Assembly: GCF_023702065.1 (NCBI RefSeq) | Contig: NZ_QFDM01000001.1 | Coordinates: 558,001-622,000, forward strand | Length of the DNA: 64,000 nucleotides | Origin: Methanoculleus oceani | Lineage (GTDB): Archaea > Halobacteriota > Methanomicrobia > Methanomicrobiales > Methanoculleaceae | Direction of reading: 5' to 3' | Shown: positions 1 to 64,000 of the stretch, piece by piece | Numbering within the stretch: position 1 is the stretch's first letter | Layout of the letters: each line of letters opens with the position of its first letter | Program-made: the position numbers and the translations under genes | The notes under the pieces: model-generated | The model's database searches: none | Told to the model about the DNA's origin: nothing | The model's input: only the letters and a program-made list of their open reading frames with translations

Positions 1-1423
1 CGGCGTGCTTCGCGCCGTCGGCGTGGGCCTTCCTCAGGGCGACGACCTTGTCGATCGTGTCGAACCCGGAGTTCTCCGCGAGTGTCTTCGGGATAACCTC
101 GAACGCGTTCGCAAACGCCTCGATGGCAAGCTGGACCCGCCCGCCGACAGTTGCGGCGTAGTCGCGGATGCGGAGCTGGAGTTCGGTCTCCACCGAACCG
201 CCGCCGACGACGAACTTGCCGTCCTCGATGGCGTCCTGAACGACCCGGCATCCGTCGTAGACCGCCCGCTCGAGTTCGTCCAGCAGCAGCTGGGAAGTGC
301 CCCGCAGGAGGATCGTGACGGCCTTCGGGTTGTCGCAGCCGGAAATGATCGTCAGGTCGGCATCAGGGACCTCCCGGGTCGCTTCCGCGTGGCCGAGCGT
401 CGCTGCGTTGAGTTCTTCGGGCTTGTTGACGATGGTGCCGCAGAGCGCTTTCGCGGCGAACTTCATATCCTCCTCCTTCACGTCTTCGATGGCGTAGATG
501 CCGTGTTTGGCGAGGTAGTACTGCACCGCATCGGCGATCCCCTTCTGGCAGAGGACGACGTTTGCGCCGGAGGCAACGACCTGGTCGGCAAGTTTCCGGA
601 GAGACGCCCGCTCCTGCTCGGAGAACGCCTTCATCTGGTCGGAGGAGGTGATCTTGATCTTCGACTTCACCTGGGTCTTCGTGATCTCGAGCGGCAGGGC
701 GAGCAGGGCTACTTTAGCGTCCGTGACTTTGGTAGGCATCTGCTCGAAGACGCGCTTCTTGTCGATGACGATACCCCGGATCAGTTCGGCGTCATGCATC
801 GAGTCGCCGACCTGCATCTTGATCTTGACGTCGTCCTCGTCCACGATGTAGGTGCCCTTGCCCGTCTCGGTGGCGACCTGCCGCACCGCGTCCACCACGA
901 TGCCGGAGATCTTGTCCTTGACCGCTTCGATGGACTTGCCGGTCATGGCGGTGTCGGCGATCTTCAAGAGGTCGTCGCGGTCGCCGAACCCGACGGTGAT
1001 GGCCAGATCGTCGAGGAGCAGAAGGGCCTTCTCCATGCCGAGCTGGTAGCCGTTTGCGATGATCGTGGGATGAACCTCCTGGGCGAGCAGTCTCTCCGCC
1101 TCTTCCATCAGCGACCCGACGAGTACGGTCGCGGTTGTGGTGCCGTCGCCGACCTCGCCGTCCTGGGTCTCTGCAACCTCGACGACCAGTTTGGCGCCGG
1201 GGTGCTGCACGGACATCTCGTGCAGGATGGTTGCTCCGTCGTTCGTGATCACCACGTCACCGCTGGAGCTGACCAGCATCTTGTCCATTCCCCGGGGACC
1301 GAGCGTCGTCCGAACGGCGGCCGCAATTGCCTTTGCAGCCATGATATTCGAGCGCTGCGCCTCGAATCCGCGCGTGCGCTCAACATTTTCCCGTAAAATA
1401 ATGATGGGCTGTCCAGCAAGCAT
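1..1423 (-). CDS. thsA: Thermosome (group II chaperonin) subunit, 3' end cut by window edge
   Basis: Subunit of the archaeal cytosolic group II chaperonin, an ATP-driven double-ring protein-folding machine. The 474 codons seen cover the N-terminal equatorial, intermediate, apical and part of the C-terminal equatorial domain. The N-terminus [18 protein letters not shown], the ATP-binding [12 protein letters not shown] motif near residue 94 and the segment with [13 protein letters not shown] are characteristic. The C-terminus (roughly 70-80 residues) lies outside the window. The ATG at 1421-1423 is preceded by AGGAGG, 8 nt away. It stands alone with its own promoter, as is usual for heat-inducible thermosome genes. 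The gene symbol is generic; which paralogue it is cannot be told. Confidence 0.97.
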
Positions 1424-1434
1424 TGTATAATCCT

Positions 1435-1475
1435 CCTTTGTCCGTTAGGTTTGTTCAGAGGTTCTATATATACTG
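1435..1475 (-). promoter_or_regulatory. Thermosome promoter and ribosome binding site
   Basis: On the minus strand a TATATATA box lies at 1464-1473, about 45 nt before the thermosome ATG. It predicts a transcript start near 1442, followed by AGGAGG at 1432-1437. No heat-shock operator could be identified with confidence. Confidence 0.6.
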
Positions 1476-1589
1476 ATCGATAGGTCCCGTCCTCCCCCGG
1501 GCGCACCCGCCGTTCGGCGGGGGTGGATCGCCTGTCAGCCGACGGTACGCGCCTGGTACCCCGGCAGATGCACCGCCCTGTTCCGGCCC

Positions 1590-1600
1590 TCTCAAAAAAG
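1590..1600 (-). terminator. T-run terminator after gfcR
   Basis: Six consecutive T residues on the minus strand (A-run 1594-1599) follow the gfcR stop by about 16 nt, fitting the oligo-T signals used for archaeal transcription termination. Confidence 0.4.
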
Positions 1601-1614
1601 CGTGTTCGGGTTCT

Positions 1615-2229
1615 TCACCCGAGCCTCGATATCGCGAAGAGCGAGTGGACCGGGACGCCGTCGATCTCCCGGACGCCCTGCTTGTCGAAGAGCGACCAGA
1701 CCGCCATCGGCACGGCTCCGTGCCGCCGGAGGAACGCTATCGCCTCGGCAAGCGTCGTCCCGGTCGTGACGACGTCGTCGATGATGATGCAGCGCTCCCC
1801 GGCAATCGTGGAGAAGGTGCCCGAGAGGGATCCGGTAGGGGCCTCGCTCCGGCTGTGTTTCGCCGGGAGGTAAACCGCGAGTTTCAGCCCCTCCTCCGCG
1901 GCGATGAGAGTGGCGAGCGGGACTCCCGACAGCGCGATGCCGACGACCGTGTCGGGGACTTCTCCAGCGGGATACACGGCCTCTTCCTCAGCCAGGTAGA
2001 GGAAGCGCTTGAGCATCATCATCGCCATGTCGCCGAGGAGGACCCCATGGCTCCCTATCGCCGTCCAGTCGATGTGAACATCTTTCGGGGCCTCCATGCC
2101 CTTTTGCTGGGTGAGCAGCCAGGTGACTGTCTCCATCGAGAGGCCCAGCTCATCGGAGATCTGGCCGGGCGTGTGCCCTTCTGCCTGGAGCGCCTTTGCC
2201 TTCGTGATCAACTCTTCAAGGGCGGACAT
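1615..2229 (-). CDS. gfcR: GfcR-like regulator with HTH and phosphoribosyltransferase domain
   Basis: 204-residue protein with an N-terminal helix-turn-helix (GQISDELGLSMETVTWLL, about residues 20-40) fused to a type I phosphoribosyltransferase domain. The PRPP loop CIIIDDVVTTGTTLAEA is at about residues 145-160. The family is annotated as orotate-phosphoribosyltransferase-like; in haloarchaea GfcR regulates sugar catabolism genes. A DNA-binding regulator sensing PRPP or a nucleotide is therefore more likely than a pyrimidine enzyme. The ATG at 2227-2229 has GGAGAT 8 nt upstream; a longer reading frame upstream would overlap nob1 and is not convincing. It is the last gene of the prs-rtcA-nob1-gfcR operon, so a PRPP-binding protein is co-expressed with PRPP synthase. 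Confidence 0.88.
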   Translation of the reverse strand: MSALEELITKAKALQAEGHTPGQISDELGLSMETVTWLLTQQKGMEAPKDVHIDWTAIGSHGVLLGDMAMMMLKRFLYLAEEEAVYPAGEVPDTVVGIALSGVPLATLIAAEEGLKLAVYLPAKHSRSEAPTGSLSGTFSTIAGERCIIIDDVVTTGTTLAEAIAFLRRHGAVPMAVWSLFDKQGVREIDGVPVHSLFAISRLG

Positions 2230-2251
2230 GGAGAAGAGATCTCCAAGGAAT

Positions 2252-2707
2252 CTATTTAAGTTTTCTTTTGATTGCTGCGCCGCAGACCGGACAATCCCCC
2301 GGCTCCCGCCAGTACCGGCCGCACCCGCTGCACCGGTAGCGCCACTTAATAGCCCGGGCGGGCCGCTGCCGGATGCTCCGGGTCTCGATTTCGAGGCGGT
2401 GCGCGACGTTCTGGACCGCAAAGTCGTCGGTGACGAGGACGGCCGATAGTTCCAGCGCGAGCGCGAGGATATCCCGGTCGGTCCCGGAGAGCACCCCGGC
2501 ATCCCCTGTCCGGAGTGCGGCCGCGTCGACCCGTATGAGGTCCTCCTCGCGTGGCTCCCGGACCCGGAGTCCCGTGGCCGCGAGCGCCGTAAAGCGGCAC
2601 TTCGCGTGGAGGTCGCCGAGTTCCCCGACAACCGAGGGGGTGGTCCATGCAGCCCCCTCTATGGGCATCTCCGAGAAGAAGACCGAAGCGTCGAGGACCA
2701 GCGTCAT
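2252..2707 (-). CDS. nob1: Nob1-like PIN-domain rRNA endonuclease with zinc ribbon
   Basis: 151 residues: a PIN nuclease domain at 1-110 with acidic residues in LVLDASVFF (D6), EEDLIRVDAAAL and TDRDILALAL...VTDDFAVQN, then a C-terminal zinc ribbon CSGCG...CPVCG at about 125-143. This architecture matches archaeal Nob1, the endonuclease that matures the 3' end of 16S rRNA. The ATG at 2705-2707 has GGAG 8 nt upstream and overlaps the rtcA stop as ATGA, showing translational coupling. Confidence 0.9.
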   Translation of the reverse strand: MTLVLDASVFFSEMPIEGAAWTTPSVVGELGDLHAKCRFTALAATGLRVREPREEDLIRVDAAALRTGDAGVLSGTDRDILALALELSAVLVTDDFAVQNVAHRLEIETRSIRQRPARAIKWRYRCSGCGRYWREPGDCPVCGAAIKRKLK

Positions 2708-3690
2708 GCCGAGAACTCCACGATATCATTCTCCCGGCACCGAACCCGGTACCCGAACTCCGCGAGGAGCCAGCAGGCGGTCTTCGCGTGCATCGAGAGG
2801 GTGTGGGTGCTGTACTCCCCGCCGTAGCAGGCGAGGTAGACGAGGAGCTGGTCGGCGAGGTGGACATCGGTCTCACCTGGGCTGCGGCACTCTTCGATCA
2901 GGGCCCGTGCGGCCGTCCGGCCCACCTCTTCGGCGGGAAGCCCCCTCTTCCCGAGAGCGACGGCGCCCTTCGCCCCGCTCCATACCGTGATGGAACTCCC
3001 GGTGCTCGTCCCGCCCCCCCGGGGGTCGAGTGCCGCGGCGCAGGTGAGACCGAGGTCGCTCCCGATGAGGTCCCGGGCAGCGGCCGCCTGGCGCTCGACG
3101 ACGTGCCCGGGGAGGTCCGCCGAACAGGAGACAAGCCCGCACCCCCCGTCTTCCTCCTCCGGGATCGCGATCGGGCCGGGCCTGGCCGGCTCTACCCGGA
3201 CGTGCACCCGGCCGCCTCCCCGGGGATAGTAACCCCGCTCGAGCACCGTGATCTCGATCGAGGCCCCGGCACGGCGGAGCACCGGTGCGAGGACGCAGTC
3301 TACGTAATCGATCGTCGGGCTCCACGCCACCTCGGTCCCGCCCGTGACGGTGATGCTCCCGCCGGCGTGGAGGGCGACCGGGAGCCACGCCTGCAGAATG
3401 AGGGGGATGCTCCCGGCGGTTCCGGGATCTATCTGGAGATCGGCCTGCCGGAGCCGGCCGGGAGCGAAGACGATCTCGCCGCTCCCGGGATGGAGACCCG
3501 TGCATTCGGCTTCGCAGGCCCCGGCGACCGCCCTGACCGCGGCGATGTGCTGGGGTGCGAGCCCGGGATTTGGCCGGTTCTGCCGGATCCGGGTGACGGT
3601 GACCGGAGTCGTAGAGATCGCCGATAGAGCGACCGCCAGGCGAAGGATCTGCCCCCCTCCCTCCAGATGGGTTCCGTCAACGATGAGCAT
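2704..3690 (-). CDS. rtcA: RNA 3'-terminal phosphate cyclase
   Basis: 328 residues. Converts RNA 3'-phosphate to a 2',3'-cyclic phosphate using ATP. The start DGTHLEGGGQILRLAVALS, the NRPNPGLAPQH motif at about 43-53 and the C-terminal ACYGGEYSTHTLSMHAKT segment with its conserved histidine are family hallmarks, and the length is typical. It overlaps prs by 14 nt upstream and nob1 by 4 nt downstream, so it sits in the middle of one transcript. With nob1 it suggests an RNA-processing role. Confidence 0.95.
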   Translation of the reverse strand: MLIVDGTHLEGGGQILRLAVALSAISTTPVTVTRIRQNRPNPGLAPQHIAAVRAVAGACEAECTGLHPGSGEIVFAPGRLRQADLQIDPGTAGSIPLILQAWLPVALHAGGSITVTGGTEVAWSPTIDYVDCVLAPVLRRAGASIEITVLERGYYPRGGGRVHVRVEPARPGPIAIPEEEDGGCGLVSCSADLPGHVVERQAAAARDLIGSDLGLTCAAALDPRGGGTSTGSSITVWSGAKGAVALGKRGLPAEEVGRTAARALIEECRSPGETDVHLADQLLVYLACYGGEYSTHTLSMHAKTACWLLAEFGYRVRCRENDIVEFSA

Positions 3691-4534
3691 CTTCCCTGAT
3701 CGCGGTGACGATGGCGCTCGCGGCCGATATGAAGCTTGAGGCGTTCTCGTAGGTATCGCTGGAGACGACCGAGGAGATCCCCGCTGCCCGCAGGCGCGTA
3801 TAGGCGCCGCTCGAGAGCACCCCGTGAACGCAGGCCGCGTGAATGGATGCGGCTCCCTGTTCCCGGAGCATGCAGGCAGCGGTCGCGAGGGTCCCGCCGG
3901 TGGATATGATGTCGTCCACGATCACGACCTCCCGCCCGGCGGCGTCGATGGTCTTTGGGGCGATCCGGACCTCTTCACCCGAGAGCCGGGTCTTTTCGAG
4001 GTGGTCGCAGTCCCACCCGCCGACCGCCGCAACGTCGGTCGCAAAATTGTTCGCCCCTTCGTCCGGAGCGAGAATCAGGGGATTCTTCAGGCGCAGGTCG
4101 CCGATGTACCCCCCGATGGCCGGGGCAATGGTGACATTCTTTGCCGGGACGCCGAAATGATCCAGTACGCTCGTGTCGTGGATGTTGATGACGAAGACCC
4201 GCTCGATGCCGGTCGAGAGGGCTCGTGCGATCGCCCGGGCGCTTATCGGCTCGCCCGGAAAGAAGCGCTTGTCCTGCCGCGAGTAGCCGAGATACGGGAC
4301 CACCAGCGTGATCCGGGATTGGTCGGCGGCATCGATCGCGAGGAGGGTCTGCACGAACATATCGTTATCCACGATGCTGCTGACGACCAGGGTCTCGTCG
4401 TCCAGTTCTCCGCACCGGAGGTACATCTCTCCGTCGGGAAACCGGGTGAATTTCGTCTCGACCAGCGGTATTCCCAACTTTTCGGCGATGCGGGCTGCCA
4501 GGACCTGGGACCGTTCCGTGCTGATTATTCTCAT
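3677..4534 (-). CDS. prs: Ribose-phosphate pyrophosphokinase (PRPP synthase)
   Basis: 285 residues, the short archaeal form. Makes PRPP from ribose 5-phosphate and ATP for nucleotide, histidine and pterin synthesis. Motifs seen are TKFTRFPDGEMYLR (about 28-41), PYLGYSRQDKRFFPGEP (about 99-115), the PPi-binding VFVINIHD and the PRPP loop VVIVDDIISTGGTLATA (about 200-216). The ATG at 4532-4534 has AGGTG 5 nt upstream. First gene of the operon, transcribed divergently from lonB. Confidence 0.96.
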   Translation of the reverse strand: MRIISTERSQVLAARIAEKLGIPLVETKFTRFPDGEMYLRCGELDDETLVVSSIVDNDMFVQTLLAIDAADQSRITLVVPYLGYSRQDKRFFPGEPISARAIARALSTGIERVFVINIHDTSVLDHFGVPAKNVTIAPAIGGYIGDLRLKNPLILAPDEGANNFATDVAAVGGWDCDHLEKTRLSGEEVRIAPKTIDAAGREVVIVDDIISTGGTLATAACMLREQGAASIHAACVHGVLSSGAYTRLRAAGISSVVSSDTYENASSFISAASAIVTAIREDAHR

Positions 4535-4564
4535 AGGACACCTTTGCTAGAAAGTATTTGAACG

Positions 4565-4606
4565 AGGATGAATAAATTATATAAGTATCAGTGCAGCAAA
4601 GAGGTA
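4565..4606. promoter_or_regulatory. Divergent prs / lonB promoter
   Basis: A palindromic TTATATAA box lies at 4577-4584 between prs (minus) and lonB (plus). It predicts transcript starts near 4554 for prs and near 4606 for lonB. Because this box overlaps an earlier in-frame ATG at 4568, the lonB start was moved to the ATG at 4616, which has GAGGT about 10 nt upstream. Confidence 0.55.
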
Positions 4607-4615
4607 AACTCGACG

Positions 4616-6553
4616 ATGGATTCAACGACTCCAGCAGAAATCCCCAATATCGAGCTCACGAACGACGAGCTGGCAGAGACGGATGTCTTTTCCGGTCTTG
4701 AGCTGAGCGCATCGTCAGATATCGACGTACCCCCGAGTCTCATCGATCAGGTCATCGGCCAGGAACACGCCGTCGAGGTGATCCGGAAGGCTGCGGTCCA
4801 GCGCAGGCACGTAATGATGATCGGCACCCCCGGAACCGGCAAATCGATGCTGGCGAAGGCTATGGCCGAGCTCCTCCCGAAAGAAGAACTGCAGGACATT
4901 CTGGTCTATCCGAATCCCGAGGATAACAACAACCCCATCATCAGGACCGTGCCGGCGAGCCGCGGCAAACAGATCGTCACCGCCCACAAGGTGGAGGCGA
5001 GAAAGAAGATCCAGATGCGGAGCACCCTCATCATGCTCCTCATCATCGGTATCATCGGTTACGCGATCATCACCTACCAGTGGCTCATGGGCATCATCGC
5101 CGCCGCGTTCATCTTCATGGCGCTGAAGTACTCGACGCCCCGCGAGGAGACGATGGTCCCGAAACTCCTGATCTCTCACGATCCGAGCACCCCCGCGCCC
5201 TTCATCGACGCCACCGGCTCGCACGCAGGCGCCCTGCTCGGCGACGTCCGGCACGACCCCTTCCAGAGCGGCGGCCTCGAGACCCCTTCCCACGACCGCG
5301 TCGAGGGAGGGGCCATTCATCGGGCGCACGGGGGCGTGCTCTTCATCGACGAGATCAACACCCTCACCCCGCACTCCCAGCAGAACCTGCTGACCGCGCT
5401 CCAGGAGGGCACCTTCCCGATCACCGGCCAGAGTGAGCGCTCGAGCGGTGCGATGGTCCGGACCGAGCCGGTCCCCTGCCGGTTCGTGATGATCGCGGCA
5501 GGCAATATCGACGCCATCCAGGGGATGCACCCGGCACTCCGGTCGCGTATCCGGGGCTACGGCTACGAGGTCTACATGCGGGAGACGATGGAGGACACCC
5601 CGGAGAACCGGAAGAAGTTCCTCCGGTTCATCGCCCAGGAGGTCAAGAACGACGGGAAGATTCCCCATTTCGATCGCAGCGCCATGATCGAGGTGCTCCG
5701 CGAAGCCCGGCGCCGCTCGAACCGGAAGGGTCACCTGACCTTAAAACTCCGTGATATGGGCGGGCTCATCCGGGTGGCGGGGGACCTCGCCCGGCAGGAG
5801 GGCACGGAGTTCACCTCGGTAAAGCATGTCCTCGCCGCGAAGTCGGCCTCCCGCTCGATCGAGGACCAGATCTCCGATGAATACATCCGGCGGAGCCGCG
5901 ACTACGACCTCGCCGTCGTGGAAGGCACCAAGGTCGGCCGGGTGAACGGGCTTGCGGTGATGGGGAGCGACTCCGGTTCGGTGCTTCCCGTCATGGCCGA
6001 GTGGACGCCGCGCCAGGGGGAGGACGGCACGGTCGTTGCGACCGGTATGCTCCAGGATATCGCCAAGGAATCGATCATGAACGTCAGCGCCTTCATCAAG
6101 AAGTTCACGGGCAAGGATGTCCGGGAGATGGACATCCACGTCCAGTTCATCGGCACCTACGGCGGTGTCGAGGGCGACTCCGCCTCCGTGACCGTGGCGA
6201 CGGCGGTGATCAGCGCCATCGAGAACATCCCGGTGCGCCAGGACGTCGCAATGACCGGGTCGCTCTCGGTCCGGGGCGACGTTCTTCCCATCGGCGGGGT
6301 CACCTACAAGATCGAGGCGGCCGCGAAGGCCGGGATCAAGACGGTAATCATACCGCGGTCGAACTTAGACGACGTCCTCATCGAGGACCGCTACCGCGAG
6401 ATGGTCGAGATTTTGCCGGTCGACCACATCAAGGAGGTCCTCCAGAACGCGCTCGTGCCCGAGAACCGCGAAGGATTCCTCTCGAAGCTCCGGAAGATGG
6501 CGGTCAATCCGACCGGCATCTTCGATCCGAGTCTCGGGCGTTCTCCGGTCTGA
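4616..6553 (+). CDS. lonB: Archaeal Lon protease (LonB), membrane-anchored
   Basis: 645-residue ATP-dependent serine protease. Numbering from the ATG at 4616, Walker A GTPGTGKS is at 70-77, a hydrophobic insert of about 136-171 gives two membrane helices inside the AAA+ domain, and Walker B is [10 protein letters not shown]. The protease domain carries the Ser-Lys dyad: Ser522 in [12 protein letters not shown] and Lys565 in [14 protein letters not shown]. The membrane insert and the lack of the bacterial N-terminal domain define LonB. It is expected to degrade misfolded and membrane proteins. tldD starts 6 nt after the stop, so lonB heads a lonB-tldD-tldE-bofA-like operon. Confidence 0.96.
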
Positions 6554-6559
6554 TGCCCT

Positions 6560-7888
6560 ATGGCTGAAGTGAGATACTACGACATCAGGTGCGTACGGGG
6601 CGAGATCACCCAGGTCGATATCGACAACGGGGTGATCGAGTCCGCAGGCACCTCGTTTTTCGACAAAGCCGTGATCCGGGTGCTCGGAGCGAAAGGCTGG
6701 GGCATCCTCACCCGCGACCATGTCGACATCGATTCGAAGCGTGAGTTGAACTCCCTCGTAGAGTCGGCAGCGCGCCTCGCTGCGGTCACGGAGGATCGCC
6801 TTGACCTCGCCGATGCGCCGCGCGGCTCTCTCCCGGCCCCCTCTCTTGAGGAGGATCCGCGGGACGTCGACCTCGAGGAGAAGACCCGGCTGCTTGCCGG
6901 GATCGAAGGGGCGGCACGGGTTTCCGGAGTGGTAAACACCCGGGCCCGCTACACCGAAGGTATCGACTCGGTCCGGTTTTTAGACTCGAGCGGGAACGAG
7001 TATTCCTACGAGGCGGTCCGGTCCGGGTTCTCGGTCCTCGCGATTGCGTCCAGAAACGGGGTGATGCAGATGGGAAGCGAACGCGACCACATCATCACCG
7101 GGTTCAACCTCCGGGACAAGCAGGACCTCGGGCAGAAGGCGGGCAGGGTCGCGGTCTCCCTGCTCGATGCAAAACTCGCGAAAGGCGGGACACGACGGGC
7201 CGTGCTCGACCCGGAGCTCGCCGGTGTCTTCACCCACGAGGCGGTCGGTCACGCGAGCGAGGGCGACCTCGTCCGCGAAGGCGCATCGGTGCTCGGAGGG
7301 AGGATCGGCGAGCGGATCGGCTGTGCCGGGCTCGTCATCGTCGACGATCCCTCCCTCCACGAGTTCGGATTCATCCCCGTGGACGCCGAGGGCGTGGCGG
7401 TACGGCGGACCGAGATCATCCGCGACGGCATCCTTGCCTCCTACCTCCACAACCGGGAGACCCTCGCGGCGGTCGGGAACGGAATTCCCGGCCACGCCCG
7501 CTCGGAGCACGGGGCCCCGCCCATCGTCCGGATGAGCAACACCTTCATCGAGAACGGCGACGCGGCATACGACGAGATCCTTTCCGAGTGCAGGGACGGC
7601 ATCCTGCTGATCGGGTCGCGGGGCGGCCAGGTCGACCCCGGCCGGGGTGTCTTCCAGTTCAACGCGGAGTACGGTTACCTGGTCGAGGGCGGCGAGACGA
7701 CCGACATGGTCAGGGACGTCTCGCTCTCGGGCGAGATCCTCTCGACGCTCCACAACATCGCTTTGATAGGAAACGACCGGAAGATGAGCCCGGGGTACTG
7801 CGGCAAAGGCGGGCAGAGCGTGCCGGTCAGCGACGGCGCGCCGCACCTCCTGCTTGAGAGTGCAACCATCGGGGGGCGCGGGGAATGA
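6560..7888 (+). CDS. tldD: TldD-type metalloprotease
   Basis: 442 residues. Catalytic subunit of the TldD/TldE zinc peptidase, which in bacteria trims unfolded peptides and matures microcin B17. The metal-binding HEAVGH motif is at 226-231, and the conserved C-terminal SPGYCGKGGQSVPVSDG segment is present. The ATG at 6560 follows lonB by 6 nt, and the stop overlaps the tldE ATG. The joint operon with LonB suggests hand-over of peptides from LonB to this peptidase, which is an inference from context. Confidence 0.93.
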   Translation: MAEVRYYDIRCVRGEITQVDIDNGVIESAGTSFFDKAVIRVLGAKGWGILTRDHVDIDSKRELNSLVESAARLAAVTEDRLDLADAPRGSLPAPSLEEDPRDVDLEEKTRLLAGIEGAARVSGVVNTRARYTEGIDSVRFLDSSGNEYSYEAVRSGFSVLAIASRNGVMQMGSERDHIITGFNLRDKQDLGQKAGRVAVSLLDAKLAKGGTRRAVLDPELAGVFTHEAVGHASEGDLVREGASVLGGRIGERIGCAGLVIVDDPSLHEFGFIPVDAEGVAVRRTEIIRDGILASYLHNRETLAAVGNGIPGHARSEHGAPPIVRMSNTFIENGDAAYDEILSECRDGILLIGSRGGQVDPGRGVFQFNAEYGYLVEGGETTDMVRDVSLSGEILSTLHNIALIGNDRKMSPGYCGKGGQSVPVSDGAPHLLLESATIGGRGE

Positions 7889-9177
7889 ACGGCGAAGACC
7901 TTATCGAGAGGGTCCTCCGGGAGGGCGAGCGCCGGGCCGACGAGGTCGAGGTCTTCTACGCCCGGGGAGAGAGCGTCAGTACCGAGATCAAGAAGGGGAT
8001 CCTCGGCACCGCCGAGGAGTCGGAGGCCTGGGGCATGGCCGTCCGGACCGTCAAAGACGGGCGGATAGGGTTCTCGAGCACCGGTGACCCCGACCGGTGG
8101 AAGGAATGCCTGGATGCGGCGCTCGCGAGCGGTGGGCTTGCCACCCCGCAGCAGTGGGGCGGGTTCCCGAGACCGGCCGGTCTGACGAGCACCGCGTCCT
8201 CATCGGACGGCGACCTGATCGTCGCGGTGGAGGATGCGGCGAGGATGGTCGGCGACCTTCTTTCCGGTGCAGCAGAGCACCCGGTGGAGGTCGTCGGCGG
8301 CGGCGCGAACCTCGCCCGGTCGTACCTCATGGTCGCGAACACGAGCGGCGTCCTCTACGGCATGGACCGGACGGTGGCGGCGGTATCCCTCGAAGCGATC
8401 CGGGAGCAGTCCACAGGCTACGAGTTCGATGCCTCCCCGTTCCGTGCCGATATCGACGCCCGGTCGGTCGGGGAGCAGGCGGCCTCGCTTGCCGCACGCT
8501 CTCTATCGGGGCGCGATATCGAGACCGGACGTTACGATGTCGTCCTCTCCCCGGTTGCGGCGGGAAGTATCCTCGGCCAGGTTGTCCTCCCGGCCATATC
8601 CGGGCGGAACGTGAAAGCCGGCCGGTCGTTCCTTGCGGACAAACTCGGCGAGCAGGTCTTTGATGAGTGCCTCAGTATCTACGACGACCCGTTTGCTCCC
8701 GGTCTCGGGAGCACCACCTGGGACGCGGAAGGCGTCCCCACCCGCCGCCTGGTCTTCGTGGAGCAGGGGGTGCTCCGGCAGTTCGCCTACGACCTCAAGA
8801 CCGGCTACCGCTACGGCGAGGGGAGCACGGGAAGCGCCGTCCGGTCCGGGGGCGAAGGTCCCGGGATCGGGTTTCACAACCTCTTCGTCGACGGGCCGAG
8901 AATGAAGGAGCCCGGCGACGAGCGGGCGGTCTGGATCCACGACGTCGTGGGCGCCCATACCGCGAACCCGTTCTCCGGCGACTTCTCGGTGGAGATCTCA
9001 AACCCCTTCTGGATGGAGGGCGGGGACCTCGTCGAGCCCATCCGGACGGCGATGCTCTCCGGGAACGTCTTTGAGATGCTCCGGGAGATCGGGGGACTCG
9101 GAAAAGACACAAGACGCGTCGGACGGCTGACGATTCCATCAATACGGTTAAATAACCAGCAGATCATTGGTAAATAA
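7885..9177 (+). CDS. tldE: TldE/PmbA-type partner of TldD
   Basis: 430 residues of the PmbA/TldE family, the non-catalytic partner that forms a heterodimer with TldD. It lacks an HExxxH motif, as expected. Recognisable stretches are VFYARGESVSTEIKKGIL near the start, DVVLSPVAAGSILGQVVLPAISG in the centre and a C-terminal FSVEISNPFWMEGGDLVEP. It starts 4 nt inside tldD (ATGA overlap) and its TAA is immediately followed by the ATG of the next gene. Confidence 0.93.
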   Translation: MNGEDLIERVLREGERRADEVEVFYARGESVSTEIKKGILGTAEESEAWGMAVRTVKDGRIGFSSTGDPDRWKECLDAALASGGLATPQQWGGFPRPAGLTSTASSSDGDLIVAVEDAARMVGDLLSGAAEHPVEVVGGGANLARSYLMVANTSGVLYGMDRTVAAVSLEAIREQSTGYEFDASPFRADIDARSVGEQAASLAARSLSGRDIETGRYDVVLSPVAAGSILGQVVLPAISGRNVKAGRSFLADKLGEQVFDECLSIYDDPFAPGLGSTTWDAEGVPTRRLVFVEQGVLRQFAYDLKTGYRYGEGSTGSAVRSGGEGPGIGFHNLFVDGPRMKEPGDERAVWIHDVVGAHTANPFSGDFSVEISNPFWMEGGDLVEPIRTAMLSGNVFEMLREIGGLGKDTRRVGRLTIPSIRLNNQQIIGK

Positions 9178-9441
9178 ATGATGGAAGAGATCCTTGCCAT
9201 CCTTCTCGCGGTCGCGATAGCCGCGGCGCTCTACTACCTTATGAAGAAGGCCATGACGCTCGTCATCAACGCCATCGCCGGACTCATCACGCTCTGGCTC
9301 CTGAATTACTTCAACGTCCTCGCGTGGTTCGGCGCCCCCGACATCCAGATCAACCTGGTGACGATCCTCATCTGCGCCCTCGGAGGACTGCCCGGCGCCC
9401 TGGTCCTGGTTCTGCTCCACCTTGTGGGGATTCCACTCTGA
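9178..9441 (+). CDS. Small BofA-family membrane protein
   Basis: 87 residues with three hydrophobic segments (about 4-21, 28-48 and 58-85) and little else. The pattern and the stretch ALGGLPGALVLVLLHLVGIPL resemble the pro-sigmaK processing inhibitor BofA family. In Bacillus BofA holds an intramembrane protease inactive. No archaeal function is known to me. It begins directly at the tldE stop (TAAATG), so it belongs to the protease operon, where it could regulate or anchor LonB or another membrane protease. Confidence 0.75.
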   Translation: MMEEILAILLAVAIAAALYYLMKKAMTLVINAIAGLITLWLLNYFNVLAWFGAPDIQINLVTILICALGGLPGALVLVLLHLVGIPL

Positions 9442-9460
9442 GGGGTGGTTCCAGAAGATT

Positions 9461-9492
9461 CCCGGCCGCCCCGTCGGCCGGGATTTGACTTT
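9461..9492 (+). terminator. Hairpin terminator after the lonB operon
   Basis: A perfect 8-bp stem CCCGGCCG / CGGCCGGG (9461-9468 and 9475-9482) with a 6-nt loop is followed by a T-containing tract, 20 nt past the last stop codon. Confidence 0.5.
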
Positions 9493-9582
9493 AGGTCTAT
9501 TTCTCGACAGTCGGAAAGTTTCGTTTGTCCACCATAGTTAAGGCAAAACCGAAGCGTTGGAAAGCCCCGTACAGTGGACCGT

Positions 9583-9782
9583 GGGAATATCGCCACGGGG
9601 GGAGGGGCTGACGGGGAGGGGGGAGCATCCCCCCTCCCCTGTCTCCATCCCATAAGGAAACATGTAACCCCCACCCCGCCCGGCCTTCGGCCTCCTCACC
9701 CGCACCTGCGGTGCTCATGCTCCGGCCCTACGGCCCGTCGCACCCCACACCTCGGGGCGGGGGCAGTGCGTGGCGATATCCC
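9583..9782. repeat. Structured repeat element bracketed by inverted repeats
   Basis: The region 9442-9976 has no convincing gene. Within it GGGAATATCGCCAC (9583-9596) and GTGGCGATATCCC (9770-9782) form an inverted repeat apart from one extra A. Between them lie a hairpin with a perfect 12-bp stem GGGGAGGGGGGA / TCCCCCCTCCCC and a 3-nt loop (9613-9639), a GGCC hairpin near 9681, and a modular hairpin array at about 9700-9733 with GCACC-tgc-GGTGC, the linker CTCATGCTCCG, GGCCC-tac-GGGCC and the linker GTCGC. The array is in reverse orientation although both neighbouring genes are on the plus strand. Confidence 0.65.
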
Positions 9783-9976
9783 CTCGAAATCCGTGCCCGG
9801 AGTGCAATCTGAGGACGCTCAAGTCCATTCAGTCAAACAAACCCAAAGAGAGCGGCGTCTATCTCTGTGCACCGTTATTCAATCCCTCCGAATGTCTGAG
9901 GCTCCGAATGCTTGCATGTTGCACCTCTCAGGTGCTCGAACTCCGGATGTCCCCCGGACCCGGCCGGCCCGCTCCC

Positions 9977-10672
9977 ATGAAGCATCCGGGCGAAACCCTT
10001 ATCCCCTGCCGCGAGTTCTCTGGAACCGTGACTCTGCCCCGGGCGGGTGCGGTTTTTGCAGCCGTCGTCCTGGCCCTGTATGCGCTTGTCGCCGCAGTGG
10101 TGCTGACCGCGCCCTATGGAGATCCGATCCATGTTATAGCGCGCCTCACCGCTCTGTGGGGTTTTCTTGCCCTCGCCATCGCAGCCATCCTGACACCGTT
10201 CCTCCGGGAGATCATGAAGGTCTTCGGCAGGCCGTTTCTCGCGGTGCACCACACCTTCGCCGCCGTCGGGCTTCTCCTTCCGACAATGCACCCGGTGGCC
10301 CTCGCCATAGGGGCGATGAACCCTGCCGTGTTTATTCCTGTCTTCTCCCCCTGGGGGAGGTTCTGGGCACTCGCAGGCCGGCCCGCACTCTATCTCATCT
10401 ACATCGCGTTTGCCGGGATCCTGCTCCGGAAGTACATCCCGAAATACTGGCGATGGGTGCACGGCCTGATGTACGTCGCGCTCCTCTTTGCTATCGTGCA
10501 CGGAAATCTGATCGGAGACGATTTTGAGAACCCGATCATATGGGTGCTCTTCAATACGCTCTTCGCCCTCGTCGTCGCGGCGTTCGTTCTCAAGCGGTGG
10601 CAGATGACACAGAAGAAGAGGGCATCTGTCCGGAGCGACACTTCGAAGAAGCGGAGCTCGAGAAACCCGTAG
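9977..10672 (+). CDS. Ferric reductase-like transmembrane protein
   Basis: About 231 residues with six hydrophobic segments. Histidines in VHHTFAAVGLLLP, TMHPVALAI, WRWVHGLMY and FAIVHGNLIG are spaced as in the haem-binding four-helix core of the ferric reductase-like domain (YedZ/FRE group). No flavin or NAD domain is attached, so it may pass electrons between a membrane pool and an unknown partner. The start is uncertain: ATG 9977 is used, and GTG 10028, closer to the first membrane helix, is possible. The last roughly 15 residues (about RSDTSKKRSSRNP) and the stop codon are encoded by a hairpin-array repeat. Confidence 0.7.
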   Translation: MKHPGETLIPCREFSGTVTLPRAGAVFAAVVLALYALVAAVVLTAPYGDPIHVIARLTALWGFLALAIAAILTPFLREIMKVFGRPFLAVHHTFAAVGLLLPTMHPVALAIGAMNPAVFIPVFSPWGRFWALAGRPALYLIYIAFAGILLRKYIPKYWRWVHGLMYVALLFAIVHGNLIGDDFENPIIWVLFNTLFALVVAAFVLKRWQMTQKKRASVRSDTSKKRSSRNP

Positions 10673-10700
10673 GGTTTCGAGCGCGGCGGTGCACGGAGTT
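10630..10700 (+). repeat. Modular hairpin array overlapping the 3' end of the ferric reductase-like gene
   Basis: Forward-orientation modules are GGAGCGAC, hairpin ACTTC-ga-AGAAG, linker CGGAGCTCGAG, hairpin AAACCC-gta-GGGTTT, then CGAGCGCGGCG. The coding sequence runs through the first hairpins and stops at the TAG in the loop of the second (10670-10672). Confidence 0.75.
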
Positions 10701-10791
10701 GATCCTGTTTTGAGTCACGAAATCGGCTCTCCCGGGAGTGCCGCGATAGGGTTTTATCCTCTGCCTTCCTTCTCTCTCCTGGTGATGCCAG

Positions 10792-10944
10792 ATGTGTACA
10801 GTCGGTGGACCTGTCGATATCGAGTTCAATGAGCGGGTGAAGGGCACGAATTACCGCTGCAAAGAGTGCGGCGAAAAGTTCAAGGGCGTTGGAAAGCGAC
10901 CCATGTGCCCGAGCTGCCAGTCGGAAGATGTCGAAGAAGTCTGA
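10792..10944 (+). CDS. Small zinc-ribbon protein, 50 residues
   Basis: A 50-codon frame encoding two CxxC pairs, CKEC at 23-26 and CPSC at 39-42, typical of a single zinc ribbon. An archaeal promoter-like TTTTAT lies at 10752-10757, so the transcript should start just ahead of the ATG. The last 17 nt overlap the start of the next gene, indicating coupling. Likely a nucleic-acid or protein-binding accessory factor; the exact role is unknown. Confidence 0.75.
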   Translation: MCTVGGPVDIEFNERVKGTNYRCKECGEKFKGVGKRPMCPSCQSEDVEEV

Positions 10945-11464
10945 AGGCGGTGCTTCCGGAGTCTCCTCTGCCGGGCCGGACGTGACGACCGTTCCTCTCG
11001 GCAGCGAGCTCCTCCTCGTCCGGGGAGAGCGTTCTTTTCTGCTGGTCGCGAAAGCCGGTTCCCTGTTTACGCTCTGCATCGAGACCCCCGACGACGAGTA
11101 CTGCCTCACGGTCGACCCCGACGACCTGATCGCCGTCTCCATGCCCGAAGGCGGTCCCCTTGAGCAGGCACGCATGATGCTCGAGCTGGTCCGGCGATAC
11201 CACATCCCGCTCGTCGTCCTTCCTAAAGACCATCCCGGGTCGAAGCGGCTATCGATGGTCGTCTCGGTCGCCCCGGAGATCCTCCTCGCCTGCGATATCC
11301 GCCGGGGAACCCATCCCGAGCAGCACCTGCTCTGCTCATCGGCGGAGTTCTCCGGGCTCTCGCTTGCCGGGGTTCCCGGGGGTGTTACGATAAGAAACCT
11401 CCCACCCGGGGTGGAAGTGAAGCATCTGGATGCGGAAAAATCCTCAGCGGACAAACAACAATAA
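10928..11464 (+). CDS. Conserved hypothetical protein
   Basis: 178 residues from the ATG at 10928, overlapping the zinc-ribbon gene by 17 nt. I do not recognise the family. It is soluble (no membrane segment or signal peptide) and begins with a Ser/Gly-rich disordered stretch. It then forms an alternating hydrophobic pattern with ARMMLELVRRYHIPLVVLPKDHPGSKR, which resembles the core of an alpha/beta domain. Two Asp/Glu clusters (TPDDEYCLTVDPDD) are notable. Coupling with a zinc ribbon suggests the two proteins act together. Confidence 0.65.
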   Translation: MSKKSEGGASGVSSAGPDVTTVPLGSELLLVRGERSFLLVAKAGSLFTLCIETPDDEYCLTVDPDDLIAVSMPEGGPLEQARMMLELVRRYHIPLVVLPKDHPGSKRLSMVVSVAPEILLACDIRRGTHPEQHLLCSSAEFSGLSLAGVPGGVTIRNLPPGVEVKHLDAEKSSADKQQ

Positions 11465-11510
11465 ATATATGCTCAATTTCATCAAATATTCATACGCCGT
11501 GAGAAGGAGG
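11462..11510 (+). promoter_or_regulatory. ATP synthase operon promoter and ribosome binding site
   Basis: TAAATATAT at 11462-11470 begins within the previous stop codon and predicts a start near 11493. AGGAGGG lies at 11504-11510. It drives the ATG at 11516 of subunit H; a TTG three bases before that ATG is too close to the Shine-Dalgarno. Confidence 0.55.
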
Positions 11511-11515
11511 GTTTG

Positions 11516-11845
11516 ATGAAGACCGATGTCCTGAAAAGCATCAGGGAAACTGAAGAAGAGTATCAGGCGATGATCCGTGATGCGCAGGCTGAGAGGAAGA
11601 AGAGCCTCTCGGATGCCGAACTGGAGGCTGAAAACCTGGTCCTGAAGGCACAGAAAGATGCCGGAGAACACAGGAATCAGCGCCTAGCGGAGGCACGGGC
11701 CCAGGCGCAGAACAGATATGCAGAGATTGTCAGGGAGGGTGAAGCGCGCGCAGAGGCGCTGAAAGCAACGGGCAACAAGAACCTTGCAGAAGCTGTAGAC
11801 TTTATTGTTACACGGTTTAAGGAGCAGCTGCATGTTAAGGCCTGA
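11516..11845 (+). CDS. ahaH: A-type ATP synthase subunit H
   Basis: 109-residue protein that is almost entirely charged helix (KSIRETEEEYQAMIRDAQAER and on to about residue 90), as expected for the peripheral-stalk coiled coil that pairs with subunit E. First gene of the A1AO cluster in the order known from Methanosarcina. It overlaps subunit I by 14 nt. Confidence 0.9.
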   Translation: MKTDVLKSIRETEEEYQAMIRDAQAERKKSLSDAELEAENLVLKAQKDAGEHRNQRLAEARAQAQNRYAEIVREGEARAEALKATGNKNLAEAVDFIVTRFKEQLHVKA

Positions 11846-13775
11846 ACAGATGCGCCGGCTGCTCATCGCGGCCCCGAAGGGCGAGATCGATACCATCATC
11901 AGGGAACTCTACCGCCACCACGTCTATCACATCGAAGACTTCGTGGCGGAGAGCGAGTCTCCTGAAGCGTTATCGATCGGTCACCCGCTCTCCGGGGCGA
12001 GCGATGCGGCTTCGGCGCTCATCAAGGTCAGGGCAATTGAAAATGCGTGCGGGATAGACCCCGACAGCGTAGAAATCAGGGCGAAGCTCCCCGCATCGAA
12101 GGTCAGGGAGATGATCCGGACGGATCTACCCGCTATCCAGAAGGAGGCGGAAGATCTCATCGGTTCGCGCTCGAGACTGGAGGCGCGTCAGAAAGAGCAC
12201 GAACAGCGCGCGCGGGAACTTGAACCGTTTGCCGCGGTGCCTCTGGATCTGGAACTGTACCGCGGGTATACACGGTTTGCCGTCTTTACCGGGCACATCA
12301 CGCACGACGTCGCTATCGACGTCCCCCATGAGAAGTATTTTTCCGACAAAGTGCCCGGCAACATGATCGTCGTCGTGGCGCAGACAGAGCACCGTGAGCA
12401 GGTCGAGCGGACTCTTCTCGACGCCGGATTCCAGGCGATCCCCGTCCCGGAGGAGACCGGGGCTCCGGCCGACCTCATGAAGGCTCACGCCGAAGAGGCC
12501 CGGCGGATCGGGAACGAAATTGTCGAGGTCAACGCAAAGATCGCGGGAATCCGCGACAGGCATACCGATTTCCTGGTAGCATGTGATGAACTACTCACGG
12601 CTGACGTAGAACGGGCGGAAGCCCCATTGCGGTTTGCTACCACAGAGGAGACCTTCATCACCGAAGGGTGGGTGCCTGGCGACCGGGCGGACAGGATCCG
12701 CCAGGCGCTGGAGAGTGCGACAAACGGCCGGATCTACATCGAGGAACTGGAGATCGACGACGATACCAAAGTCCCGGTGGAGTACGAGAACCCGTCGTTC
12801 GCCTCACCGACCCAGGTGCTCATGGATATCTACGCACGGCCCCGGTACTCCGAGCTCGACCCGACGCTGATGGTAGCCATCGTGTTTCCCATCTTCTTCG
12901 GGCTGATCCTCGGCGATGTGGGCTACGGAGCAGTCCTGCTCTTCCTGAGCCTAGGGCTGCGGAAGTTCCTGAAAGGCGACGAAGGAAGGATGCTCCTTCG
13001 GGTGCTCGGTTACGCAAGCATCTCAAGTATTGTCTTTGGCATACTCTACAGCGAATTCTTCGGGTTCGCGCTCCCGTGGAATGCAGTGCTCTTCTCCCGA
13101 CACCTCAACATCGGAGGGGAAGTGCACGGTCACGGCCCGCAGGTAGCCGAGCTCATGATCATCTCGATCTGGATCGGTGTCCTGCACATCACGCTCGGGC
13201 GCATCCTCGGCATGATCAATGCCCGGAAATTCCACCACGGAAAGCACGCGACAAAGGCGGTAATCGCCAATGCCGGCTGGCTTGGAACGATGTGGGGTAT
13301 CCTCATCCTGATCTGGTCGTTCTATGCCATCCCGATGATGCCCGACCTGACAGGTTTCCCTGTCGCCATCGCGGTCGGTGTCGTCCTCCTGGTGGCAGGC
13401 GTCCTCGGGATCGCGCAGGAGAACCCGCTCGAGATCGTCGAACTTCCGACGATCATCAGTCACGTATTGTCCTACGCCCGTCTTGTGGCGGTGGGCTTAT
13501 CGTCGGTCGCCATCGCTATGGTGATCAACTTCATCGCGATCGGCATGATGATAGAGCCCCAGCTCGAAGCGATCACTCCGCTCGGCGTGATCTTCATCAT
13601 CGTCGGCATTTTCGTCTTCCTGGTGGGTCACGTGCTGAACACGGCACTCGGCCTCCTCGGCGGCGGTCTGCACTCAATTCGTCTTCACTATGTTGAATTC
13701 TTCACCAAGTTCTACAAAGGTGGAGGAAAGAAGTACAACCCATTCGGTATGAAATCCAAGTTTACGGAGGAATAA
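11832..13775 (+). CDS. ahaI: A-type ATP synthase subunit I (subunit a)
   Basis: 647 residues. The N-terminal half (1-330) is cytosolic with long coiled coils (ESPEALSIG...RSRLEARQKEHEQRARELE). The C-terminal half has about seven or eight membrane helices with the ion-channel arginine region near SYARLVAVGLSSVAIAMVINF. It forms the static ion half-channels against the K ring and anchors the peripheral stalks. The ATG at 11832 has AAGGAG 7 nt upstream and is favoured over an earlier frame extension that overlaps subunit H further. Confidence 0.95.
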   Translation: MLRPEQMRRLLIAAPKGEIDTIIRELYRHHVYHIEDFVAESESPEALSIGHPLSGASDAASALIKVRAIENACGIDPDSVEIRAKLPASKVREMIRTDLPAIQKEAEDLIGSRSRLEARQKEHEQRARELEPFAAVPLDLELYRGYTRFAVFTGHITHDVAIDVPHEKYFSDKVPGNMIVVVAQTEHREQVERTLLDAGFQAIPVPEETGAPADLMKAHAEEARRIGNEIVEVNAKIAGIRDRHTDFLVACDELLTADVERAEAPLRFATTEETFITEGWVPGDRADRIRQALESATNGRIYIEELEIDDDTKVPVEYENPSFASPTQVLMDIYARPRYSELDPTLMVAIVFPIFFGLILGDVGYGAVLLFLSLGLRKFLKGDEGRMLLRVLGYASISSIVFGILYSEFFGFALPWNAVLFSRHLNIGGEVHGHGPQVAELMIISIWIGVLHITLGRILGMINARKFHHGKHATKAVIANAGWLGTMWGILILIWSFYAIPMMPDLTGFPVAIAVGVVLLVAGVLGIAQENPLEIVELPTIISHVLSYARLVAVGLSSVAIAMVINFIAIGMMIEPQLEAITPLGVIFIIVGIFVFLVGHVLNTALGLLGGGLHSIRLHYVEFFTKFYKGGGKKYNPFGMKSKFTEE

Positions 13776-13779
13776 AAAA

Positions 13780-14037
13780 ATGGTAGATTTTGGCACAGCA
13801 GAACTGACTCTTGAAATGGTACAGGCATCGCAGTTGGGAATGAGGGCACTCGGCGCAGGTCTTGCGGTCGGTCTGACCGGCATCGGCGCCGGTATCGCAG
13901 AGATGGCGATCGGTTCTGCAGCCGTCGGAGCGACGGCAGAGAACCGTGACGTATTCGGTCTGGTGCTGCTCCTTACAGTTATTCCCGAAACCATTGTCAT
14001 CTTCGGTCTTGTGGTTGCACTGCTGCTTCTGTTCTGA
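13780..14037 (+). CDS. ahaK: A-type ATP synthase subunit K (proteolipid)
   Basis: 85-residue two-helix rotor subunit. Helix 1 is GLAVGLTGIGAGIAEMAIGSAAVGA and helix 2 is LVLLLTVIPETIVIFGLVVALLLLF. The glutamate in IPETIVIF is the expected ion-binding carboxylate. It is a single hairpin, without the duplication found in some archaea. The GGAGG at 13767-13771 lies 8 nt before the ATG at 13780, fitting the high expression needed for a ring subunit. Confidence 0.95.
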   Translation: MVDFGTAELTLEMVQASQLGMRALGAGLAVGLTGIGAGIAEMAIGSAAVGATAENRDVFGLVLLLTVIPETIVIFGLVVALLLLF

Positions 14038-14048
14038 TGGAGTGAACC

Positions 14049-14627
14049 ATGGGACTCGAAGCAGTCGTCAACGAGATCCGGGAGAAAGGGCGAAAAGAGG
14101 TCGAGGCGGTCCGGGCGGAGACCCGGGCCGAAGTCGAAGAGATCCTGAAGGACGCACAGGCCCGCGCCGCCGAGATTAAACTCTCGGCTGAAGAGGAGGC
14201 GGACCGGGCGGCCACCCACATCACCAACCAGGAAGTCTCCGCCGCGAACCTCGTCGTCAAGCGGCAGGTCTTAAACGCCCAGAAGACGCTCCTTGATCAG
14301 GTCTATTCGGCCTCGCTCGCCGCTGTCGGTGATCTGCCTGCTGAGTTCCACGAGAAGGCGCTCACAGACCTGTTGAAGAGAGCGGCAAAGGAGATCAAGA
14401 AGGGTGTCGTGCATGCAAACGAGCGGGATATCCCTGTTGTCGAGAAGATCCTCGGCGCGACGAAGTCCCTCTCGGGCTACACCGTGGGCGACCCGGTTGA
14501 CATTCCCGGCGGCATCATCGTCGAGAGCGACGACGGCGATCTGCAGCTCGACTACAGCTACGGCACGTTCCTGAGCGAAGTCTGGGAATCCGCCCTGAAG
14601 GATGCGTCAGATATCCTGTTTGCGTGA
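14049..14627 (+). CDS. ahaE: A-type ATP synthase subunit E
   Basis: 192 residues: an N-terminal coiled coil (about 1-90, EIREKGRKEVEAVRAETRAEV...) that pairs with subunit H, then a globular C-terminal domain ending GTFLSEVWESALKDASDILFA that caps the A1 head. Together with H it makes the peripheral stalk. It lies 11 nt after subunit K. Confidence 0.93.
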   Translation: MGLEAVVNEIREKGRKEVEAVRAETRAEVEEILKDAQARAAEIKLSAEEEADRAATHITNQEVSAANLVVKRQVLNAQKTLLDQVYSASLAAVGDLPAEFHEKALTDLLKRAAKEIKKGVVHANERDIPVVEKILGATKSLSGYTVGDPVDIPGGIIVESDDGDLQLDYSYGTFLSEVWESALKDASDILFA

Positions 14628-14639
14628 GGAGGTTCATAC

Positions 14640-15698
14640 ATGGCAGGGATAAGTAGCGGATTGGCAACCAACTACATCTACGCCTGCACCCGCATGCGGG
14701 TACGGCGATCACTGCTGATACCGCGCGAAGATTATCTCCGGATGCTGAATATGAGCCTGCCTGAGATCACCCGGTTCATCGGCGAGACCACCTACCGGTC
14801 CGAGATCGATGAACTCGGCACCTCCTTCTCCGGTATCAACCTCGTCGAGGTGGCCTTGAGCTGGAATCTCGCCAAGGAGTATCAGAACATCCTGGAGCTC
14901 GTGCCCGGGGAACTGAAATATTTCACCGCCAGCTACCTGCGCAGGTGGGATATTCAGAACGTCGTCACCATCCTGCGCGGTAAGATGCAGGGGGTGCAGC
15001 CCGGCAAGCTCAAGGAAGTCCTGATACCGGCCGGCAGGCTGGACAAGGTCGCTCTCGACCGTCTTCTCGCCGAAGAATCACCGGAACGGGTCGTCGAGGC
15101 GCTCAAGGGCGAGCGGTTCTATCCTACCCTCGAGAAGGAACTCCCTCGCGCGATGGAGACCGGGTCGTTTGCTCACCTGGAGAATGAACTCTATAAGGGC
15201 TACTACGCACGACTCATCGCCGACGCCACGGGAGGCATCAAGGGCGGGAGTATATTCCTGAAGTACATCAAGCTCGAGATCGATACCCGGAACATCCAGA
15301 ACCTCTTCCGCCTCCGGGCCGGGCACGTCCGCGAGGACGTGCGGGAACTGATGATCCCCGGCGGCTCGTTCTCGGTGGAAGAACTGCAGCGGCTCTCGGG
15401 GCTTGAGGACCGGGACGAGTTCATCGACGCCTTAAAGAGGCAGGTGAGGTCGACCCCGCTCTTAAACACGCTCGAGGCTATCCGGGGCAAGACTGCCCTC
15501 CATGAGGTCGAGGTTGCGCTGACCCGGGTCCAGCTGGACCAGATGGAGCGGATGTCGAAACGGTACCCGTTCTCGGTCCTGCCCGTCATCGTCTACCTGG
15601 AGGAGAAGAAGTACGAGGTCGCGAACCTTCGCGCCCTCGCCCGGGGCAAGGAAGCCGGCCTCCCCGGTGAGCGATTACAGGGCTACCTGGTGATGTAG
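14640..15698 (+). CDS. ahaC: A-type ATP synthase subunit C
   Basis: 352-residue helical protein that links the central stalk to the K ring. The N-terminus [21 protein letters not shown] and the [16 protein letters not shown] segment are typical of the V/A-ATPase C/d subunit. GAGGAGG precedes the ATG at 14640. Only one base separates its stop from subunit F. Confidence 0.93.
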
Positions 15699-15699
15699 A

Positions 15700-16005
15700 A
15701 TGGAGATCGCAATTGTCGGTACCGGTGAATTCATCCTCGGTTTCAGGCTCGCGGGCGTCAGGAAGACCTACGCGGCCGAGACCGACGAGCGGCTGGTCGA
15801 GCAGATTAACCAGGTGCTCCAGGACAGGGACGTCGGCATTCTCGTGCTGAAGGGCAGCGACATGGAGCGGATCCCCCTGCGACTTCGCACCACCCTCGAG
15901 AACTCCGTTAAGCCGACGGTAATCGCTATCGGCGGAGAAGAGGGCGGCCTGTCGATGAGAGAGAAAATCAAGAGATCGGTGGGTGTTGATCTGTGGAAGC
16001 AATGA
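15700..16005 (+). CDS. ahaF: A-type ATP synthase subunit F
   Basis: 101-residue Rossmann-like central-stalk subunit. The start [20 protein letters not shown] and the [11 protein letters not shown] segment match the V/A-ATPase F family. Its last codons overlap the start region of subunit A. Confidence 0.93.
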
Positions 16006-17756
16006 AGAAAGGACAAGAAAACAGGGCTCAGGGTGCCCTGAAACGAATTTCAGGGCCGGTCGTCACTGCTGTCGGTCTCGACGCACACATGTACGACGTG
16101 GTGAAGATCGGCAATGAGGAACTGATGGGGGAGGTCATCAAGATCCAGGGTGAGAACATCATCATCCAGGTCTACGAAGATACCGCCGGCATCAGGCCCG
16201 GTGAGCCGGTGGAGAATACCGGCCTCTCGCTCGCAGTGGAGCTCGGGCCCGGTCTGCTGACCAGTATCTACGACGGGATCCAGCGACCGCTCGAAGTGCT
16301 CGTGGACAAGATGGGCAACTTCATCGAACGCGGCGTCTCGGCCCCCGGCCTCTCCCACGAGAAGAAGTGGGAGTTCGTGCCCACGGTAAAGAAGGGCGAC
16401 GAAGTCAAGGCCGGCGACATCCTCGGCACGGTCCAGGAGACGAACATCGTCCATAAGATCATGGTCCCGCCCAAAACAAAGGGCGGCAAGATCAAGGAGA
16501 TCTCGGGCGGCAGTTTCACGGTCGACGAGACGATCTGCGTCCTCGAGGACGGCACCGAGATCACGATGCTCCAGCGCTGGCCGGTCCGTGTGCCCCGCCC
16601 CGTGAAACAGAAACTGAACCCGGACATCCCGCTGATCACCGGTCAGCGGATTCTGGACGGCCTCTTCCCCATCGCCAAGGGCGGAACGGCGGCCATCCCC
16701 GGACCGTTCGGGAGCGGCAAGACGGTCACCCAGCAGCAGCTTGCGAAGTGGTCCGATGCCGAGATCGTCGTCTACATCGGCTGCGGCGAGCGCGGCAACG
16801 AGATGACCGAGGTTCTGACCGAGTTCCCGGAACTCGAGGACCCGAAGACCGGCAAACCGCTGATGGAGCGGACGGTGCTGATCGCGAACACCTCGAACAT
16901 GCCCGTCGCGGCCCGTGAAGCGTCCGTGTATACGGGCATCACGATCGCCGAGTACTTCCGTGACATGGGCTACGACGTCTCGCTGATGGCCGACTCCACC
17001 TCCCGGTGGGCGGAGGCGATGCGTGAGATCTCGAGTCGTCTTGAGGAGATGCCCGGTGAAGAAGGGTATCCCGCATACCTTGCGGCACGCCTCTCGGAGT
17101 TCTACGAGCGTGCGGGCCGTGTCATCGCCTTGAACGGTGCCGGCGGTTCCGTATCGGTCATCGGCGCGGTCTCGCCGCCCGGCGGTGACTTCTCCGAGCC
17201 GGTCACCCAGAACACCCTGCGTATCGTCAAGGTCTTCTGGGCACTGGACGCGAAGCTCTCGCAGCGCCGGCATTTCCCGGCCATCAACTGGCTGAACTCC
17301 TACTCGCTCTACCTCGACGCGCTCAACGAGTGGTACGACAAAGAGGTCTCGCCCGAGTGGAACCCGCTCCGGGCGTGGGCGATGGGCGTCCTCCAGAAAG
17401 AGGCCGAACTCCAGGAGATCGTTCAGCTGGTCGGTTCCGACGCCCTGCCCGACGAGGAGCAGGTCACCATCGAGGTGGCGAGGATGATCCGCGAGATCTT
17501 CCTGCAACAGAACGCCTACGATGCGGTGGACACGTTCTGCCCGATGTCCAAGCAGTACGACATGATGAAGGCGATCAAGCACTACGCCGACCTCGCGCGT
17601 ACCGCCCAGACGGGCGGAGCGACCCCGCAACAGGTCATCGGCATCAAGAGCAAGAACGAGCTTCCGCAGATCAAGTTCATCAAGGACTACGAGCCCGAAC
17701 TTGAGAAGATTATGAAAGACATGGAAGCTGAATTTGACGCGATGAGGGCGGTGTAA
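15993..17756 (+). CDS. ahaA: A-type ATP synthase subunit A (catalytic)
   Basis: About 587 residues. Catalytic nucleotide-binding subunit with Walker A GPFGSGKT near residue 236, the non-homologous region bulging out before it, and [31 protein letters not shown]. No intein is present, in contrast to some archaeal homologues. The start is either GTG 15993 or ATG 16002; GTG is chosen because GGTG at 15980-15983 is at normal distance. Overlap with ahaF is 13 nt or 4 nt respectively. Confidence 0.97.
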
Positions 17757-17758
17757 CC

Positions 17759-19144
17759 ATGAAGGAGTACAGAACGGTTGCACAGATTGCAGGCCCCCTG
17801 GTCTTCGTCGAGAAGACGGAGCCAGTGGGCTACAGCGAGCTCGTCAACATCGTGACCGCCGACGGCACGGTCAAGCGCGGCCAGGTGCTGGATACGAGCG
17901 ACGAGATCGTGGTCGTCCAGGTCTTCGAGACCACCGCAGGCATCGGCAGGGACTCGGGCATCCGCTTCACCGGCGAGACGATCAAGATGCCGGTCGGAAA
18001 GGACATGCTCGGTCGTATCCTCTCCGGCGGCGGCAAGCCGATCGACGGCGGCCCGGAGATCGTGCCCGAAAAGCGGCTCGAGATCACCGGTGCGGCCATC
18101 AACCCCTACGCCCGCTCGTCCCCCGAGGACTTCATCCAGACGGGTATCTCGACCATCGACGGGACGAACACTCTCGTCCGGGGTCAGAAACTCCCGATCT
18201 TCTCGGCTTCTGGTCTGCCCCACAACGACGTGGCGCTCCAGATCGCGCGGCAGGCGAAGGTGCCCGGCTCGACGGAAGAGTTCGCCGTGGTCTTTGCGGC
18301 CATGGGTATCACCCGGGAGGAGGCCAACTACTTCATGGCCGACTTCGAGAAGACGGGCGCTCTCGAGCGTTCGGTCGTCTTCCTGAATCTTGCAGACGAC
18401 CCGGCCGTCGAGCGGACGATCACGCCGCGTCTCGCGCTGACCACAGCCGAGTACCTGGCGTTCGACCTCGGCTACCACGTGCTGGTCATCCTGACGGATA
18501 TGACCAACTACTGCGAGGCGCTCCGTCAGATCGGCGCGGCCCGTGAGGAAGTGCCCGGGCGGCGCGGCTACCCGGGATACATGTACACGGACCTTGCAAG
18601 CATCTACGAGCGTGCCGGTATCATCAAGGGCGTCAAGGGCTCGGTCACCCAGATCCCGATCCTGACGATGCCGGGCGACGATATCACCCACCCGATCCCG
18701 GACCTGACCGGCTACATCACCGAAGGACAGATCGTGGTCAACCGTGATCTGCACCGGAAGGGTATCTACCCGCCGATCAACGTGCTGCCTTCGCTCTCCC
18801 GTCTGATGAACCTCGGTATCGGGAAGGGGCACACCCGCGAGGACCACAAGAAGGTCTCGGACCAGCTCTACGCGGCATACGCGGAGGGCAACGATCTCCG
18901 GGGCCTCGTGGCCATCGTCGGCAAGGACGCGCTCTCGGAGCGCGACAGGATGTTCCTCGAGTTCGCCGACCTCTTCGAGGACCGGTTCGTCAGGCAGGGC
19001 CTGTACGAAGACCGGGCGATCGAGGAGACGCTCGACCTCGGCTGGGACCTCCTCGCGACGCTGCCGGAGGAGCAGCTCGTGCGTATCGACCGCGAACTGA
19101 TCCAGAAGTATCACCCGAAGTACCGGAAGAAGGCCCAGGGGTAA
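17759..19144 (+). CDS. ahaB: A-type ATP synthase subunit B (regulatory)
   Basis: 461-residue non-catalytic nucleotide-binding subunit alternating with A in the A3B3 head. It shows [21 protein letters not shown] in place of a canonical Walker A, and the [31 protein letters not shown] segment. It begins 2 nt after the subunit A stop. Confidence 0.97.
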
Positions 19145-19150
19145 GTGTCC

Positions 19151-19777
19151 ATGGCGCTACGAGATATCAAGCCGACCCGTTCGGAGCTGATCAACATCAA
19201 GCGGCGGATCAAGCTCTCGGAGCGCGGCTATAACATCCTCAAGATGAAGCGCGATGGGCTGATCCTGGAGTTCTTCAAGGTGCTGCAGCAGGCGAAAGAC
19301 AGCCGCGGCGCACTGATGGAGCGGTATACGCGTGCGATGGAGATGATTGCCCTCGCCGAGACGGTCGAGGGCGCTATCGGGGTGAAGGCCGCCGCCTTCT
19401 CGACGGCGGACGTCCCCGCAATCTCCCTCAAAAGCAAGAACATCATGGGCGTCGTCGTCCCGGAGATCCAGGCGTCGTCGGTCCGGAAGGGCGTGCTCGA
19501 CCGCGGCTACGGGATGCTTGGCACCTCTGCCGTCATCGACGAGACCGCGGAGGCGTTCGAGGACCTGCTCGAAGCCATCATCGAGGCGGCCGAGATCGAG
19601 ACGACCATGAAGCGGCTGCTCGATGAGATCGAGGGCACCAAGCGGCGCGTGAACGCGCTCGAGTTCAAGGTGATCCCGGAGCTCACGGAAGCCAGAGACT
19701 TTATCAAGATGCGGCTCGATGAGATGGAGCGTGAGGAGCTCTTCCGCCTGAAAAAGATTAAGGCGCGGAGCACCTGA
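19151..19777 (+). CDS. ahaD: A-type ATP synthase subunit D
   Basis: 208-residue central rotor stalk with two long helices (DIKPTRSELINIKRRIKLSERGYNILKMKRDGLI and a C-terminal KRRVNALEFKVIPELTEARDFIKMRLDEMEREE). The ATG at 19151 is favoured over GTG 19145 because the AGGGG Shine-Dalgarno lies about 9 nt before it. No subunit G gene follows, unlike in Methanosarcina; pgk comes next. Confidence 0.95.
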   Translation: MALRDIKPTRSELINIKRRIKLSERGYNILKMKRDGLILEFFKVLQQAKDSRGALMERYTRAMEMIALAETVEGAIGVKAAAFSTADVPAISLKSKNIMGVVVPEIQASSVRKGVLDRGYGMLGTSAVIDETAEAFEDLLEAIIEAAEIETTMKRLLDEIEGTKRRVNALEFKVIPELTEARDFIKMRLDEMEREELFRLKKIKARST

Positions 19778-19800
19778 TCGAGAGAAACAGGTGATACCCG

Positions 19801-21015
19801 GTGGAGATCGGTACGCTCGCTGATGCTGGGAAGTTGACGGGAACGGTGATGTTGCGGGTTGATTTCAACTCGCCCATCAACCCCTCGTCAAACCAGATTC
19901 TGGATGACAAACGGTTCAGGGAGCACCTGCCGACGGTGCAGGCACTCGAGGATGCGCGGCTTGTCGTCCTCACGCACCAGAGCAGGCCCGGCAAGAAGGA
20001 CTTCACGACGCTTGAGGCCCACGCGGAGAAACTGGAGCGGCTGCTCGGCCGCCCGGTGACGTACGTCGAGGATATCTTCGGGCGATGTGCCCGGGAAGCG
20101 ATCCGGAGCGCAAAGCGCGGTGATGTCCTGATGCTCGAGAATCTCCGGTTTGCCGCCGAGGAGAACCTGACCTTAAAGCCCGAGGAGGCGAAGAAGACCC
20201 TCCTCGTCCGGAGGCTGGCGTCGATGGCCGACTTCTACGTCAACGATGCCTTCGGCACGGCGCACCGCTCACAGCCGTCGATCGTGGGACTGCCGCTCGC
20301 GCTCCCGTCGGTGGGCGGCCTTCTGATGGAGAAAGAGGTCGCGAACCTCTCCCGGGTATTTTCCGGCGCCCCGCGTCCCGTTACGTTCGTGCTCGGTGGG
20401 ACGAAGGTGGACGACTCGATCGCGGTCGCAGAGAACGTCCTCGAGCGGGGGACGGCCGACCGCGTCATCGTGGTAGGTGTGGTCGGAAACGTCTTCCTGC
20501 TTGCGGCGGGCTACGAGATCGGGCGGCCTTCGGCCCGGCTGATCGACGACCTCGGCTACCGGGGCGAGGTCGATAAGGCAAAAGACCTCCTCGAGACCTA
20601 CCGGGACCGGCTCTCTCTGCCGCACTCGGTTGCTGTTCGTGAGGACGGCGAGCGGGTCGAGTACCCGGTGGATGCCGTCCCGGAGAACGCCCAGGTGCTC
20701 GATATCGGGCGCGATTCGATCGACCTCCTCTCGCAGGAGATCTCGAAGTCCGGGACGGTCGTGGTGAACGGGCCGGCCGGGCTCTTTGAGGAGGAATCGT
20801 TCGCCGTCGGCACCTTCGAGCTCTTGAAGGCGGCCTCTGCCGTGGAGTTCTCGGTGGTGGGCGGCGGGCACTCCGGTGCGGCCATCGAACGGCTCGGTAT
20901 CGAGGATCGGTTCACCCACATCTCCACCGGCGGAGGGGCGGCGATCGAGTTCCTGACCGGGAAGAAGATGCCCGCCATCGAGGCGCTGGAGATGTCCCGG
21001 AAGATCTTCGGCTGA
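19801..21015 (+). CDS. pgk: Phosphoglycerate kinase
   Basis: 404 residues. Interconverts 1,3-bisphosphoglycerate and 3-phosphoglycerate; in a methanogen it mainly serves gluconeogenesis. Substrate-binding LRVDFNSPI (about 18-26), LTHQSRP and the mobile FVNDAF-like FYVNDAFGTAHRSQPS are present, as is the nucleotide-binding C-terminal VVGGGHSGAAIERLG. The start is GTG 19801 with AGGTGAT 5 nt upstream. Only 23 nt separate it from ahaD, so it is probably read through from the ATP synthase operon. Confidence 0.95.
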   Translation: MEIGTLADAGKLTGTVMLRVDFNSPINPSSNQILDDKRFREHLPTVQALEDARLVVLTHQSRPGKKDFTTLEAHAEKLERLLGRPVTYVEDIFGRCAREAIRSAKRGDVLMLENLRFAAEENLTLKPEEAKKTLLVRRLASMADFYVNDAFGTAHRSQPSIVGLPLALPSVGGLLMEKEVANLSRVFSGAPRPVTFVLGGTKVDDSIAVAENVLERGTADRVIVVGVVGNVFLLAAGYEIGRPSARLIDDLGYRGEVDKAKDLLETYRDRLSLPHSVAVREDGERVEYPVDAVPENAQVLDIGRDSIDLLSQEISKSGTVVVNGPAGLFEEESFAVGTFELLKAASAVEFSVVGGGHSGAAIERLGIEDRFTHISTGGGAAIEFLTGKKMPAIEALEMSRKIFG

Positions 21016-21023
21016 GAGGCGCG

Positions 21024-21066
21024 GCACGACGGTCGGAGCAGAAGCACCGGAGGTGCGAGTCGCTCC
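21024..21066 (+). repeat. Short hairpin array after pgk
   Basis: Forward-orientation modules GCACGACGGTC, linker CGGAGCAGAAG, hairpin CACC-gga-GGTG and CGAGTCGCTCC start 8 nt after the pgk stop. They match the linker grammar of the larger arrays. Confidence 0.55.
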
Positions 21067-21840
21067 TATCTTCTCTCCGGCTTTCTGTTTCCTGCAACCG
21101 CTCTTCTTCCTTTCGCGTCTTTGTGCGAGGTAACTGGAAAAGGATGCGACGAGATCACACGCGAAGTAAGCGCTATTGTTAGCACTCTCTTCGCGGCTTC
21201 GCGTTTTCGAAGAACTTCGTTTTTCTCAAGCGTGAGATTGTATCGGCACTGCTCCACAGTCACTTCACGTCGAACTGCGAAGGCCTTACCCGAGAAACCA
21301 GGTTATACTGCACCGAACCGGGAGTATCCCCGGCATAACGGCCTGGCCTCAGGCTGCTTGCGATCCGGGTGACGATAAAAAGGAGGTGGGGTTTGGCCTT
21401 TATGGAATGAGGTGGGGGGCCACACCCGAAGATTTCATGGCCCGGTGTAATTGTGGTCGCTGAACACTGGTGCAGGAGCACCGTATACTCCGGTTTGCCC
21501 CTGACCGAACCCTTGTGTCTTCGGTAGGTGTTTTGGTGTGTGGGGTGTGGTGATTGCTGACTGGAATTGAGTAAACTGGTGATTGCTGGGTGTGGTCTTT
21601 CCCCAATCCAGTATCTATGGTGCTCATTATATAATATTATCTAATAAATATTTCGGCTTATATGTCGATTTAAATACTAAACCAGGTTGCGAAAAATTCC
21701 ATTTAACCGATAGAACTGATTATATCGCAGAAAATTTTGACCGTCATGTTTATATGCGCCGCCGGTCGTCCGGCGATGTGTCGGGGGGGATCCCGGCGCC
21801 CGCGCCACCCGGTCTCGCCGTCCGTACCTGCCCGCCGGGG
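21067..21840. other. Long stretch without a confident gene
   Basis: About 770 nt between pgk and the DUF89 gene. 21150-21236 holds GAAG-rich inverted sequence (ACGCGAAG ... CTTCGCGGCTTCGCG), similar to sequence at 57289-57350. 21360-21600 is unusually rich in TG/GTGG on the plus strand. 21625-21740 is an AT-rich island with several TATA-like boxes, unlike the GC-rich surroundings. Open frames here are short and lack good Shine-Dalgarno sites. Confidence 0.6.
21400..21627 (-). CDS. Doubtful 75-residue ORF beside an AT-rich island
   Basis: An ATG at 21625-21627 opens a 75-codon frame rich in His, Thr, Ser and Pro (SNHHTPHTKTPTED) and containing a CSC motif. A minus-strand CATATAAG box near 21660 would place the transcript start about 8 nt before the ATG, so a near-leaderless message is possible. 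No Shine-Dalgarno and no family that I recognise. It may equally be a non-coding transcript. Confidence 0.2.
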   Translation of the reverse strand: MSTIDTGLGKDHTQQSPVYSIPVSNHHTPHTKTPTEDTRVRSGANRSIRCSCTSVQRPQLHRAMKSSGVAPHLIP

Positions 21841-22698
21841 TCACTCGCGAAGGAGGGCGACGCGGGAACCGACTGGAATGCCGATATCCGTGCCGATCGG
21901 GCCGCACTTGACCGACATCAGGAAAGCCACGGGAGGGAGGTCCCGCTCGTCGGAGAGCGACTCGTAATTGGCCATGCCCTTGGCGATGACGAGCGTTGCA
22001 CGGTCAAGGGCATCGGCAAGGAGGGGCGGGATGAGTTCCCGGTTCAGGCCGAGCTCGGCGATGCCGTCCGTGGTGGGGGTGAGCAGGTCGACACGGCGGT
22101 CGAGCCCGAGCACCACCGCATCCTCCATCGTCGCGTCGTTTAAGATCGGCGCGCCCCGGACGGCAAACGTGACGTGCGATCCACTCTTCCTGAGGTGGTC
22201 GGCGAGGAGGGTGTCAAAGACGATCTCCCCGCAGTTGTCGGCGAGGTAGACCACCCGGGAGGTGAGAGACTCCATGGCTTCGGTATCGTCGACGGTCAGT
22301 CCCGCCGCAAACTCCCGGCGAAAGAACTCAACGAAGTTGTCGGTGACGGTATGCGCCTTCGAACCGTAATCCAGCGTGTTACCGATGACCGACGCAAGCA
22401 CGAGGTCATGGAACGTCGAGAGGTCGCCGCGCACCCTCCGGCAGACTGCCGTCGCATCCTCGTTGTTGCCCCTCTTCAAGAGCCGGTAGGGGTCGGCGTC
22501 GCCGATCATCCGGTAGGCGAGGCGGTGCACCCTGCTCGCGATGACGGGTGCGGGAACCGGGTCGACGGAGATGCGCCGGAGCAGGTCCCGGCACGCATCG
22601 ACGATCGTCTGGACGCGCACCGGATCGTCGATACAGAGCCGGCTCTCGTACTCGACCCGGCTGATCAGGCAATCCGTGCAGCCCTGATAAAATCTCAT
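21841..22698 (-). CDS. DUF89 / ARMT1-like metal-dependent phosphatase
   Basis: 285 residues from the ATG at 22696-22698. The N-terminal CTDCLISRVEYESRL, the central VVYLADNCGEIVFDTLL and NDATMEDAVVLGLD, and the late VIAKGMANYESLSDE are the conserved Asp/Asn/Lys motifs of the DUF89 family. Characterised members are metal-dependent damage-control phosphatases acting on phosphometabolites. The substrate here is unknown. No strong Shine-Dalgarno is visible. It is the gene immediately downstream of tRNA-Pro on the same strand. Confidence 0.85.
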   Translation of the reverse strand: MRFYQGCTDCLISRVEYESRLCIDDPVRVQTIVDACRDLLRRISVDPVPAPVIASRVHRLAYRMIGDADPYRLLKRGNNEDATAVCRRVRGDLSTFHDLVLASVIGNTLDYGSKAHTVTDNFVEFFRREFAAGLTVDDTEAMESLTSRVVYLADNCGEIVFDTLLADHLRKSGSHVTFAVRGAPILNDATMEDAVVLGLDRRVDLLTPTTDGIAELGLNRELIPPLLADALDRATLVIAKGMANYESLSDERDLPPVAFLMSVKCGPIGTDIGIPVGSRVALLRE

Positions 22699-22741
22699 GC
22701 TGCAGCTAAATACACCAGTGAAAGAGAAAAAATGGTCTGAT

Positions 22742-22814
22742 GGGGCCACTGCGATTTGAACGCAGGTCAGAAGACCCCCAGTCTCCTAGGATGGCCAGGC
22801 TACCCTATGGCCCC
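22742..22814 (-). tRNA. tRNA-Pro (anticodon GGG)
   Basis: 73 nt fold into a cloverleaf: acceptor GGGGCCA/TGGCCCC, D arm GGGTAGCCTGGCCATCC, anticodon stem GGAGA/TCTTC with loop CTGGGGG giving anticodon GGG, and T arm TGCGTTCAAATCGCA. G37 after the anticodon is typical of tRNA-Pro. CCA is not encoded, consistent with the CCA-adding enzyme gene at 42159. Confidence 0.95.
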
Positions 22815-22876
22815 TTCCTCATAATCTATGCTCGAATTACACATATATCTTCGCTTTGTGGGGGAGGGTAGAACTT

Positions 22877-23080
22877 CTATCCCCGGCTTCTCTTATACTC
22901 CTCGACGCTTCGTGTCAGCTGTTCAAGTTCGCTGCCGGTGATCTCCATCCTGCCTGTCAACGCATTGACCTCCGTGAGGAGCTGCTGGATGCGCACGTAC
23001 ATCACGTACATGATAAACAGCAGGCAGATGATGGTTACCGAGAGCAAGACTATCATGATTGCATTAATATCAGTCATCAT
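22877..23080 (-). CDS. Small membrane protein with coiled coil, partner of the MinD-like ATPase
   Basis: 67 residues: one membrane helix (about 8-29, IMIVLLSVTIICLLFIMYVMYV) then a heptad-like coil (RIQQLLTEVNALTGRMEITGSELEQLTRSVEEYKR). The ATG at 23080 overlaps the minD stop as ATGATG, with AGGAG just upstream, so it is tightly coupled to the MinD-like ATPase. It could be the membrane receptor or regulator of that ATPase. No family recognised. Confidence 0.75.
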   Translation of the reverse strand: MMTDINAIMIVLLSVTIICLLFIMYVMYVRIQQLLTEVNALTGRMEITGSELEQLTRSVEEYKRSRG

Positions 23081-23862
23081 GGTTCTCTCCTGAATAGTGC
23101 GCGGGCAAGCCGCTCGACAAACCCTTCCTGTACTTCCTGGGGTTCTTCTTCAACAGGGAAGCCCGCTAAAGAGGCTGCGATTCTTCTGAACGCTTTTGAT
23201 GCTTCGGATCCTGGCGATCTCACGACGACCGGCGTCCTTGCCGCTGCCGCTCTCCGTATGTTTGCGTCTTCGGGGATCGTATCGATGATCGACACACCAA
23301 GGGTCTTCTCGATCTTTCTCCGGTTCATGTCGGTCTCCTCCAGGGTCACCCGATTGAGGATGGCCCCGCCGACGGCGCCGCCGATCGTCTCTGTCAGGAT
23401 CTTGATCTTCAGGGCATCCACGAGCGAGGAGATCTCGGGGTTTACAACCAGCAGGACCTCGTCAGCCACAGTGAGCGGTACGACTGCATCAGTGCCGATG
23501 CCGGCAGGCGCATCAAGGAGCAGGAAGTCACAGCGGTCGGTGAGGTCGCACATCACGTCTTTGAGCAGTTCGGGATCTGCATTCTGAAAGCCCCGGAGCG
23601 ACAGGCCGCTCGGCACAACTTTAAGGCCGTAGGGCCCCTCGTACATCGCATCGCGGATCAGCGCCTCCCCTGCCAGAACCTCATGGAGCGTGACCGGCGT
23701 CTCTGCGAGCCCCAGCACCAGCCCGAGGTTGGCCATGCCTATGTCCATATCAATGATGCAGGTCTCCCTGCCATGCTGAGCCAGCGCTGTCCCCAGATTT
23801 GCGGTGACGGTCGTCTTCCCGGTTCCGCCTTTCCCTGAGGCGATGGTGTAGGCCCTGATCAT
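23077..23862 (-). CDS. minD: MinD/ParA-family ATPase
   Basis: 261 residues with the deviant Walker A KGGTGKTT (11-18), the switch LLLDAPAGIGTDAVVPL and a C-terminal amphipathic tail GFVERLARALFRREP like the membrane-targeting sequence of MinD. Such ATPases position division, motility or chemoreceptor machinery. The gene faces away from a roadblock/response-regulator pair and shares a divergent promoter region with it. The precise paralogue cannot be assigned, and the symbol is used in the family sense. Confidence 0.88.
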   Translation of the reverse strand: MIRAYTIASGKGGTGKTTVTANLGTALAQHGRETCIIDMDIGMANLGLVLGLAETPVTLHEVLAGEALIRDAMYEGPYGLKVVPSGLSLRGFQNADPELLKDVMCDLTDRCDFLLLDAPAGIGTDAVVPLTVADEVLLVVNPEISSLVDALKIKILTETIGGAVGGAILNRVTLEETDMNRRKIEKTLGVSIIDTIPEDANIRRAAAARTPVVVRSPGSEASKAFRRIAASLAGFPVEEEPQEVQEGFVERLARALFRREP

Positions 23863-24200
23863 CTAAAACCGTCTCAAGGATAGATCGTAGTTGTTAAATT
23901 TATACTTATTTGTTTGACTCTCTCTCTAGCGAGACGTAAATTCGTTTTTAAAACCGTGAGGCGTCCTTTACCGGACAAAATCGGGGAATAAGCGTCTGAA
24001 GTTGTCTCCACTGTTCGATTCCGTGAAGATGCCCCCGGGCCTTTTAGTTCTGCAGCGGAAGTGTCTCCTGTCTTAGGGGCGGCAATAGCCCGGTGAGCGT
24101 TGAGAAAAGCGGGGTAAAAAAGGTCTGGAGCAATACTGATTCGATATTCATATATGATGCGACGCAAATATTTTAGTGAGATTATACCGGGGTTAATCAG
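23863..24200. promoter_or_regulatory. Divergent promoter region, minD-like / roadblock gene
   Basis: 338 nt without a convincing gene. On the minus strand AGTATAAATTTAA near 23895-23908 predicts a minD message starting near 23875. On the plus strand ATTCATATATG at about 24145-24155 and AAATATTTTA at about 24168-24177 precede the roadblock ATG at 24201. A 97-codon minus-strand frame here starts at TTG and contains the TATA boxes, so it is rejected. Confidence 0.5.
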
Positions 24201-24578
24201 ATGAGTGGTCGTCCTTTCATGGAAGAGAATGCCCCGAGATACGTCGATGAGATCCGATCCGTCGCCGGTGTCGCTGCATGTGCTCTCGTATCTGATGAGG
24301 GCAGGATCATGGGTAAGTACTTCCGGGAAGGGAATCTTTCGTCGTCTCTATTTGCAGCAATGTGCGCAACGGTCCTTGCATCGGCGGAGGCAGCTTGCGG
24401 CAGTGCCAATATAGAGCGACCGTCCATGGTCACCATCTCCGCAGCCGACGCCACGATCCTCATCGTGAGTGCCGGGGAGACTGCCCTGATCACAGCGGTA
24501 ATAGAGAAGTCTGCAGATCTCTCTACAGTACAGAGACAGTTATTGGATATAGCAGTCAGAATCGGAGAGGAGGCATAA
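24201..24578 (+). CDS. Roadblock/LC7-domain protein
   Basis: 125 residues forming one roadblock domain: IRSVAGVAACALVSDEGRIMGKY (about 15-40), then FAAMCATVLASAEAAC and VTISAADATILIVSAGETALITAVI. Archaeal roadblock proteins resemble MglB and often partner small GTPases or signalling proteins. The TAA overlaps the ATG of the response regulator by one base (TAATG), so the two are co-translated. Confidence 0.88.
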   Translation: MSGRPFMEENAPRYVDEIRSVAGVAACALVSDEGRIMGKYFREGNLSSSLFAAMCATVLASAEAACGSANIERPSMVTISAADATILIVSAGETALITAVIEKSADLSTVQRQLLDIAVRIGEEA

Positions 24579-25213
24579 TGTACACAATACTGATTGTCGA
24601 TGATAGCCCCATGATCGTCGACGTTTTTGTTACTATGCTGGAGCGTGGTGGGTATAGGCCGATCACCGCCTTTAGCGGCGAGGAATGTCTGAAGGTCCTG
24701 AATACGACCCCTCCGGATCTGGTTCTTCTGGATATCATGATGGAGCCGATGGACGGCTGGGAAACGCTTGGGAAGATCAAGACCAATCCTGAGACGCGGG
24801 ATATCCCTGTCCTCATGCTGACGGCGAAACCCCTCACCCCTGAGGAGGCCAACGAATATGGCACCTACATCGAGGACTATATCCTCAAACCCACCACCCA
24901 CCACCAGCTCTATGAGGCCATAGAGCATGTGCTGGCACGCCGGCACTCCATCGCTGCCGATATCAAGCGTGCGCGCGAGGCCGGCGTGGACCCCGGGATC
25001 GTCGACGAGTATGAGCGCCTCTCCAAAAGCGTCGATATCAACAGGCGCCTCCTGAAGATCCTGGAGACTACCTACAGCATCAAGGACGCCCGGGCGGGAA
25101 TGGGTGAGGACATCACCAGGGCCATAAAGAGCATGGCGGCGAGCATCAGGCTCCAGGAAGAGCGCCTGAATCAGGTCCGGACCCAGTTTGCAGACCTCTT
25201 CGAGGTGCGCTGA
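24578..25213 (+). CDS. CheY-like response regulator with helical C-terminal extension
   Basis: 211 residues. Receiver domain 1-120 with the acidic pair D8-D9, phospho-acceptor D52 in LVLLDIMM, T82 and K104 in YILKPTTHH. Residues 125-211 form charged helices (ADIKRAREAGVDPGIVDEYERLSKSVDINRRLL...) with no DNA-binding domain, so output is likely protein-protein. GGAGAGGAGG precedes the ATG. No kinase gene is adjacent; an orphan histidine kinase is at 45180-46538. Confidence 0.92.
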   Translation: MYTILIVDDSPMIVDVFVTMLERGGYRPITAFSGEECLKVLNTTPPDLVLLDIMMEPMDGWETLGKIKTNPETRDIPVLMLTAKPLTPEEANEYGTYIEDYILKPTTHHQLYEAIEHVLARRHSIAADIKRAREAGVDPGIVDEYERLSKSVDINRRLLKILETTYSIKDARAGMGEDITRAIKSMAASIRLQEERLNQVRTQFADLFEVR

Positions 25214-25338
25214 GCGATCTCATCCCCCGCTTTGAAGAGGCCCTTCTCAGACCGGCGCGCTTGCAGAGAGCAGTGGGGAACGGGCGGCCGACATGGCGAC
25301 GGGCAGTCTCTTCGGGTTCTCCTTTCTCATTCCATCCT

Positions 25339-25770
25339 CTACGAACTGTCCGCGCGTTCCTGCTTTCCGATGAAGACGATCGCGATCGTCAGCACGAGAA
25401 TCGCTGCGAGTGTCAGGCCGACATCGACGGGGTCGATCTGTTCGACCCCGAAGGTCAGCACCCGCCGCACCATTGCGGTGATGCCTGCGATCAGAATCGG
25501 CGTCACCAGGACCCTGTTGGTCCTGAAATACGCCGTCACCGTCTCCAGAATCTCCACGATGATGAGGGTCAGGAGGAGTGCGTGCAGCACCTCAAGTACG
25601 CCCTGCGTCATGTCTTCGGCATGGATGAGCGCCACTACCTGCAGGAGAACATCGTAAAAGGAGAAGATCGCGAGCAGGGAGAGCGAGGCGGCGATGAGCA
25701 GGTATATGCTCAATGTTATCCCGGATATGGCCGATATGGCCGTATTGACATGGTCTTTGGAAGGAGTCAT
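25339..25770 (-). CDS. PsiE-family membrane protein
   Basis: 143 residues with four membrane helices (about 15-42, 60-80, 88-106 and 115-135). Segments VLEVLHALLLTLIIVEILETVTAYF and VLVTPILIAGITAMVRRVL match the phosphate-starvation-inducible PsiE family of unknown function. The ATG at 25768-25770 is chosen over an in-frame ATG at 25800 because a TAAATA box near 25808 would place the transcript start between them. Confidence 0.82.
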   Translation of the reverse strand: MTPSKDHVNTAISAISGITLSIYLLIAASLSLLAIFSFYDVLLQVVALIHAEDMTQGVLEVLHALLLTLIIVEILETVTAYFRTNRVLVTPILIAGITAMVRRVLTFGVEQIDPVDVGLTLAAILVLTIAIVFIGKQERADSS

Positions 25771-25904
25771 GCGGGCACCCTGATCCGGGAGAATATACAT
25801 GAACAGGATATTTAGAGAGCATTAAACATTCCGGTGGGTCTGCAGGGAGTGGGGAATTGAAAAGTTTATATTGTTAGACTGCGAATTATATGATACGCCT
25901 GCAA

Positions 25905-25945
25905 GTAAATTATTTATACTATTCTCGCATTGTAATAATGCTGGA
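25905..25945 (+). promoter_or_regulatory. tRNA-Lys promoter
   Basis: AATTATTTATAC at 25909-25920 is a good archaeal TATA box, about 44 nt before the mature tRNA, leaving a short 5' leader. No separate TATA box stands out between the tRNA and rpoH. Confidence 0.5.
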
Positions 25946-25959
25946 TGGCAGTACGTGCG

Positions 25960-26033
25960 GGGTCTATAGCTCAGTTAGGTAGAGCGCCTGGCTTTTAACC
26001 AGGTGGTCGGGGGTTCAAATCCCCTTGGGCCCG
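25960..26033 (+). tRNA. tRNA-Lys (anticodon TTT)
   Basis: 74 nt cloverleaf: acceptor GGGTCTA/TGGGCCC, D arm AGCTCAGTTAGGTAGAGC, anticodon stem CCTGG/CCAGG with loop CTTTTAA giving TTT, T arm GGGGGTTCAAATCCCC, discriminator G. CCA is not encoded. It lies 78 nt upstream of rpoH on the same strand. Confidence 0.96.
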
Positions 26034-26111
26034 TTGCCATGGGCGATGTCTATGGATTTTAACAAGGTGATGCATCTGATACGTAACTTTTTCGTCGGTG
26101 AGGTGTAGGCG

Positions 26112-26363
26112 ATGGGCACTTCACTTGACGTACTTAACCATGAGATGGTGCCGGACCATCAGATTATGGACGCAGAAGAGGTCACGGACCTTCTTGCGAC
26201 GTACCATATCTCTTTAGAACAACTGCCAAAAATGTATCATGACGATCCTGCAGTGAAGGCTATCGGGGGCGATGTCGGGAACGTCATCCGGATTACTCGT
26301 GACAGTCGCACGGCAGGCAGAGCCGAAGCCTACAGGCTCGTCGTGAAGAGACCGAAGAAATAA
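26112..26363 (+). CDS. rpoH: DNA-directed RNA polymerase subunit H
   Basis: 83 residues, homologous to the C-terminal domain of eukaryotic Rpb5. Core motif is [32 protein letters not shown]. The first part of the frame ([19 protein letters not shown]) is typical, and GAGGTG lies 6 nt before the ATG. First protein gene of the RNA polymerase operon. Confidence 0.97.
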
Positions 26364-26388
26364 TTCAAGAGGCCGGGAGCTGATCCAT

Positions 26389-27948
26389 CTGTTAGACAGA
26401 AGTGTTTTATCGAGAGCATATTTTTCACGGGAGCATGTAGCGCGCCACCAGTTAGACTCTTATAATAACTTCCTCCTGTACAACCTCCAGAAAGTCGTCG
26501 ACGAACAACGTATCATCGAGACCGACATTGAGACCCGTGGGAAGGGAAAAGAGGCCGTATGGGTTGAACTGGGCAAGATCGAGGTGAAGAAACCCCGGGT
26601 TCGCGAGGCGGACGGGTCGCAGTCCGAACTCTTCCCGAGCGAGGCGCGCCTCCGGAACCTCACTTATGCGGCACCCATTCAACTCGAGATGACGCTTGTC
26701 CAGGGCGAAGAGCCGCAGGATCCGATCGTCACGATCATCGGGCAGCTGCCGGTGATGGTGGGCTCGGCCGCCTGCAACCTCTACAACATGAGCGACGCCG
26801 AGCGGACCGAGCACGGCGAAGACCCCCTCGACCCCGGCGGCTACTTCATCGTCAACGGCACGGAACGGGTGCTGATGACGCTCGAAGACCTCGCCTCGAA
26901 CAAGATCATGACCGAGTTCACCGAGCGGTACAACGAGCGGATCTACGTTGCCAAAGTCTTCTCGCAGTACCGGGGCTACCGGGCGCTCGTGATCGTCGAG
27001 CGGAACAGGAAGAACCTTCTCGAGGTCTCGTTCCCCTCGGTCGCCGGGCACCTCCGTTTCGTCGACCTGATGCGGGCGCTGGGGCTCCAGGGCGACCACG
27101 ACATCGTGGAGGCGGTCTCCACCGATGAAGAGATCCTTACCTTCATGATGCAGAACCTCGAGGAGAGCGAGTGCGACACGGTCGACGACGGCGTCATGTA
27201 TGTCGGGAAGAAACTCGCCCCCAACCAGACCCGGGACTACCAGCGCAAGCGGGCGGAGTTCGTCCTCGACAACTACCTCCTTCCGCACTTAAACTACCTG
27301 ATGCCGATTGGTTTAAAAGAGGAAGACCCTGCATACCGTTCGACGGTCGAGGGTGTCCGCCTCGCAAAGGCACACTTCCTCGGCCGCATGGCCGAGGCCT
27401 GTTTCGACCTGGTGCTTGACCGGCGCCGGATCGACGATAAGGACCACTACGCGAACAAGCGGCTGAAACTTGCCGGCGACCTGATGGAAGACCTCTTCCG
27501 GATCTCATTGAACCGCTTAACGAGGGACGTGAAGTACCAGCTCGAGCGGGCCAGCATGCGCCACCGCGACCTCTCGATCGGCACCGCCGTGCGCGCGGAC
27601 GTCCTGACCGAACGGCTGCTGCATCCGCTTGCCACCGGCAACTGGGTGGGCGGGCGCACCGGTGTCTCGCAGCTCCTGGACAGGGTGGACCACATGGCGG
27701 TGCTCTCGCATCTCCGGCGTGTCATCTCCCCGCTCTCCCGTTCGCAGCCTCACTTCGAGGCCCGTGACCTGCACCCCACCCAGTGGGGCCGGATCTGTCC
27801 GAGCGAGACCCCTGAGGGTCCGAACTGTGGACTGGTGAAGAACTTCGCCCAGATGGTCGAGATCAGCAAGGGCGTTATCAACGAAGAGGAAGTGAAGAAC
27901 ATTCTGTATGATATGGGCGTCATCGCCCTCCGGAGAGAGACGGCATGA
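26389..27948 (+). CDS. rpoB2: RNA polymerase subunit B'' with CTG start codon
   Basis: 519 residues, the N-terminal half of the second-largest subunit (lobe and protrusion). Homology-like sequence runs from [20 protein letters not shown] through [19 protein letters not shown] to [19 protein letters not shown]. The frame between the rpoH stop and this N-terminus contains no ATG, GTG or TTG; the next such codon is GTG 26584, which would remove 65 conserved-looking residues. CTG 26389 has GGAGCTGAT (26376-26384, 8 of 9 matching GGAGGTGAT) ending 4 nt before it. The CTG start is therefore strongly suggested but not proven. It overlaps rpoB' by 4 nt. Confidence 0.93.
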
Positions 27949-29759
27949 GGCAGTCACGTGTCTTCGTTGACGGAGCTCTTATCGGGCTCGTGGACGACCC
28001 CCGGGAACTGGTCGGGCGGATGCGCGATATGCGCCGACGCGGCGAGATCCCTCTCGAGGTCAACGTCTCGTACAAGGAGTTCAACAACGATGTCATCGTC
28101 CACACCGATCGCGGCAGAGCACGCCGCCCCCTGATCGTGGTCCGGGACGGCATGCCGCAGGTGATCGGCGACGACATCGAACGCCTCCGAAACGGCGAGA
28201 TGACCTTCGCCGACGTGGTGCGGAAGGGCGCGATCGAGTTCGTCGATGCCGAAGAGGAGGAGGATCTCTTCATTGCCATCAATGAGGAGGACCTCAGTCC
28301 CGAACACACGCATCTCGAGATCGATCCCTCGCTCATCCTGGGTATCGGTGCGGCACACGTTCCATTCCCCGAGCACAACGCCAGCCCCCGTGTCACCATG
28401 GGCGCCGGGATGGTCAAGCAGGCGCTCGGCTTTGGGGCTTCGAACATGAAACTCCGCCCCGACACCCGGGGGCACATGCTCCACTACGTCCAGAAGCCGC
28501 TCACCTTCACCCAGACCTCCGATGTGATTGGTTCCGACGACCGGCCTGCAGGCCAGAACTTCGTCGTCGCGATCATCTCTTATGAGGGGTTCAATATTGA
28601 GGATGCGCTGATCATCAACAAGGCCTCCATCGACCGGGGTCTCGGGCGCTCGCATTTCTTCCGCACCTACGACGGTGAGGAGCGGCGCTATCCGGGCGGC
28701 CAGGTCGACCGGATCCAGGTTCCGGACGAAGAGGTCTCCGGCGCGCACGGAGCCGAGTTCTACGCGAACCTCGACGTCGACGGCGTCATCAACCCCGAGA
28801 CGGTCGTCCGCGAGAAGGACGTGCTGATTGGGAAGACTTCCCCGCCGAGGTTCCTTGAGGAGCCTACGAGCGAGTTGATCGCCGTCGAAAAAAGGCGCGA
28901 CACTTCGGTCACGATGCGGAGCAACGAGCATGGCATCGTGGATACCGTCATCATCACCGAGGGCGAGAACTCCTCGCGCCTCGTGAAGGTCCGGACCCGT
29001 GACCTCCGGGTCCCGGAGGTGGGCGACAAGTTCGCGTCCCGGCATGGGCAGAAGGGTGTTATAGGGCTCATCCAGCCTTCGGCGGACATGCCGTTCACCG
29101 AGTCGGGTATGACACCCGATCTGATCATCAACCCTCATGCCGTCCCGAGCCGCATGACCATCGGGCACATGCTCGAGATGCTGGGCGGCAAGGTCGGTTC
29201 CCTCGAGGGCCACCGGATCAATGCGACCGCATTCCGCGGCGAACGCGAGGCGGACCTCCGGGGTTCGCTCAGGGAACTCGGCTTTTCGCACAATGGCCGC
29301 GAAGTGATGTACGATGGTATCACCGGCCGGCAGTTTGCGGCCGACATCTACATCGGCGTCATCTACTACCAGAAGCTCTACCACATGGTATCGAGCAAGA
29401 TGCATGCGCGGTCGCGCGGCCCCGTGCAGGTGCTCACCCGCCAGCCGACCGAAGGACGTGCCCGCGAGGGCGGTCTCCGGTTCGGTGAGATGGAGCGGGA
29501 CGTGATGATCGGTCACGGTGCGGCCATGGCCTTAAAAGAGCGGCTGCTCGATGAGTCGGATAAGGTGACCCAGTGGGTCTGCGCGAAGTGCGGCATGGTG
29601 GCGATGCTGGACCGGAAGAGGAAAGTTACGCGGTGCCTTGCCTGCGGCGGCGAGACCGACATCTACCCCGTCGAGATGAGTTACGCCTTCAAGCTGCTCC
29701 TCGACGAGATGAAGAGCATGGGCATTGCTCCCCGCCTGAGACTCGACGATATGGTGTAA
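27945..29759 (+). CDS. rpoB1: RNA polymerase subunit B'
   Basis: 604 residues, the C-terminal half of the second-largest subunit. It carries [42 protein letters not shown] (hybrid-binding region) and a C-terminal zinc site CAKCG...CLACG at about 545-570. The B''/B' split is a feature of many methanogens. The ATG overlaps the rpoB'' stop. Confidence 0.98.
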
Positions 29760-29780
29760 GAGAGGGGGCACAATCAAACT

Positions 29781-33598
<3,818 letters not shown>

Positions 33599-33609
33599 GA
33601 GAATCATCT

Positions 33610-33897
33610 ATGGACTTTAATGCTTCACTACGTAAAGCCGTGAAGACTGGTACCGTGTTCCTCGGTCAGAACAAGACCCAGGAATGCATCGAGGAAGGCA
33701 AGGCAAAACTCGTCGTGGTTGCCAAGAACAGCCCGGAATCTGTCAAGAATCTCGTGAAAGAGACCGATATCCCTGTCTACGTCTACGAAGGCTCGAGTGT
33801 CCAGCTCGGGAAAGCCTGCGGTATGCCGTACGTCGTCAGCGCGCTTGCCGTGGTCGAGCCAGGCGAATCCGATATCCTGAGTGCTGCGAGAGTGTAG
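33610..33897 (+). CDS. rpl30e: Ribosomal protein L30e
   Basis: 95 residues of the L7Ae/L30e fold (LRKAVKTGTVFLGQNKTQECIEEGKAKLVVVAKNS...IPVYVYEGSSVQLGKACGMPY). Its location between rpoA'' and the NusA-like gene is the classical archaeal RNA polymerase/ribosome operon order. Confidence 0.96.
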   Translation: MDFNASLRKAVKTGTVFLGQNKTQECIEEGKAKLVVVAKNSPESVKNLVKETDIPVYVYEGSSVQLGKACGMPYVVSALAVVEPGESDILSAARV

Positions 33898-33900
33898 ACA

Positions 33901-34350
33901 ATGCCACAGGTCACGCTGACTGAGGAGTGCATGCGCCTCATCTCCCAGTTCGAGAGCCTTACCGGCGCAGGCAGCCGCGATTGTATCGTTGATAACCGCA
34001 ACGAGCGGATCATCTTCGTGATCAATCCCGGCGATATGGGACTTGCCATCGGCAAGAGCGGGTCGAGTATCAAGAAGGCTTCCGACGTGATGGGCAAAAG
34101 GATCGAGGTCGTGGAATACTCCGCAGACCCGGGCCAGTTCCTCCGGAACTGCTTCCTTCCTGCTCAGGTCACCGATATCGACTTCGATACCAACGAGGAG
34201 GATCAGCAGGTCGCCCTTATCGAGGTCCGGGACGAGGACCGGGGCCTTGCCATCGGCAAAGCGGGGAAGAATATCTTCAAGGCAAAAGTTCTCGCACAGC
34301 GGCAGCACGACATCGCCGATGTCCAGCTGATGCAGAACGAGATTGCCTGA
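33901..34350 (+). CDS. nusA: NusA-like transcription factor (KH domains)
   Basis: 149 residues containing two KH RNA-binding motifs, GLAIGKSGSSIKKASDVMG (about 47-65) and GLAIGKAGKNIFKAKVLAQR (about 115-135). It lacks the N-terminal and S1 domains of bacterial NusA. In many archaea rps12, rps7 and elongation-factor genes follow; here the operon stops, so those genes must be elsewhere. Confidence 0.95.
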   Translation: MPQVTLTEECMRLISQFESLTGAGSRDCIVDNRNERIIFVINPGDMGLAIGKSGSSIKKASDVMGKRIEVVEYSADPGQFLRNCFLPAQVTDIDFDTNEEDQQVALIEVRDEDRGLAIGKAGKNIFKAKVLAQRQHDIADVQLMQNEIA

Positions 34351-34364
34351 ACACTTTTTTTTGC
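34351..34364 (+). terminator. T-run terminator of the RNA polymerase operon
   Basis: Eight T residues (34355-34362) follow the nusA stop by 4 nt. Confidence 0.55.
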
Positions 34365-34575
34365 AGTACTCCGGCAACATCCGGGGGTATCCCGGGGCAT
34401 AGGCAAACAGTTCTCCCCGGGGCGATTTGCAGGGGGTTTTTAGCGCGCTCCTGCCCGGAAATTATTTATATCTGTGTGCGCTCCATGAGTCTCCTATGAA
34501 TGGTGTCCTCGCCCGGATAGTTAATTCTGCGTCAACTGCGCCAGAACCGGCGAACGGGGTTTGCGGAGTTCCTGG

Positions 34576-36042
34576 ATGCCCGGGGTGGTGTCGTTGAAGG
34601 GATATCTTCTCATTATCGGGGCCCTGGTGCTCTGTATCGGCATGGCTGCCCTTCTTACGTCCGCTCTCGCTGGCTCCGACGAGAACGGCACCGTCGATGC
34701 ACCGGGCGAGAAGCCCGCCGTTAATAAAGTGCCGATCACGCCTGCAGAGAGTCCGGCGCCTGAAGAGGCAGAGGATAAAGCCGTCGAGGAGAGAGAGCCC
34801 CGCTCCCTGGCAACCGGGGAGACTACGTCGCCACCCGGAGAAGCACCGGAGACGACAGAACCGACTGCGGCGCTCACTTCTTCCCCGGCCGCAACGACCC
34901 GGTCGGAGTTTACCGGAGTTGTGCTCACAAACACCAACGAAACCGACGGTTCAGAGACAGAGGAGGTGCCGTCAGCAAATGCAACAGCCTCCCCGGAACC
35001 TGCCGCTACGTCGACCGCGTACGTTGACTACTCCAGCGACGAGGAGGCGGAGGAGACGGTGGCGACACCAACCCTGGAGCGGTATGCCCCCCCGCGCCCG
35101 AGCGCGACGATGGCGAAGGCGCACCAGTCCGGCGACCGGCCGCTGGTCCAGAGCGGCCACCAGATCGTCAACCCTTCCTCGTCCTCCACCCCCGGGGGGA
35201 ATGAGATCGGAACGGCGTCTGCATCCGTCGAGCCGGACAACGGTCTGCTCATCAAGGGTGTCGGAGTGCTCCTCGACCGGACCCCGGAGAACGTCGCCCT
35301 CACCCGGAGCGGGGTGGAGATCGCGAACCTCGACTGGCTGCTCGACCCGGCCATGCGCCTCGGCGGTCGGCACCCGCGGGTAGCGTTTGAGGGGGAGACG
35401 TTCACCGTCACCGTGACGGTCGAGGCCAGGAACCTGACGGTCACGGGGGTGGACCCGGCCTATGTCGTCCTGGTCCCGCCGCCGGACGAGACCGGGGTCT
35501 ACGAGATCACACGGGTCCGCGAACCCCGGGGCCTCCTGGATGGGGAACGCGGCGTCTGGGAGTTCTCGGTCGCCACCCGCACCGGGAGGCTGACGCTTGC
35601 AAACCTCACCCTTCCCGAAGAACGGCTGGTCACCAACCTGACGTCGAACCCGGATGTCTTCGCTTTCCGGGCATACGCATTTGCTGGCAGCCAGGAGATA
35701 ATCTCGACGGGTGTCTCCGACCCGATACTCGCCATCCGGCCCGATGGGAGCGCGGGCATGGCAGAGGCGTCTTCCCTCCCCGAACTTTACGCGCTTGCAG
35801 GCATCCAGGACTCGATGCTCCGCCCGACGGAGACGATGGCCGGGGCGTGGGCCCGGGGCGCCGACCACGACACGATCGTCGCCGGGGCGGTCGGGCACCT
35901 TGAGGCCTTAAGCGATCTCGGGAAGGAGGAGATAGCAGCCGTTTACGACCTGGAAGGAGGAGATGAGGGTGGAGAGCAGTCCGCGACCTCGTCGTCGATA
36001 GTCGACCAGATCATGGAGTTCTTCGGGGGACTGTTCGGGTGA
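34576..36042 (+). CDS. Membrane-anchored surface protein with Thr/Pro/Ser/Glu-rich stalk
   Basis: 488 residues from the ATG at 34576. An N-terminal hydrophobic segment (about 9-30, YLLIIGALVLCIGMAALLTSAL) is a signal anchor. Residues 35-175 are low-complexity Thr, Pro, Ser and Glu, a typical glycosylated stalk. Residues 210-390 form a beta-rich domain with FTVTVTVEARNLTVTGVDPAYVVL, and several NxT/S sites suggest N-glycosylation. The C-terminus ends in an amphipathic helix, VDQIMEFFGGLFG. No family recognised. A TATTTATA box at about 34462-34470 lies upstream. The TGA is followed directly by a hairpin array. Confidence 0.75.
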   Translation: MPGVVSLKGYLLIIGALVLCIGMAALLTSALAGSDENGTVDAPGEKPAVNKVPITPAESPAPEEAEDKAVEEREPRSLATGETTSPPGEAPETTEPTAALTSSPAATTRSEFTGVVLTNTNETDGSETEEVPSANATASPEPAATSTAYVDYSSDEEAEETVATPTLERYAPPRPSATMAKAHQSGDRPLVQSGHQIVNPSSSSTPGGNEIGTASASVEPDNGLLIKGVGVLLDRTPENVALTRSGVEIANLDWLLDPAMRLGGRHPRVAFEGETFTVTVTVEARNLTVTGVDPAYVVLVPPPDETGVYEITRVREPRGLLDGERGVWEFSVATRTGRLTLANLTLPEERLVTNLTSNPDVFAFRAYAFAGSQEIISTGVSDPILAIRPDGSAGMAEASSLPELYALAGIQDSMLRPTETMAGAWARGADHDTIVAGAVGHLEALSDLGKEEIAAVYDLEGGDEGGEQSATSSSIVDQIMEFFGGLFG

Positions 36043-36201
36043 GCGACGGACGTAACGTCCGGAGCTCGAGAAAACCCGGAGGGTTTTCGAGTTGCGATGA
36101 TTGGCCCTACGGGCCAATCGGAGCTTGAGAAGCCGTCAGGCTTCGAAGTGCGACGCGTGCCCCGCTAGGGGCAGGCGGAGTTCGAGCACCGAAGATGCGA
36201 G
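36043..36201 (+). repeat. Modular hairpin array, forward copy
   Basis: It starts at the base after a stop codon. Modules in order: GCGACG, hairpin GGACGT/ACGTCC, CGGAGCTCGAG, hairpin AAAACCC/GGGTTTT, CGAGTTGCGATG, hairpin TTGGCCC/GGGCCAA, CGGAGCTTGAG, hairpin AAGCC/GGCTT, GTGCGACG, hairpin TGCCCC/GGGGCA, CGGAGTTCGAG, CACC and GATGCGAG. Linkers alternate between two types while the stems differ in sequence. Confidence 0.8.
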
Positions 36202-36241
36202 ACCATGAGGAGGCGTTACAGCATCCTCTACCAACATCGCA

Positions 36242-36400
36242 CCTCGCACCTAACAGTGCCCAAACTCGGTTCCTCGAAACCCTTCGGGTTTCTCGAACTC
36301 CGTCCCTTCGGGACGTCGTTCTGCGGAACCTCGCTACTCGAAAACGCTTCGCGTTTTCTCGAGCTCCGCTCTTTCAGAGCGTCGCTCCCTGAACTCCTTC
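36242..36400 (-). repeat. Modular hairpin array, reverse copy
   Basis: The same grammar on the other strand: hairpins AAACCC/GGGTTT, GTCCC/GGGAC, AAAACGC/GCGTTTT and GCTCT/AGAGC, separated by CTCGAACTCCG, GTCGTTC, CTCGAGCTCCG and CGTCGC. It faces the forward copy and runs into the 3' end of the DUF1786 gene. Confidence 0.8.
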
Positions 36401-37410
36401 CAGAGGTGCATCAGCCCGAAGCACCCCGAGAGCATCATGTCCCCGAAGGGTGCCGCCTGGTATGCCTCCGGCAGCAGCCGGAGCCGGTTCGGGCCCGTGA
36501 CGACCACGGCACCGGTGGCGAGGGGTTTTCTGACCGCCGCCCCGTGGCCGCCGTCATCGAAGATTTCTTCCGAGGTCAGCGTGCCGTCGGCGAGCCGCCG
36601 GATGTAATGCTGGAGTTTTTCAGGGTCGAGCGCGCCGGTGTGGTGCTCGAAGAGCCCGTGGATCTCCCGCCCTTTCAGGGTGAAGCAGAGGGTGTGCCCG
36701 TTCCCGGCGTTGACGAGGGTCACCCCTGCCCCGGCCATGCCCCGGACCACCGGGTCGCAGAGCACCCCTATCAGGGCGACGGGGCCGGTGTCGGCGACGA
36801 GCGCGCCCGGCGCCTGGTGTCGGACTGCCTGCATCCGGGTCATATCGGCGAGCGGTGGGTCCACGGCAAGCGAGAGGAGGTCCCAGTCGCCGGCGTCCAG
36901 CCGCTCCCGCATCAGTTCGAACCGGTGGATGCGGTTGCTCCGGTGCGGGGAGTAGCCGTGGTCCTGGACCGCGATCGCGACGTTCTCCGGATAATCCACG
37001 CCGAAGAGGGAGAGCGCTTTTTGCAGTTCCGGTTTCATGTAATCGGTGGTGCGGACGATCATTGCGTCTCCCGGCGGAGCGGAGCGGATCTCGACACCCG
37101 TCGCCCGCACCCTTTCTAAGTCGTCGTGGATGGTCCCGGCGGCCTCAGGCGTGGCGTAGACGGGGAGACCTCGGGCCAGGTGCTCTCGTATGGCACCGGT
37201 GTTCGCGCCGCCGCCCATCAGGAACCCGTCCAGGAAGACCGGGCGTCCGGCCCCGGTTGCCTGCCGGATCTTTGCCGCCGTCACCACGGTCGGAGAGGGG
37301 AGGACCAGTTTGATGCTGTTCTCGATCGATCGGCCGGGCTCGTAGACCAGGATATCCTGGGTGCCCCTGCCGACATCGATGGCGAGGAGTGGCGTCGTCA
37401 GATCGATCAT
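36334..37410 (-). CDS. DUF1786 protein (actin-like ATPase fold suspected)
   Basis: About 358 residues from the ATG at 37410 (GAGG 6 nt upstream). The start LLAIDVGRGTQDILVYEPG and the late VADTGPVALIGVL and VNAGNGHTLCF resemble phosphate-binding loops of the ASKHA (actin/Hsp70) fold. The family is named as putative pyruvate-formate-lyase activating enzyme, but no radical-SAM CxxxCxxC motif is present here, so that name should not be trusted. It follows nrdD on the same strand by 85 nt. The last 18 residues (RERRSERAELEKTRSVFE) and the TAG are encoded by the hairpin array. Confidence 0.75.
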   Translation of the reverse strand: MIDLTTPLLAIDVGRGTQDILVYEPGRSIENSIKLVLPSPTVVTAAKIRQATGAGRPVFLDGFLMGGGANTGAIREHLARGLPVYATPEAAGTIHDDLERVRATGVEIRSAPPGDAMIVRTTDYMKPELQKALSLFGVDYPENVAIAVQDHGYSPHRSNRIHRFELMRERLDAGDWDLLSLAVDPPLADMTRMQAVRHQAPGALVADTGPVALIGVLCDPVVRGMAGAGVTLVNAGNGHTLCFTLKGREIHGLFEHHTGALDPEKLQHYIRRLADGTLTSEEIFDDGGHGAAVRKPLATGAVVVTGPNRLRLLPEAYQAAPFGDMMLSGCFGLMHLWKEFRERRSERAELEKTRSVFE

Positions 37411-37495
37411 GGATGGCCTCAGGTACCGCCGTAGCCCCATGGCAGGCGGTTCCTATCTGAGTCTCCCCGCAAAACCAAAAAAGGTACTCTCGTGG

Positions 37496-40400
37496 TCAGG
37501 CATCCGCCCGGTCTGCTGCCGGGGACACCCCGCCCGCCTTCCCCTGATCCGGACGCCCCGGTTTCAATTCCCGGTACTCCTTCAAGGAGACCGTCAGGTC
37601 CCGGGTGAAGGCGAAGTAGCCGATCTGGGTCGTCCGGCAGAGGTTCATCGCCATCTCCATCAGCCCCCGGGGATCGGGGCGCGCTTCCCCGAGCCATACG
37701 TGGAAGATGTTCCCGCCGTCCACGATGGGGAAGAAGATATGCTCGATCTCGATCCGTTTGGTGAGCGGGACCGGGGCTCCCGGGGTGACGTGGGTCCCGT
37801 TGGTGTAGTAGATGGGGAGGTCGAGCGTCGTGCCGAGCATATCGACCGCCTGGTTGGCGTCGCCCTTGATGACCCGGATGGCGTGGTCCCGGAACCGCTC
37901 GTCGAGGAGATCGGCGACCGCAAACCGCTGGCCGGTCGTCTCCGCCGGGGTGCGGGCGAGGGCGATCGTCATGTTGTGCTTCTTCGAGAGTTCGCGGGCA
38001 TACATCTCGAGTTCGGTCATGGCCCGGACGGCGAGGCGAAACGCCTCCTTCGACTCGTGGAGCTGGTGGCCGGTGAAGTGCTGCACCATCTCGTTGACAC
38101 CGACCATGCCGATGGTGTAGACGAGCCCTTCGAGGTCCACGGCAACCGCACCGCGCTCACCGGTGTTCGGGTCCTTCGGGCGCTGCATCGCAAACGGCAT
38201 CCGCCCGTTCGTCCGGATCAGGGACATCCAGCGCCGCTTGATCCGGTAGAGGTCGACGGCGATGTCCATGAGTGACTTGAGCTCGGCAAAGAGGCGTTCC
38301 TGGTCGCCTTCGGCCTTATAGGCAGCGCGCGGGCAGTTGATGGACATCACCTGCCAGGAGCCCATCGAGAAGTGTTTCCCATCACGGAAGTAGAGTTTGT
38401 CCTCGAACTCGTCGTCCTCGTCGGCGAGCGACGAAAATTGATAGGCACAGCATTGATAGCATGAGATCCCCTCTCCGGCGCCCCGGTAGCCGGGGATCTG
38501 GTTGTCGTAGTAAGGGGTGCCGTATTTTGACGCGAGTTCGAAGGTCATCAGGTAGAGGTCCTGATAGGTTGGGAGGTCCGGGTGCTCGCGGTTGAACTCC
38601 TCGTTCTCGGTGAGGAAGTCGGGCTCGATGCTGATCTCGGGCTTCGGGAAGGAGAAGGGCTTGCCCCAGTAGTCCCCCTCGAGCATCACCTCCATCAGCG
38701 CCTTGAAGAGGAGCCTGACCTCACGCTCGAACTCGCCGTAGGTCCGGAGCTTTGCCTGCTTCCCGTCCCAGACCTTGCCGCGGTAGACGCAGGGCTTGTC
38801 CTTCCAGAGAGTCGGGACGCCCGGGGAGAGCTGGACCGACGAGAAGACCACCTGGCCGCCACGGGCGACCATCATCTGGGTCATCTCGTAGACGAACATC
38901 TGCATCAGCTGCTTGATCTCCTCGTAGTCCATCCCTTCGAAGAAGGGCGCCATGAACGTGAGGAAGTTGTAGTAGCCCTGGCCGCCGGCGAAGTTCGTCT
39001 GGGCGGAGCCGAGCGCCTTGACCGCGTGGAGGACCGCCACTTCGGCCCTCTTGGCGGGGCCGGCGACCGACGCTTTCGTCCCGTTGCCGTCGGGCATCAG
39101 GCCGTAGTAGAAGAAGTAGCGCAGGTCCCAATCCTGGCAGTTGTGGACGAGCAGGCCGTCGGAGGCAAAGAACGTATGGCTCTCCTCGGTCCCGTCGCCG
39201 TCGAGGAAGAGGTCGTAGACGTACGCTCCGGTCGGCTCTGTCACAGAGACCTCGACGACGGTCTCCTCCCGCTCTCCAACCTGCCTCTCCTTCACTGCAG
39301 AAAGGAAACCGTCGATGTGGTCCTGCCGCTCGTCGAGGAACGTGGCATACCGGGCAAACGTCTCGATATTCCTCCGGCCGTTGAGCTGGAGCCGGTAGAG
39401 CGTCCGCCGCTCTTCCTCTCCGTAGAGCTCGACGATGTGGGGTGTCATCCCGAGCGATGTGAGCAGGAGCGAGAGTTCCTGCCGGAGGGTCGGTGACGCG
39501 GTGGTGTAGTTGACGATGCAGTCCGATTTCTCCGGGCGGTAGTAGGCCGAACCGTCCCCGGTGAAGAGGGCGGAGAGGAACTCGTGGAGGAGCACGTCGT
39601 CGAGATGGTATACGATCCAGGGGAGGCGTTTTCCTGCTGCCCCCTCCGGGATGCCGAAGACGTAGCGGAAGAGCAGGTAGGCCGCCTTGCCGCCGAAATA
39701 AACCTGCAGCGCCCGGTTGCGCTCCACCTCGACCCCGTAGATGGCCGTGGTGCCTGGATTGCCGCCGGCGACTGTCGCATAGGTGTTCAGGGCGGCGCGT
39801 GCCGCAGCCTGAATCGCGGGCGCCTGATGGTTCTCGGTGATCGCGAGGTTGTATTGCCCGGCCGCCGGCGCGGCGTTGTAGTTGCCCTCGGCGACGAAGA
39901 ACCCGAGAAGGCGGATGAGTTCGGGTGTCAGCGTGAGAAGGGCGGGCAGTTCGTGCTCGCTCCCGGTGACCCCGATAGTGACCCCGGCATAATCCTCGAT
40001 GCCATAGTGACTGCAAAAGGCGTTGAAGAGAGCTACCGGCATGATCCCGCGCGTATACCACTGCTTCCGGTGCTCGACGCCGAGGGTTCGCGAGATCCCG
40101 GCATACGAGACAGCCCGTCCGGTTCGCACCGCAGCGGCAAAGATCTCCCCGGCACCGCGGACGTAGACGTTCTCGAGGAGGTGGGCCGGGACCGATGCCG
40201 GCAGTTCCCGGACGAGATCGATTGCCCCGACCTTCTCCCCGCGGACGGCATCGGTCCCGGTGATCCTGTAGAGAGCATCCCCGGGGCATACCTCGTCGGC
40301 ACGGCGGATGTCCATCCCCTCGCCGGTCCGCACCGGGATCCGGTGCTCGCCGGTGACCATCAGCGACTGCCCGCCGGATGTCCGTATCCGGAGCATCTCG

Positions 40401-41125
40401 CCCGGGTTCACCCGCCGCCGGGTCACCTTCGTAACCTGCCTCCATCCTCCGGGAGTGAGCGCACAGAGATCCTGTGGGCGCCACTCATCACCTTCGATCG
40501 GGAGTTCGTCGGGACGGATGCTCCGGATCCGGTTCTCCATCCGCACGGGTATGGCCGTGCTCCCGTCGATACAGAACGGGCGGGTACCAAAGTATTCCAG
40601 GTCGTGGATGTGGAGATCGCCGCGGAGGTGGTGGTCGGCAAGGTCCGGAGGGAGCTGCAGGAGGTACTGCTCCTTGCTGATCTTGTCCGCCTTCTTCTTA
40701 TGCGAGGTCTCGGCGTTCTCCTGGAGGTTGGCGTTGTCATGCGCCTCGAACCCTCTCCCCACATCGATGAGATGCGCGTCGAAGACCGGGGTTCCCACCC
40801 GCGTACAGACGTTGCGGTAGGACGTAAGCCCGCGCTCAAGGAGCGTCATGTTGACGATCTCGCGGATCAGGGGGCCGGAGAGCGACTGCAGCCCAAGCAT
40901 CTGGATCTTCTTCTCGACCCGCCGGGCGACATCCTGCGCGGTCTCCTCGTCGGCGCCCTCGTAGCCGTAGAAGACCTCCACGAGGCGGCTCTCCTCCACG
41001 ATCTGCCTGACGATCCGGTTCCGATTCCAGTCAAGGAGGTAGCCCCGCGAGGTACGGACTTTCGGGAAGGTGGGGACAAACTCCCCGAATAACGTCGCCT
41101 GCGTTGACTTGCGCGTCAACCTCAT
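37496..41125 (-). CDS. nrdD: Anaerobic ribonucleotide reductase NrdD with intein
   Basis: 1209-residue precursor. Residues 20-105 are an ATP cone. The reductase barrel begins at GDLHIHDLEYFGTRPF, is interrupted by an intein at 185-662, and resumes at CQDWDLRYFFYYGL. After splicing it is 731 residues. GISCYQCCAYQFSS likely holds the finger-loop cysteines. The protein ends with GYFAFTRDLTVSLKEYRELKPGRPDQ and about 15 polar residues. The CxxC pairs and the RVxGY-type glycyl-radical motif expected at the C-terminus of class III enzymes are absent, and only 85 nt separate the stop from the next gene. The start overlaps the glutaredoxin gene by 4 nt. Confidence 0.93.
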   Translation of the reverse strand: MRLTRKSTQATLFGEFVPTFPKVRTSRGYLLDWNRNRIVRQIVEESRLVEVFYGYEGADEETAQDVARRVEKKIQMLGLQSLSGPLIREIVNMTLLERGLTSYRNVCTRVGTPVFDAHLIDVGRGFEAHDNANLQENAETSHKKKADKISKEQYLLQLPPDLADHHLRGDLHIHDLEYFGTRPFCIDGSTAIPVRMENRIRSIRPDELPIEGDEWRPQDLCALTPGGWRQVTKVTRRRVNPGEMLRIRTSGGQSLMVTGEHRIPVRTGEGMDIRRADEVCPGDALYRITGTDAVRGEKVGAIDLVRELPASVPAHLLENVYVRGAGEIFAAAVRTGRAVSYAGISRTLGVEHRKQWYTRGIMPVALFNAFCSHYGIEDYAGVTIGVTGSEHELPALLTLTPELIRLLGFFVAEGNYNAAPAAGQYNLAITENHQAPAIQAAARAALNTYATVAGGNPGTTAIYGVEVERNRALQVYFGGKAAYLLFRYVFGIPEGAAGKRLPWIVYHLDDVLLHEFLSALFTGDGSAYYRPEKSDCIVNYTTASPTLRQELSLLLTSLGMTPHIVELYGEEERRTLYRLQLNGRRNIETFARYATFLDERQDHIDGFLSAVKERQVGEREETVVEVSVTEPTGAYVYDLFLDGDGTEESHTFFASDGLLVHNCQDWDLRYFFYYGLMPDGNGTKASVAGPAKRAEVAVLHAVKALGSAQTNFAGGQGYYNFLTFMAPFFEGMDYEEIKQLMQMFVYEMTQMMVARGGQVVFSSVQLSPGVPTLWKDKPCVYRGKVWDGKQAKLRTYGEFEREVRLLFKALMEVMLEGDYWGKPFSFPKPEISIEPDFLTENEEFNREHPDLPTYQDLYLMTFELASKYGTPYYDNQIPGYRGAGEGISCYQCCAYQFSSLADEDDEFEDKLYFRDGKHFSMGSWQVMSINCPRAAYKAEGDQERLFAELKSLMDIAVDLYRIKRRWMSLIRTNGRMPFAMQRPKDPNTGERGAVAVDLEGLVYTIGMVGVNEMVQHFTGHQLHESKEAFRLAVRAMTELEMYARELSKKHNMTIALARTPAETTGQRFAVADLLDERFRDHAIRVIKGDANQAVDMLGTTLDLPIYYTNGTHVTPGAPVPLTKRIEIEHIFFPIVDGGNIFHVWLGEARPDPRGLMEMAMNLCRTTQIGYFAFTRDLTVSLKEYRELKPGRPDQGKAGGVSPAADRADA
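39140..40573 (-). mobile_element. Intein with LAGLIDADG homing endonuclease, inside NrdD
   Basis: 478 residues (185-662 of the precursor). Block A is CIDGSTAIPV with Cys1, block B is LMVTGEHRIPV, and block F/G is VYDLFLDGDGTEESH...LLVHN with the penultimate His and terminal Asn, followed by extein Cys663. Two LAGLIDADG-like motifs, LLGFFVAEGNY (407-417) and LSALFTGDGSAYY (517-529), indicate a homing endonuclease likely to be intact. The frame is open throughout and all splice residues are present, so it should be active. Confidence 0.95.
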
Positions 41126-41415
41126 GCCCCCGCGATCAGGTCGGCGACAAGGTCTTCCCGGAACGCGCCCCCGCTAAAGAGATCGCCGGACGTATAAAAT
41201 GCGTCGCCCTTCTGCAGCACCGGCGCTTCCTGGACGAATACGCCGTTCATGCGGAGTTCCGTCAGCCCCTCGGCGGACGCCATGTCGCACTCGACGAAGG
41301 GAACCCCCCTGGAGGCCAGGAACTCTTTGAGAATTTCGCAATTCGGGCAGAATTCTAGTGTATATACGATGAATTGCGTTGTATCGGAAATGGTAATACC
41401 CCCGGATTCGGTCAC
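41122..41415 (-). CDS. Glutaredoxin/NrdH-like redoxin
   Basis: About 97 residues of thioredoxin fold: FIVYTLEFCPNCEILKEFL with the CPNC active site, and the cis-proline motif EAPVL. It overlaps nrdD by 4 nt, strongly suggesting it supplies electrons to this reductase, as reported for NrdH-dependent class III enzymes in methanogens. The frame extends to 41472, but a TATA box at 41435-41446 lies inside that extension. The GTG at 41413-41415, 26 nt downstream of the box, is therefore the likely leaderless start. Confidence 0.85.
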   Translation of the reverse strand: MTESGGITISDTTQFIVYTLEFCPNCEILKEFLASRGVPFVECDMASAEGLTELRMNGVFVQEAPVLQKGDAFYTSGDLFSGGAFREDLVADLIAGA

Positions 41416-41434
41416 TATGTTTTCGCTCTGTGGT

Positions 41435-41446
41435 CTTATATAAAAT
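41435..41446 (-). promoter_or_regulatory. Promoter of the glutaredoxin-nrdD operon
   Basis: ATTTTATATAAG on the minus strand is a strong archaeal TATA box predicting transcription from about 41415, coincident with the proposed GTG start. Confidence 0.6.
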
Positions 41447-41622
41447 CTCATTTGTGCGAGGACGCCGTTCATCGCCGGGTGCGCACTTCCGCATGCCGGT
41501 GCGAATCGAAGGGATAACTCGTGCCGGATTCGACCTTGAGCCCTCTCCCCGCCGCATTCCGCCGGGTGCGCCTCTGCCGGACAATCACCATTTTGTAGGG
41601 TGAGGCACGATAGTACGGTAGT

Positions 41623-42162
41623 ATGGTCAGGACGTTCGTTGCAATCGATCTCTCAGAGGAGATCCGCGAGAGGGCCCGTGAGTCCCAGGAGATCTTGAGA
41701 AGGTCCGGCGGACGGCTCGCCATCGTCGACCCTGCGAACCTCCACATCACGGTGAAGTTTCTCGGAGAGGTCGATCCGGCACGAATCGAGCCGATCGTCG
41801 AGGTGCTCCGGGCTGTCAGGGCCGACCCCTTCGAGATGACGGTCGGGTATGCGGTCTGCAACCCCCCACGGAGGCCGCGGGTGGTCTGGTGCGATGTCGC
41901 GGACACCGGGGAGAGCGCCGCCCTGGCCCGGCAGGTGGACGACCTCCTTCTACCGCTCGGGTTTCGCCGGGAGAACCGCCCATTCCGCCCCCATGTGACC
42001 CTTGCACGGGTAAAAGAGTTCCATCCCTCCCAGTGCCGAGAGGTGGAGCGCACACCCCGCGAACCGCTCGGGACGTGCCGGGTGGAGAGCATCAAACTCA
42101 AGAAGAGCACGCTGACGCCTCGCGGATCGATCTACGAGGATCTTTCGGAGGTCCTGCTTTGA
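41623..42162 (+). CDS. thpR: RNA 2',3'-cyclic phosphodiesterase
   Basis: 179 residues of the 2H phosphoesterase superfamily. Two HxTx motifs, HITVKFLG (about 42-49) and HVTLARV (about 125-131), form the active site. It hydrolyses 2',3'-cyclic ends, as in tRNA splicing or repair. The stop overlaps the TTG start of the CCA-adding enzyme, so both tRNA end-processing genes are coupled. Confidence 0.93.
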   Translation: MVRTFVAIDLSEEIRERARESQEILRRSGGRLAIVDPANLHITVKFLGEVDPARIEPIVEVLRAVRADPFEMTVGYAVCNPPRRPRVVWCDVADTGESAALARQVDDLLLPLGFRRENRPFRPHVTLARVKEFHPSQCREVERTPREPLGTCRVESIKLKKSTLTPRGSIYEDLSEVLL

Positions 42163-43532
42163 CCCGGTGCCCCTGCGAGGAGGAGGTGCTCAGGAGGATC
42201 CGCCCCACGCCCGAAGAGCGGACCTACATCCGGGCGATCGGACAGCGCCTGATCGAGGCGGTGGAGCGGTCGGGAATGGCGAAGGCGATGATGGTGGGGT
42301 CGGTCGCCCGCGACACCTTCGTCCGGGGCGACCGGGACCTCGACGTCTTCATGCTCTTCGACCCTGCTCTCTCCCGGGAGGAGTTGCAGGAGCAGGGGCT
42401 TACCCTCGCACACCGGATCGCGGAGGAGTTCGGCGCGACCTGGCGCGAGAAGTACGCGGAGCACCCCTACGTCAACGCAACGATCGACTCGCTGGATATC
42501 GATCTCGTCCCCTGCTACGCCGTAGCGAGCGCCACCGAGATCCAGAGCGCCGTAGACCGGACCCCGTTCCACACCCGCTACATCCTCTCGCACATCGACG
42601 ACTACGCCGACGACGTCCTCCTCTTCAAGCAGTTCGCGAAGGCGGGCGGGGTCTACGGATCGGACCATATGACCGAAGGGTTCTCCGGCTACCTCTGCGA
42701 AATCCTGACGATCTACTACGGAGGGTTCCACCCGCTCATCGAGGCCGCCGCCTTCTGGAAGCCCGGGGAGACGGTCGATATCGAGAAGCACGGGACGAAG
42801 AGTTTCGAGGACCCGCTCGTCGTCATCGATCCGGTCGACCCCGAGAGGAACGTGGCGGCGGCGCTCTCGCTCTCGCGGATGTTCGAGTTCGTGGAACTCG
42901 CTCGCGGCTACCTGGAAGAGCCGTCGGAGGCGTTCTTCTGCAGGGGGCAGTCTCCGCCGCTCACCCCGGAGGTCTTCTCCCGCCTCCTGTCCGCGCGGGG
43001 GACGCACCTCTTCGCGCTCATCTTCGCGACGCCCGAGCACACGCCCGACACGGTGGTCCCCCAGCTCCGGAAGTCCGCCGAGTCGATCCGGGAACTCCTG
43101 GAGCGGAGCGGGTTTCCGGCCAACCGCATCGACGTCTGCATGCAAAAAGAGCGGTGCATGCTCCTCTTCGAACTGATGGCCGGGACCGTCCCGGTGATGC
43201 GCCGGCATATCGGGCCGCCGGTCTCATCAAGGGAGAACGCCGAGAAGTTCCTTGCGAAGTACGTCCGGGAGGAGGTCTTCGCCGGCCCGTACGTCGAGGA
43301 CGGCCGCTACGTGGTGGAACTCTCCCGCCCGTTCACCCGGGCCGTCGACCTGTTGCGGTCGAAAGTCCTCTTCGAGGTCGCGCTGGGCAAGCACGTCCGC
43401 CGTTCGATGAAGCAGGGGTGGACGGTGAAGGCCGGTGCGGAGTGCTGGGACGAGGAGTTTGCCGTGTTCGTCTCCAGGTTCCTCGATCGCTCGTCGCCGC
43501 TCGCGAGGATTAAGAGGACGACGGGGCGGTAG
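42159..43532 (+). CDS. cca: CCA-adding enzyme (archaeal tRNA nucleotidyltransferase)
   Basis: 457 residues of class I. The nucleotidyltransferase signature MVGSVARDTFVRGDRDLDVFMLFD (about 45-68) holds the GS and DxD residues. Later YVNATIDSLDIDLVPCYAV carries the third carboxylate. It adds or repairs the CCA end, required because both tRNAs in this window lack encoded CCA. The start is TTG 42159, with GGAGGT 6 nt upstream, overlapping the thpR stop as TTTGA; no ATG or GTG in this frame lies near it. Confidence 0.95.
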   Translation: MTRCPCEEEVLRRIRPTPEERTYIRAIGQRLIEAVERSGMAKAMMVGSVARDTFVRGDRDLDVFMLFDPALSREELQEQGLTLAHRIAEEFGATWREKYAEHPYVNATIDSLDIDLVPCYAVASATEIQSAVDRTPFHTRYILSHIDDYADDVLLFKQFAKAGGVYGSDHMTEGFSGYLCEILTIYYGGFHPLIEAAAFWKPGETVDIEKHGTKSFEDPLVVIDPVDPERNVAAALSLSRMFEFVELARGYLEEPSEAFFCRGQSPPLTPEVFSRLLSARGTHLFALIFATPEHTPDTVVPQLRKSAESIRELLERSGFPANRIDVCMQKERCMLLFELMAGTVPVMRRHIGPPVSSRENAEKFLAKYVREEVFAGPYVEDGRYVVELSRPFTRAVDLLRSKVLFEVALGKHVRRSMKQGWTVKAGAECWDEEFAVFVSRFLDRSSPLARIKRTTGR

Positions 43533-43719
43533 GTGACTCACCCGGACCACGATAATCCTCTCCACCACGGTTATGCCGTATCTTCAGTCTCGACAAAGTG
43601 GTTGACGGGCGCGTCACGGACTATCCGCTACTGTTCTGTAGGCATCATCGACCGTTGCACCGGCTCTCCCATTTCGTCGGGAGATTTCGATCAAAACAAT
43701 CCGACAGAAGACCTGCGTT

Positions 43720-44883
43720 TTACGGGTCGGCCGCCCCGCTCCCTCCGTTGCCCTCGTGAGGAAACATCACGACGCTCCGGGTGGTGTAATACCCGGCTAC
43801 GGCCGCGATAGCGACGATGATCAGAATCTCCCACTGCAGGAAGACAAGTGCCACGAGAGGGATCACCACGGCCGGCATCTTGAGGACGCAGACGATCATC
43901 CCCGCCATGACGGCGGGAACGGCGACGGCGGGCGGAATCGCGGGAACGAGGAGGCTGACGGCGAGACCGAGCGTCCCGCCCGCAAAGATCAGCGGGAAGA
44001 TAGGCCCGCCCTTGAAGATCGTCGCCATGCACCATGTGCTTGCGAAGATCTTCGCCGCGACGAGCAGGAGCAGCACGGCCGCACCGGCAGTTGCTCCCGT
44101 CTCGAGGACGGTCTTGAACTCGTTCTGTCCCGAGAAGAGCACGAGCGGGAAGACCGTCCCGGCAACACCGAGCCCGACACCCCCGGCAAGCCCCCTGACC
44201 AGGTGCCGCCCGGTGATGGGCGTCATGAGGCGGCTGAAGAGGCGGAATGCTCCGATGAAGAGGACGCCCGCCGCAGCACCGGCAAGCCCGAGGATCGCGG
44301 CGTAGAGGAGGTACAGCGGGAGCAAATCTCCGAGCGGCGGAAGCGGATAGAGGGCGCCGCCTGCGGTCCTGGTGATCTGAAGGTAGATCGCAAACCCGAC
44401 CAGGGCACCGACGATGCCGGCGCTCGAGAGCGTCCGCACCCGGCTCCGCAGCCGGTCGCCGGCAAGGGTGCCCATGCTCCCGCCCATATCGATGGCAGCC
44501 ACCTCGGGTCCGAGGCTCGCCCCGAAGATCAGCGAGAGGTAGATGGCGAGCAGCCCGGCGGGAAGGTGCCGCGGCTCGAACCGGCCGGTCTTCTGAAACT
44601 CCGCAAGACTCTGCTGGAGCAGCAGTACGTGGTCGCCGAAGACGTGCAGGCAGAGCCCGACCGCGAGGCCGCCCGCGGTCGCGAGGATCAGGGCAAAGAA
44701 GGGAACGGGAAGTGAGTCCGGCCAGAGAAGAGCCTCTCCGAGGCTCTGTACCTCGAGAAAGAGCACCATCGCTCCGGCGGCCGCGATGGCGATCAGGATT
44801 GCGGCGAGCACGAGCCGGAGGGAGTATCGCCCGACCCCGGTTCCGCCGGTCGGGGCGGCGCTGCTGTCTGCGGGATGGTTCAC
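43720..44883 (-). CDS. ClC-family chloride channel/transporter
   Basis: 387 residues with about ten hydrophobic segments. GASLGPEVAAIDMGGSMG (about 120-137) is the conserved GxGPE selectivity region, containing the gating glutamate equivalent. GGPIFPLIFAGGTLG is the second conserved region. No CBS domains. The start GTG (44881-44883) lies about 27 nt after a CATATATA box (44908-44917), consistent with a leaderless message. Direction of transport (channel or proton antiporter) cannot be told. Confidence 0.88.
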   Translation of the reverse strand: MNHPADSSAAPTGGTGVGRYSLRLVLAAILIAIAAAGAMVLFLEVQSLGEALLWPDSLPVPFFALILATAGGLAVGLCLHVFGDHVLLLQQSLAEFQKTGRFEPRHLPAGLLAIYLSLIFGASLGPEVAAIDMGGSMGTLAGDRLRSRVRTLSSAGIVGALVGFAIYLQITRTAGGALYPLPPLGDLLPLYLLYAAILGLAGAAAGVLFIGAFRLFSRLMTPITGRHLVRGLAGGVGLGVAGTVFPLVLFSGQNEFKTVLETGATAGAAVLLLLVAAKIFASTWCMATIFKGGPIFPLIFAGGTLGLAVSLLVPAIPPAVAVPAVMAGMIVCVLKMPAVVIPLVALVFLQWEILIIVAIAAVAGYYTTRSVVMFPHEGNGGSGAADP

Positions 44884-44959
44884 ATCTCCCCCTCTGGTCG
44901 GACTGGTATATATGTCGACCGCGAGCGGTTCCGTGGCGAGGGAAAATAGGGGGATCCGA

Positions 44960-45097
44960 CTACGCGAGCCGATCCCAGATCGTGGCGTAAATGACGCCGA
45001 TGAGCGGAAAACCTGCTACTCCAACGAGGAGGGTCTCAAGGTAGAACCCGGCCGGGTAGTTCATCGATGTGAAGGTGATGAAGGCGTTGGGCACCAT
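44960..45097 (-). CDS. Small hydrophobic ORF, possible remnant
   Basis: 45 residues from the ATG at 45095-45097 with two hydrophobic segments (NAFITFTSMNYPAGFYLETLLVGVAGFPLIGVIYATIW). The open frame continues upstream without a start into sequence overlapping the histidine kinase end. No Shine-Dalgarno is seen, so this could be the 3' remnant of a decayed membrane-protein gene. Confidence 0.35.
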   Translation of the reverse strand: MVPNAFITFTSMNYPAGFYLETLLVGVAGFPLIGVIYATIWDRLA

Positions 45098-45179
45098 GTA
45101 GGTCAGGAAGAGTGCGCACCGAAGGCTGCCCCTTTGCTGCCCGCCGCGCCCTGCAGGGACCCTGCACCTCTGCGCGTCG

Positions 45180-46538
45180 TCACCGGTTCGAATCCCCCGG
45201 GTCTTCGAGAGGGGCCTCATGGAGCGTGAATCGGAACGCCGCCCCTTCCTCAGGGCGGCCCGGCACCCGATCTTCCGCCCATATGGCACCGCCGTAGCGC
45301 TCGATGAGCACCTGCACGAGAAAAAGCCCGAGTCCTTCGCCGACGCCCCTCCTCCTCTTCTCGTAGCGGTGGAAGACCTCCTGTTTCTGATCGTCCGGGA
45401 TTCCCGGGCCCGTGTCCTCGATCGAGACCCGGACGAACCCGTCTTCGTCGTCCACCCTGACCGCAATCTCGACGCCCGGACCGCCGAACTTGACGGCATT
45501 GCCGATGAGGTTTGCAAAAACTTCCGGGAGGAGGTCGTCGGCCAGTACCAGCCGATTGGTCGTATCGTAATGGATGATAGTTTCTGGGAACTGTGCAATC
45601 TCGCCGCGGATAACCGTATCCAGGTTCACGCATTTGTGCCCGCCGGACGGCTGGTGAATCCGCCGGATCGTGGAGACGTTGCCCAGGATCTCGATGCTTT
45701 TTTTGATGCTTCGCTGAAGTTTTTCCACGTATGTCCGTGCATCCCCGTCCAGGGTCTCGATGAGTAGATCGGTGTAGAGGTTCGCGACGTTCTCGGTGTT
45801 GCGGATGTCATGGGTGAGGATATCCAGGTAGAGGTTCGCCTCCCTGTTCGCTGAGGCGAGTTGTTGATGCAGCAGGGCAAGGTCTTCGGTGTGGCGCTGG
45901 AGCGCTTCCTCGGTCCGTTTCCTCTCGGTGATGTCGGTAAACATGGCAAAGGATCCGGCAAACCTGCCCTCTCCGTCTTTTTGGGCGGTGGCGGAGACCA
46001 GAACCCACCGGACGCTCTCGTCTCTGTGTCTGAGCCGGCACTCGTATCTGCCGCCAAGACCCTGCTCTCTTGCCTTCATGCGGCTGTGGTGCAGGTCGAG
46101 ATCCTCTGTAAAAAGGAAGTCGGTCAACGGTCGGCCGAGCATCTCCTCGATCGAATAACCGAGCATGCCGGCCATCGTATGGTTGACGTAGGTGATCATG
46201 GAGCGGCTGTCTATCTGCAGGATCCCCTCGTTCGCCAGCTCTACGATGGAGCGGAACTTCTCCTCGCTCTTTCGCAGCGCTTCCCCCGTCACTCTGCGCT
46301 CGTTCGCTTCGGTTACCAGCATCGCAAGGAGGTCCTGCTGTTTGCGGAGGGCGAAGAAAGCGGCGGTCACGGCCAGCAGGGTGGTGAAGATGATGGTATG
46401 CATGTGCGAGTCCGCGAGCGAGATGTCGGGATAGAAGTAATCCTTGAGATACTGGTATACACTCATCAGGACGAATGCGAATACTCCCACCTTTCCAAGC
46501 GTGAGATAAAGGTTGACGGATCGGAACTCTTTATTCAT
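45180..46538 (-). CDS. PAS-domain sensor histidine kinase
   Basis: 452 residues. Two membrane helices (about 12-32 and 45-65), a PAS/PAC domain (about 90-215, FRSIVELANEGILQIDSRSMITYVN...), a HisKA-like helix with ILTHDIRNTENV (phospho-acceptor His at about 254), and a HATPase domain with N box NLIGNAVKFG, G1 DTGPGIP and G2 GEGLGLFLVQVLIERYGG. No adjacent response regulator, so an orphan; it might serve the regulator at 24578. Confidence 0.93.
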   Translation of the reverse strand: MNKEFRSVNLYLTLGKVGVFAFVLMSVYQYLKDYFYPDISLADSHMHTIIFTTLLAVTAAFFALRKQQDLLAMLVTEANERRVTGEALRKSEEKFRSIVELANEGILQIDSRSMITYVNHTMAGMLGYSIEEMLGRPLTDFLFTEDLDLHHSRMKAREQGLGGRYECRLRHRDESVRWVLVSATAQKDGEGRFAGSFAMFTDITERKRTEEALQRHTEDLALLHQQLASANREANLYLDILTHDIRNTENVANLYTDLLIETLDGDARTYVEKLQRSIKKSIEILGNVSTIRRIHQPSGGHKCVNLDTVIRGEIAQFPETIIHYDTTNRLVLADDLLPEVFANLIGNAVKFGGPGVEIAVRVDDEDGFVRVSIEDTGPGIPDDQKQEVFHRYEKRRRGVGEGLGLFLVQVLIERYGGAIWAEDRVPGRPEEGAAFRFTLHEAPLEDPGDSNR

Positions 46539-46794
46539 GTGCGCCCCACGGGGAAGCAGTACAGGATCTTCTGCGTACCGCGGTATCGCCGATGTACGGG
46601 GATTTCATGCAATGCTGTATCTGGCGGCTTCACTAGCCCAGATTCCACTCATCTCGGCCTTATTCCGCGTATGGATGCCGAAACCGGAATGACCGTGGCG
46701 ATCCGGTTCCCGATTGCATTCTCCCCTGCGATTCAATAAACCTTCCCCGGTGGTGCAGGTGTTCGTGCCCCCGGTTTGGAGTCAACGGTGCGAG

Positions 46795-46860
46795 TAGCCT
46801 GACGGTCCGTCGGAGGCATCCCGTGGGACAGGCCGATGGCCTGCGATGCACTGCCCCCTC
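46795..46860 (+). repeat. Degenerate hairpin array
   Basis: The 456-nt gap 46539-46994 has no gene. Inside it GACG-gt-CCGTC, CGGAGGC, TCCC-gt-GGGA, AGGCC-gat-GGCCT and GCGATGC follow each other, echoing the linker and stem grammar of the other arrays but with shorter linkers. Confidence 0.4.
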
Positions 46861-46994
46861 CGCGTCACCCGTACCGTGCCGGGGAGGAAACTGCGTCATG
46901 CCCGGGAAGACGCCGGCAATGAGGGCGGTTGCCCTCGCCTTCCGTTCAGGCACACTCTCGATCGGTATATCCTGCCGGAGTACCATTCTTCTCC

Positions 46995-47411
46995 ATGAGC
47001 ATGACGGAATATGCAAAACTCATCGGCTTCGGCATCCTCACCTGGCTCCTCCCCTTCCTGCTTGCGATTCCTCTCTATTCGCGGGAGGGTGAACCGCTCC
47101 ACGATATCTTCCTGATCAAGTCGGTCCTGCTCGTCTTCTCGGCCGCGCTCGGGACCTTCCTCATCCTGATCTATTTCAGGGGCGTGCATGCCCGCTTCGT
47201 CCGGGAAGGCGCCCTGCTCGGCGGCGTATGGCTCCTGATCAACTGGGTGCTCGACGCCGTCGTCCTCCTGCCCCTCTCGGGGATGGACGCCGGCACCTAC
47301 ATGGCGCAGATCGGCCTGCGCTATCTCACCATCCCGATCATCGCGGTCGGGATCGGGTATGGGATCGAAGAGGCCGTGCGGGGTGCGACGGGCCGCCGGG
47401 CCGGAGCATGA
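46995..47411 (+). CDS. Four-helix membrane protein of unknown function
   Basis: 138 residues with four membrane helices (about 7-27, 41-62, 75-97 and 108-128). GTATATC at 46967-46973 lies 25 nt upstream, so the message should be leaderless at ATG 46995. No family recognised with confidence. The last residues (ATGRRAGA) and the TGA come from the first unit of the 49-nt tandem repeat. Confidence 0.65.
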   Translation: MSMTEYAKLIGFGILTWLLPFLLAIPLYSREGEPLHDIFLIKSVLLVFSAALGTFLILIYFRGVHARFVREGALLGGVWLLINWVLDAVVLLPLSGMDAGTYMAQIGLRYLTIPIIAVGIGYGIEEAVRGATGRRAGA

Positions 47412-47530
47412 GAAGACCTTCGGTCTTCGAGCAACGACGGGCCGCCGGGCCGGAGCATGAGAAGACCTTCGGTCTTCGAGCAACGACGGGCCGCCGGGCC
47501 GGAGCATGAGAAGACCTTCGGTCTTCGAGT
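47386..47530 (+). repeat. Three tandem copies of a 49-nt two-hairpin unit
   Basis: Units begin at 47386, 47435 and 47484. Each is CGACG, hairpin GGCC-gcc-GGCC, CGGAGCATGAG, hairpin AAGACC-ttc-GGTCTT, CGAGCAA. The copies look identical, unlike the divergent hairpins of the other arrays. It lies between convergent genes and overlaps the 3' end of the left one. Confidence 0.9.
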
Positions 47531-47559
47531 GGGGTAACCCCCCGGCACCCGCCCGCCAC

Positions 47560-48309
47560 TCAGGTGCTGATCTTCCGGAAGAGGTACGCCCCGACGACGG
47601 TCATGAGCACGGCGCAGCCGGCCATGACGGCGAGGCTGACGAGCGGGTGGATCTGCGCCGTCCCTGAGATGCCATAGCGGATTCCCTCGACGCCGTAGGT
47701 CAGGGGGTCGGCGAGCGTCAGCGGCCTGAGCCAGGCCGGCAGACTGTCGATGGGGAAGAGCGCGCCCGAGAGCCCGAAGATGGGGAAGATCACGAAGTTC
47801 ATGACGAGCTGGAAGCCGTGCATATCCTCCATCCTCGATGCAATGGCGATCCCGAACGCGGTGAAGGTCACGCCGATCAGCGCCATGAACCCGATGGCGA
47901 CCAGGAACCCGGCGATTCCGGCGGGCTCGAGCCCGATGAAGAGCGCAAACACCATGATGATCAGCCCCTGGATGACCGCCGTCGTCGCTCCCCCAAGCGT
48001 CTGGCCGATCATGATCTCGAGGCGCGAGACCGGGGCGACGAGTGTCTCTTTCAAAAACCCGAACTGTTTGTCCCAGATGATCTGGATCCCGGAGAAGACC
48101 GAAGTGAAGAGGACGCTCATGGCAACGATGCCGGGGATGATGAATTCCATGTATCCCTCTTCCATGCCGGGAATGCTGACGATCGAGTTCAGCCCGAACC
48201 CGAGCACCAGCATGAAGAAGAGGGGCATCCCGAGGCTGCCGACGATCCTGCTCTTCGATCGCAGGTAGCGCTTGACATTCCGCAGCCAGATGGTGTAGAC
48301 GATATCCAT
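47560..48309 (-). CDS. ABC-2 type transporter permease
   Basis: 249 residues with six membrane helices and the ABC-2 signature region FGLSGALFPIDSLPAWLRPLTLADPLTYGVEGIRY. It is of the daunorubicin/drug-exporter type. The ATG at 48309 is preceded by GGGAGGCGAT, 4 nt away, close to the ideal Shine-Dalgarno. It lies 2 nt after the stop of its ATPase gene. Confidence 0.93.
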   Translation of the reverse strand: MDIVYTIWLRNVKRYLRSKSRIVGSLGMPLFFMLVLGFGLNSIVSIPGMEEGYMEFIIPGIVAMSVLFTSVFSGIQIIWDKQFGFLKETLVAPVSRLEIMIGQTLGGATTAVIQGLIIMVFALFIGLEPAGIAGFLVAIGFMALIGVTFTAFGIAIASRMEDMHGFQLVMNFVIFPIFGLSGALFPIDSLPAWLRPLTLADPLTYGVEGIRYGISGTAQIHPLVSLAVMAGCAVLMTVVGAYLFRKIST

Positions 48310-48311
48310 GC

Positions 48312-49331
48312 CTATCGCCTCCCTGCCCGGTGGAACATCCGCATCGCTTCTTTGCCGCTCGCCTCCTCCTCGCGGATCGTCCTCCCCGTATAGTGCAGGA
48401 AGACGTCCTCGAGCGTCGGTTTCCGTACCGAGAGCGAGGTGATGCCGATTCCGCCCCGGTGCAGGTCCGTCACGATCCCGGGGATGTGCCGGTCGGCGTC
48501 CTGCATCCGGATCGTCACCGAGCCGTCGTGACGCTCGATCCCGGAGACCCACGGGGCGGTCAGGAGGCCGGCGATTGCGCCGGGGTCGGGCGAGGCTATG
48601 GTGACGACGTCGCCGCCGATCGAGGCTTTCAGGTTCTCCGTAGTGTCGAGCGCGACGATCGTCCCGCGGTCGATGATCGCCACCCGGTCGCAGAGCCGGT
48701 CGGCCTCCTCCATGTAGTGGGTGGTGAGGATGATGGTGATGCCCTTCTCGTCGTTTAACCGCGCGATATAATCCCAGAGATGGTTTCGCGTCTGCGGGTC
48801 GAGGCCGAGGGTGGGTTCGTCCAGGAAGAGCACTTTCGGCTCGTGGAGCAGCCCCCTGGCGATCTCGAGCCGGCGGCGCATGCCGCCCGAGTAGGTCTTG
48901 ACGAGGTCGTCTTTCCGATCTTCGAGCCCGACCAGAGCCAGGAGTTCGCCGATACGCTCTCGGCGCTCCTCCCCGGCTATCCGGTAGAGGCGGCCGTGGA
49001 AGTCCATGTTCTCGTATGCCGTCAGTTCCTCGTCCAGGCTCTGGTCCTGGAAGACGATCCCGATGGACTTTCGGACGTCGTCTTCTCCGGTCACGATATC
49101 ATGGCCGTTGACCGTCGCCGTGCCCGAGGTGGGTTTCTGCATCGTCGAGAGCATGGAGATGGTCGTTGTTTTTCCTGCCCCGTTCGGGCCGAGCAGCCCG
49201 AAGATCTCGCCGCTCTCGATGGTGAACGAGATGCCGTCGACGGCGACGAGATCGCCGAAGGATTTCGTCAGGGTATCGGCGTGTATCGCCGGCATGGAAC
49301 CGGTTCCCCGGTGTGGTGTATCCGTGTGCAT
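48312..49331 (-). CDS. ABC transporter ATP-binding protein
   Basis: 339 residues. Walker A GPNGAGKTTT near residue 50, signature TYSGGMRRRLEIARGL, Walker B KVLFLDEPTLGLD, and an extra C-terminal domain (DUF4162-like) of about 80 residues typical of DrrA-type exporters. The ATG at 49331 with GGGGAG 9 nt upstream is used; an inner ATG at 49295 is possible. Confidence 0.94.
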   Translation of the reverse strand: MHTDTPHRGTGSMPAIHADTLTKSFGDLVAVDGISFTIESGEIFGLLGPNGAGKTTTISMLSTMQKPTSGTATVNGHDIVTGEDDVRKSIGIVFQDQSLDEELTAYENMDFHGRLYRIAGEERRERIGELLALVGLEDRKDDLVKTYSGGMRRRLEIARGLLHEPKVLFLDEPTLGLDPQTRNHLWDYIARLNDEKGITIILTTHYMEEADRLCDRVAIIDRGTIVALDTTENLKASIGGDVVTIASPDPGAIAGLLTAPWVSGIERHDGSVTIRMQDADRHIPGIVTDLHRGGIGITSLSVRKPTLEDVFLHYTGRTIREEEASGKEAMRMFHRAGRR

Positions 49332-49347
49332 CCGGGTAACTCCCCTG

Positions 49348-49608
49348 TCACTCTTCCGGCGGCTCTTCCGGCGTTTTTTCGAAGATCCGGAGCATCTCCT
49401 CTGCTATCCGGCGGAACTTCTCCGCCTTGACAACGGCGATCCCGTGTTCTTCGTCGCCGAGGACCATCAGCGTGTCACCGGGTTTAATATCGAAGATCTC
49501 GCGTGCCTCTTTCGGGATGACGATCTGGCCGCGTTCGCCGACCTTGACCGTCCCGAAGATGTGTTTCCTGCCGTCATGGTTGTGGCGGCAGCGGTGGTCG
49601 TGGAACAT
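49348..49608 (-). CDS. AbrB/SpoVT-type regulator with His-rich N-terminus
   Basis: 86 residues. The swapped-hairpin DNA-binding domain is FGTVKVGERGQIVIPKEARE...FDIKPGDTLMVLGD (about 18-55). The N-terminus FHDHRCRHNHDGRKH is dense in His with one Cys, a probable metal site. It starts the operon with the ABC exporter, so it likely regulates that transporter, perhaps in response to metal. The ATG at 49608 has GAGGTGA 8 nt upstream; a GTG four codons earlier falls in that Shine-Dalgarno. Confidence 0.85.
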   Translation of the reverse strand: MFHDHRCRHNHDGRKHIFGTVKVGERGQIVIPKEAREIFDIKPGDTLMVLGDEEHGIAVVKAEKFRRIAEEMLRIFEKTPEEPPEE

Positions 49609-49983
49609 ATTTCTGGTCACCTCATCAGTGCAGTTTCAGTCTAAGCCTGCAACGGCCGGCATTGCAGGCAATCGCCGGCCTCCTCCCCGTGCAGACCCCG
49701 GTGCGCCGGTGTGACGGTTCTGGTACATCGCCTTCGACCGCGCCGGCACACTCATACTTTTCATACAAATATGATTGGTCATACCATATGAATCTCTCTC
49801 CCGGTCGGTGCCCTCCGGCTCTGCGCGCCGCTGGACGCCGCACCTCTCCGGATCGCGAGGTCCGTGACGATACCGCTCTCCGGCGATGAGCCCCGGGCCT
49901 GAAGGGGTGCGCCGGGGGTGACGCTCTTTGGGCATACTTGCTTCAATAGCTATTTATTTCATCAGAATGAAGTAGAATTCCAC
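49609..49983. promoter_or_regulatory. Intergenic region with the first glnA promoter
   Basis: 375 nt without a supported gene. TATTTATT at 49951-49958 lies about 28 nt before the glnA ATG at 49984, giving a nearly leaderless message with no Shine-Dalgarno. A GAAGTAGAATTCC stretch follows but does not form the GGAA-N6-TTCC palindrome seen at the second glnA. Confidence 0.5.
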
Positions 49984-51312
49984 ATGTCCCGTGATGCCAT
50001 TTCTGAAATGCTTGAGCGCATCGAACAGGATAACGTCCGATTCCTTCGCCTGCAGTTCACCGACCTCCTGGGGCTGCCCAAGAACGTTGCGATCCCGGCC
50101 AAGCAGGCCGAGAAAGCGCTGACCGGTGGCATCGGGTTTGACGGGTCGTCGATCGAGGGGTTCGTCCGGATCGAGGAGTCCGACATGGTGCTCAGGCCCG
50201 ACCTCTCAACCTATACCCTCCTTCCCTGGGGGTCCCGGGAGTGTGCAGAGGCACGCTTCGTATGCGACATCTGCAAGGCCAACGGTATGCCGTTCGAGGG
50301 CGACCCACGGTACGTGCTCCGGAAGGCGATGGAAGACGCGGCACGGGACGGCTACGTCTTCAACACCGGCCCGGAGCTGGAGTTCTTCCTCTTCCGGATG
50401 CTCGAGGGCCGCCCGACGACGCAGTTCCAGGACGTCGGGGGCTACTTCGACCTGGCGCCGACCGACCTTGCGGAGGATGTCCGACGCGAGATCATCCTCG
50501 CCCTCACCGAGATGGGGTTCGAGATCGAGGCGTCGCACCACGAGGTCGCCGAGAGCCAGCACGAGATCGACTTCAAGTACAGCGACGCCCTCCACACCGC
50601 GGACAGCGTCATCACCTTCAAGTTCGCGGTCAAGACGATGGCGCTGATGCGCGGCCTGCACGCCTCGTTCATGGCGAAGCCCATCTACGGCATCTGCGGA
50701 AGCGGGATGCACGTGAACTGTTCGCTCGCGAAGGACGGTAAAAACGCTTTCTACGACGCGGATGCTCCCATGCAGCTCTCAGAGACCTGCATGCACTTCA
50801 TCGGCGGGCTGCTCAAGCACGCGCCGGCCATCACCCGGCTCGCCAACCCGACGATCAACTCCTACAAGCGCCTCGTCCCCGGCTACGAGGCGCCCTGCTA
50901 CGTCAGCTGGAGCGCCAGCAACCGGTCGGCCCTCGTCCGGGTTCCGGCGCCGCGCGGCAACAGCACCCGGGTCGAGTTCCGCAGCCCCGACCCGACCTGC
51001 AACCCGTATCTCGCCTTCGCCGCGATGCTCGCGGCCGGGATGGAGGGCATCCGGGAGGAGATCGAGCCCCCGGCCGGGGTCAACAAGAACATCTATCATA
51101 TGACGCTCAATGAGCGGAAACGCGACGGGATCGCGACGCTGCCCGGCGACCTGGCCGAGGCGCACCGGGCCCTGCTCGCCGACGACCTCATCTGCAAAGC
51201 GCTCGGGCCCCACGTCGTCGAGGCACTCACGAGCGTCGTGGACGCCGAGTGGGACGCCTACCGGACGATGGTCCACCCCTGGGAGATCGACCGCTACCTG
51301 GCAACATACTAA
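49984..51312 (+). CDS. glnA: Glutamine synthetase, first copy
   Basis: 442 residues, type GSI. Makes glutamine from glutamate, ammonia and ATP. GFDGSSIEGFVRIEESDMVLRPD (about 50-72), NTGPELEFFLF, the GSGMHVNCS substrate loop and NPTINSYKRLVPGYEAPCYVSW with RVEFRSPDPTCNPYLAFAAML are conserved. No adenylylation-site extension is apparent. It is about 86 percent identical by eye to the second copy at 55835. Convergent with the FrhB-like gene. Confidence 0.96.
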   Translation: MSRDAISEMLERIEQDNVRFLRLQFTDLLGLPKNVAIPAKQAEKALTGGIGFDGSSIEGFVRIEESDMVLRPDLSTYTLLPWGSRECAEARFVCDICKANGMPFEGDPRYVLRKAMEDAARDGYVFNTGPELEFFLFRMLEGRPTTQFQDVGGYFDLAPTDLAEDVRREIILALTEMGFEIEASHHEVAESQHEIDFKYSDALHTADSVITFKFAVKTMALMRGLHASFMAKPIYGICGSGMHVNCSLAKDGKNAFYDADAPMQLSETCMHFIGGLLKHAPAITRLANPTINSYKRLVPGYEAPCYVSWSASNRSALVRVPAPRGNSTRVEFRSPDPTCNPYLAFAAMLAAGMEGIREEIEPPAGVNKNIYHMTLNERKRDGIATLPGDLAEAHRALLADDLICKALGPHVVEALTSVVDAEWDAYRTMVHPWEIDRYLATY

Positions 51313-51313
51313 C

Positions 51314-51326
51314 CTCCTTTTTTTAT
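51314..51326 (+). terminator. T-run terminator after first glnA
   Basis: CCTCC followed by seven T residues (51318-51324), a few nt past the stop. The second glnA ends with the same layout. Confidence 0.55.
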
Positions 51327-51392
51327 GAGTTCGGATACCGGAAGCCCCCGTGACCCGGGATGAATGACTGTGTAGCGACGGTAAAAAAAGTA

Positions 51393-52412
51393 TTATTCAG
51401 CCCGACGCTGTGCTTTTCTCGCGGCCAGGCGCTCGATGGCGGGGAGGTCGACGCTGCCGCCAGTCTCGAGTTTTCCCCGCCGTATTGCCCGATCGACGAA
51501 TCCGCTGCCGGTATCGTTCCTGACGACAAGCGTCGTGTATCCTTCCGGCGACCCGACGGCCCCGGCCGAGAGATCGGCGCTAACCGCCGTAAAGTCGGTG
51601 CAGACCCGGCAACCGGGCCGGATGGCCTCTTCCAGGTCTTTGAGCGGGATGGAGACCTGTCGATCGTCCTGCAGGTAGACCTCCAGCCTCCCTTTGATGT
51701 CCAGGCGCCGGATCTCCCAGGGGTCGATCCGGAGATCTGACTGCAGTTTTCCCTCGACCAGGTTCGTGTAGTCAAATATCTCCGTGCAGAAGAGGCCGAT
51801 CACGAGCCGGATCGCCTTCGCGTAGGGTCTGAGGAGTTCGTGGTCGCTTGTCCGGATCGTCTGCGTCGCCCGTGCCACACAGGGCACGCCCACGACGGCG
51901 ATCCGCCGGTACTTCCGGGTGACCACCGCCTCCTTGAGGGAAGCGAGAAGCGGCACCCACCAGGAGTAGCGGCTCCCGGCGTGCCGGACGAGCACCTCTG
52001 AAGCGGTGATCACCGCCGACGACGGCTTCATGGTCCAGGGATCGGCGGTCACCGTGACGACCGCGTCGATCAGCCCTTCATCGAGAGCGCTTGCGAGGAT
52101 CGCCGTCACCGCCCCGCCGCTCTGCTTGTGCTCCACGGGTAATACCGACCGGGCCGCGACAATCTCACGGTAGGACCCGAGCATCTCCCCCGGCGATGCG
52201 AGGTCGACCCGCGGGCAGGCCGCGTAGCATGCCCCGCAGGGTACGCCGTCGTTATCGGCCTTGCAGTAGCCGATGTTCACCGGTGTCGCGGTCTTCCCCG
52301 GTGCGAACCGGAGCGCGTCCGCCGGGCAGACCGCCACGCATGCTCCGCACCCGGAACAGCGATCCGTAGCCCAGACCTCGGACTCCAGATTCTTGAACGT
52401 CTTCATCTCCAT
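51393..52412 (-). CDS. FrhB-family F420 oxidoreductase subunit
   Basis: 339 residues. N-terminal ferredoxin-type clusters CSGCGACVAVCPADAL and CGACYAACPRVD, then the FrhB/FdhB core (KQSGGAVTAILASALDEGLIDAVV, VVGVPCVARATQTIR, GLFCTEIFDY). The family transfers electrons between reduced coenzyme F420 and an iron-sulfur chain through FAD. Last gene of the glutamate synthase operon, so it most likely feeds F420H2 electrons to glutamate synthase (inference). The ATG at 52412 follows GGGAGTGA. Confidence 0.9.
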   Translation of the reverse strand: MEMKTFKNLESEVWATDRCSGCGACVAVCPADALRFAPGKTATPVNIGYCKADNDGVPCGACYAACPRVDLASPGEMLGSYREIVAARSVLPVEHKQSGGAVTAILASALDEGLIDAVVTVTADPWTMKPSSAVITASEVLVRHAGSRYSWWVPLLASLKEAVVTRKYRRIAVVGVPCVARATQTIRTSDHELLRPYAKAIRLVIGLFCTEIFDYTNLVEGKLQSDLRIDPWEIRRLDIKGRLEVYLQDDRQVSIPLKDLEEAIRPGCRVCTDFTAVSADLSAGAVGSPEGYTTLVVRNDTGSGFVDRAIRRGKLETGGSVDLPAIERLAARKAQRRAE

Positions 52413-52417
52413 GCCAC

Positions 52418-53155
52418 TCACTCCCAGGTATACTTCCCTACGAAGGGTCTTGCACTCGCGGGGATGATCCGGGTGTACTCCGCGTTGACCAGTGGTTCCG
52501 GGTCGAGCCCGAAGTCGCCTGCAAACTCCCGGATGACCGGAGCAATCCTTGCCCTGTCCTCATCGGTGAGCGGCACCTTCGTTGCCCCCGTGGCAAGGCA
52601 TGCGGTGTCCACGTCACCGCGGATGACGATCTCTCCCCCGTGGATCCCGCTGCCGATCTCGCGGGCCTTTACGGGGCCGTTCAGGCCGAGGACGATCAGC
52701 AGCCCGCCTGCCATGTACTCGCCGAGGAATGTCTGTGCGGACCCTCCGACGACCAGTATGGGGCTTTGCGCCTCATACTGCTTCATGTGGATCCCGCCCC
52801 GGTAGCCGATGTCTCCGCGGACGAAGACTTTGCCGCCCCGCATGCTGTGCGCCACCGCGTCGCCGGCGCTCCCGTGGATCACTACTTTCCCGGCATCCAT
52901 CGTGTTGCCGGGTGCGTGCTCTGCGTTCCCGTGGACGATGATGGTCGGCCCGCTCATAAAGATCGCGAGATCGCCGCCGGGGACGCCATAGACATGGATG
53001 GTGACGTTGCCGCGGAGCCCGTCGCCGATAAACCGCTGGCCGAGAACGTTTGAGACGACGATCTCGTCGGCGCCGTCGGCCACGGCTTTGCGGATCTGCT
53101 GGTTTAGGGGGGTGTAGTGCACTCCTTTTCCATCGATCACGACCTGTTTGACCAT
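52418..53155 (-). CDS. Glutamate synthase, GXGXG domain subunit
   Basis: 245 residues forming the right-handed beta helix of the GltB C-terminal domain. Repeated G-x-x-G-x-x-x-G turns are seen (GNTMDAGKVVIHGSAGDAVAHSMRGGKVFVRGDIGYRGGIHM). In archaea this domain is a separate polypeptide. It begins 5 nt after the preceding subunit's stop and ends 5 nt before the FrhB-like ATG. Confidence 0.93.
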   Translation of the reverse strand: MVKQVVIDGKGVHYTPLNQQIRKAVADGADEIVVSNVLGQRFIGDGLRGNVTIHVYGVPGGDLAIFMSGPTIIVHGNAEHAPGNTMDAGKVVIHGSAGDAVAHSMRGGKVFVRGDIGYRGGIHMKQYEAQSPILVVGGSAQTFLGEYMAGGLLIVLGLNGPVKAREIGSGIHGGEIVIRGDVDTACLATGATKVPLTDEDRARIAPVIREFAGDFGLDPEPLVNAEYTRIIPASARPFVGKYTWE

Positions 53156-53160
53156 GGTGC

Positions 53161-54672
53161 TCACGCCCCCACCTGCCTGACGTCGAGCACCTGCATCAGG
53201 CTCTCGTCCAGCATGTAGCCCCGGAGCCGGTCGCGGTTGCCCCGCAGGCTCTCTATGCTGTTGATGCCCGCTGCACCCAGCAGCTCGGCGAGTTCCAGGG
53301 TCCATGCATGGATCAGGTTCGCGACCTGTTCGGATGCCGCGTCGGGGTTTAAGCGCTGGACCAGGTCGGGGCGCTGGGTGGCGATTCCCCAGGGACAGAG
53401 CCCCCGGTAACAGTTCCCGCAGACCCGGCACCCCATCGCCACCAGCGCGGCGGTGCCGATGTAGACCGCATCCGCCCCGAGGGCGATCGCCTTCGCTACG
53501 TCGGCGCTCCCCCGGATGCCGCCGCTCGCGATGACCGAGATCTCGTTCCTGATACCCTGGTCGCGGAGTTTTTTGTCCACGCTCGCGACCGCCGCTTCGA
53601 TAGGAATCCCGACGTGATCGCGGAAGACCTTCGGCGCTGCACCGGTCCCGCCCCGGAACCCGTCGATGACGACGGCATCGGCCGGGGATCGCGCGATGCC
53701 CGCGGCGATGGCGGCAGCGTTATGGACGGCGGCGATCTTGACGAAGACCGGTTTCTTCCACTCCGTCGCCTCCTTGAGGGCCCGGACGAGCTGGGCGAGA
53801 TCCTCGATGCTGTAAATATCGTGGTGCGGCGCAGGGCTGATCGCATCGCTTCCTTGCGGGATCATCCTTGTTCTGGAGACTTCCCCGCAGACCTTCTCCC
53901 CCGGGAGATGCCCGCCGATGCCCGGCTTGGCACCCTGGCCGATCTTGATCTCGATGGCGGCGCCGCGTTCCAGGTAATCGATGTTCACACCGAACCGGCC
54001 GGACGCCACCTGGACGATCATATTATCCTGGTAAGGGTATATGGCGGAGTGCAGGCCGCCCTCCCCGGTGCCCATGAACGTCCCGGCCTCTTTCGCCGCT
54101 CGGGCCATCGCCACCTGAGCGTTGAGGCTGATCGCGCCGTAACTCATATGCCCGATCATGATCGGGGTCTCGACCCGGAGGTTCGGAGCTATCGGGGTCC
54201 GGAGTTCGACGTCCCCGTCTTCCCGCCGCCGGAGGTCCAGCCTCGTCGGCTTCTTCCCGATGTGGGTCACGAGTTCGATGGGCTCACGGAGCGGGTCGAG
54301 GCTGGGGTTCGTGACCTGGCAGGCATCCAGCACCAGGCGGTCGAAGATGACCGGGTAGTCGAGCGCGTTGCCCATCCCCGCAAGGATGATCCTGCCGGTC
54401 CGCGCCTGGTTGTAGATCGCCTCCCGGGCCTCGCGGGTCCAGAGAGGATGGCTCCGGTAGTCGCAGGGGTGCTCCTCGAGGCTGATGGCGTCCCGGGGAC
54501 AGCAGGCGATGCACCGGTGACAGGCGGTACAGTTCCGGGAATTGACGAGGATCCGGTCGCCGTCCCGCGAAAAGACGCCGTAGGGGCAGTTCTCGATGCA
54601 CCGTTCGCATTCCATGCACCGGACAGGGTCGATGCTGATGCGGTACCGGGGCGGGAGACTTCCGATCGTCAC
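53161..54672 (-). CDS. gltB: Glutamate synthase, ferredoxin and FMN synthase-domain subunit
   Basis: 503 residues. N-terminal 2[4Fe-4S] ferredoxin (CMECERCIENCPYGVF and CTACHRCIACCPRDAI, about 18-65), then the FMN-binding glutamate synthase barrel (IGHMSYGAISLNAQ, GQGAKPGIGGHLPGEKV, VIDGFRGGTGAAPKVF) and a late cysteine cluster CRVCGNCYRGLCPWG near 430 for the 3Fe-4S centre. The start is GTG 54672, overlapping the preceding stop as GTGA; ATG codons upstream in the frame give unrelated Arg-rich sequence. Confidence 0.94.
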   Translation of the reverse strand: MTIGSLPPRYRISIDPVRCMECERCIENCPYGVFSRDGDRILVNSRNCTACHRCIACCPRDAISLEEHPCDYRSHPLWTREAREAIYNQARTGRIILAGMGNALDYPVIFDRLVLDACQVTNPSLDPLREPIELVTHIGKKPTRLDLRRREDGDVELRTPIAPNLRVETPIMIGHMSYGAISLNAQVAMARAAKEAGTFMGTGEGGLHSAIYPYQDNMIVQVASGRFGVNIDYLERGAAIEIKIGQGAKPGIGGHLPGEKVCGEVSRTRMIPQGSDAISPAPHHDIYSIEDLAQLVRALKEATEWKKPVFVKIAAVHNAAAIAAGIARSPADAVVIDGFRGGTGAAPKVFRDHVGIPIEAAVASVDKKLRDQGIRNEISVIASGGIRGSADVAKAIALGADAVYIGTAALVAMGCRVCGNCYRGLCPWGIATQRPDLVQRLNPDAASEQVANLIHAWTLELAELLGAAGINSIESLRGNRDRLRGYMLDESLMQVLDVRQVGA

Positions 54673-55721
54673 GGAGCAACTCTCCCGATCACCGGCTCTC
54701 CTGCAGCCGGCATGGTAATCGATTCGATCTTCGGTTCCATGGCCCGGATCGCCGCCTCTTCGCTTGAGATATAGAGGCGGTCGGCGCACTCGCCGACGAC
54801 CATCGGGCGGAGTTTGCTCCGGTCGGTGAACCCGACCATCGTATCGGCGTCTGCGGCCACGATGGCAAACGGCCCGTTCATCATCGCGGACGCGTAGGTA
54901 AGTCGCAAAGCACGATTCCATTCCGGTTCGGCCTCCGGCATCCGGTCGATCTCTTTCCAGAACGGTGGGGCGAGTGCACGGACCGCAAAGTCGACATCCA
55001 GACCGTGCCGCCGCATCAGGAGGTCGATGAGGTAGGCGACGACCTCGGTGTCGGTGAACATCGTGCAGGTGTAGCCGAAACTCTCGATATACCTCCGGTT
55101 CGTTCCATATGAGGTGATCTCGCCGTTATGCACGACGCTCCAGCCCAGGAGGTTGAACGGGTGCGCACCGCCCCACCAGCCGGGGGTGTTCGTCGGGTAC
55201 CTGTTGTGCGCAAGCCAGGTGTAGCCCTCGTAGTTCTCGATCCGGTAGAAGTCCGCCACGTCTTCGGGCCATCCCCCGGCCTTGAAGACGCCGAGGTTCT
55301 TCCCGGAGGAGACTATGAGAGCGCCGCGGCGGGCGGTGTTGACCCGCATCACCAGGGCGCTGACGATATCGTCTTCCGGTGACGTGCTTGCCGACGCGAG
55401 AGAGGGATCGGGCTTGAAGAAGTATCGCCAGGGGGTATGGGCCGCCCGGAGGTTCGGCTGGTCGTAAGTGGGGATCGCCTCGTCGTGCTCGATCGTCCCC
55501 CACTGCGCGAGCGCCGCGTCGAGGCCCGGTTTGTTCTCACGGATGTTGTCGAAGAAGACATGGAGGGCGTAGCAATCCCGGTAGTCTGGGTAAATGCCGT
55601 AGGCTACGTACCCCGCCCCCTCGCCGCTGCCGCGCTCATTCATCATGGAGAGGGCCTGTCGGATGCCGGAACCATCCATCGTCCGGCGTTTTTTGTCCAT
55701 TACGCCTATTATGCCGCACAT
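54669..55721 (-). CDS. Glutamate synthase, class II glutamine amidotransferase subunit
   Basis: 350 residues. The start MCGIIGVMD exposes the catalytic Cys2 after methionine removal, as in Ntn glutaminases. The domain releases ammonia from glutamine for the synthase subunit. Conserved WLAHNRYPTNTPGWWGGAHPFNLLGWSVVHNGEI is present. The ATG at 55719-55721 is chosen because it places Cys at position 2; GTGAT lies 4 nt upstream. First gene of the glutamate synthase operon, divergent from the second glnA. Confidence 0.94.
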   Translation of the reverse strand: MCGIIGVMDKKRRTMDGSGIRQALSMMNERGSGEGAGYVAYGIYPDYRDCYALHVFFDNIRENKPGLDAALAQWGTIEHDEAIPTYDQPNLRAAHTPWRYFFKPDPSLASASTSPEDDIVSALVMRVNTARRGALIVSSGKNLGVFKAGGWPEDVADFYRIENYEGYTWLAHNRYPTNTPGWWGGAHPFNLLGWSVVHNGEITSYGTNRRYIESFGYTCTMFTDTEVVAYLIDLLMRRHGLDVDFAVRALAPPFWKEIDRMPEAEPEWNRALRLTYASAMMNGPFAIVAADADTMVGFTDRSKLRPMVVGECADRLYISSEEAAIRAMEPKIESITMPAAGEPVIGRVAP

Positions 55722-55798
55722 TACCATCACGGTCGACCCGCTCCCCTCCCGCACCTCCCGGGGTGGTTGAGGAACGCTCTGATAGATGTTGATCCGCC

Positions 55799-55832
55799 AT
55801 GTATAAATACTATCGGAAGGAAGTTTCCTTCC
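55799..55832. promoter_or_regulatory. Divergent promoter with NrpR-like operator at second glnA
   Basis: GTATAAATAC at 55801-55810 reads as a TATA box on both strands. It is followed by an 18-nt palindrome GGAAGGAAGTTTCCTTCC at 55815-55832 ending 2 nt before the glnA ATG at 55835. The palindrome contains GGAA-N6-TTCC twice in overlapping register, the operator form known for the nitrogen repressor NrpR in Methanococcus. It covers the expected transcript start of glnA. Confidence 0.7.
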
Positions 55833-55834
55833 AT

Positions 55835-57163
55835 ATGACTCCCGAGATCATCTCAGCGATGCTCGAGCGTATCGAACAGGACAACATCCGATTCCTCCGG
55901 TTGCAGTTCACCGATCTCCTGGGGCTGCCCAAGAACGTCGCCGTCCCGGCGAAGCAGGCTGAAAAGGCCCTGACCGACGGCATCGGTCTTGACGGGTCGT
56001 CGATCGAGGGGTTCGTCCGGATCGAGGAGTCCGACATGGTGCTCAGACCCGACCCCTCCACCTACGCCCACCTGCCCTGGCGGCCCCGCGAGAACGGGGT
56101 TGCCCGGTTTATCTGCGATGTCTGCAAACCGAACGGGAAACCCTTCGAGGGTGATCCGCGGCACGTCCTCCGCACGGTGATGGCGGATGCGGCGAAGGAC
56201 GGGTATGTCTTCAACACCGGCCCGGAGCTGGAGTTCTTCCTCTTTAAGATGCTCGAGGGCCGCCCGACGACGCAGTTCCAGGACGTCGGGGGTTACTTCG
56301 ACCTGGCGCCGACCGACCTTGCGGAGGACGTCCGACGCGAGGTCATCCTCGCCCTGACCGAGATGGGGTTCGAGATCGAGGCGTCGCACCATGAGGTCGC
56401 CGAGAGCCAGCACGAGATCGACTTCAAGTACAGCGACGCCCTGACGACTGCCGACCGTGTTGTGACCTTCAAGTTCGCGGTCAAGACGATGGCGCTGATG
56501 CGCGGCCTGCACGCCTCGTTCATGGCGAAGCCCATCTACGGCATCAACGGGAGCGGGATGCACGTGAACTGTTCGCTCGCCAGGGATGGTAAGAACGCCT
56601 TTTACGACCCCGACGCCCCGCTGCAGCTCTCAGAGACCTGTATGCACTTCATCGGCGGGCTGCTCAAGCACGCGCCGGCCATCACCCGGGTTGCGAACCC
56701 GACGATCAACTCCTACAAGCGGCTTGTCCCCGGCTACGAGGCGCCCTGCTACGTCAGCTGGAGCGCGAGCAACCGGTCGGCCCTCGTCCGGGTCCCGGCG
56801 CCGCGCGGCAACAGCACCCGGGTCGAGTTCCGCAGCCCCGACCCGACCTGCAACCCGTATCTCGCCTTCGCCGCGATGCTCGCGGCCGGGATGGAGGGCA
56901 TCCGGGAGGAGATCGAGCCCCCGGCCGGTGCCAATGGGAACATCTTCCACATGACGGCCGCTGAGCGGGAACGCGCCGGGATCGGGACGCTGCCCGGTGA
57001 CCTGGCCGAGGCGCACCGGGCCCTGCTCGGCGACGACCTCATCTGCAAAGCGCTCGGGCCCCACGTCGTCGAGGCGCTCACGAGCGTCGCACAGGCCGAG
57101 TGGGATGCTTTCCGAACGGCGGTCCACCCCTGGGAACTCGACCGCTATCTTGCGACATATTAA
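55835..57163 (+). CDS. glnA: Glutamine synthetase, second copy
   Basis: 442 residues, GSI type, same length and motifs as the first copy (GLDGSSIEGFVRIEESDMVLRPD, NTGPELEFFLF, GSGMHVNCS, NPTINSYKRLVPGYEAPCYVSW). Differences cluster in the N-terminal 70-120 region and near the C-terminus, while some stretches are almost base-identical to the first copy. The TATA box lies about 28 nt upstream, so the message is nearly leaderless. The operator palindrome at its start suggests this is the nitrogen-regulated copy. Confidence 0.96.
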   Translation: MTPEIISAMLERIEQDNIRFLRLQFTDLLGLPKNVAVPAKQAEKALTDGIGLDGSSIEGFVRIEESDMVLRPDPSTYAHLPWRPRENGVARFICDVCKPNGKPFEGDPRHVLRTVMADAAKDGYVFNTGPELEFFLFKMLEGRPTTQFQDVGGYFDLAPTDLAEDVRREVILALTEMGFEIEASHHEVAESQHEIDFKYSDALTTADRVVTFKFAVKTMALMRGLHASFMAKPIYGINGSGMHVNCSLARDGKNAFYDPDAPLQLSETCMHFIGGLLKHAPAITRVANPTINSYKRLVPGYEAPCYVSWSASNRSALVRVPAPRGNSTRVEFRSPDPTCNPYLAFAAMLAAGMEGIREEIEPPAGANGNIFHMTAAERERAGIGTLPGDLAEAHRALLGDDLICKALGPHVVEALTSVAQAEWDAFRTAVHPWELDRYLATY

Positions 57164-57176
57164 TCCTCTTTTTTGC
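57164..57176 (+). terminator. T-run terminator after second glnA
   Basis: Six T residues (57169-57174) immediately after the TAA and CCTC. Confidence 0.5.
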
Positions 57177-57288
57177 GAGAACAGCCAGTCTCACCTGAGC
57201 GGCCCGGTCGGGGTGCTCCCGACCTCCCCGGCGCTCATACATCGCCGCTTCGCACGAGACTACATCGTTGTCCCTATGCACCCCTGAC

Positions 57289-57570
57289 TCACGCGAAGAA
57301 CGCGAAGCCGCGAAGTTAGTTGATGCGGGTGTTAGCGGTCCCTTTCGCGTTCTTCGCACCTCGCACCTTCGGTGCTCAAACTCCGTTCCAGAAGGAACGT
57401 CGTTCCTACCGGTGCTCCTGCTCCGGCCCTTCGCACCTGACGGTGCTCACGCTCCGGCCCTGCGGCCCGTCGCGTTCGGCCCGTCGCATTCCGTTGGAAC
57501 TCGCACTTCGCACCTGACGGTGCTCGAACTCCGGCCCTTCGGCCCGTCGTTCTTCACATCTTCGCGTGAG
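57289..57570 (-). repeat. Hairpin array bracketed by a 12-nt inverted repeat
   Basis: CTCACGCGAAGA at 57289-57300 is matched by TCTTCGCGTGAG near 57559-57570. Inside, reverse-orientation modules include CACC-ttc-GGTG, CTCAAACTCCG, TTCC-agaa-GGAA, GTCGTTCC, CACC-tgac-GGTG (twice), CACGCTCCG, GGCCC-tgc-GGGCC, GTCGCG, CTCGAACTCCG and GGCCC-ttc-GGGCC. It lies between the second glnA and the convergent gene ending at 57717. Confidence 0.8.
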
Positions 57571-57716
57571 ACCAGAGCAGCGTGCAGGTGCATCGCGGTG
57601 AGGACGATGTGATCTGATGATTGCAAAAGTCGGTACAGCAAACCCGCTCACGGCGACGCTGCCCTGGGGAGCAACGGGGAAAAATGGGGTATCCGGTGGT
57701 AATCCTGTCGTTGGGG

Positions 57717-58037
57717 CTAGCAGCACTGCTGCTTGCCGCCGGCCTCTTCTCCCTCGAGGAGGAGCCTGCCGAAGAGCACCTTTTCGAGTATCGTGGAAAT
57801 GTACTTCATCCGCTGGGCCGCCTCCATGTCCTCGTAGCGGTGGATGTCGGCGTAGATCTGCAGGCGGACGAGGCCGAACCGAAGGCGGTCGAGGTCGTCG
57901 TCCTCGAGTTCCGAGGCCTCACGGTAGATTTGCTCGAGCAGGAAAGGGAACTCCTCGTAGTTCTCGAGCGCCTCGACGACCCTTGAAAATATCGGGAGGG
58001 GTTCTCCCTGCCCGGCAAGAATCCTCGAGTGATCCAT
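57717..58037 (-). CDS. Conserved hypothetical protein linked to Mrp ATPase
   Basis: 106-residue acidic, helical protein (SRVVEALENYEEFPFLLEQIYREASELEDDDLDRLRFGLVRLQ) ending in GKQQCC, a pair of terminal cysteines that might bind iron-sulfur or metal. No membrane segment and no family recognised. One base separates it from the mrp stop, so it is probably a partner of that ATPase. Confidence 0.75.
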   Translation of the reverse strand: MDHSRILAGQGEPLPIFSRVVEALENYEEFPFLLEQIYREASELEDDDLDRLRFGLVRLQIYADIHRYEDMEAAQRMKYISTILEKVLFGRLLLEGEEAGGKQQCC

Positions 58038-58038
58038 C

Positions 58039-58941
58039 TTATCCCTCGATCTGGTCTACCAGGGTCTGCATGATGGCATCGAAACTCTTCCAGGTCGGGC
58101 TCTCCTCGGCTCTGGCCTGGCGGATGATGAACGGCCTTCCTTCGTCCGCTGCCTTCCGCATCTCGGGATCGAGCGGAATGGCCCCGAGGAACGGCACCCC
58201 GAGTTGTTCTGCCTCTTTCTTGCCGCCGCCTTTGCCGAAGATATCGATCTCCTCCTTGCAGTGGGGGCAGACGAACCCGCTCATGTTCTCCACGATCCCG
58301 AGCACCGGGAGTTCGAGTTTCTTGATGAACTCGGCTGCCTTGCTCGAGTCGAGGACCGCGACATCCTGCGGGGTGGTGACGATGACCGCTCCGGCGATGT
58401 TCGGGGCGAGCTGGGCGACGGTGAGCGCCTCGTCGCCGGTTCCGGGCGGGAGGTCGACGATCAGGTAGTCGAGGTCGCCCCAGTTGACGTCTTCCAGGAA
58501 CTGCCGGATGACCGTCATCTTCATCGGGCCACGCCAGATCACGGGAGTGTTGCGCTCCGGGAGCAGGAATGCCATGGAGATGACCGCGAGGTTGCCGGTG
58601 ACCCTGACCGGTTCGATGATCTTCCCGTCGTAGGACTGGAGACGGGCGTCCTCGATCCCGAGCATCTTCGGGATGTCCGGGCCGTGGATATCGAGGTCGA
58701 TGAGACCGGTGTTATAGCCCCGGTTGGCAAGGGCGTAGGCGAGATTTGCCGAGACCGTGCTCTTTCCGACCCCACCTTTTCCGGAGAGGACGAGGACGAC
58801 GTGTTTTACGCTGACATCGGCTTTCGGGGGGAGGCCCTTCGGGGCGTCCGCATTTCTCGGGTCGTCGCACTTCGTCGTAGCCGCACAACTGGCACAGTTC
58901 CCGGTGCAGGTTTCCTTATCGGGTTCGTTCGTTTGAGTCAT
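58039..58941 (-). CDS. Mrp/NBP35-type iron-sulfur carrier ATPase
   Basis: 300 residues. The N-terminal cysteine cluster CTGNCASCAATTKC (12-25) resembles NBP35. Deviant Walker A SGKGGVGKST (about 53-62), switch DLPPGTGDEALTVAQL and the C-terminal CPHC (about 225-228) that bridges a [4Fe-4S] cluster at the dimer interface. It is expected to assemble and transfer Fe-S clusters to apoproteins. The ATG at 58941 has GAGGAT upstream. Confidence 0.94.
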   Translation of the reverse strand: MTQTNEPDKETCTGNCASCAATTKCDDPRNADAPKGLPPKADVSVKHVVLVLSGKGGVGKSTVSANLAYALANRGYNTGLIDLDIHGPDIPKMLGIEDARLQSYDGKIIEPVRVTGNLAVISMAFLLPERNTPVIWRGPMKMTVIRQFLEDVNWGDLDYLIVDLPPGTGDEALTVAQLAPNIAGAVIVTTPQDVAVLDSSKAAEFIKKLELPVLGIVENMSGFVCPHCKEEIDIFGKGGGKKEAEQLGVPFLGAIPLDPEMRKAADEGRPFIIRQARAEESPTWKSFDAIMQTLVDQIEG

Positions 58942-58959
58942 AAGAAATATCCTCTGCAG

Positions 58960-59005
58960 TATAGTATCCTTCTAAAGAAGGATCTGGAGCTACTATATAT
59001 TAACG
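58960..59005 (-). promoter_or_regulatory. mrp promoter with palindrome at the transcript start
   Basis: TTAATATATAGTAG on the minus strand near 58990-59003 is a TATA box predicting initiation near 58971. A perfect palindrome ATCCTTC-N4-GAAGGAT at 58965-58982 overlaps that point and could be a repressor site or a leader hairpin. Confidence 0.5.
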
Positions 59006-59079
59006 GTAAATGCCACAAAAAGGTATAGTTTATGGCAAATTGTCCCGTTCGGTCGCCGGGATATCCATTCGTGCATGGG

Positions 59080-59352
59080 TCATCCGCCGCCTGCCGGGGG
59101 AAAGAGGGCGATGATGTCGCCGTCTTCAAGGGGTGTTTCGAGACCTCCGCTGAAGTGGATGTTCCTGCCGTTCTTTAAGATGTTGACGTAGGCTCCGAGC
59201 TCCCCGGCGGCGGTGAAGAGGGCGTCGTCGAGTCCGGGGTGCCGGGCGGAGAGGAGGCTGAGTAGATCGCCGATCGTCGCTCCGCCGGGGAGTTCCGCAT
59301 CATGCTCCGCCGGGATGATTTCCCGGAGCATCGCAAACGCCCTGACCTTCAC
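59080..59352 (-). CDS. moaD: MoaD/ThiS-family sulfur carrier
   Basis: 90 residues of the beta-grasp sulfur-carrier fold, ending in the obligatory GG (FPPAGGG). VKVRAFAMLREIIPAEHDAELPGGATIGDLLSLL and EDGDIIALFPP match MoaD. The likely start is GTG 59350-59352 with AGGGGTG upstream; an ATG at 59394 would add 14 unlike residues. It faces an aldehyde ferredoxin oxidoreductase, an enzyme needing the tungsto- or molybdopterin this carrier helps make. Confidence 0.88.
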   Translation of the reverse strand: MKVRAFAMLREIIPAEHDAELPGGATIGDLLSLLSARHPGLDDALFTAAGELGAYVNILKNGRNIHFSGGLETPLEDGDIIALFPPAGGG

Positions 59353-59551
59353 CCGTATGCACCCCTCTCTGTCCGTGCAGTTCATCCTGTACATCAGGCT
59401 GGTGGGGGCGGGCGGTCTTATTGGTATCGCTCCCGGAGTGGGTGCCGGGATCGGATGTGGTTTCCTTTACTCTAAGGTTAACTTGGGGTCAATTTCGCGA
59501 TCCGACAGCCTTATTAGCCCCGAGCGAAGCCTGTAGGCCTGGTGACAATTC

Positions 59552-61351
59552 ATGAACGGTTACGCAGAGAAAATCCTCCACGTCGACCTTGCGAGGGAGC
59601 GGACGGTGGAAGAACCGTTTCCCGAAGAGTGGAGGCGGGCCTACATCGGAGGCAGGGGGCTCGGGGTCCGTATCCTCGAGGATCTGGTGAACCCGGGTAT
59701 CGATCCCCTCGGTGCTGAGAACGTGCTGGTCTTCGCCACCGGGCCGGTTTCGGGGAGCGGCCTTCCCCTGGGGTCCCGATACGACGTCGTCACGAAGTCC
59801 CCGCTGACCGGGACACTGACCAGCGCGAACTCCGGCGGGAAGTTCGGCACAAGCATGAAACGTGCCGGCTATGATGCGGTCGTTATCCGGGGCCGGGCGG
59901 AGAGGCCGGTCTACCTCCTCCTCGACGACGGGCATGCCGAGGTCAGGGACGCCTCGGAACTGTGGGGGCTGACGACGAGCGGGACAACCGCGGCTATCCA
60001 GGAGGATCTCGGCGACCCCGGTCTCAGCGCCGCCTGCATCGGCCCAGCCGGTGAGCGCCTCGCCCGGATCGCCGGCATCATCAACGAGAACTCCCGGGCA
60101 GCCGGCCGCGGAGGCGTCGGCGCCGTGATGGGGTCCAAGAACTTAAAAGCGGTCGCTGCCCGGGGGAACGGTCGGATCACCGTCGCCGACCGCGACCGGT
60201 TCCTCGCCCTCAAAGGGGAGATCGCGGAAAAGATCCGGGAGAACGCCATCTCGGGCGGAGGACTGCCCCGGTTCGGGACGGCGGTCCTCGTGAACATCAT
60301 CAACGAGAACTACATTCTCCCGACCAGGAACTTCCAGACCGCACACTTCCCTGCCGCGGAGAACGTTTCGGGAGAGAAAATGGCCGATACCATCCTTTCC
60401 GGGAAGATGGGATGCCAGGCCTGCGTCATCCAGTGCGGCCGCGATGTCGAGGTCGAAGGAAAGCGGACGGCTGGTCCCGAATACGAGACGATCTGGGCGT
60501 TCGGCCCCGACTGCGGGATCGATGACCTCGCCGCCGTCGTGGAGGCGAACAACCTCTGCAACGACCTCGGCCTCGACACTATCTCTACCGGATCGACGAT
60601 CGCCTGCGCCATGGAACTCTCGGAGAAGGGCTACATCGACGAGAAGATCCGGTTTGGGGACGCGGAGCGGATGGTCGACCTCGTCCGGCGGATCGGCTAC
60701 CGCGACGGCATCGGCGACGAACTCGCCGAGGGTTCCTTCCGCTTCGCACGGAAGCACGGGCACCCCGAACTCTCCATGAGCGTCAAGCGGCAGGAACTCC
60801 CGGCCTACGATCCGCGGGGGTTGCAGGGCCACGGCCTTGCCTACGCCACCTCGGTCCGGGGCGGCGACCACGTCTACGGTTACATGATCGCCCCCGAAGT
60901 GCTCGGGTCGCCGGAGAAACTCGATCCCTACTCGAACGATGGAAAGGCGGTCTGGACGAAGACGTTCCAGGACCTCACCGCCTTCATCGACTCGTCGGGG
61001 AGCTGTCTCTTCACCTCGTTCCCGCTCGGGGCGGCGGATTACGGGGCCATGGTCTCGGCGGTCACCGGCTACGACCTTGATGCCGGCGAAGTGCTCAGGA
61101 TCGGCGAACGGATCTGGAACATGCAGAAGGTCTTCAACCTGAAGGCCGGGTGCACCCTGGAGGACGACACCCTGCCGCCGCGCCTCCTCCGGGAGCCGCT
61201 CGCCGAAGGCGCCCCGAAAGGCCGGGTCTGGGAACGCCAACCCCTTCTCGACGAGTACTACCGGGCCCGTGGGTGGGACCGGGAGGGGCGCCCCACGCCG
61301 GAGCGGCTCCGCGACCTCGGCATCGGGGAGGAGGCGGTCCCCCCTCTATGA
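59552..61351 (+). CDS. aor: Aldehyde:ferredoxin oxidoreductase
   Basis: 599 residues, the usual AOR length. Binds a bis-pterin tungsten cofactor and one [4Fe-4S] cluster and oxidises aldehydes to acids with ferredoxin. GGRGLGVRILEDL (33-45) and GSGLPLGSRYDVVTKSPLTGTLTSANSGGKFG are the pterin-binding regions. Cluster cysteines are GCQACVIQCGRD (about 289-300) and the late SSGSCLFTSF. Pterin-loop DLAPYDPRG is seen here as ELPAYDPRGLQGHGLAYATS. GGTGA lies 7 nt before the ATG. Confidence 0.95.
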   Translation: MNGYAEKILHVDLARERTVEEPFPEEWRRAYIGGRGLGVRILEDLVNPGIDPLGAENVLVFATGPVSGSGLPLGSRYDVVTKSPLTGTLTSANSGGKFGTSMKRAGYDAVVIRGRAERPVYLLLDDGHAEVRDASELWGLTTSGTTAAIQEDLGDPGLSAACIGPAGERLARIAGIINENSRAAGRGGVGAVMGSKNLKAVAARGNGRITVADRDRFLALKGEIAEKIRENAISGGGLPRFGTAVLVNIINENYILPTRNFQTAHFPAAENVSGEKMADTILSGKMGCQACVIQCGRDVEVEGKRTAGPEYETIWAFGPDCGIDDLAAVVEANNLCNDLGLDTISTGSTIACAMELSEKGYIDEKIRFGDAERMVDLVRRIGYRDGIGDELAEGSFRFARKHGHPELSMSVKRQELPAYDPRGLQGHGLAYATSVRGGDHVYGYMIAPEVLGSPEKLDPYSNDGKAVWTKTFQDLTAFIDSSGSCLFTSFPLGAADYGAMVSAVTGYDLDAGEVLRIGERIWNMQKVFNLKAGCTLEDDTLPPRLLREPLAEGAPKGRVWERQPLLDEYYRARGWDREGRPTPERLRDLGIGEEAVPPL

Positions 61352-61357
61352 CCCGAC

Positions 61358-61795
61358 CTATTTTTTGATGTGCCAGCCGCCCGTCGCTTCCGGGATGCAG
61401 TCGATCTCGGGGGAGTAAGGTTTGATGTCCAGCACCGGGGTCCCGTCCAGGGCGTCGAGCCCCCGGACCACCAGGACGTCGCCCTCCCGCCGGACCAGGT
61501 CGACGATCCCGAGGCCGATCGGGTTTGGCCGGGCGGGTGAGCGGGTCGAAAAGACCCCTCTCTCCCGGGTCTCCCCGGGAGGCTTCGCGAAGAGCAGCCC
61601 GCGCTCAGCCCGGTCGAGCCAGTAAAGGATGATGAGATGACTGCTCCGCTCCACGCCCTCGAGGCCGGGAACGTAGGTATCAAGGACGTGGATCTCCGCG
61701 ACGGTATCCGCGAGGCGCCCCTGCCGGGGGGCGTCGCCCCGGACCCGGTAGGGTGACCGGACGACGCCGATGGGGATGCATTCGATCGCAGTCAT
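61358..61795 (-). CDS. trmO: TrmO-type tRNA methyltransferase (UPF0066)
   Basis: 145 residues. The family methylates N6-threonylcarbamoyladenosine at tRNA position 37. Conserved IGVVRSPYR, GLEGVERSSHLIILYWLDRAE and TRSPARPNPIGLGIVDLV segments are present. The ATG at 61795 has GGAGGAGAT upstream. It lies 4 nt after the RNase HI stop and converges on aor with a 6-nt gap. Confidence 0.93.
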   Translation of the reverse strand: MTAIECIPIGVVRSPYRVRGDAPRQGRLADTVAEIHVLDTYVPGLEGVERSSHLIILYWLDRAERGLLFAKPPGETRERGVFSTRSPARPNPIGLGIVDLVRREGDVLVVRGLDALDGTPVLDIKPYSPEIDCIPEATGGWHIKK

Positions 61796-61799
61796 ATCG

Positions 61800-62225
61800 C
61801 TATCTCCTCCTTCTCTCTGCATCAAGCAGCTCGTTGCAGAGGCGGTCCGCGACCTGGATGCAGGGGTGTTCTCGCGGGACGCTCTCGAACCTGACCTCCG
61901 CGAAGTCACGCACCCGCTGCCGCACCTCGCCTGCGAGGTCTGCAAGGTGCTCTCTGGTGATGCGGTACCTGCCGGTGAGCTGGCGAACGACCAGTTCCGA
62001 GTCCGACCTGACTTCGAGCCTGCTACGGGTGAACGCCCGGGCAGCCTCGAGGCCGTTGATGACGGCGTGGTACTCGGCCACGTTGTTGGTCGCGGTCCCG
62101 ATAAATCCCGAACGGCTAGCCAAGACGGAGCCGTCCTGCACGATCACGTATGCCCAGGCGGCGTCTCCGGGGTTTCCCCGTGATGCGCCGTCGGTATACA
62201 ACGTCACCGCATCGGTCGTCGTCAC
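61800..62225 (-). CDS. rnhA: RNase HI family protein
   Basis: 141 residues. Carboxylates of the RNase H active site are visible: D12 in LYTDGASRGNPG, the glutamate in NNVAEYHAVINGLEAA, the aspartate in RSDSELVVRQL, and a late aspartate in IQVADRLCNELL. It cleaves RNA in RNA-DNA hybrids. Starts at GTG 62225 with GGGGGAG upstream. Cotranscribed with trmO. Confidence 0.93.
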   Translation of the reverse strand: MTTTDAVTLYTDGASRGNPGDAAWAYVIVQDGSVLASRSGFIGTATNNVAEYHAVINGLEAARAFTRSRLEVRSDSELVVRQLTGRYRITREHLADLAGEVRQRVRDFAEVRFESVPREHPCIQVADRLCNELLDAERRRR

Positions 62226-62365
62226 CGGTGCTCCCCCCGGTCTCTTTCTCTCTGCATCATCTACCGGTTGATCATCGATCTGCGGAGGGTTATTGGTATC
62301 GCTCCCCCGGGCAGGGGGCCGCCCACCGGAAGATGTTAATATACCCGTGCAGTAAGGGCGAACCT

Positions 62366-63070
62366 ATGCTGGATGCGGGCCGGATCATTGAAGATAGATC
62401 AATGCGGGACCGGCTGAGCGTTTTTGAGAACCGGACCGATGCCGGGAGGCAACTCGCGGCGACCCTATCGCGGCTGGAGACGGCCGACGAGCCGGTGATC
62501 TGTGCCATTCCTGCCGGGGGGGTGCCCCTGGGGCTTGAGGTGGCACGGGCGCTCAAGGCCCCGCTCCGGATGGCGGTGGTGCGAAAGGTGCAGATCCCCT
62601 GGAACCCCGAGGCCGGGTTCGGTGCGGTGACCTGGAACGGGCAGGTCTTCCTGAACCGTCCCCTCATGGACGCTCTCGATCTCTCGGAGGCCGAAGTGAA
62701 TGCCGCCGTCGCGAAAGCCCGAAAGAACGTGGAGGAGCGGATCGAGAAGTTCGCCGGCGGCCGGGAAGAGCCGGGGATCGAGGGCCAGGACGCGATCCTG
62801 ATCGACGACGGCCTCGCAACCGGGTATACGATGCTTGCCGCAATCGAGGCCGCCCGCGCCGGGTCCCCCCGCCAGATTATTGTGGCGGTCCCCACCGGCT
62901 CCCTTCACGCCGTCAACTTCATCGCCCGGAAGGCAGACCTTGTCATCTGCTTAAACGTCAGGACCAGCCGTACCTTCGCGGTGGCGCAGGCATACGAGCG
63001 GTGGCACGAAATCACCGACCGCGAGGTGCAGGAACTGCTGATCCAGGCCAGGGATATGGGGCTATTCTGA
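62366..63070 (+). CDS. Phosphoribosyltransferase-domain protein
   Basis: 234 residues. The PRPP-binding loop DAILIDDGLATGYTMLAAIEAA (about 150-171) follows ICAIPAGGVPLGLEVARAL, a typical type I PRTase core. Such stand-alone proteins are annotated broadly, and the substrate is unknown. TTAATATA at about 62336-62343 lies about 26 nt before the ATG at 62366, so the message is probably leaderless. Confidence 0.88.
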   Translation: MLDAGRIIEDRSMRDRLSVFENRTDAGRQLAATLSRLETADEPVICAIPAGGVPLGLEVARALKAPLRMAVVRKVQIPWNPEAGFGAVTWNGQVFLNRPLMDALDLSEAEVNAAVAKARKNVEERIEKFAGGREEPGIEGQDAILIDDGLATGYTMLAAIEAARAGSPRQIIVAVPTGSLHAVNFIARKADLVICLNVRTSRTFAVAQAYERWHEITDREVQELLIQARDMGLF

Positions 63071-63165
63071 TACGGGAGATCGATCGGGACTCGATCACCG
63101 GGTCGGCCCCCTTGCCGCAACAGGTTTATGCGACCTCTTCCATGAGGTGCCGGGAGGTAACGAGT

Positions 63166-63645
63166 ATGCAGAACCTGACGATTGAGGTAGATTTCGACCG
63201 GTTTCTCCCGGAGCATACCTGTGACGGGGAGGACCTCTCCCCACGGATAAGGGTCCGGGGGTCGGATGCGCCCTACCTTGCGGTCATCCTGGACGACCCG
63301 GATGCTCCCCGGGGCACGTTCACCCACTGGCTTGCCTGGAACATTCCTGCAACCGGCGAGATTCCAGGGGGCATCCCCCCGGGACCCCGGATCTCCCATC
63401 CGGTCTCTGCCGTCCAGGGGAAAAACGATTTCGGGAGAACCGGTTACGGCGGCCCCTGCCCGCCGAAGGGCGCGTCGCACCGCTTCTTCATCCGGGTCTG
63501 GAGTGTCGGGCGGGAACTCGACCTCTCGCCGGGTGCCGACCGGTGGCACCTCGAGGATGCGCTCGCGGCCGCCGCCACCGGATACGGCGAGACGATGGCG
63601 GTTTACGACCGCAGGAAGGCATTCGCCGCCCGGCCCCGGACCTGA
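63166..63645 (+). CDS. PEBP-family (YbhB/YbcL) protein
   Basis: 159 residues of the phosphatidylethanolamine-binding protein fold. LAVILDDPDAPRGTFTHWLAWNIP (about 38-61) and GKNDFGRTGYGGPCPPKGASHRFF (about 85-108) are the two signatures forming the anion-binding pocket, including DPDAP and HRFF. GGAGGTAA precedes the ATG at 63166. A diverged paralogue follows at 63698. Confidence 0.93.
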   Translation: MQNLTIEVDFDRFLPEHTCDGEDLSPRIRVRGSDAPYLAVILDDPDAPRGTFTHWLAWNIPATGEIPGGIPPGPRISHPVSAVQGKNDFGRTGYGGPCPPKGASHRFFIRVWSVGRELDLSPGADRWHLEDALAAAATGYGETMAVYDRRKAFAARPRT

Positions 63646-63663
63646 GGCGCTCGAGGCTCCGCA

Positions 63664-63674
63664 ACCTTTTTTAT
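63664..63674 (+). promoter_or_regulatory. T-run and TATA-like site before the last gene
   Basis: CCTTTTTTATTG after the PEBP stop can serve as a termination T-run. TTTTTATT about 27 nt before ATG 63698 can serve as the TATA box of the next gene. Confidence 0.4.
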
Positions 63675-63697
63675 TGTCCTGCGCCGAGAACCCCTGC

Positions 63698-64000
63698 ATG
63701 GGCTCCAGAATTGCGAAACTGATCGTCTCCCTCCGTTCGGCAGAGTTCCCCGTCTGGAACACCTGCGACGGCCCCGATCTCTCCCCTGAACTGAGGATCC
63801 GTGGACTCACCCCGGAGACGCAGTCGATGGCGGTCTTTGCGCTGAACCCCTTCGAACCCGGGTGCTCCTTCACGGCCTGGATCCTCTGGAACCTCTCGCC
63901 GGCGCCCGTGATCCCGGAGGGCATCCCGCTGCAGGACGTCGTGACGGCTCCGGTGGATGCTGTCCAGGGGACGAACGATTACGGGACCCCCGGCTGGCGC
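63698..64000 (+). CDS. Second PEBP-family protein, 3' end cut by window edge
   Basis: The first 101 codons are visible. LIVSLRSAEFPVWNTCDGPDLSPELRIRGL and AVQGTNDYGTPGW align with the upstream PEBP protein. The DPDAP pocket is replaced by NPFEPG and the following THW by TAW, so the anion-binding site looks altered. Likely a tandem duplicate that has diverged. Leaderless start suspected. Confidence 0.8.
   Translation, partial: MGSRIAKLIVSLRSAEFPVWNTCDGPDLSPELRIRGLTPETQSMAVFALNPFEPGCSFTAWILWNLSPAPVIPEGIPLQDVVTAPVDAVQGTNDYGTPGWR

Follow-up and report, generated by a model that had tools for sequence, protein, structure and literature searches.

The question raised by this locus is what the short hairpins are that form two facing arrays at 36 kb. 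The window, meaning the whole stretch of DNA analysed, spans 64,000 nucleotides (bases 558001-622000 of contig 1; the genome has 2,455,266 bases in three contigs). Homologues of one gene in the window belong to Methanoculleus, which places the host, a methanogen, in that genus or very close to it. An earlier note, made from the letters alone, had described one grammar of variable hairpins at 9.7, 10.6, 21.0, 36.0-36.4, 47.4 and 57.4 kb. We built two covariance models, R1 from six units of equal length and R2 from 45 hits, and analysed directly the stretches around hits together with five random 12-kb control stretches of the same genome. Modules were found at every one of these sites (table 1), with covariance-model E values of about 1e-7 to 1e-20. 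ORF and gene calls confirmed the facing arrangement of the two 36-kb arrays, which are flanked by convergent genes: one encodes 493 aa (34561-36042, +) and the other is a DUF1786 gene (36334-37440, -). The plus-strand array (36043-36201) consists of three modules and the minus-strand array (36273-36385) of two. Three near-identical units of 49 bp occupy 47385-47529 (+), and three further modules lie at 57360-57550 (-). Other features of the window include a gene for anaerobic ribonucleoside-triphosphate reductase that contains a LAGLIDADG intein (37496-41125, -) and a tRNA-Pro (ggg) called by ARAGORN (22741-22814, -), where Rfam gave no tRNA match at gathering score. A palindromic repeat of another kind, with CACGCGAAGAACGCGAAGCCGCGAAG / TTCGCGTTCTTCGC, occurs near module arrays at 57285-57360 and about 21150-21235, and also at locus L096.

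Table 1. Modules and associated features of the window, with covariance-model (CM) scores.
Feature	Position	Strand	CM score (bits)	Remark
Double-hairpin module 1	36043..36091	+	60.2	A foot GAGC/GCTC begins at upstream gene's TGA stop
Module 2, long 10-bp A stem	36094..36147	+	43.8	
Module 3, degenerate B hairpin	36150..36201	+	42	
Module read as DUF1786 C-terminal extension	36337..36385	-	64.5	TAG stop 36334-36336 at module junction
Outer A hairpin GCGA-GGTTCC...GGAACC-GAGT, complete module in loop	36264..36334	-		Empty paralogue in L017
Module nested in outer hairpin's loop	36273..36319	-	66.3	
Module inside MITE-like repeat	9699..9741	-	60.5	Identical modules in L011, L013, L132
MITE-like repeat with module slots	9592..9795	.		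Boundaries approximate; GGGGAG/GGGGGG slot empty here, filled in other copies
Single module, gene 3' end	10635..10681	+	62.7	TAG stop inside B loop
Short degenerate module, 10 nt past phosphoglycerate kinase gene stop	21026..21059	+	30.3	
Module containing TGA stop of gene 46929-47411	47385..47431	+	64.3	
Tandem copy of 47385 module	47434..47480	+	62.1	
Tandem copy of 47385 module	47483..47529	+	62.1	
Module	57360..57403	-	51.1	
Module	57430..57473	-	52.4	
Module	57507..57550	-	50.7	

Each module is about 47 bases long (range about 36-60 bp), starts near (T)GCGA, ends in CGAG and comprises two small hairpins, A and B, of one common design: one or more outer pairs, a tandem G·A mismatch (GA opposite GA), a perfect stem of variable sequence and a GNA or GNNA loop. 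Module 1, for example, folds as GAGC-GA-CGGACG-TAA-CGTCCG-GA-GCTC plus GAAAACCC-GGA-GGGTTTTC. The earlier note had the hairpins separated by two alternating linkers. Folding, covariation and a blind hairpin scan revealed instead that these segments are not unpaired spacers but pair and carry the tandem G·A mismatches, forming the feet of the hairpins, and that the two supposed linkers are the joined feet of adjacent hairpins (CGAG+(n)+GCGA and GGAGC+nnGAG). Single-strand folding of the 36-kb array pairs them as well, and array folds reach a z of about -7. The blind scan collected perfect hairpins of at least 5 bp with loops of 3-4 nt and ignored loop and flank sequence; GA/GA flanks surrounded 182 of 1769 such hairpins at module loci, where the next commonest flank occurred 37 times; in control DNA they surrounded 5 of 446. 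Covariation is seen at the outermost A-hairpin pair (77 G-C, 25 A-T, 13 G·T and 5 A·C; Fisher p 9e-12, an optimistic value given that the copies are related).

The variable stems do keep their pairing, as had been proposed: 95% of stem cells were paired in 45 aligned units, compared with 28-47% when partners were slid, and 10 of 13 stem pairs showed double-sided changes, both figures coming from an alignment that was itself fitted to the structure. An origin by chance or GC bias is ruled out by the random control stretches, which were empty. From the compensating changes the earlier note had concluded that the stems are selected or copied for structure. Copying explains most of them, and on their own they are no proof of selection for structure. 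The stems are drawn from a small shared vocabulary, with GCACC (59), GAAAACGC (16) and GAAACCC, GAAGACC and GAAGCC (9 each) in B hairpins and GTTCC, GGCC, TGCCG and GGACG in A hairpins; a table of A against B stems has too few entries to demonstrate that they reassort freely. Because orthologous positions show whole-stem swaps, chimeras (L158 and L159 have the B hairpin AAACCC-GAA-GGTCTT) and old copies that decayed without compensation (L086, L087), copying with recombination accounts for the stems better than stepwise compensatory evolution.

How widespread is the module? Scanning the genome and its relatives with a covariance model, a check that the earlier note had suggested, yielded further copies in both. 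R2 gave 209 hits across the loci fetched and at least 167 modules in the 2.46 Mb genome of the window, a lower bound with 150 of 4083 candidates scored, and the covariance model found no module in the five 12-kb control stretches. Most Methanoculleus genomes carry at least about 60-126 modules and about ten carry 0-12; a genome from another genus of the same family (G035) carries at least 94. Of the order's 199 genomes, 68 had at least one module under a more stringent cut-off, as did 12 of its 38 genera, and weaker relatives of the module occur in other families of the order. At gathering score, the sole Rfam match in the window was to tRNA, with no family for the module, and its architecture is described nowhere in the literature searched, in keeping with the initial impression that no named family has this grammar. 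The modules are a real, abundant and dynamic REP-like family in an archaeal order.

One strand, that starting GCGA, is marked by mismatches, loops and wobble pairs alike, each of them strand-specific. Among distinct units, triloops were GNA in 104 cases versus TNC in 9, and tetraloops GNNA in 36 versus TNNC in 1. B-hairpin loops were closed by C-G in 112 of 114, and the position outside the G·A foot was taken by C-G in 95 cases, T·G in 48, T-A in 17 and C·A in only 6. The blind scan of other Methanoculleus loci gave the same picture (GNA 65 versus TNC 2), while in other families the feet persist and the loop rule is weaker (GNA in 5 of 14 triloops). Computed folding energy favoured the sense strand in 147 of 155 units, for RNA and DNA alike, and therefore does not discriminate between the two. 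The loops are more telling. GNA and GNNA loops closed on at least two G-C pairs form extra-stable DNA mini-hairpins that resist nucleases, with GCGAAGC as the type case (PMC4686876). The modules follow the same loop rule, and GCGAAGC itself occurs in the module B hairpin, within its AAAACGCGAAGCGTTTT form, although the mini-hairpin is a physical motif, whereas the module is a genetic element. Loops of RNA type were rare, with GNRA in 5 of the 36 GNNA tetraloops and no UNCG. As the loops match the extra-stable DNA classes and not GNRA or UNCG, handling of the module as folded single-stranded DNA is probable, and these loop preferences suggest single-stranded DNA as the favoured acting molecule.

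We then compared filled and empty sites, with one genome per species, so that gain and loss of modules are inferred between species. The 47-kb site is empty in five relatives and filled at the same point in seven, including the window, with different content in each. One of the filled sites (L155), whose flanks are 92-94% identical, has little in common with the window beyond the last B hairpin type; another (L159) holds six tandem copies of 45 bp. At the 36-kb site, six relatives' loci have no array (L089-L091, L093-L095), and elsewhere arrays of differing composition are found, several beginning from the exact stop codon. In the window, an entire module sits in the loop of the outer hairpin GGTTCC-GCAG...GAACC, and the same hairpin is empty in L017 (GGTTCCGCAGGAACC). 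Similar nested modules occur in L007, L106, L115, L119, L125 and L155. Enrichment of nested stems across the whole sequence is slight, so nesting rests on these individual filled and empty pairs. AG stands 2-4 nt before the array start in 47 cases over 104 distinct flanks, versus about 17 expected; being found at under half of the starts, it is a preference rather than a strict rule. No target duplication longer than 2-3 bp (AG/GAG) was seen at modules.

A second kind of repeat also has module slots. This MITE-like repeat of about 200-300 bp, with ends near ATATCGCCAC / GTGGCGATAT and centre GGGGAGGGGGGAGCATCCCCCCTCCCC, is present in many copies (window 9592-9795; L011, L013, L107, L109, L116, L118, L120, L125, L131, L132, L136, L140, L141), and a related carrier is found in G035 (L184-L191). 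Within the genome of the window, its GGGGAG/GGGGGG slot is empty at 9.6 kb and in L109, L116, L136 and L140, and filled with TGCGA...GAG in L011, L131, L013, L107, L132 and L141. An autonomous element was sought at near-identical 47-nt modules close to contig ends in G035; these modules lie inside a MITE-like repeat, and their short flanks showed no transposase. The modules themselves do not qualify as MITEs, which are defined by DDE-type terminal inverted repeats with a target duplication; they lack a terminal inverted repeat, and any duplication is at most the AG/GAG just mentioned.

Modules turn over between species, and comparison of these sequences points to active transposition. We consider it probable (roughly 0.6) that they are a non-autonomous family of mobile double-hairpin elements in Methanoculleus and relatives, REP-like in lifestyle, that would move by a folded-single-strand mechanism. 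Could the same pattern arise with no dedicated mobility, palindromes spreading and changing by recombination, gene conversion and template switching during replication, and being dispersed by hitchhiking in MITE-like repeats? Exact tandem copies (three of 49 bp at 47 kb, the six of 45 bp in L159, and arrays of 7-8 units in L102 and L127), the chimeric B hairpins, the common stem vocabulary and the modules carried inside MITE-like copies would all fit such an account. Yet the majority of arrays lie outside MITE copies, clean insertions in hairpin loops and at gene ends have no other flanking sequence in common, and palindrome repair alone would not predict strand-specific loops and G·A feet. 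We regard this explanation as unlikely.

The position of arrays relative to genes bears on a further alternative, that they are selected RNA elements, 3' UTR hairpins that stabilize, process or terminate mRNAs and are kept for their RNA structure. According to hexamer-based gene calls made in this analysis, convergent gaps hold 40 of 84 scorable intergenic arrays (48%) and make up about 17% of the sampled intergenic length. About 19 arrays have a 5' end that overlaps a sense stop codon or lies no more than 20 nt from it, while about 1 has its 3' end so placed. Both observations, together with the tolerance of G·U in the feet, would suit an RNA role. The stop-codon asymmetry can also follow from selection against long C-terminal extensions, with no targeting rule, since modules encode TGA in the sense direction (TGAGCGA, nTGAG). 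Against an RNA role, orientation is even in codirectional gaps (16 sense and 15 antisense arrays) and 13 arrays lie in divergent gaps; neither the presence nor the content of arrays is conserved at orthologous genes; loops are not of the GNRA or UNCG type; old copies decay without compensation; and several species are nearly devoid of the repeat. Nor are the arrays followed by a T run: their 3' flanks begin with G in 59, T in 41, C in 25 and A in 10 cases, and an intrinsic terminator, a GC hairpin with a T run, does not describe them. Selection for RNA structure as the reason for the family thus seems to us quite improbable. In three genes, 36334-37440 (-), 46929-47411 (+) and 9770-10672 (+), both the stop codon and a C-terminal extension of the reading frame come from an inserted module. 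More generally, modules at gene 3' ends would provide stop codons and place hairpins on transcripts; this looks like a side effect that the host tolerates rather than what the copies are there for.

If the modules are mobile elements, what moves them? The earlier note had likened them to bacterial REP/BIME mosaics in logic but not in sequence, and this comparison holds: the hairpin grammar is modular and genome-wide, without REP sequence. The family is REP-like in the broad sense, with over 100 extragenic palindromes that are dispersed and lie close to the 3' ends of genes. Like the GTAG and CGTC superfamilies of REPs and BIMEs (PMC3733652), whose palindromes measure 20-40 bp, modules are intergenic, exceed 100 copies, lie at gene 3' ends, provide stop codons and form mosaics. 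They differ in their archaeal host, paired A and B hairpins, tandem G·A feet and GNA/GNNA loops, in lacking a GTAG tag, an unpaired CGTC tag and a RAYT, and in forming head-to-tail arrays, whereas REPs form head-to-head dimers. Membership of the GTAG class, with unpaired GTAG at the palindrome end and an associated RAYT (PF01797), was rejected, as modules end in (T)GCGA and CGAG and no RAYT is found in their own genome. The CGTC class, with unpaired CGTC, an 8-9 bp stem starting with A/T pairs, a 4-5 nt loop and a CCA tail, fits no better; modules have a half-paired CGTC string, stems that begin with C-G, loops mostly of 3 nt and no CCA tail. CGTC REPs likewise have no dedicated transposase (PMC3733652).

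An associated RAYT-like transposase had been suggested, and we searched for it. PF01797, the RAYT or Y1 HUH transposase, had no match in the genome of the window, is absent from nearly all module-rich congeners and occurs mainly in module-poor genomes of the genus, with 19 matches in the module-free G020; G009 is a clear exception. The concentration of Y1 transposases in module-poor congeners (G020, G023, G002, G013, G022) may simply follow phylogeny. E. coli REPs carry conserved stem mismatches that the transposase needs for strand-specific recognition of single-stranded DNA (PMC8266576), and the tandem G·A foot could serve in a similar way. Strand-specific hairpins with conserved mismatches and a shared lifestyle would speak for REP/BIME elements moved by a RAYT of the IS200/IS605 superfamily, but the distribution of PF01797 and the missing GTAG and unpaired CGTC tags make such a mover very improbable here. 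A repeat mobilized by a retroelement was also rejected: reverse transcriptase PF00078 is absent from the genome, and its presence in 3 of 35 congeners shows no correlation with modules. A search of a plasmid collection with a neighbouring gene gave no match.

We therefore return to the mobile double-hairpin family and to how it might work. The filled and empty sites show whole modules entering as clean insertions, often just 3' of AG, including into the loops of older modules and one MITE-like slot; arrays afterwards grow in tandem, swap hairpins and decay. The module would act as a folded single strand, its sense strand being recognized by its DNA-type loops and G·A mismatches, and the copy would be joined into new AG-type sites by a trans-acting enzyme other than a Y1/RAYT transposase. 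Ordinary recombination or template switching between hairpins would produce the tandem growth and the reshuffling of stems. More tentatively, and with less than even confidence, the modules may represent a new class of archaeal micro-transposon, in which a substrate of about 47 nt, folded as a single strand with tandem G·A feet and GNA/GNNA loops, is moved in trans by a non-RAYT enzyme, and in which hairpin loops and the element's own CGAG end are the preferred targets, giving nested and tandem arrays.

The closest likenesses in design come from mitochondria. Yeast mitochondrial GC clusters are described as flanked by AG or ACT, merging and shuffling (PMC4478555), and the double-hairpin elements of Allomyces mitochondria as two-hairpin units whose mobility mechanism is unknown (Paquin, Laforest and Lang 2000, as cited in PMC2800124). 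As these sources present them, such elements share with the modules two-hairpin units, variable stems, sporadic presence, merger, shuffling and the lack of a known transposase, and GC clusters also insert beside AG (PMC4478555). Modules indeed join two hairpins of variable stem in one unit, are optional at a given site, and merge and nest. The mitochondrial elements belong to eukaryote organelles and have other sequences, and the cited accounts do not report a G·A foot for them; we take the likeness as analogy only. Nearer to hand, satellite families of 45 and 51 bp are listed for Methanoculleus marisnigri (PMC6749651). Their repeat lengths nearly match those of tandem modules in the genus, and they are probably tandem forms of the module, listed there simply as satellites, with no description in that listing of hairpins, dispersal or mobility.

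Short hairpin repeats without a transposase have long been puzzling, among them CGTC REPs, mitochondrial GC clusters and double-hairpin elements. The module family adds an archaeal case that is abundant and precise in architecture, with clear filled and empty sites and presence or absence within a genus, and comparison of module-rich with module-poor Methanoculleus makes the question of the mover testable. In these methanogens, modules account for hypervariable gene 3' ends, for some C-terminal extensions and, probably, for the published satellite arrays.
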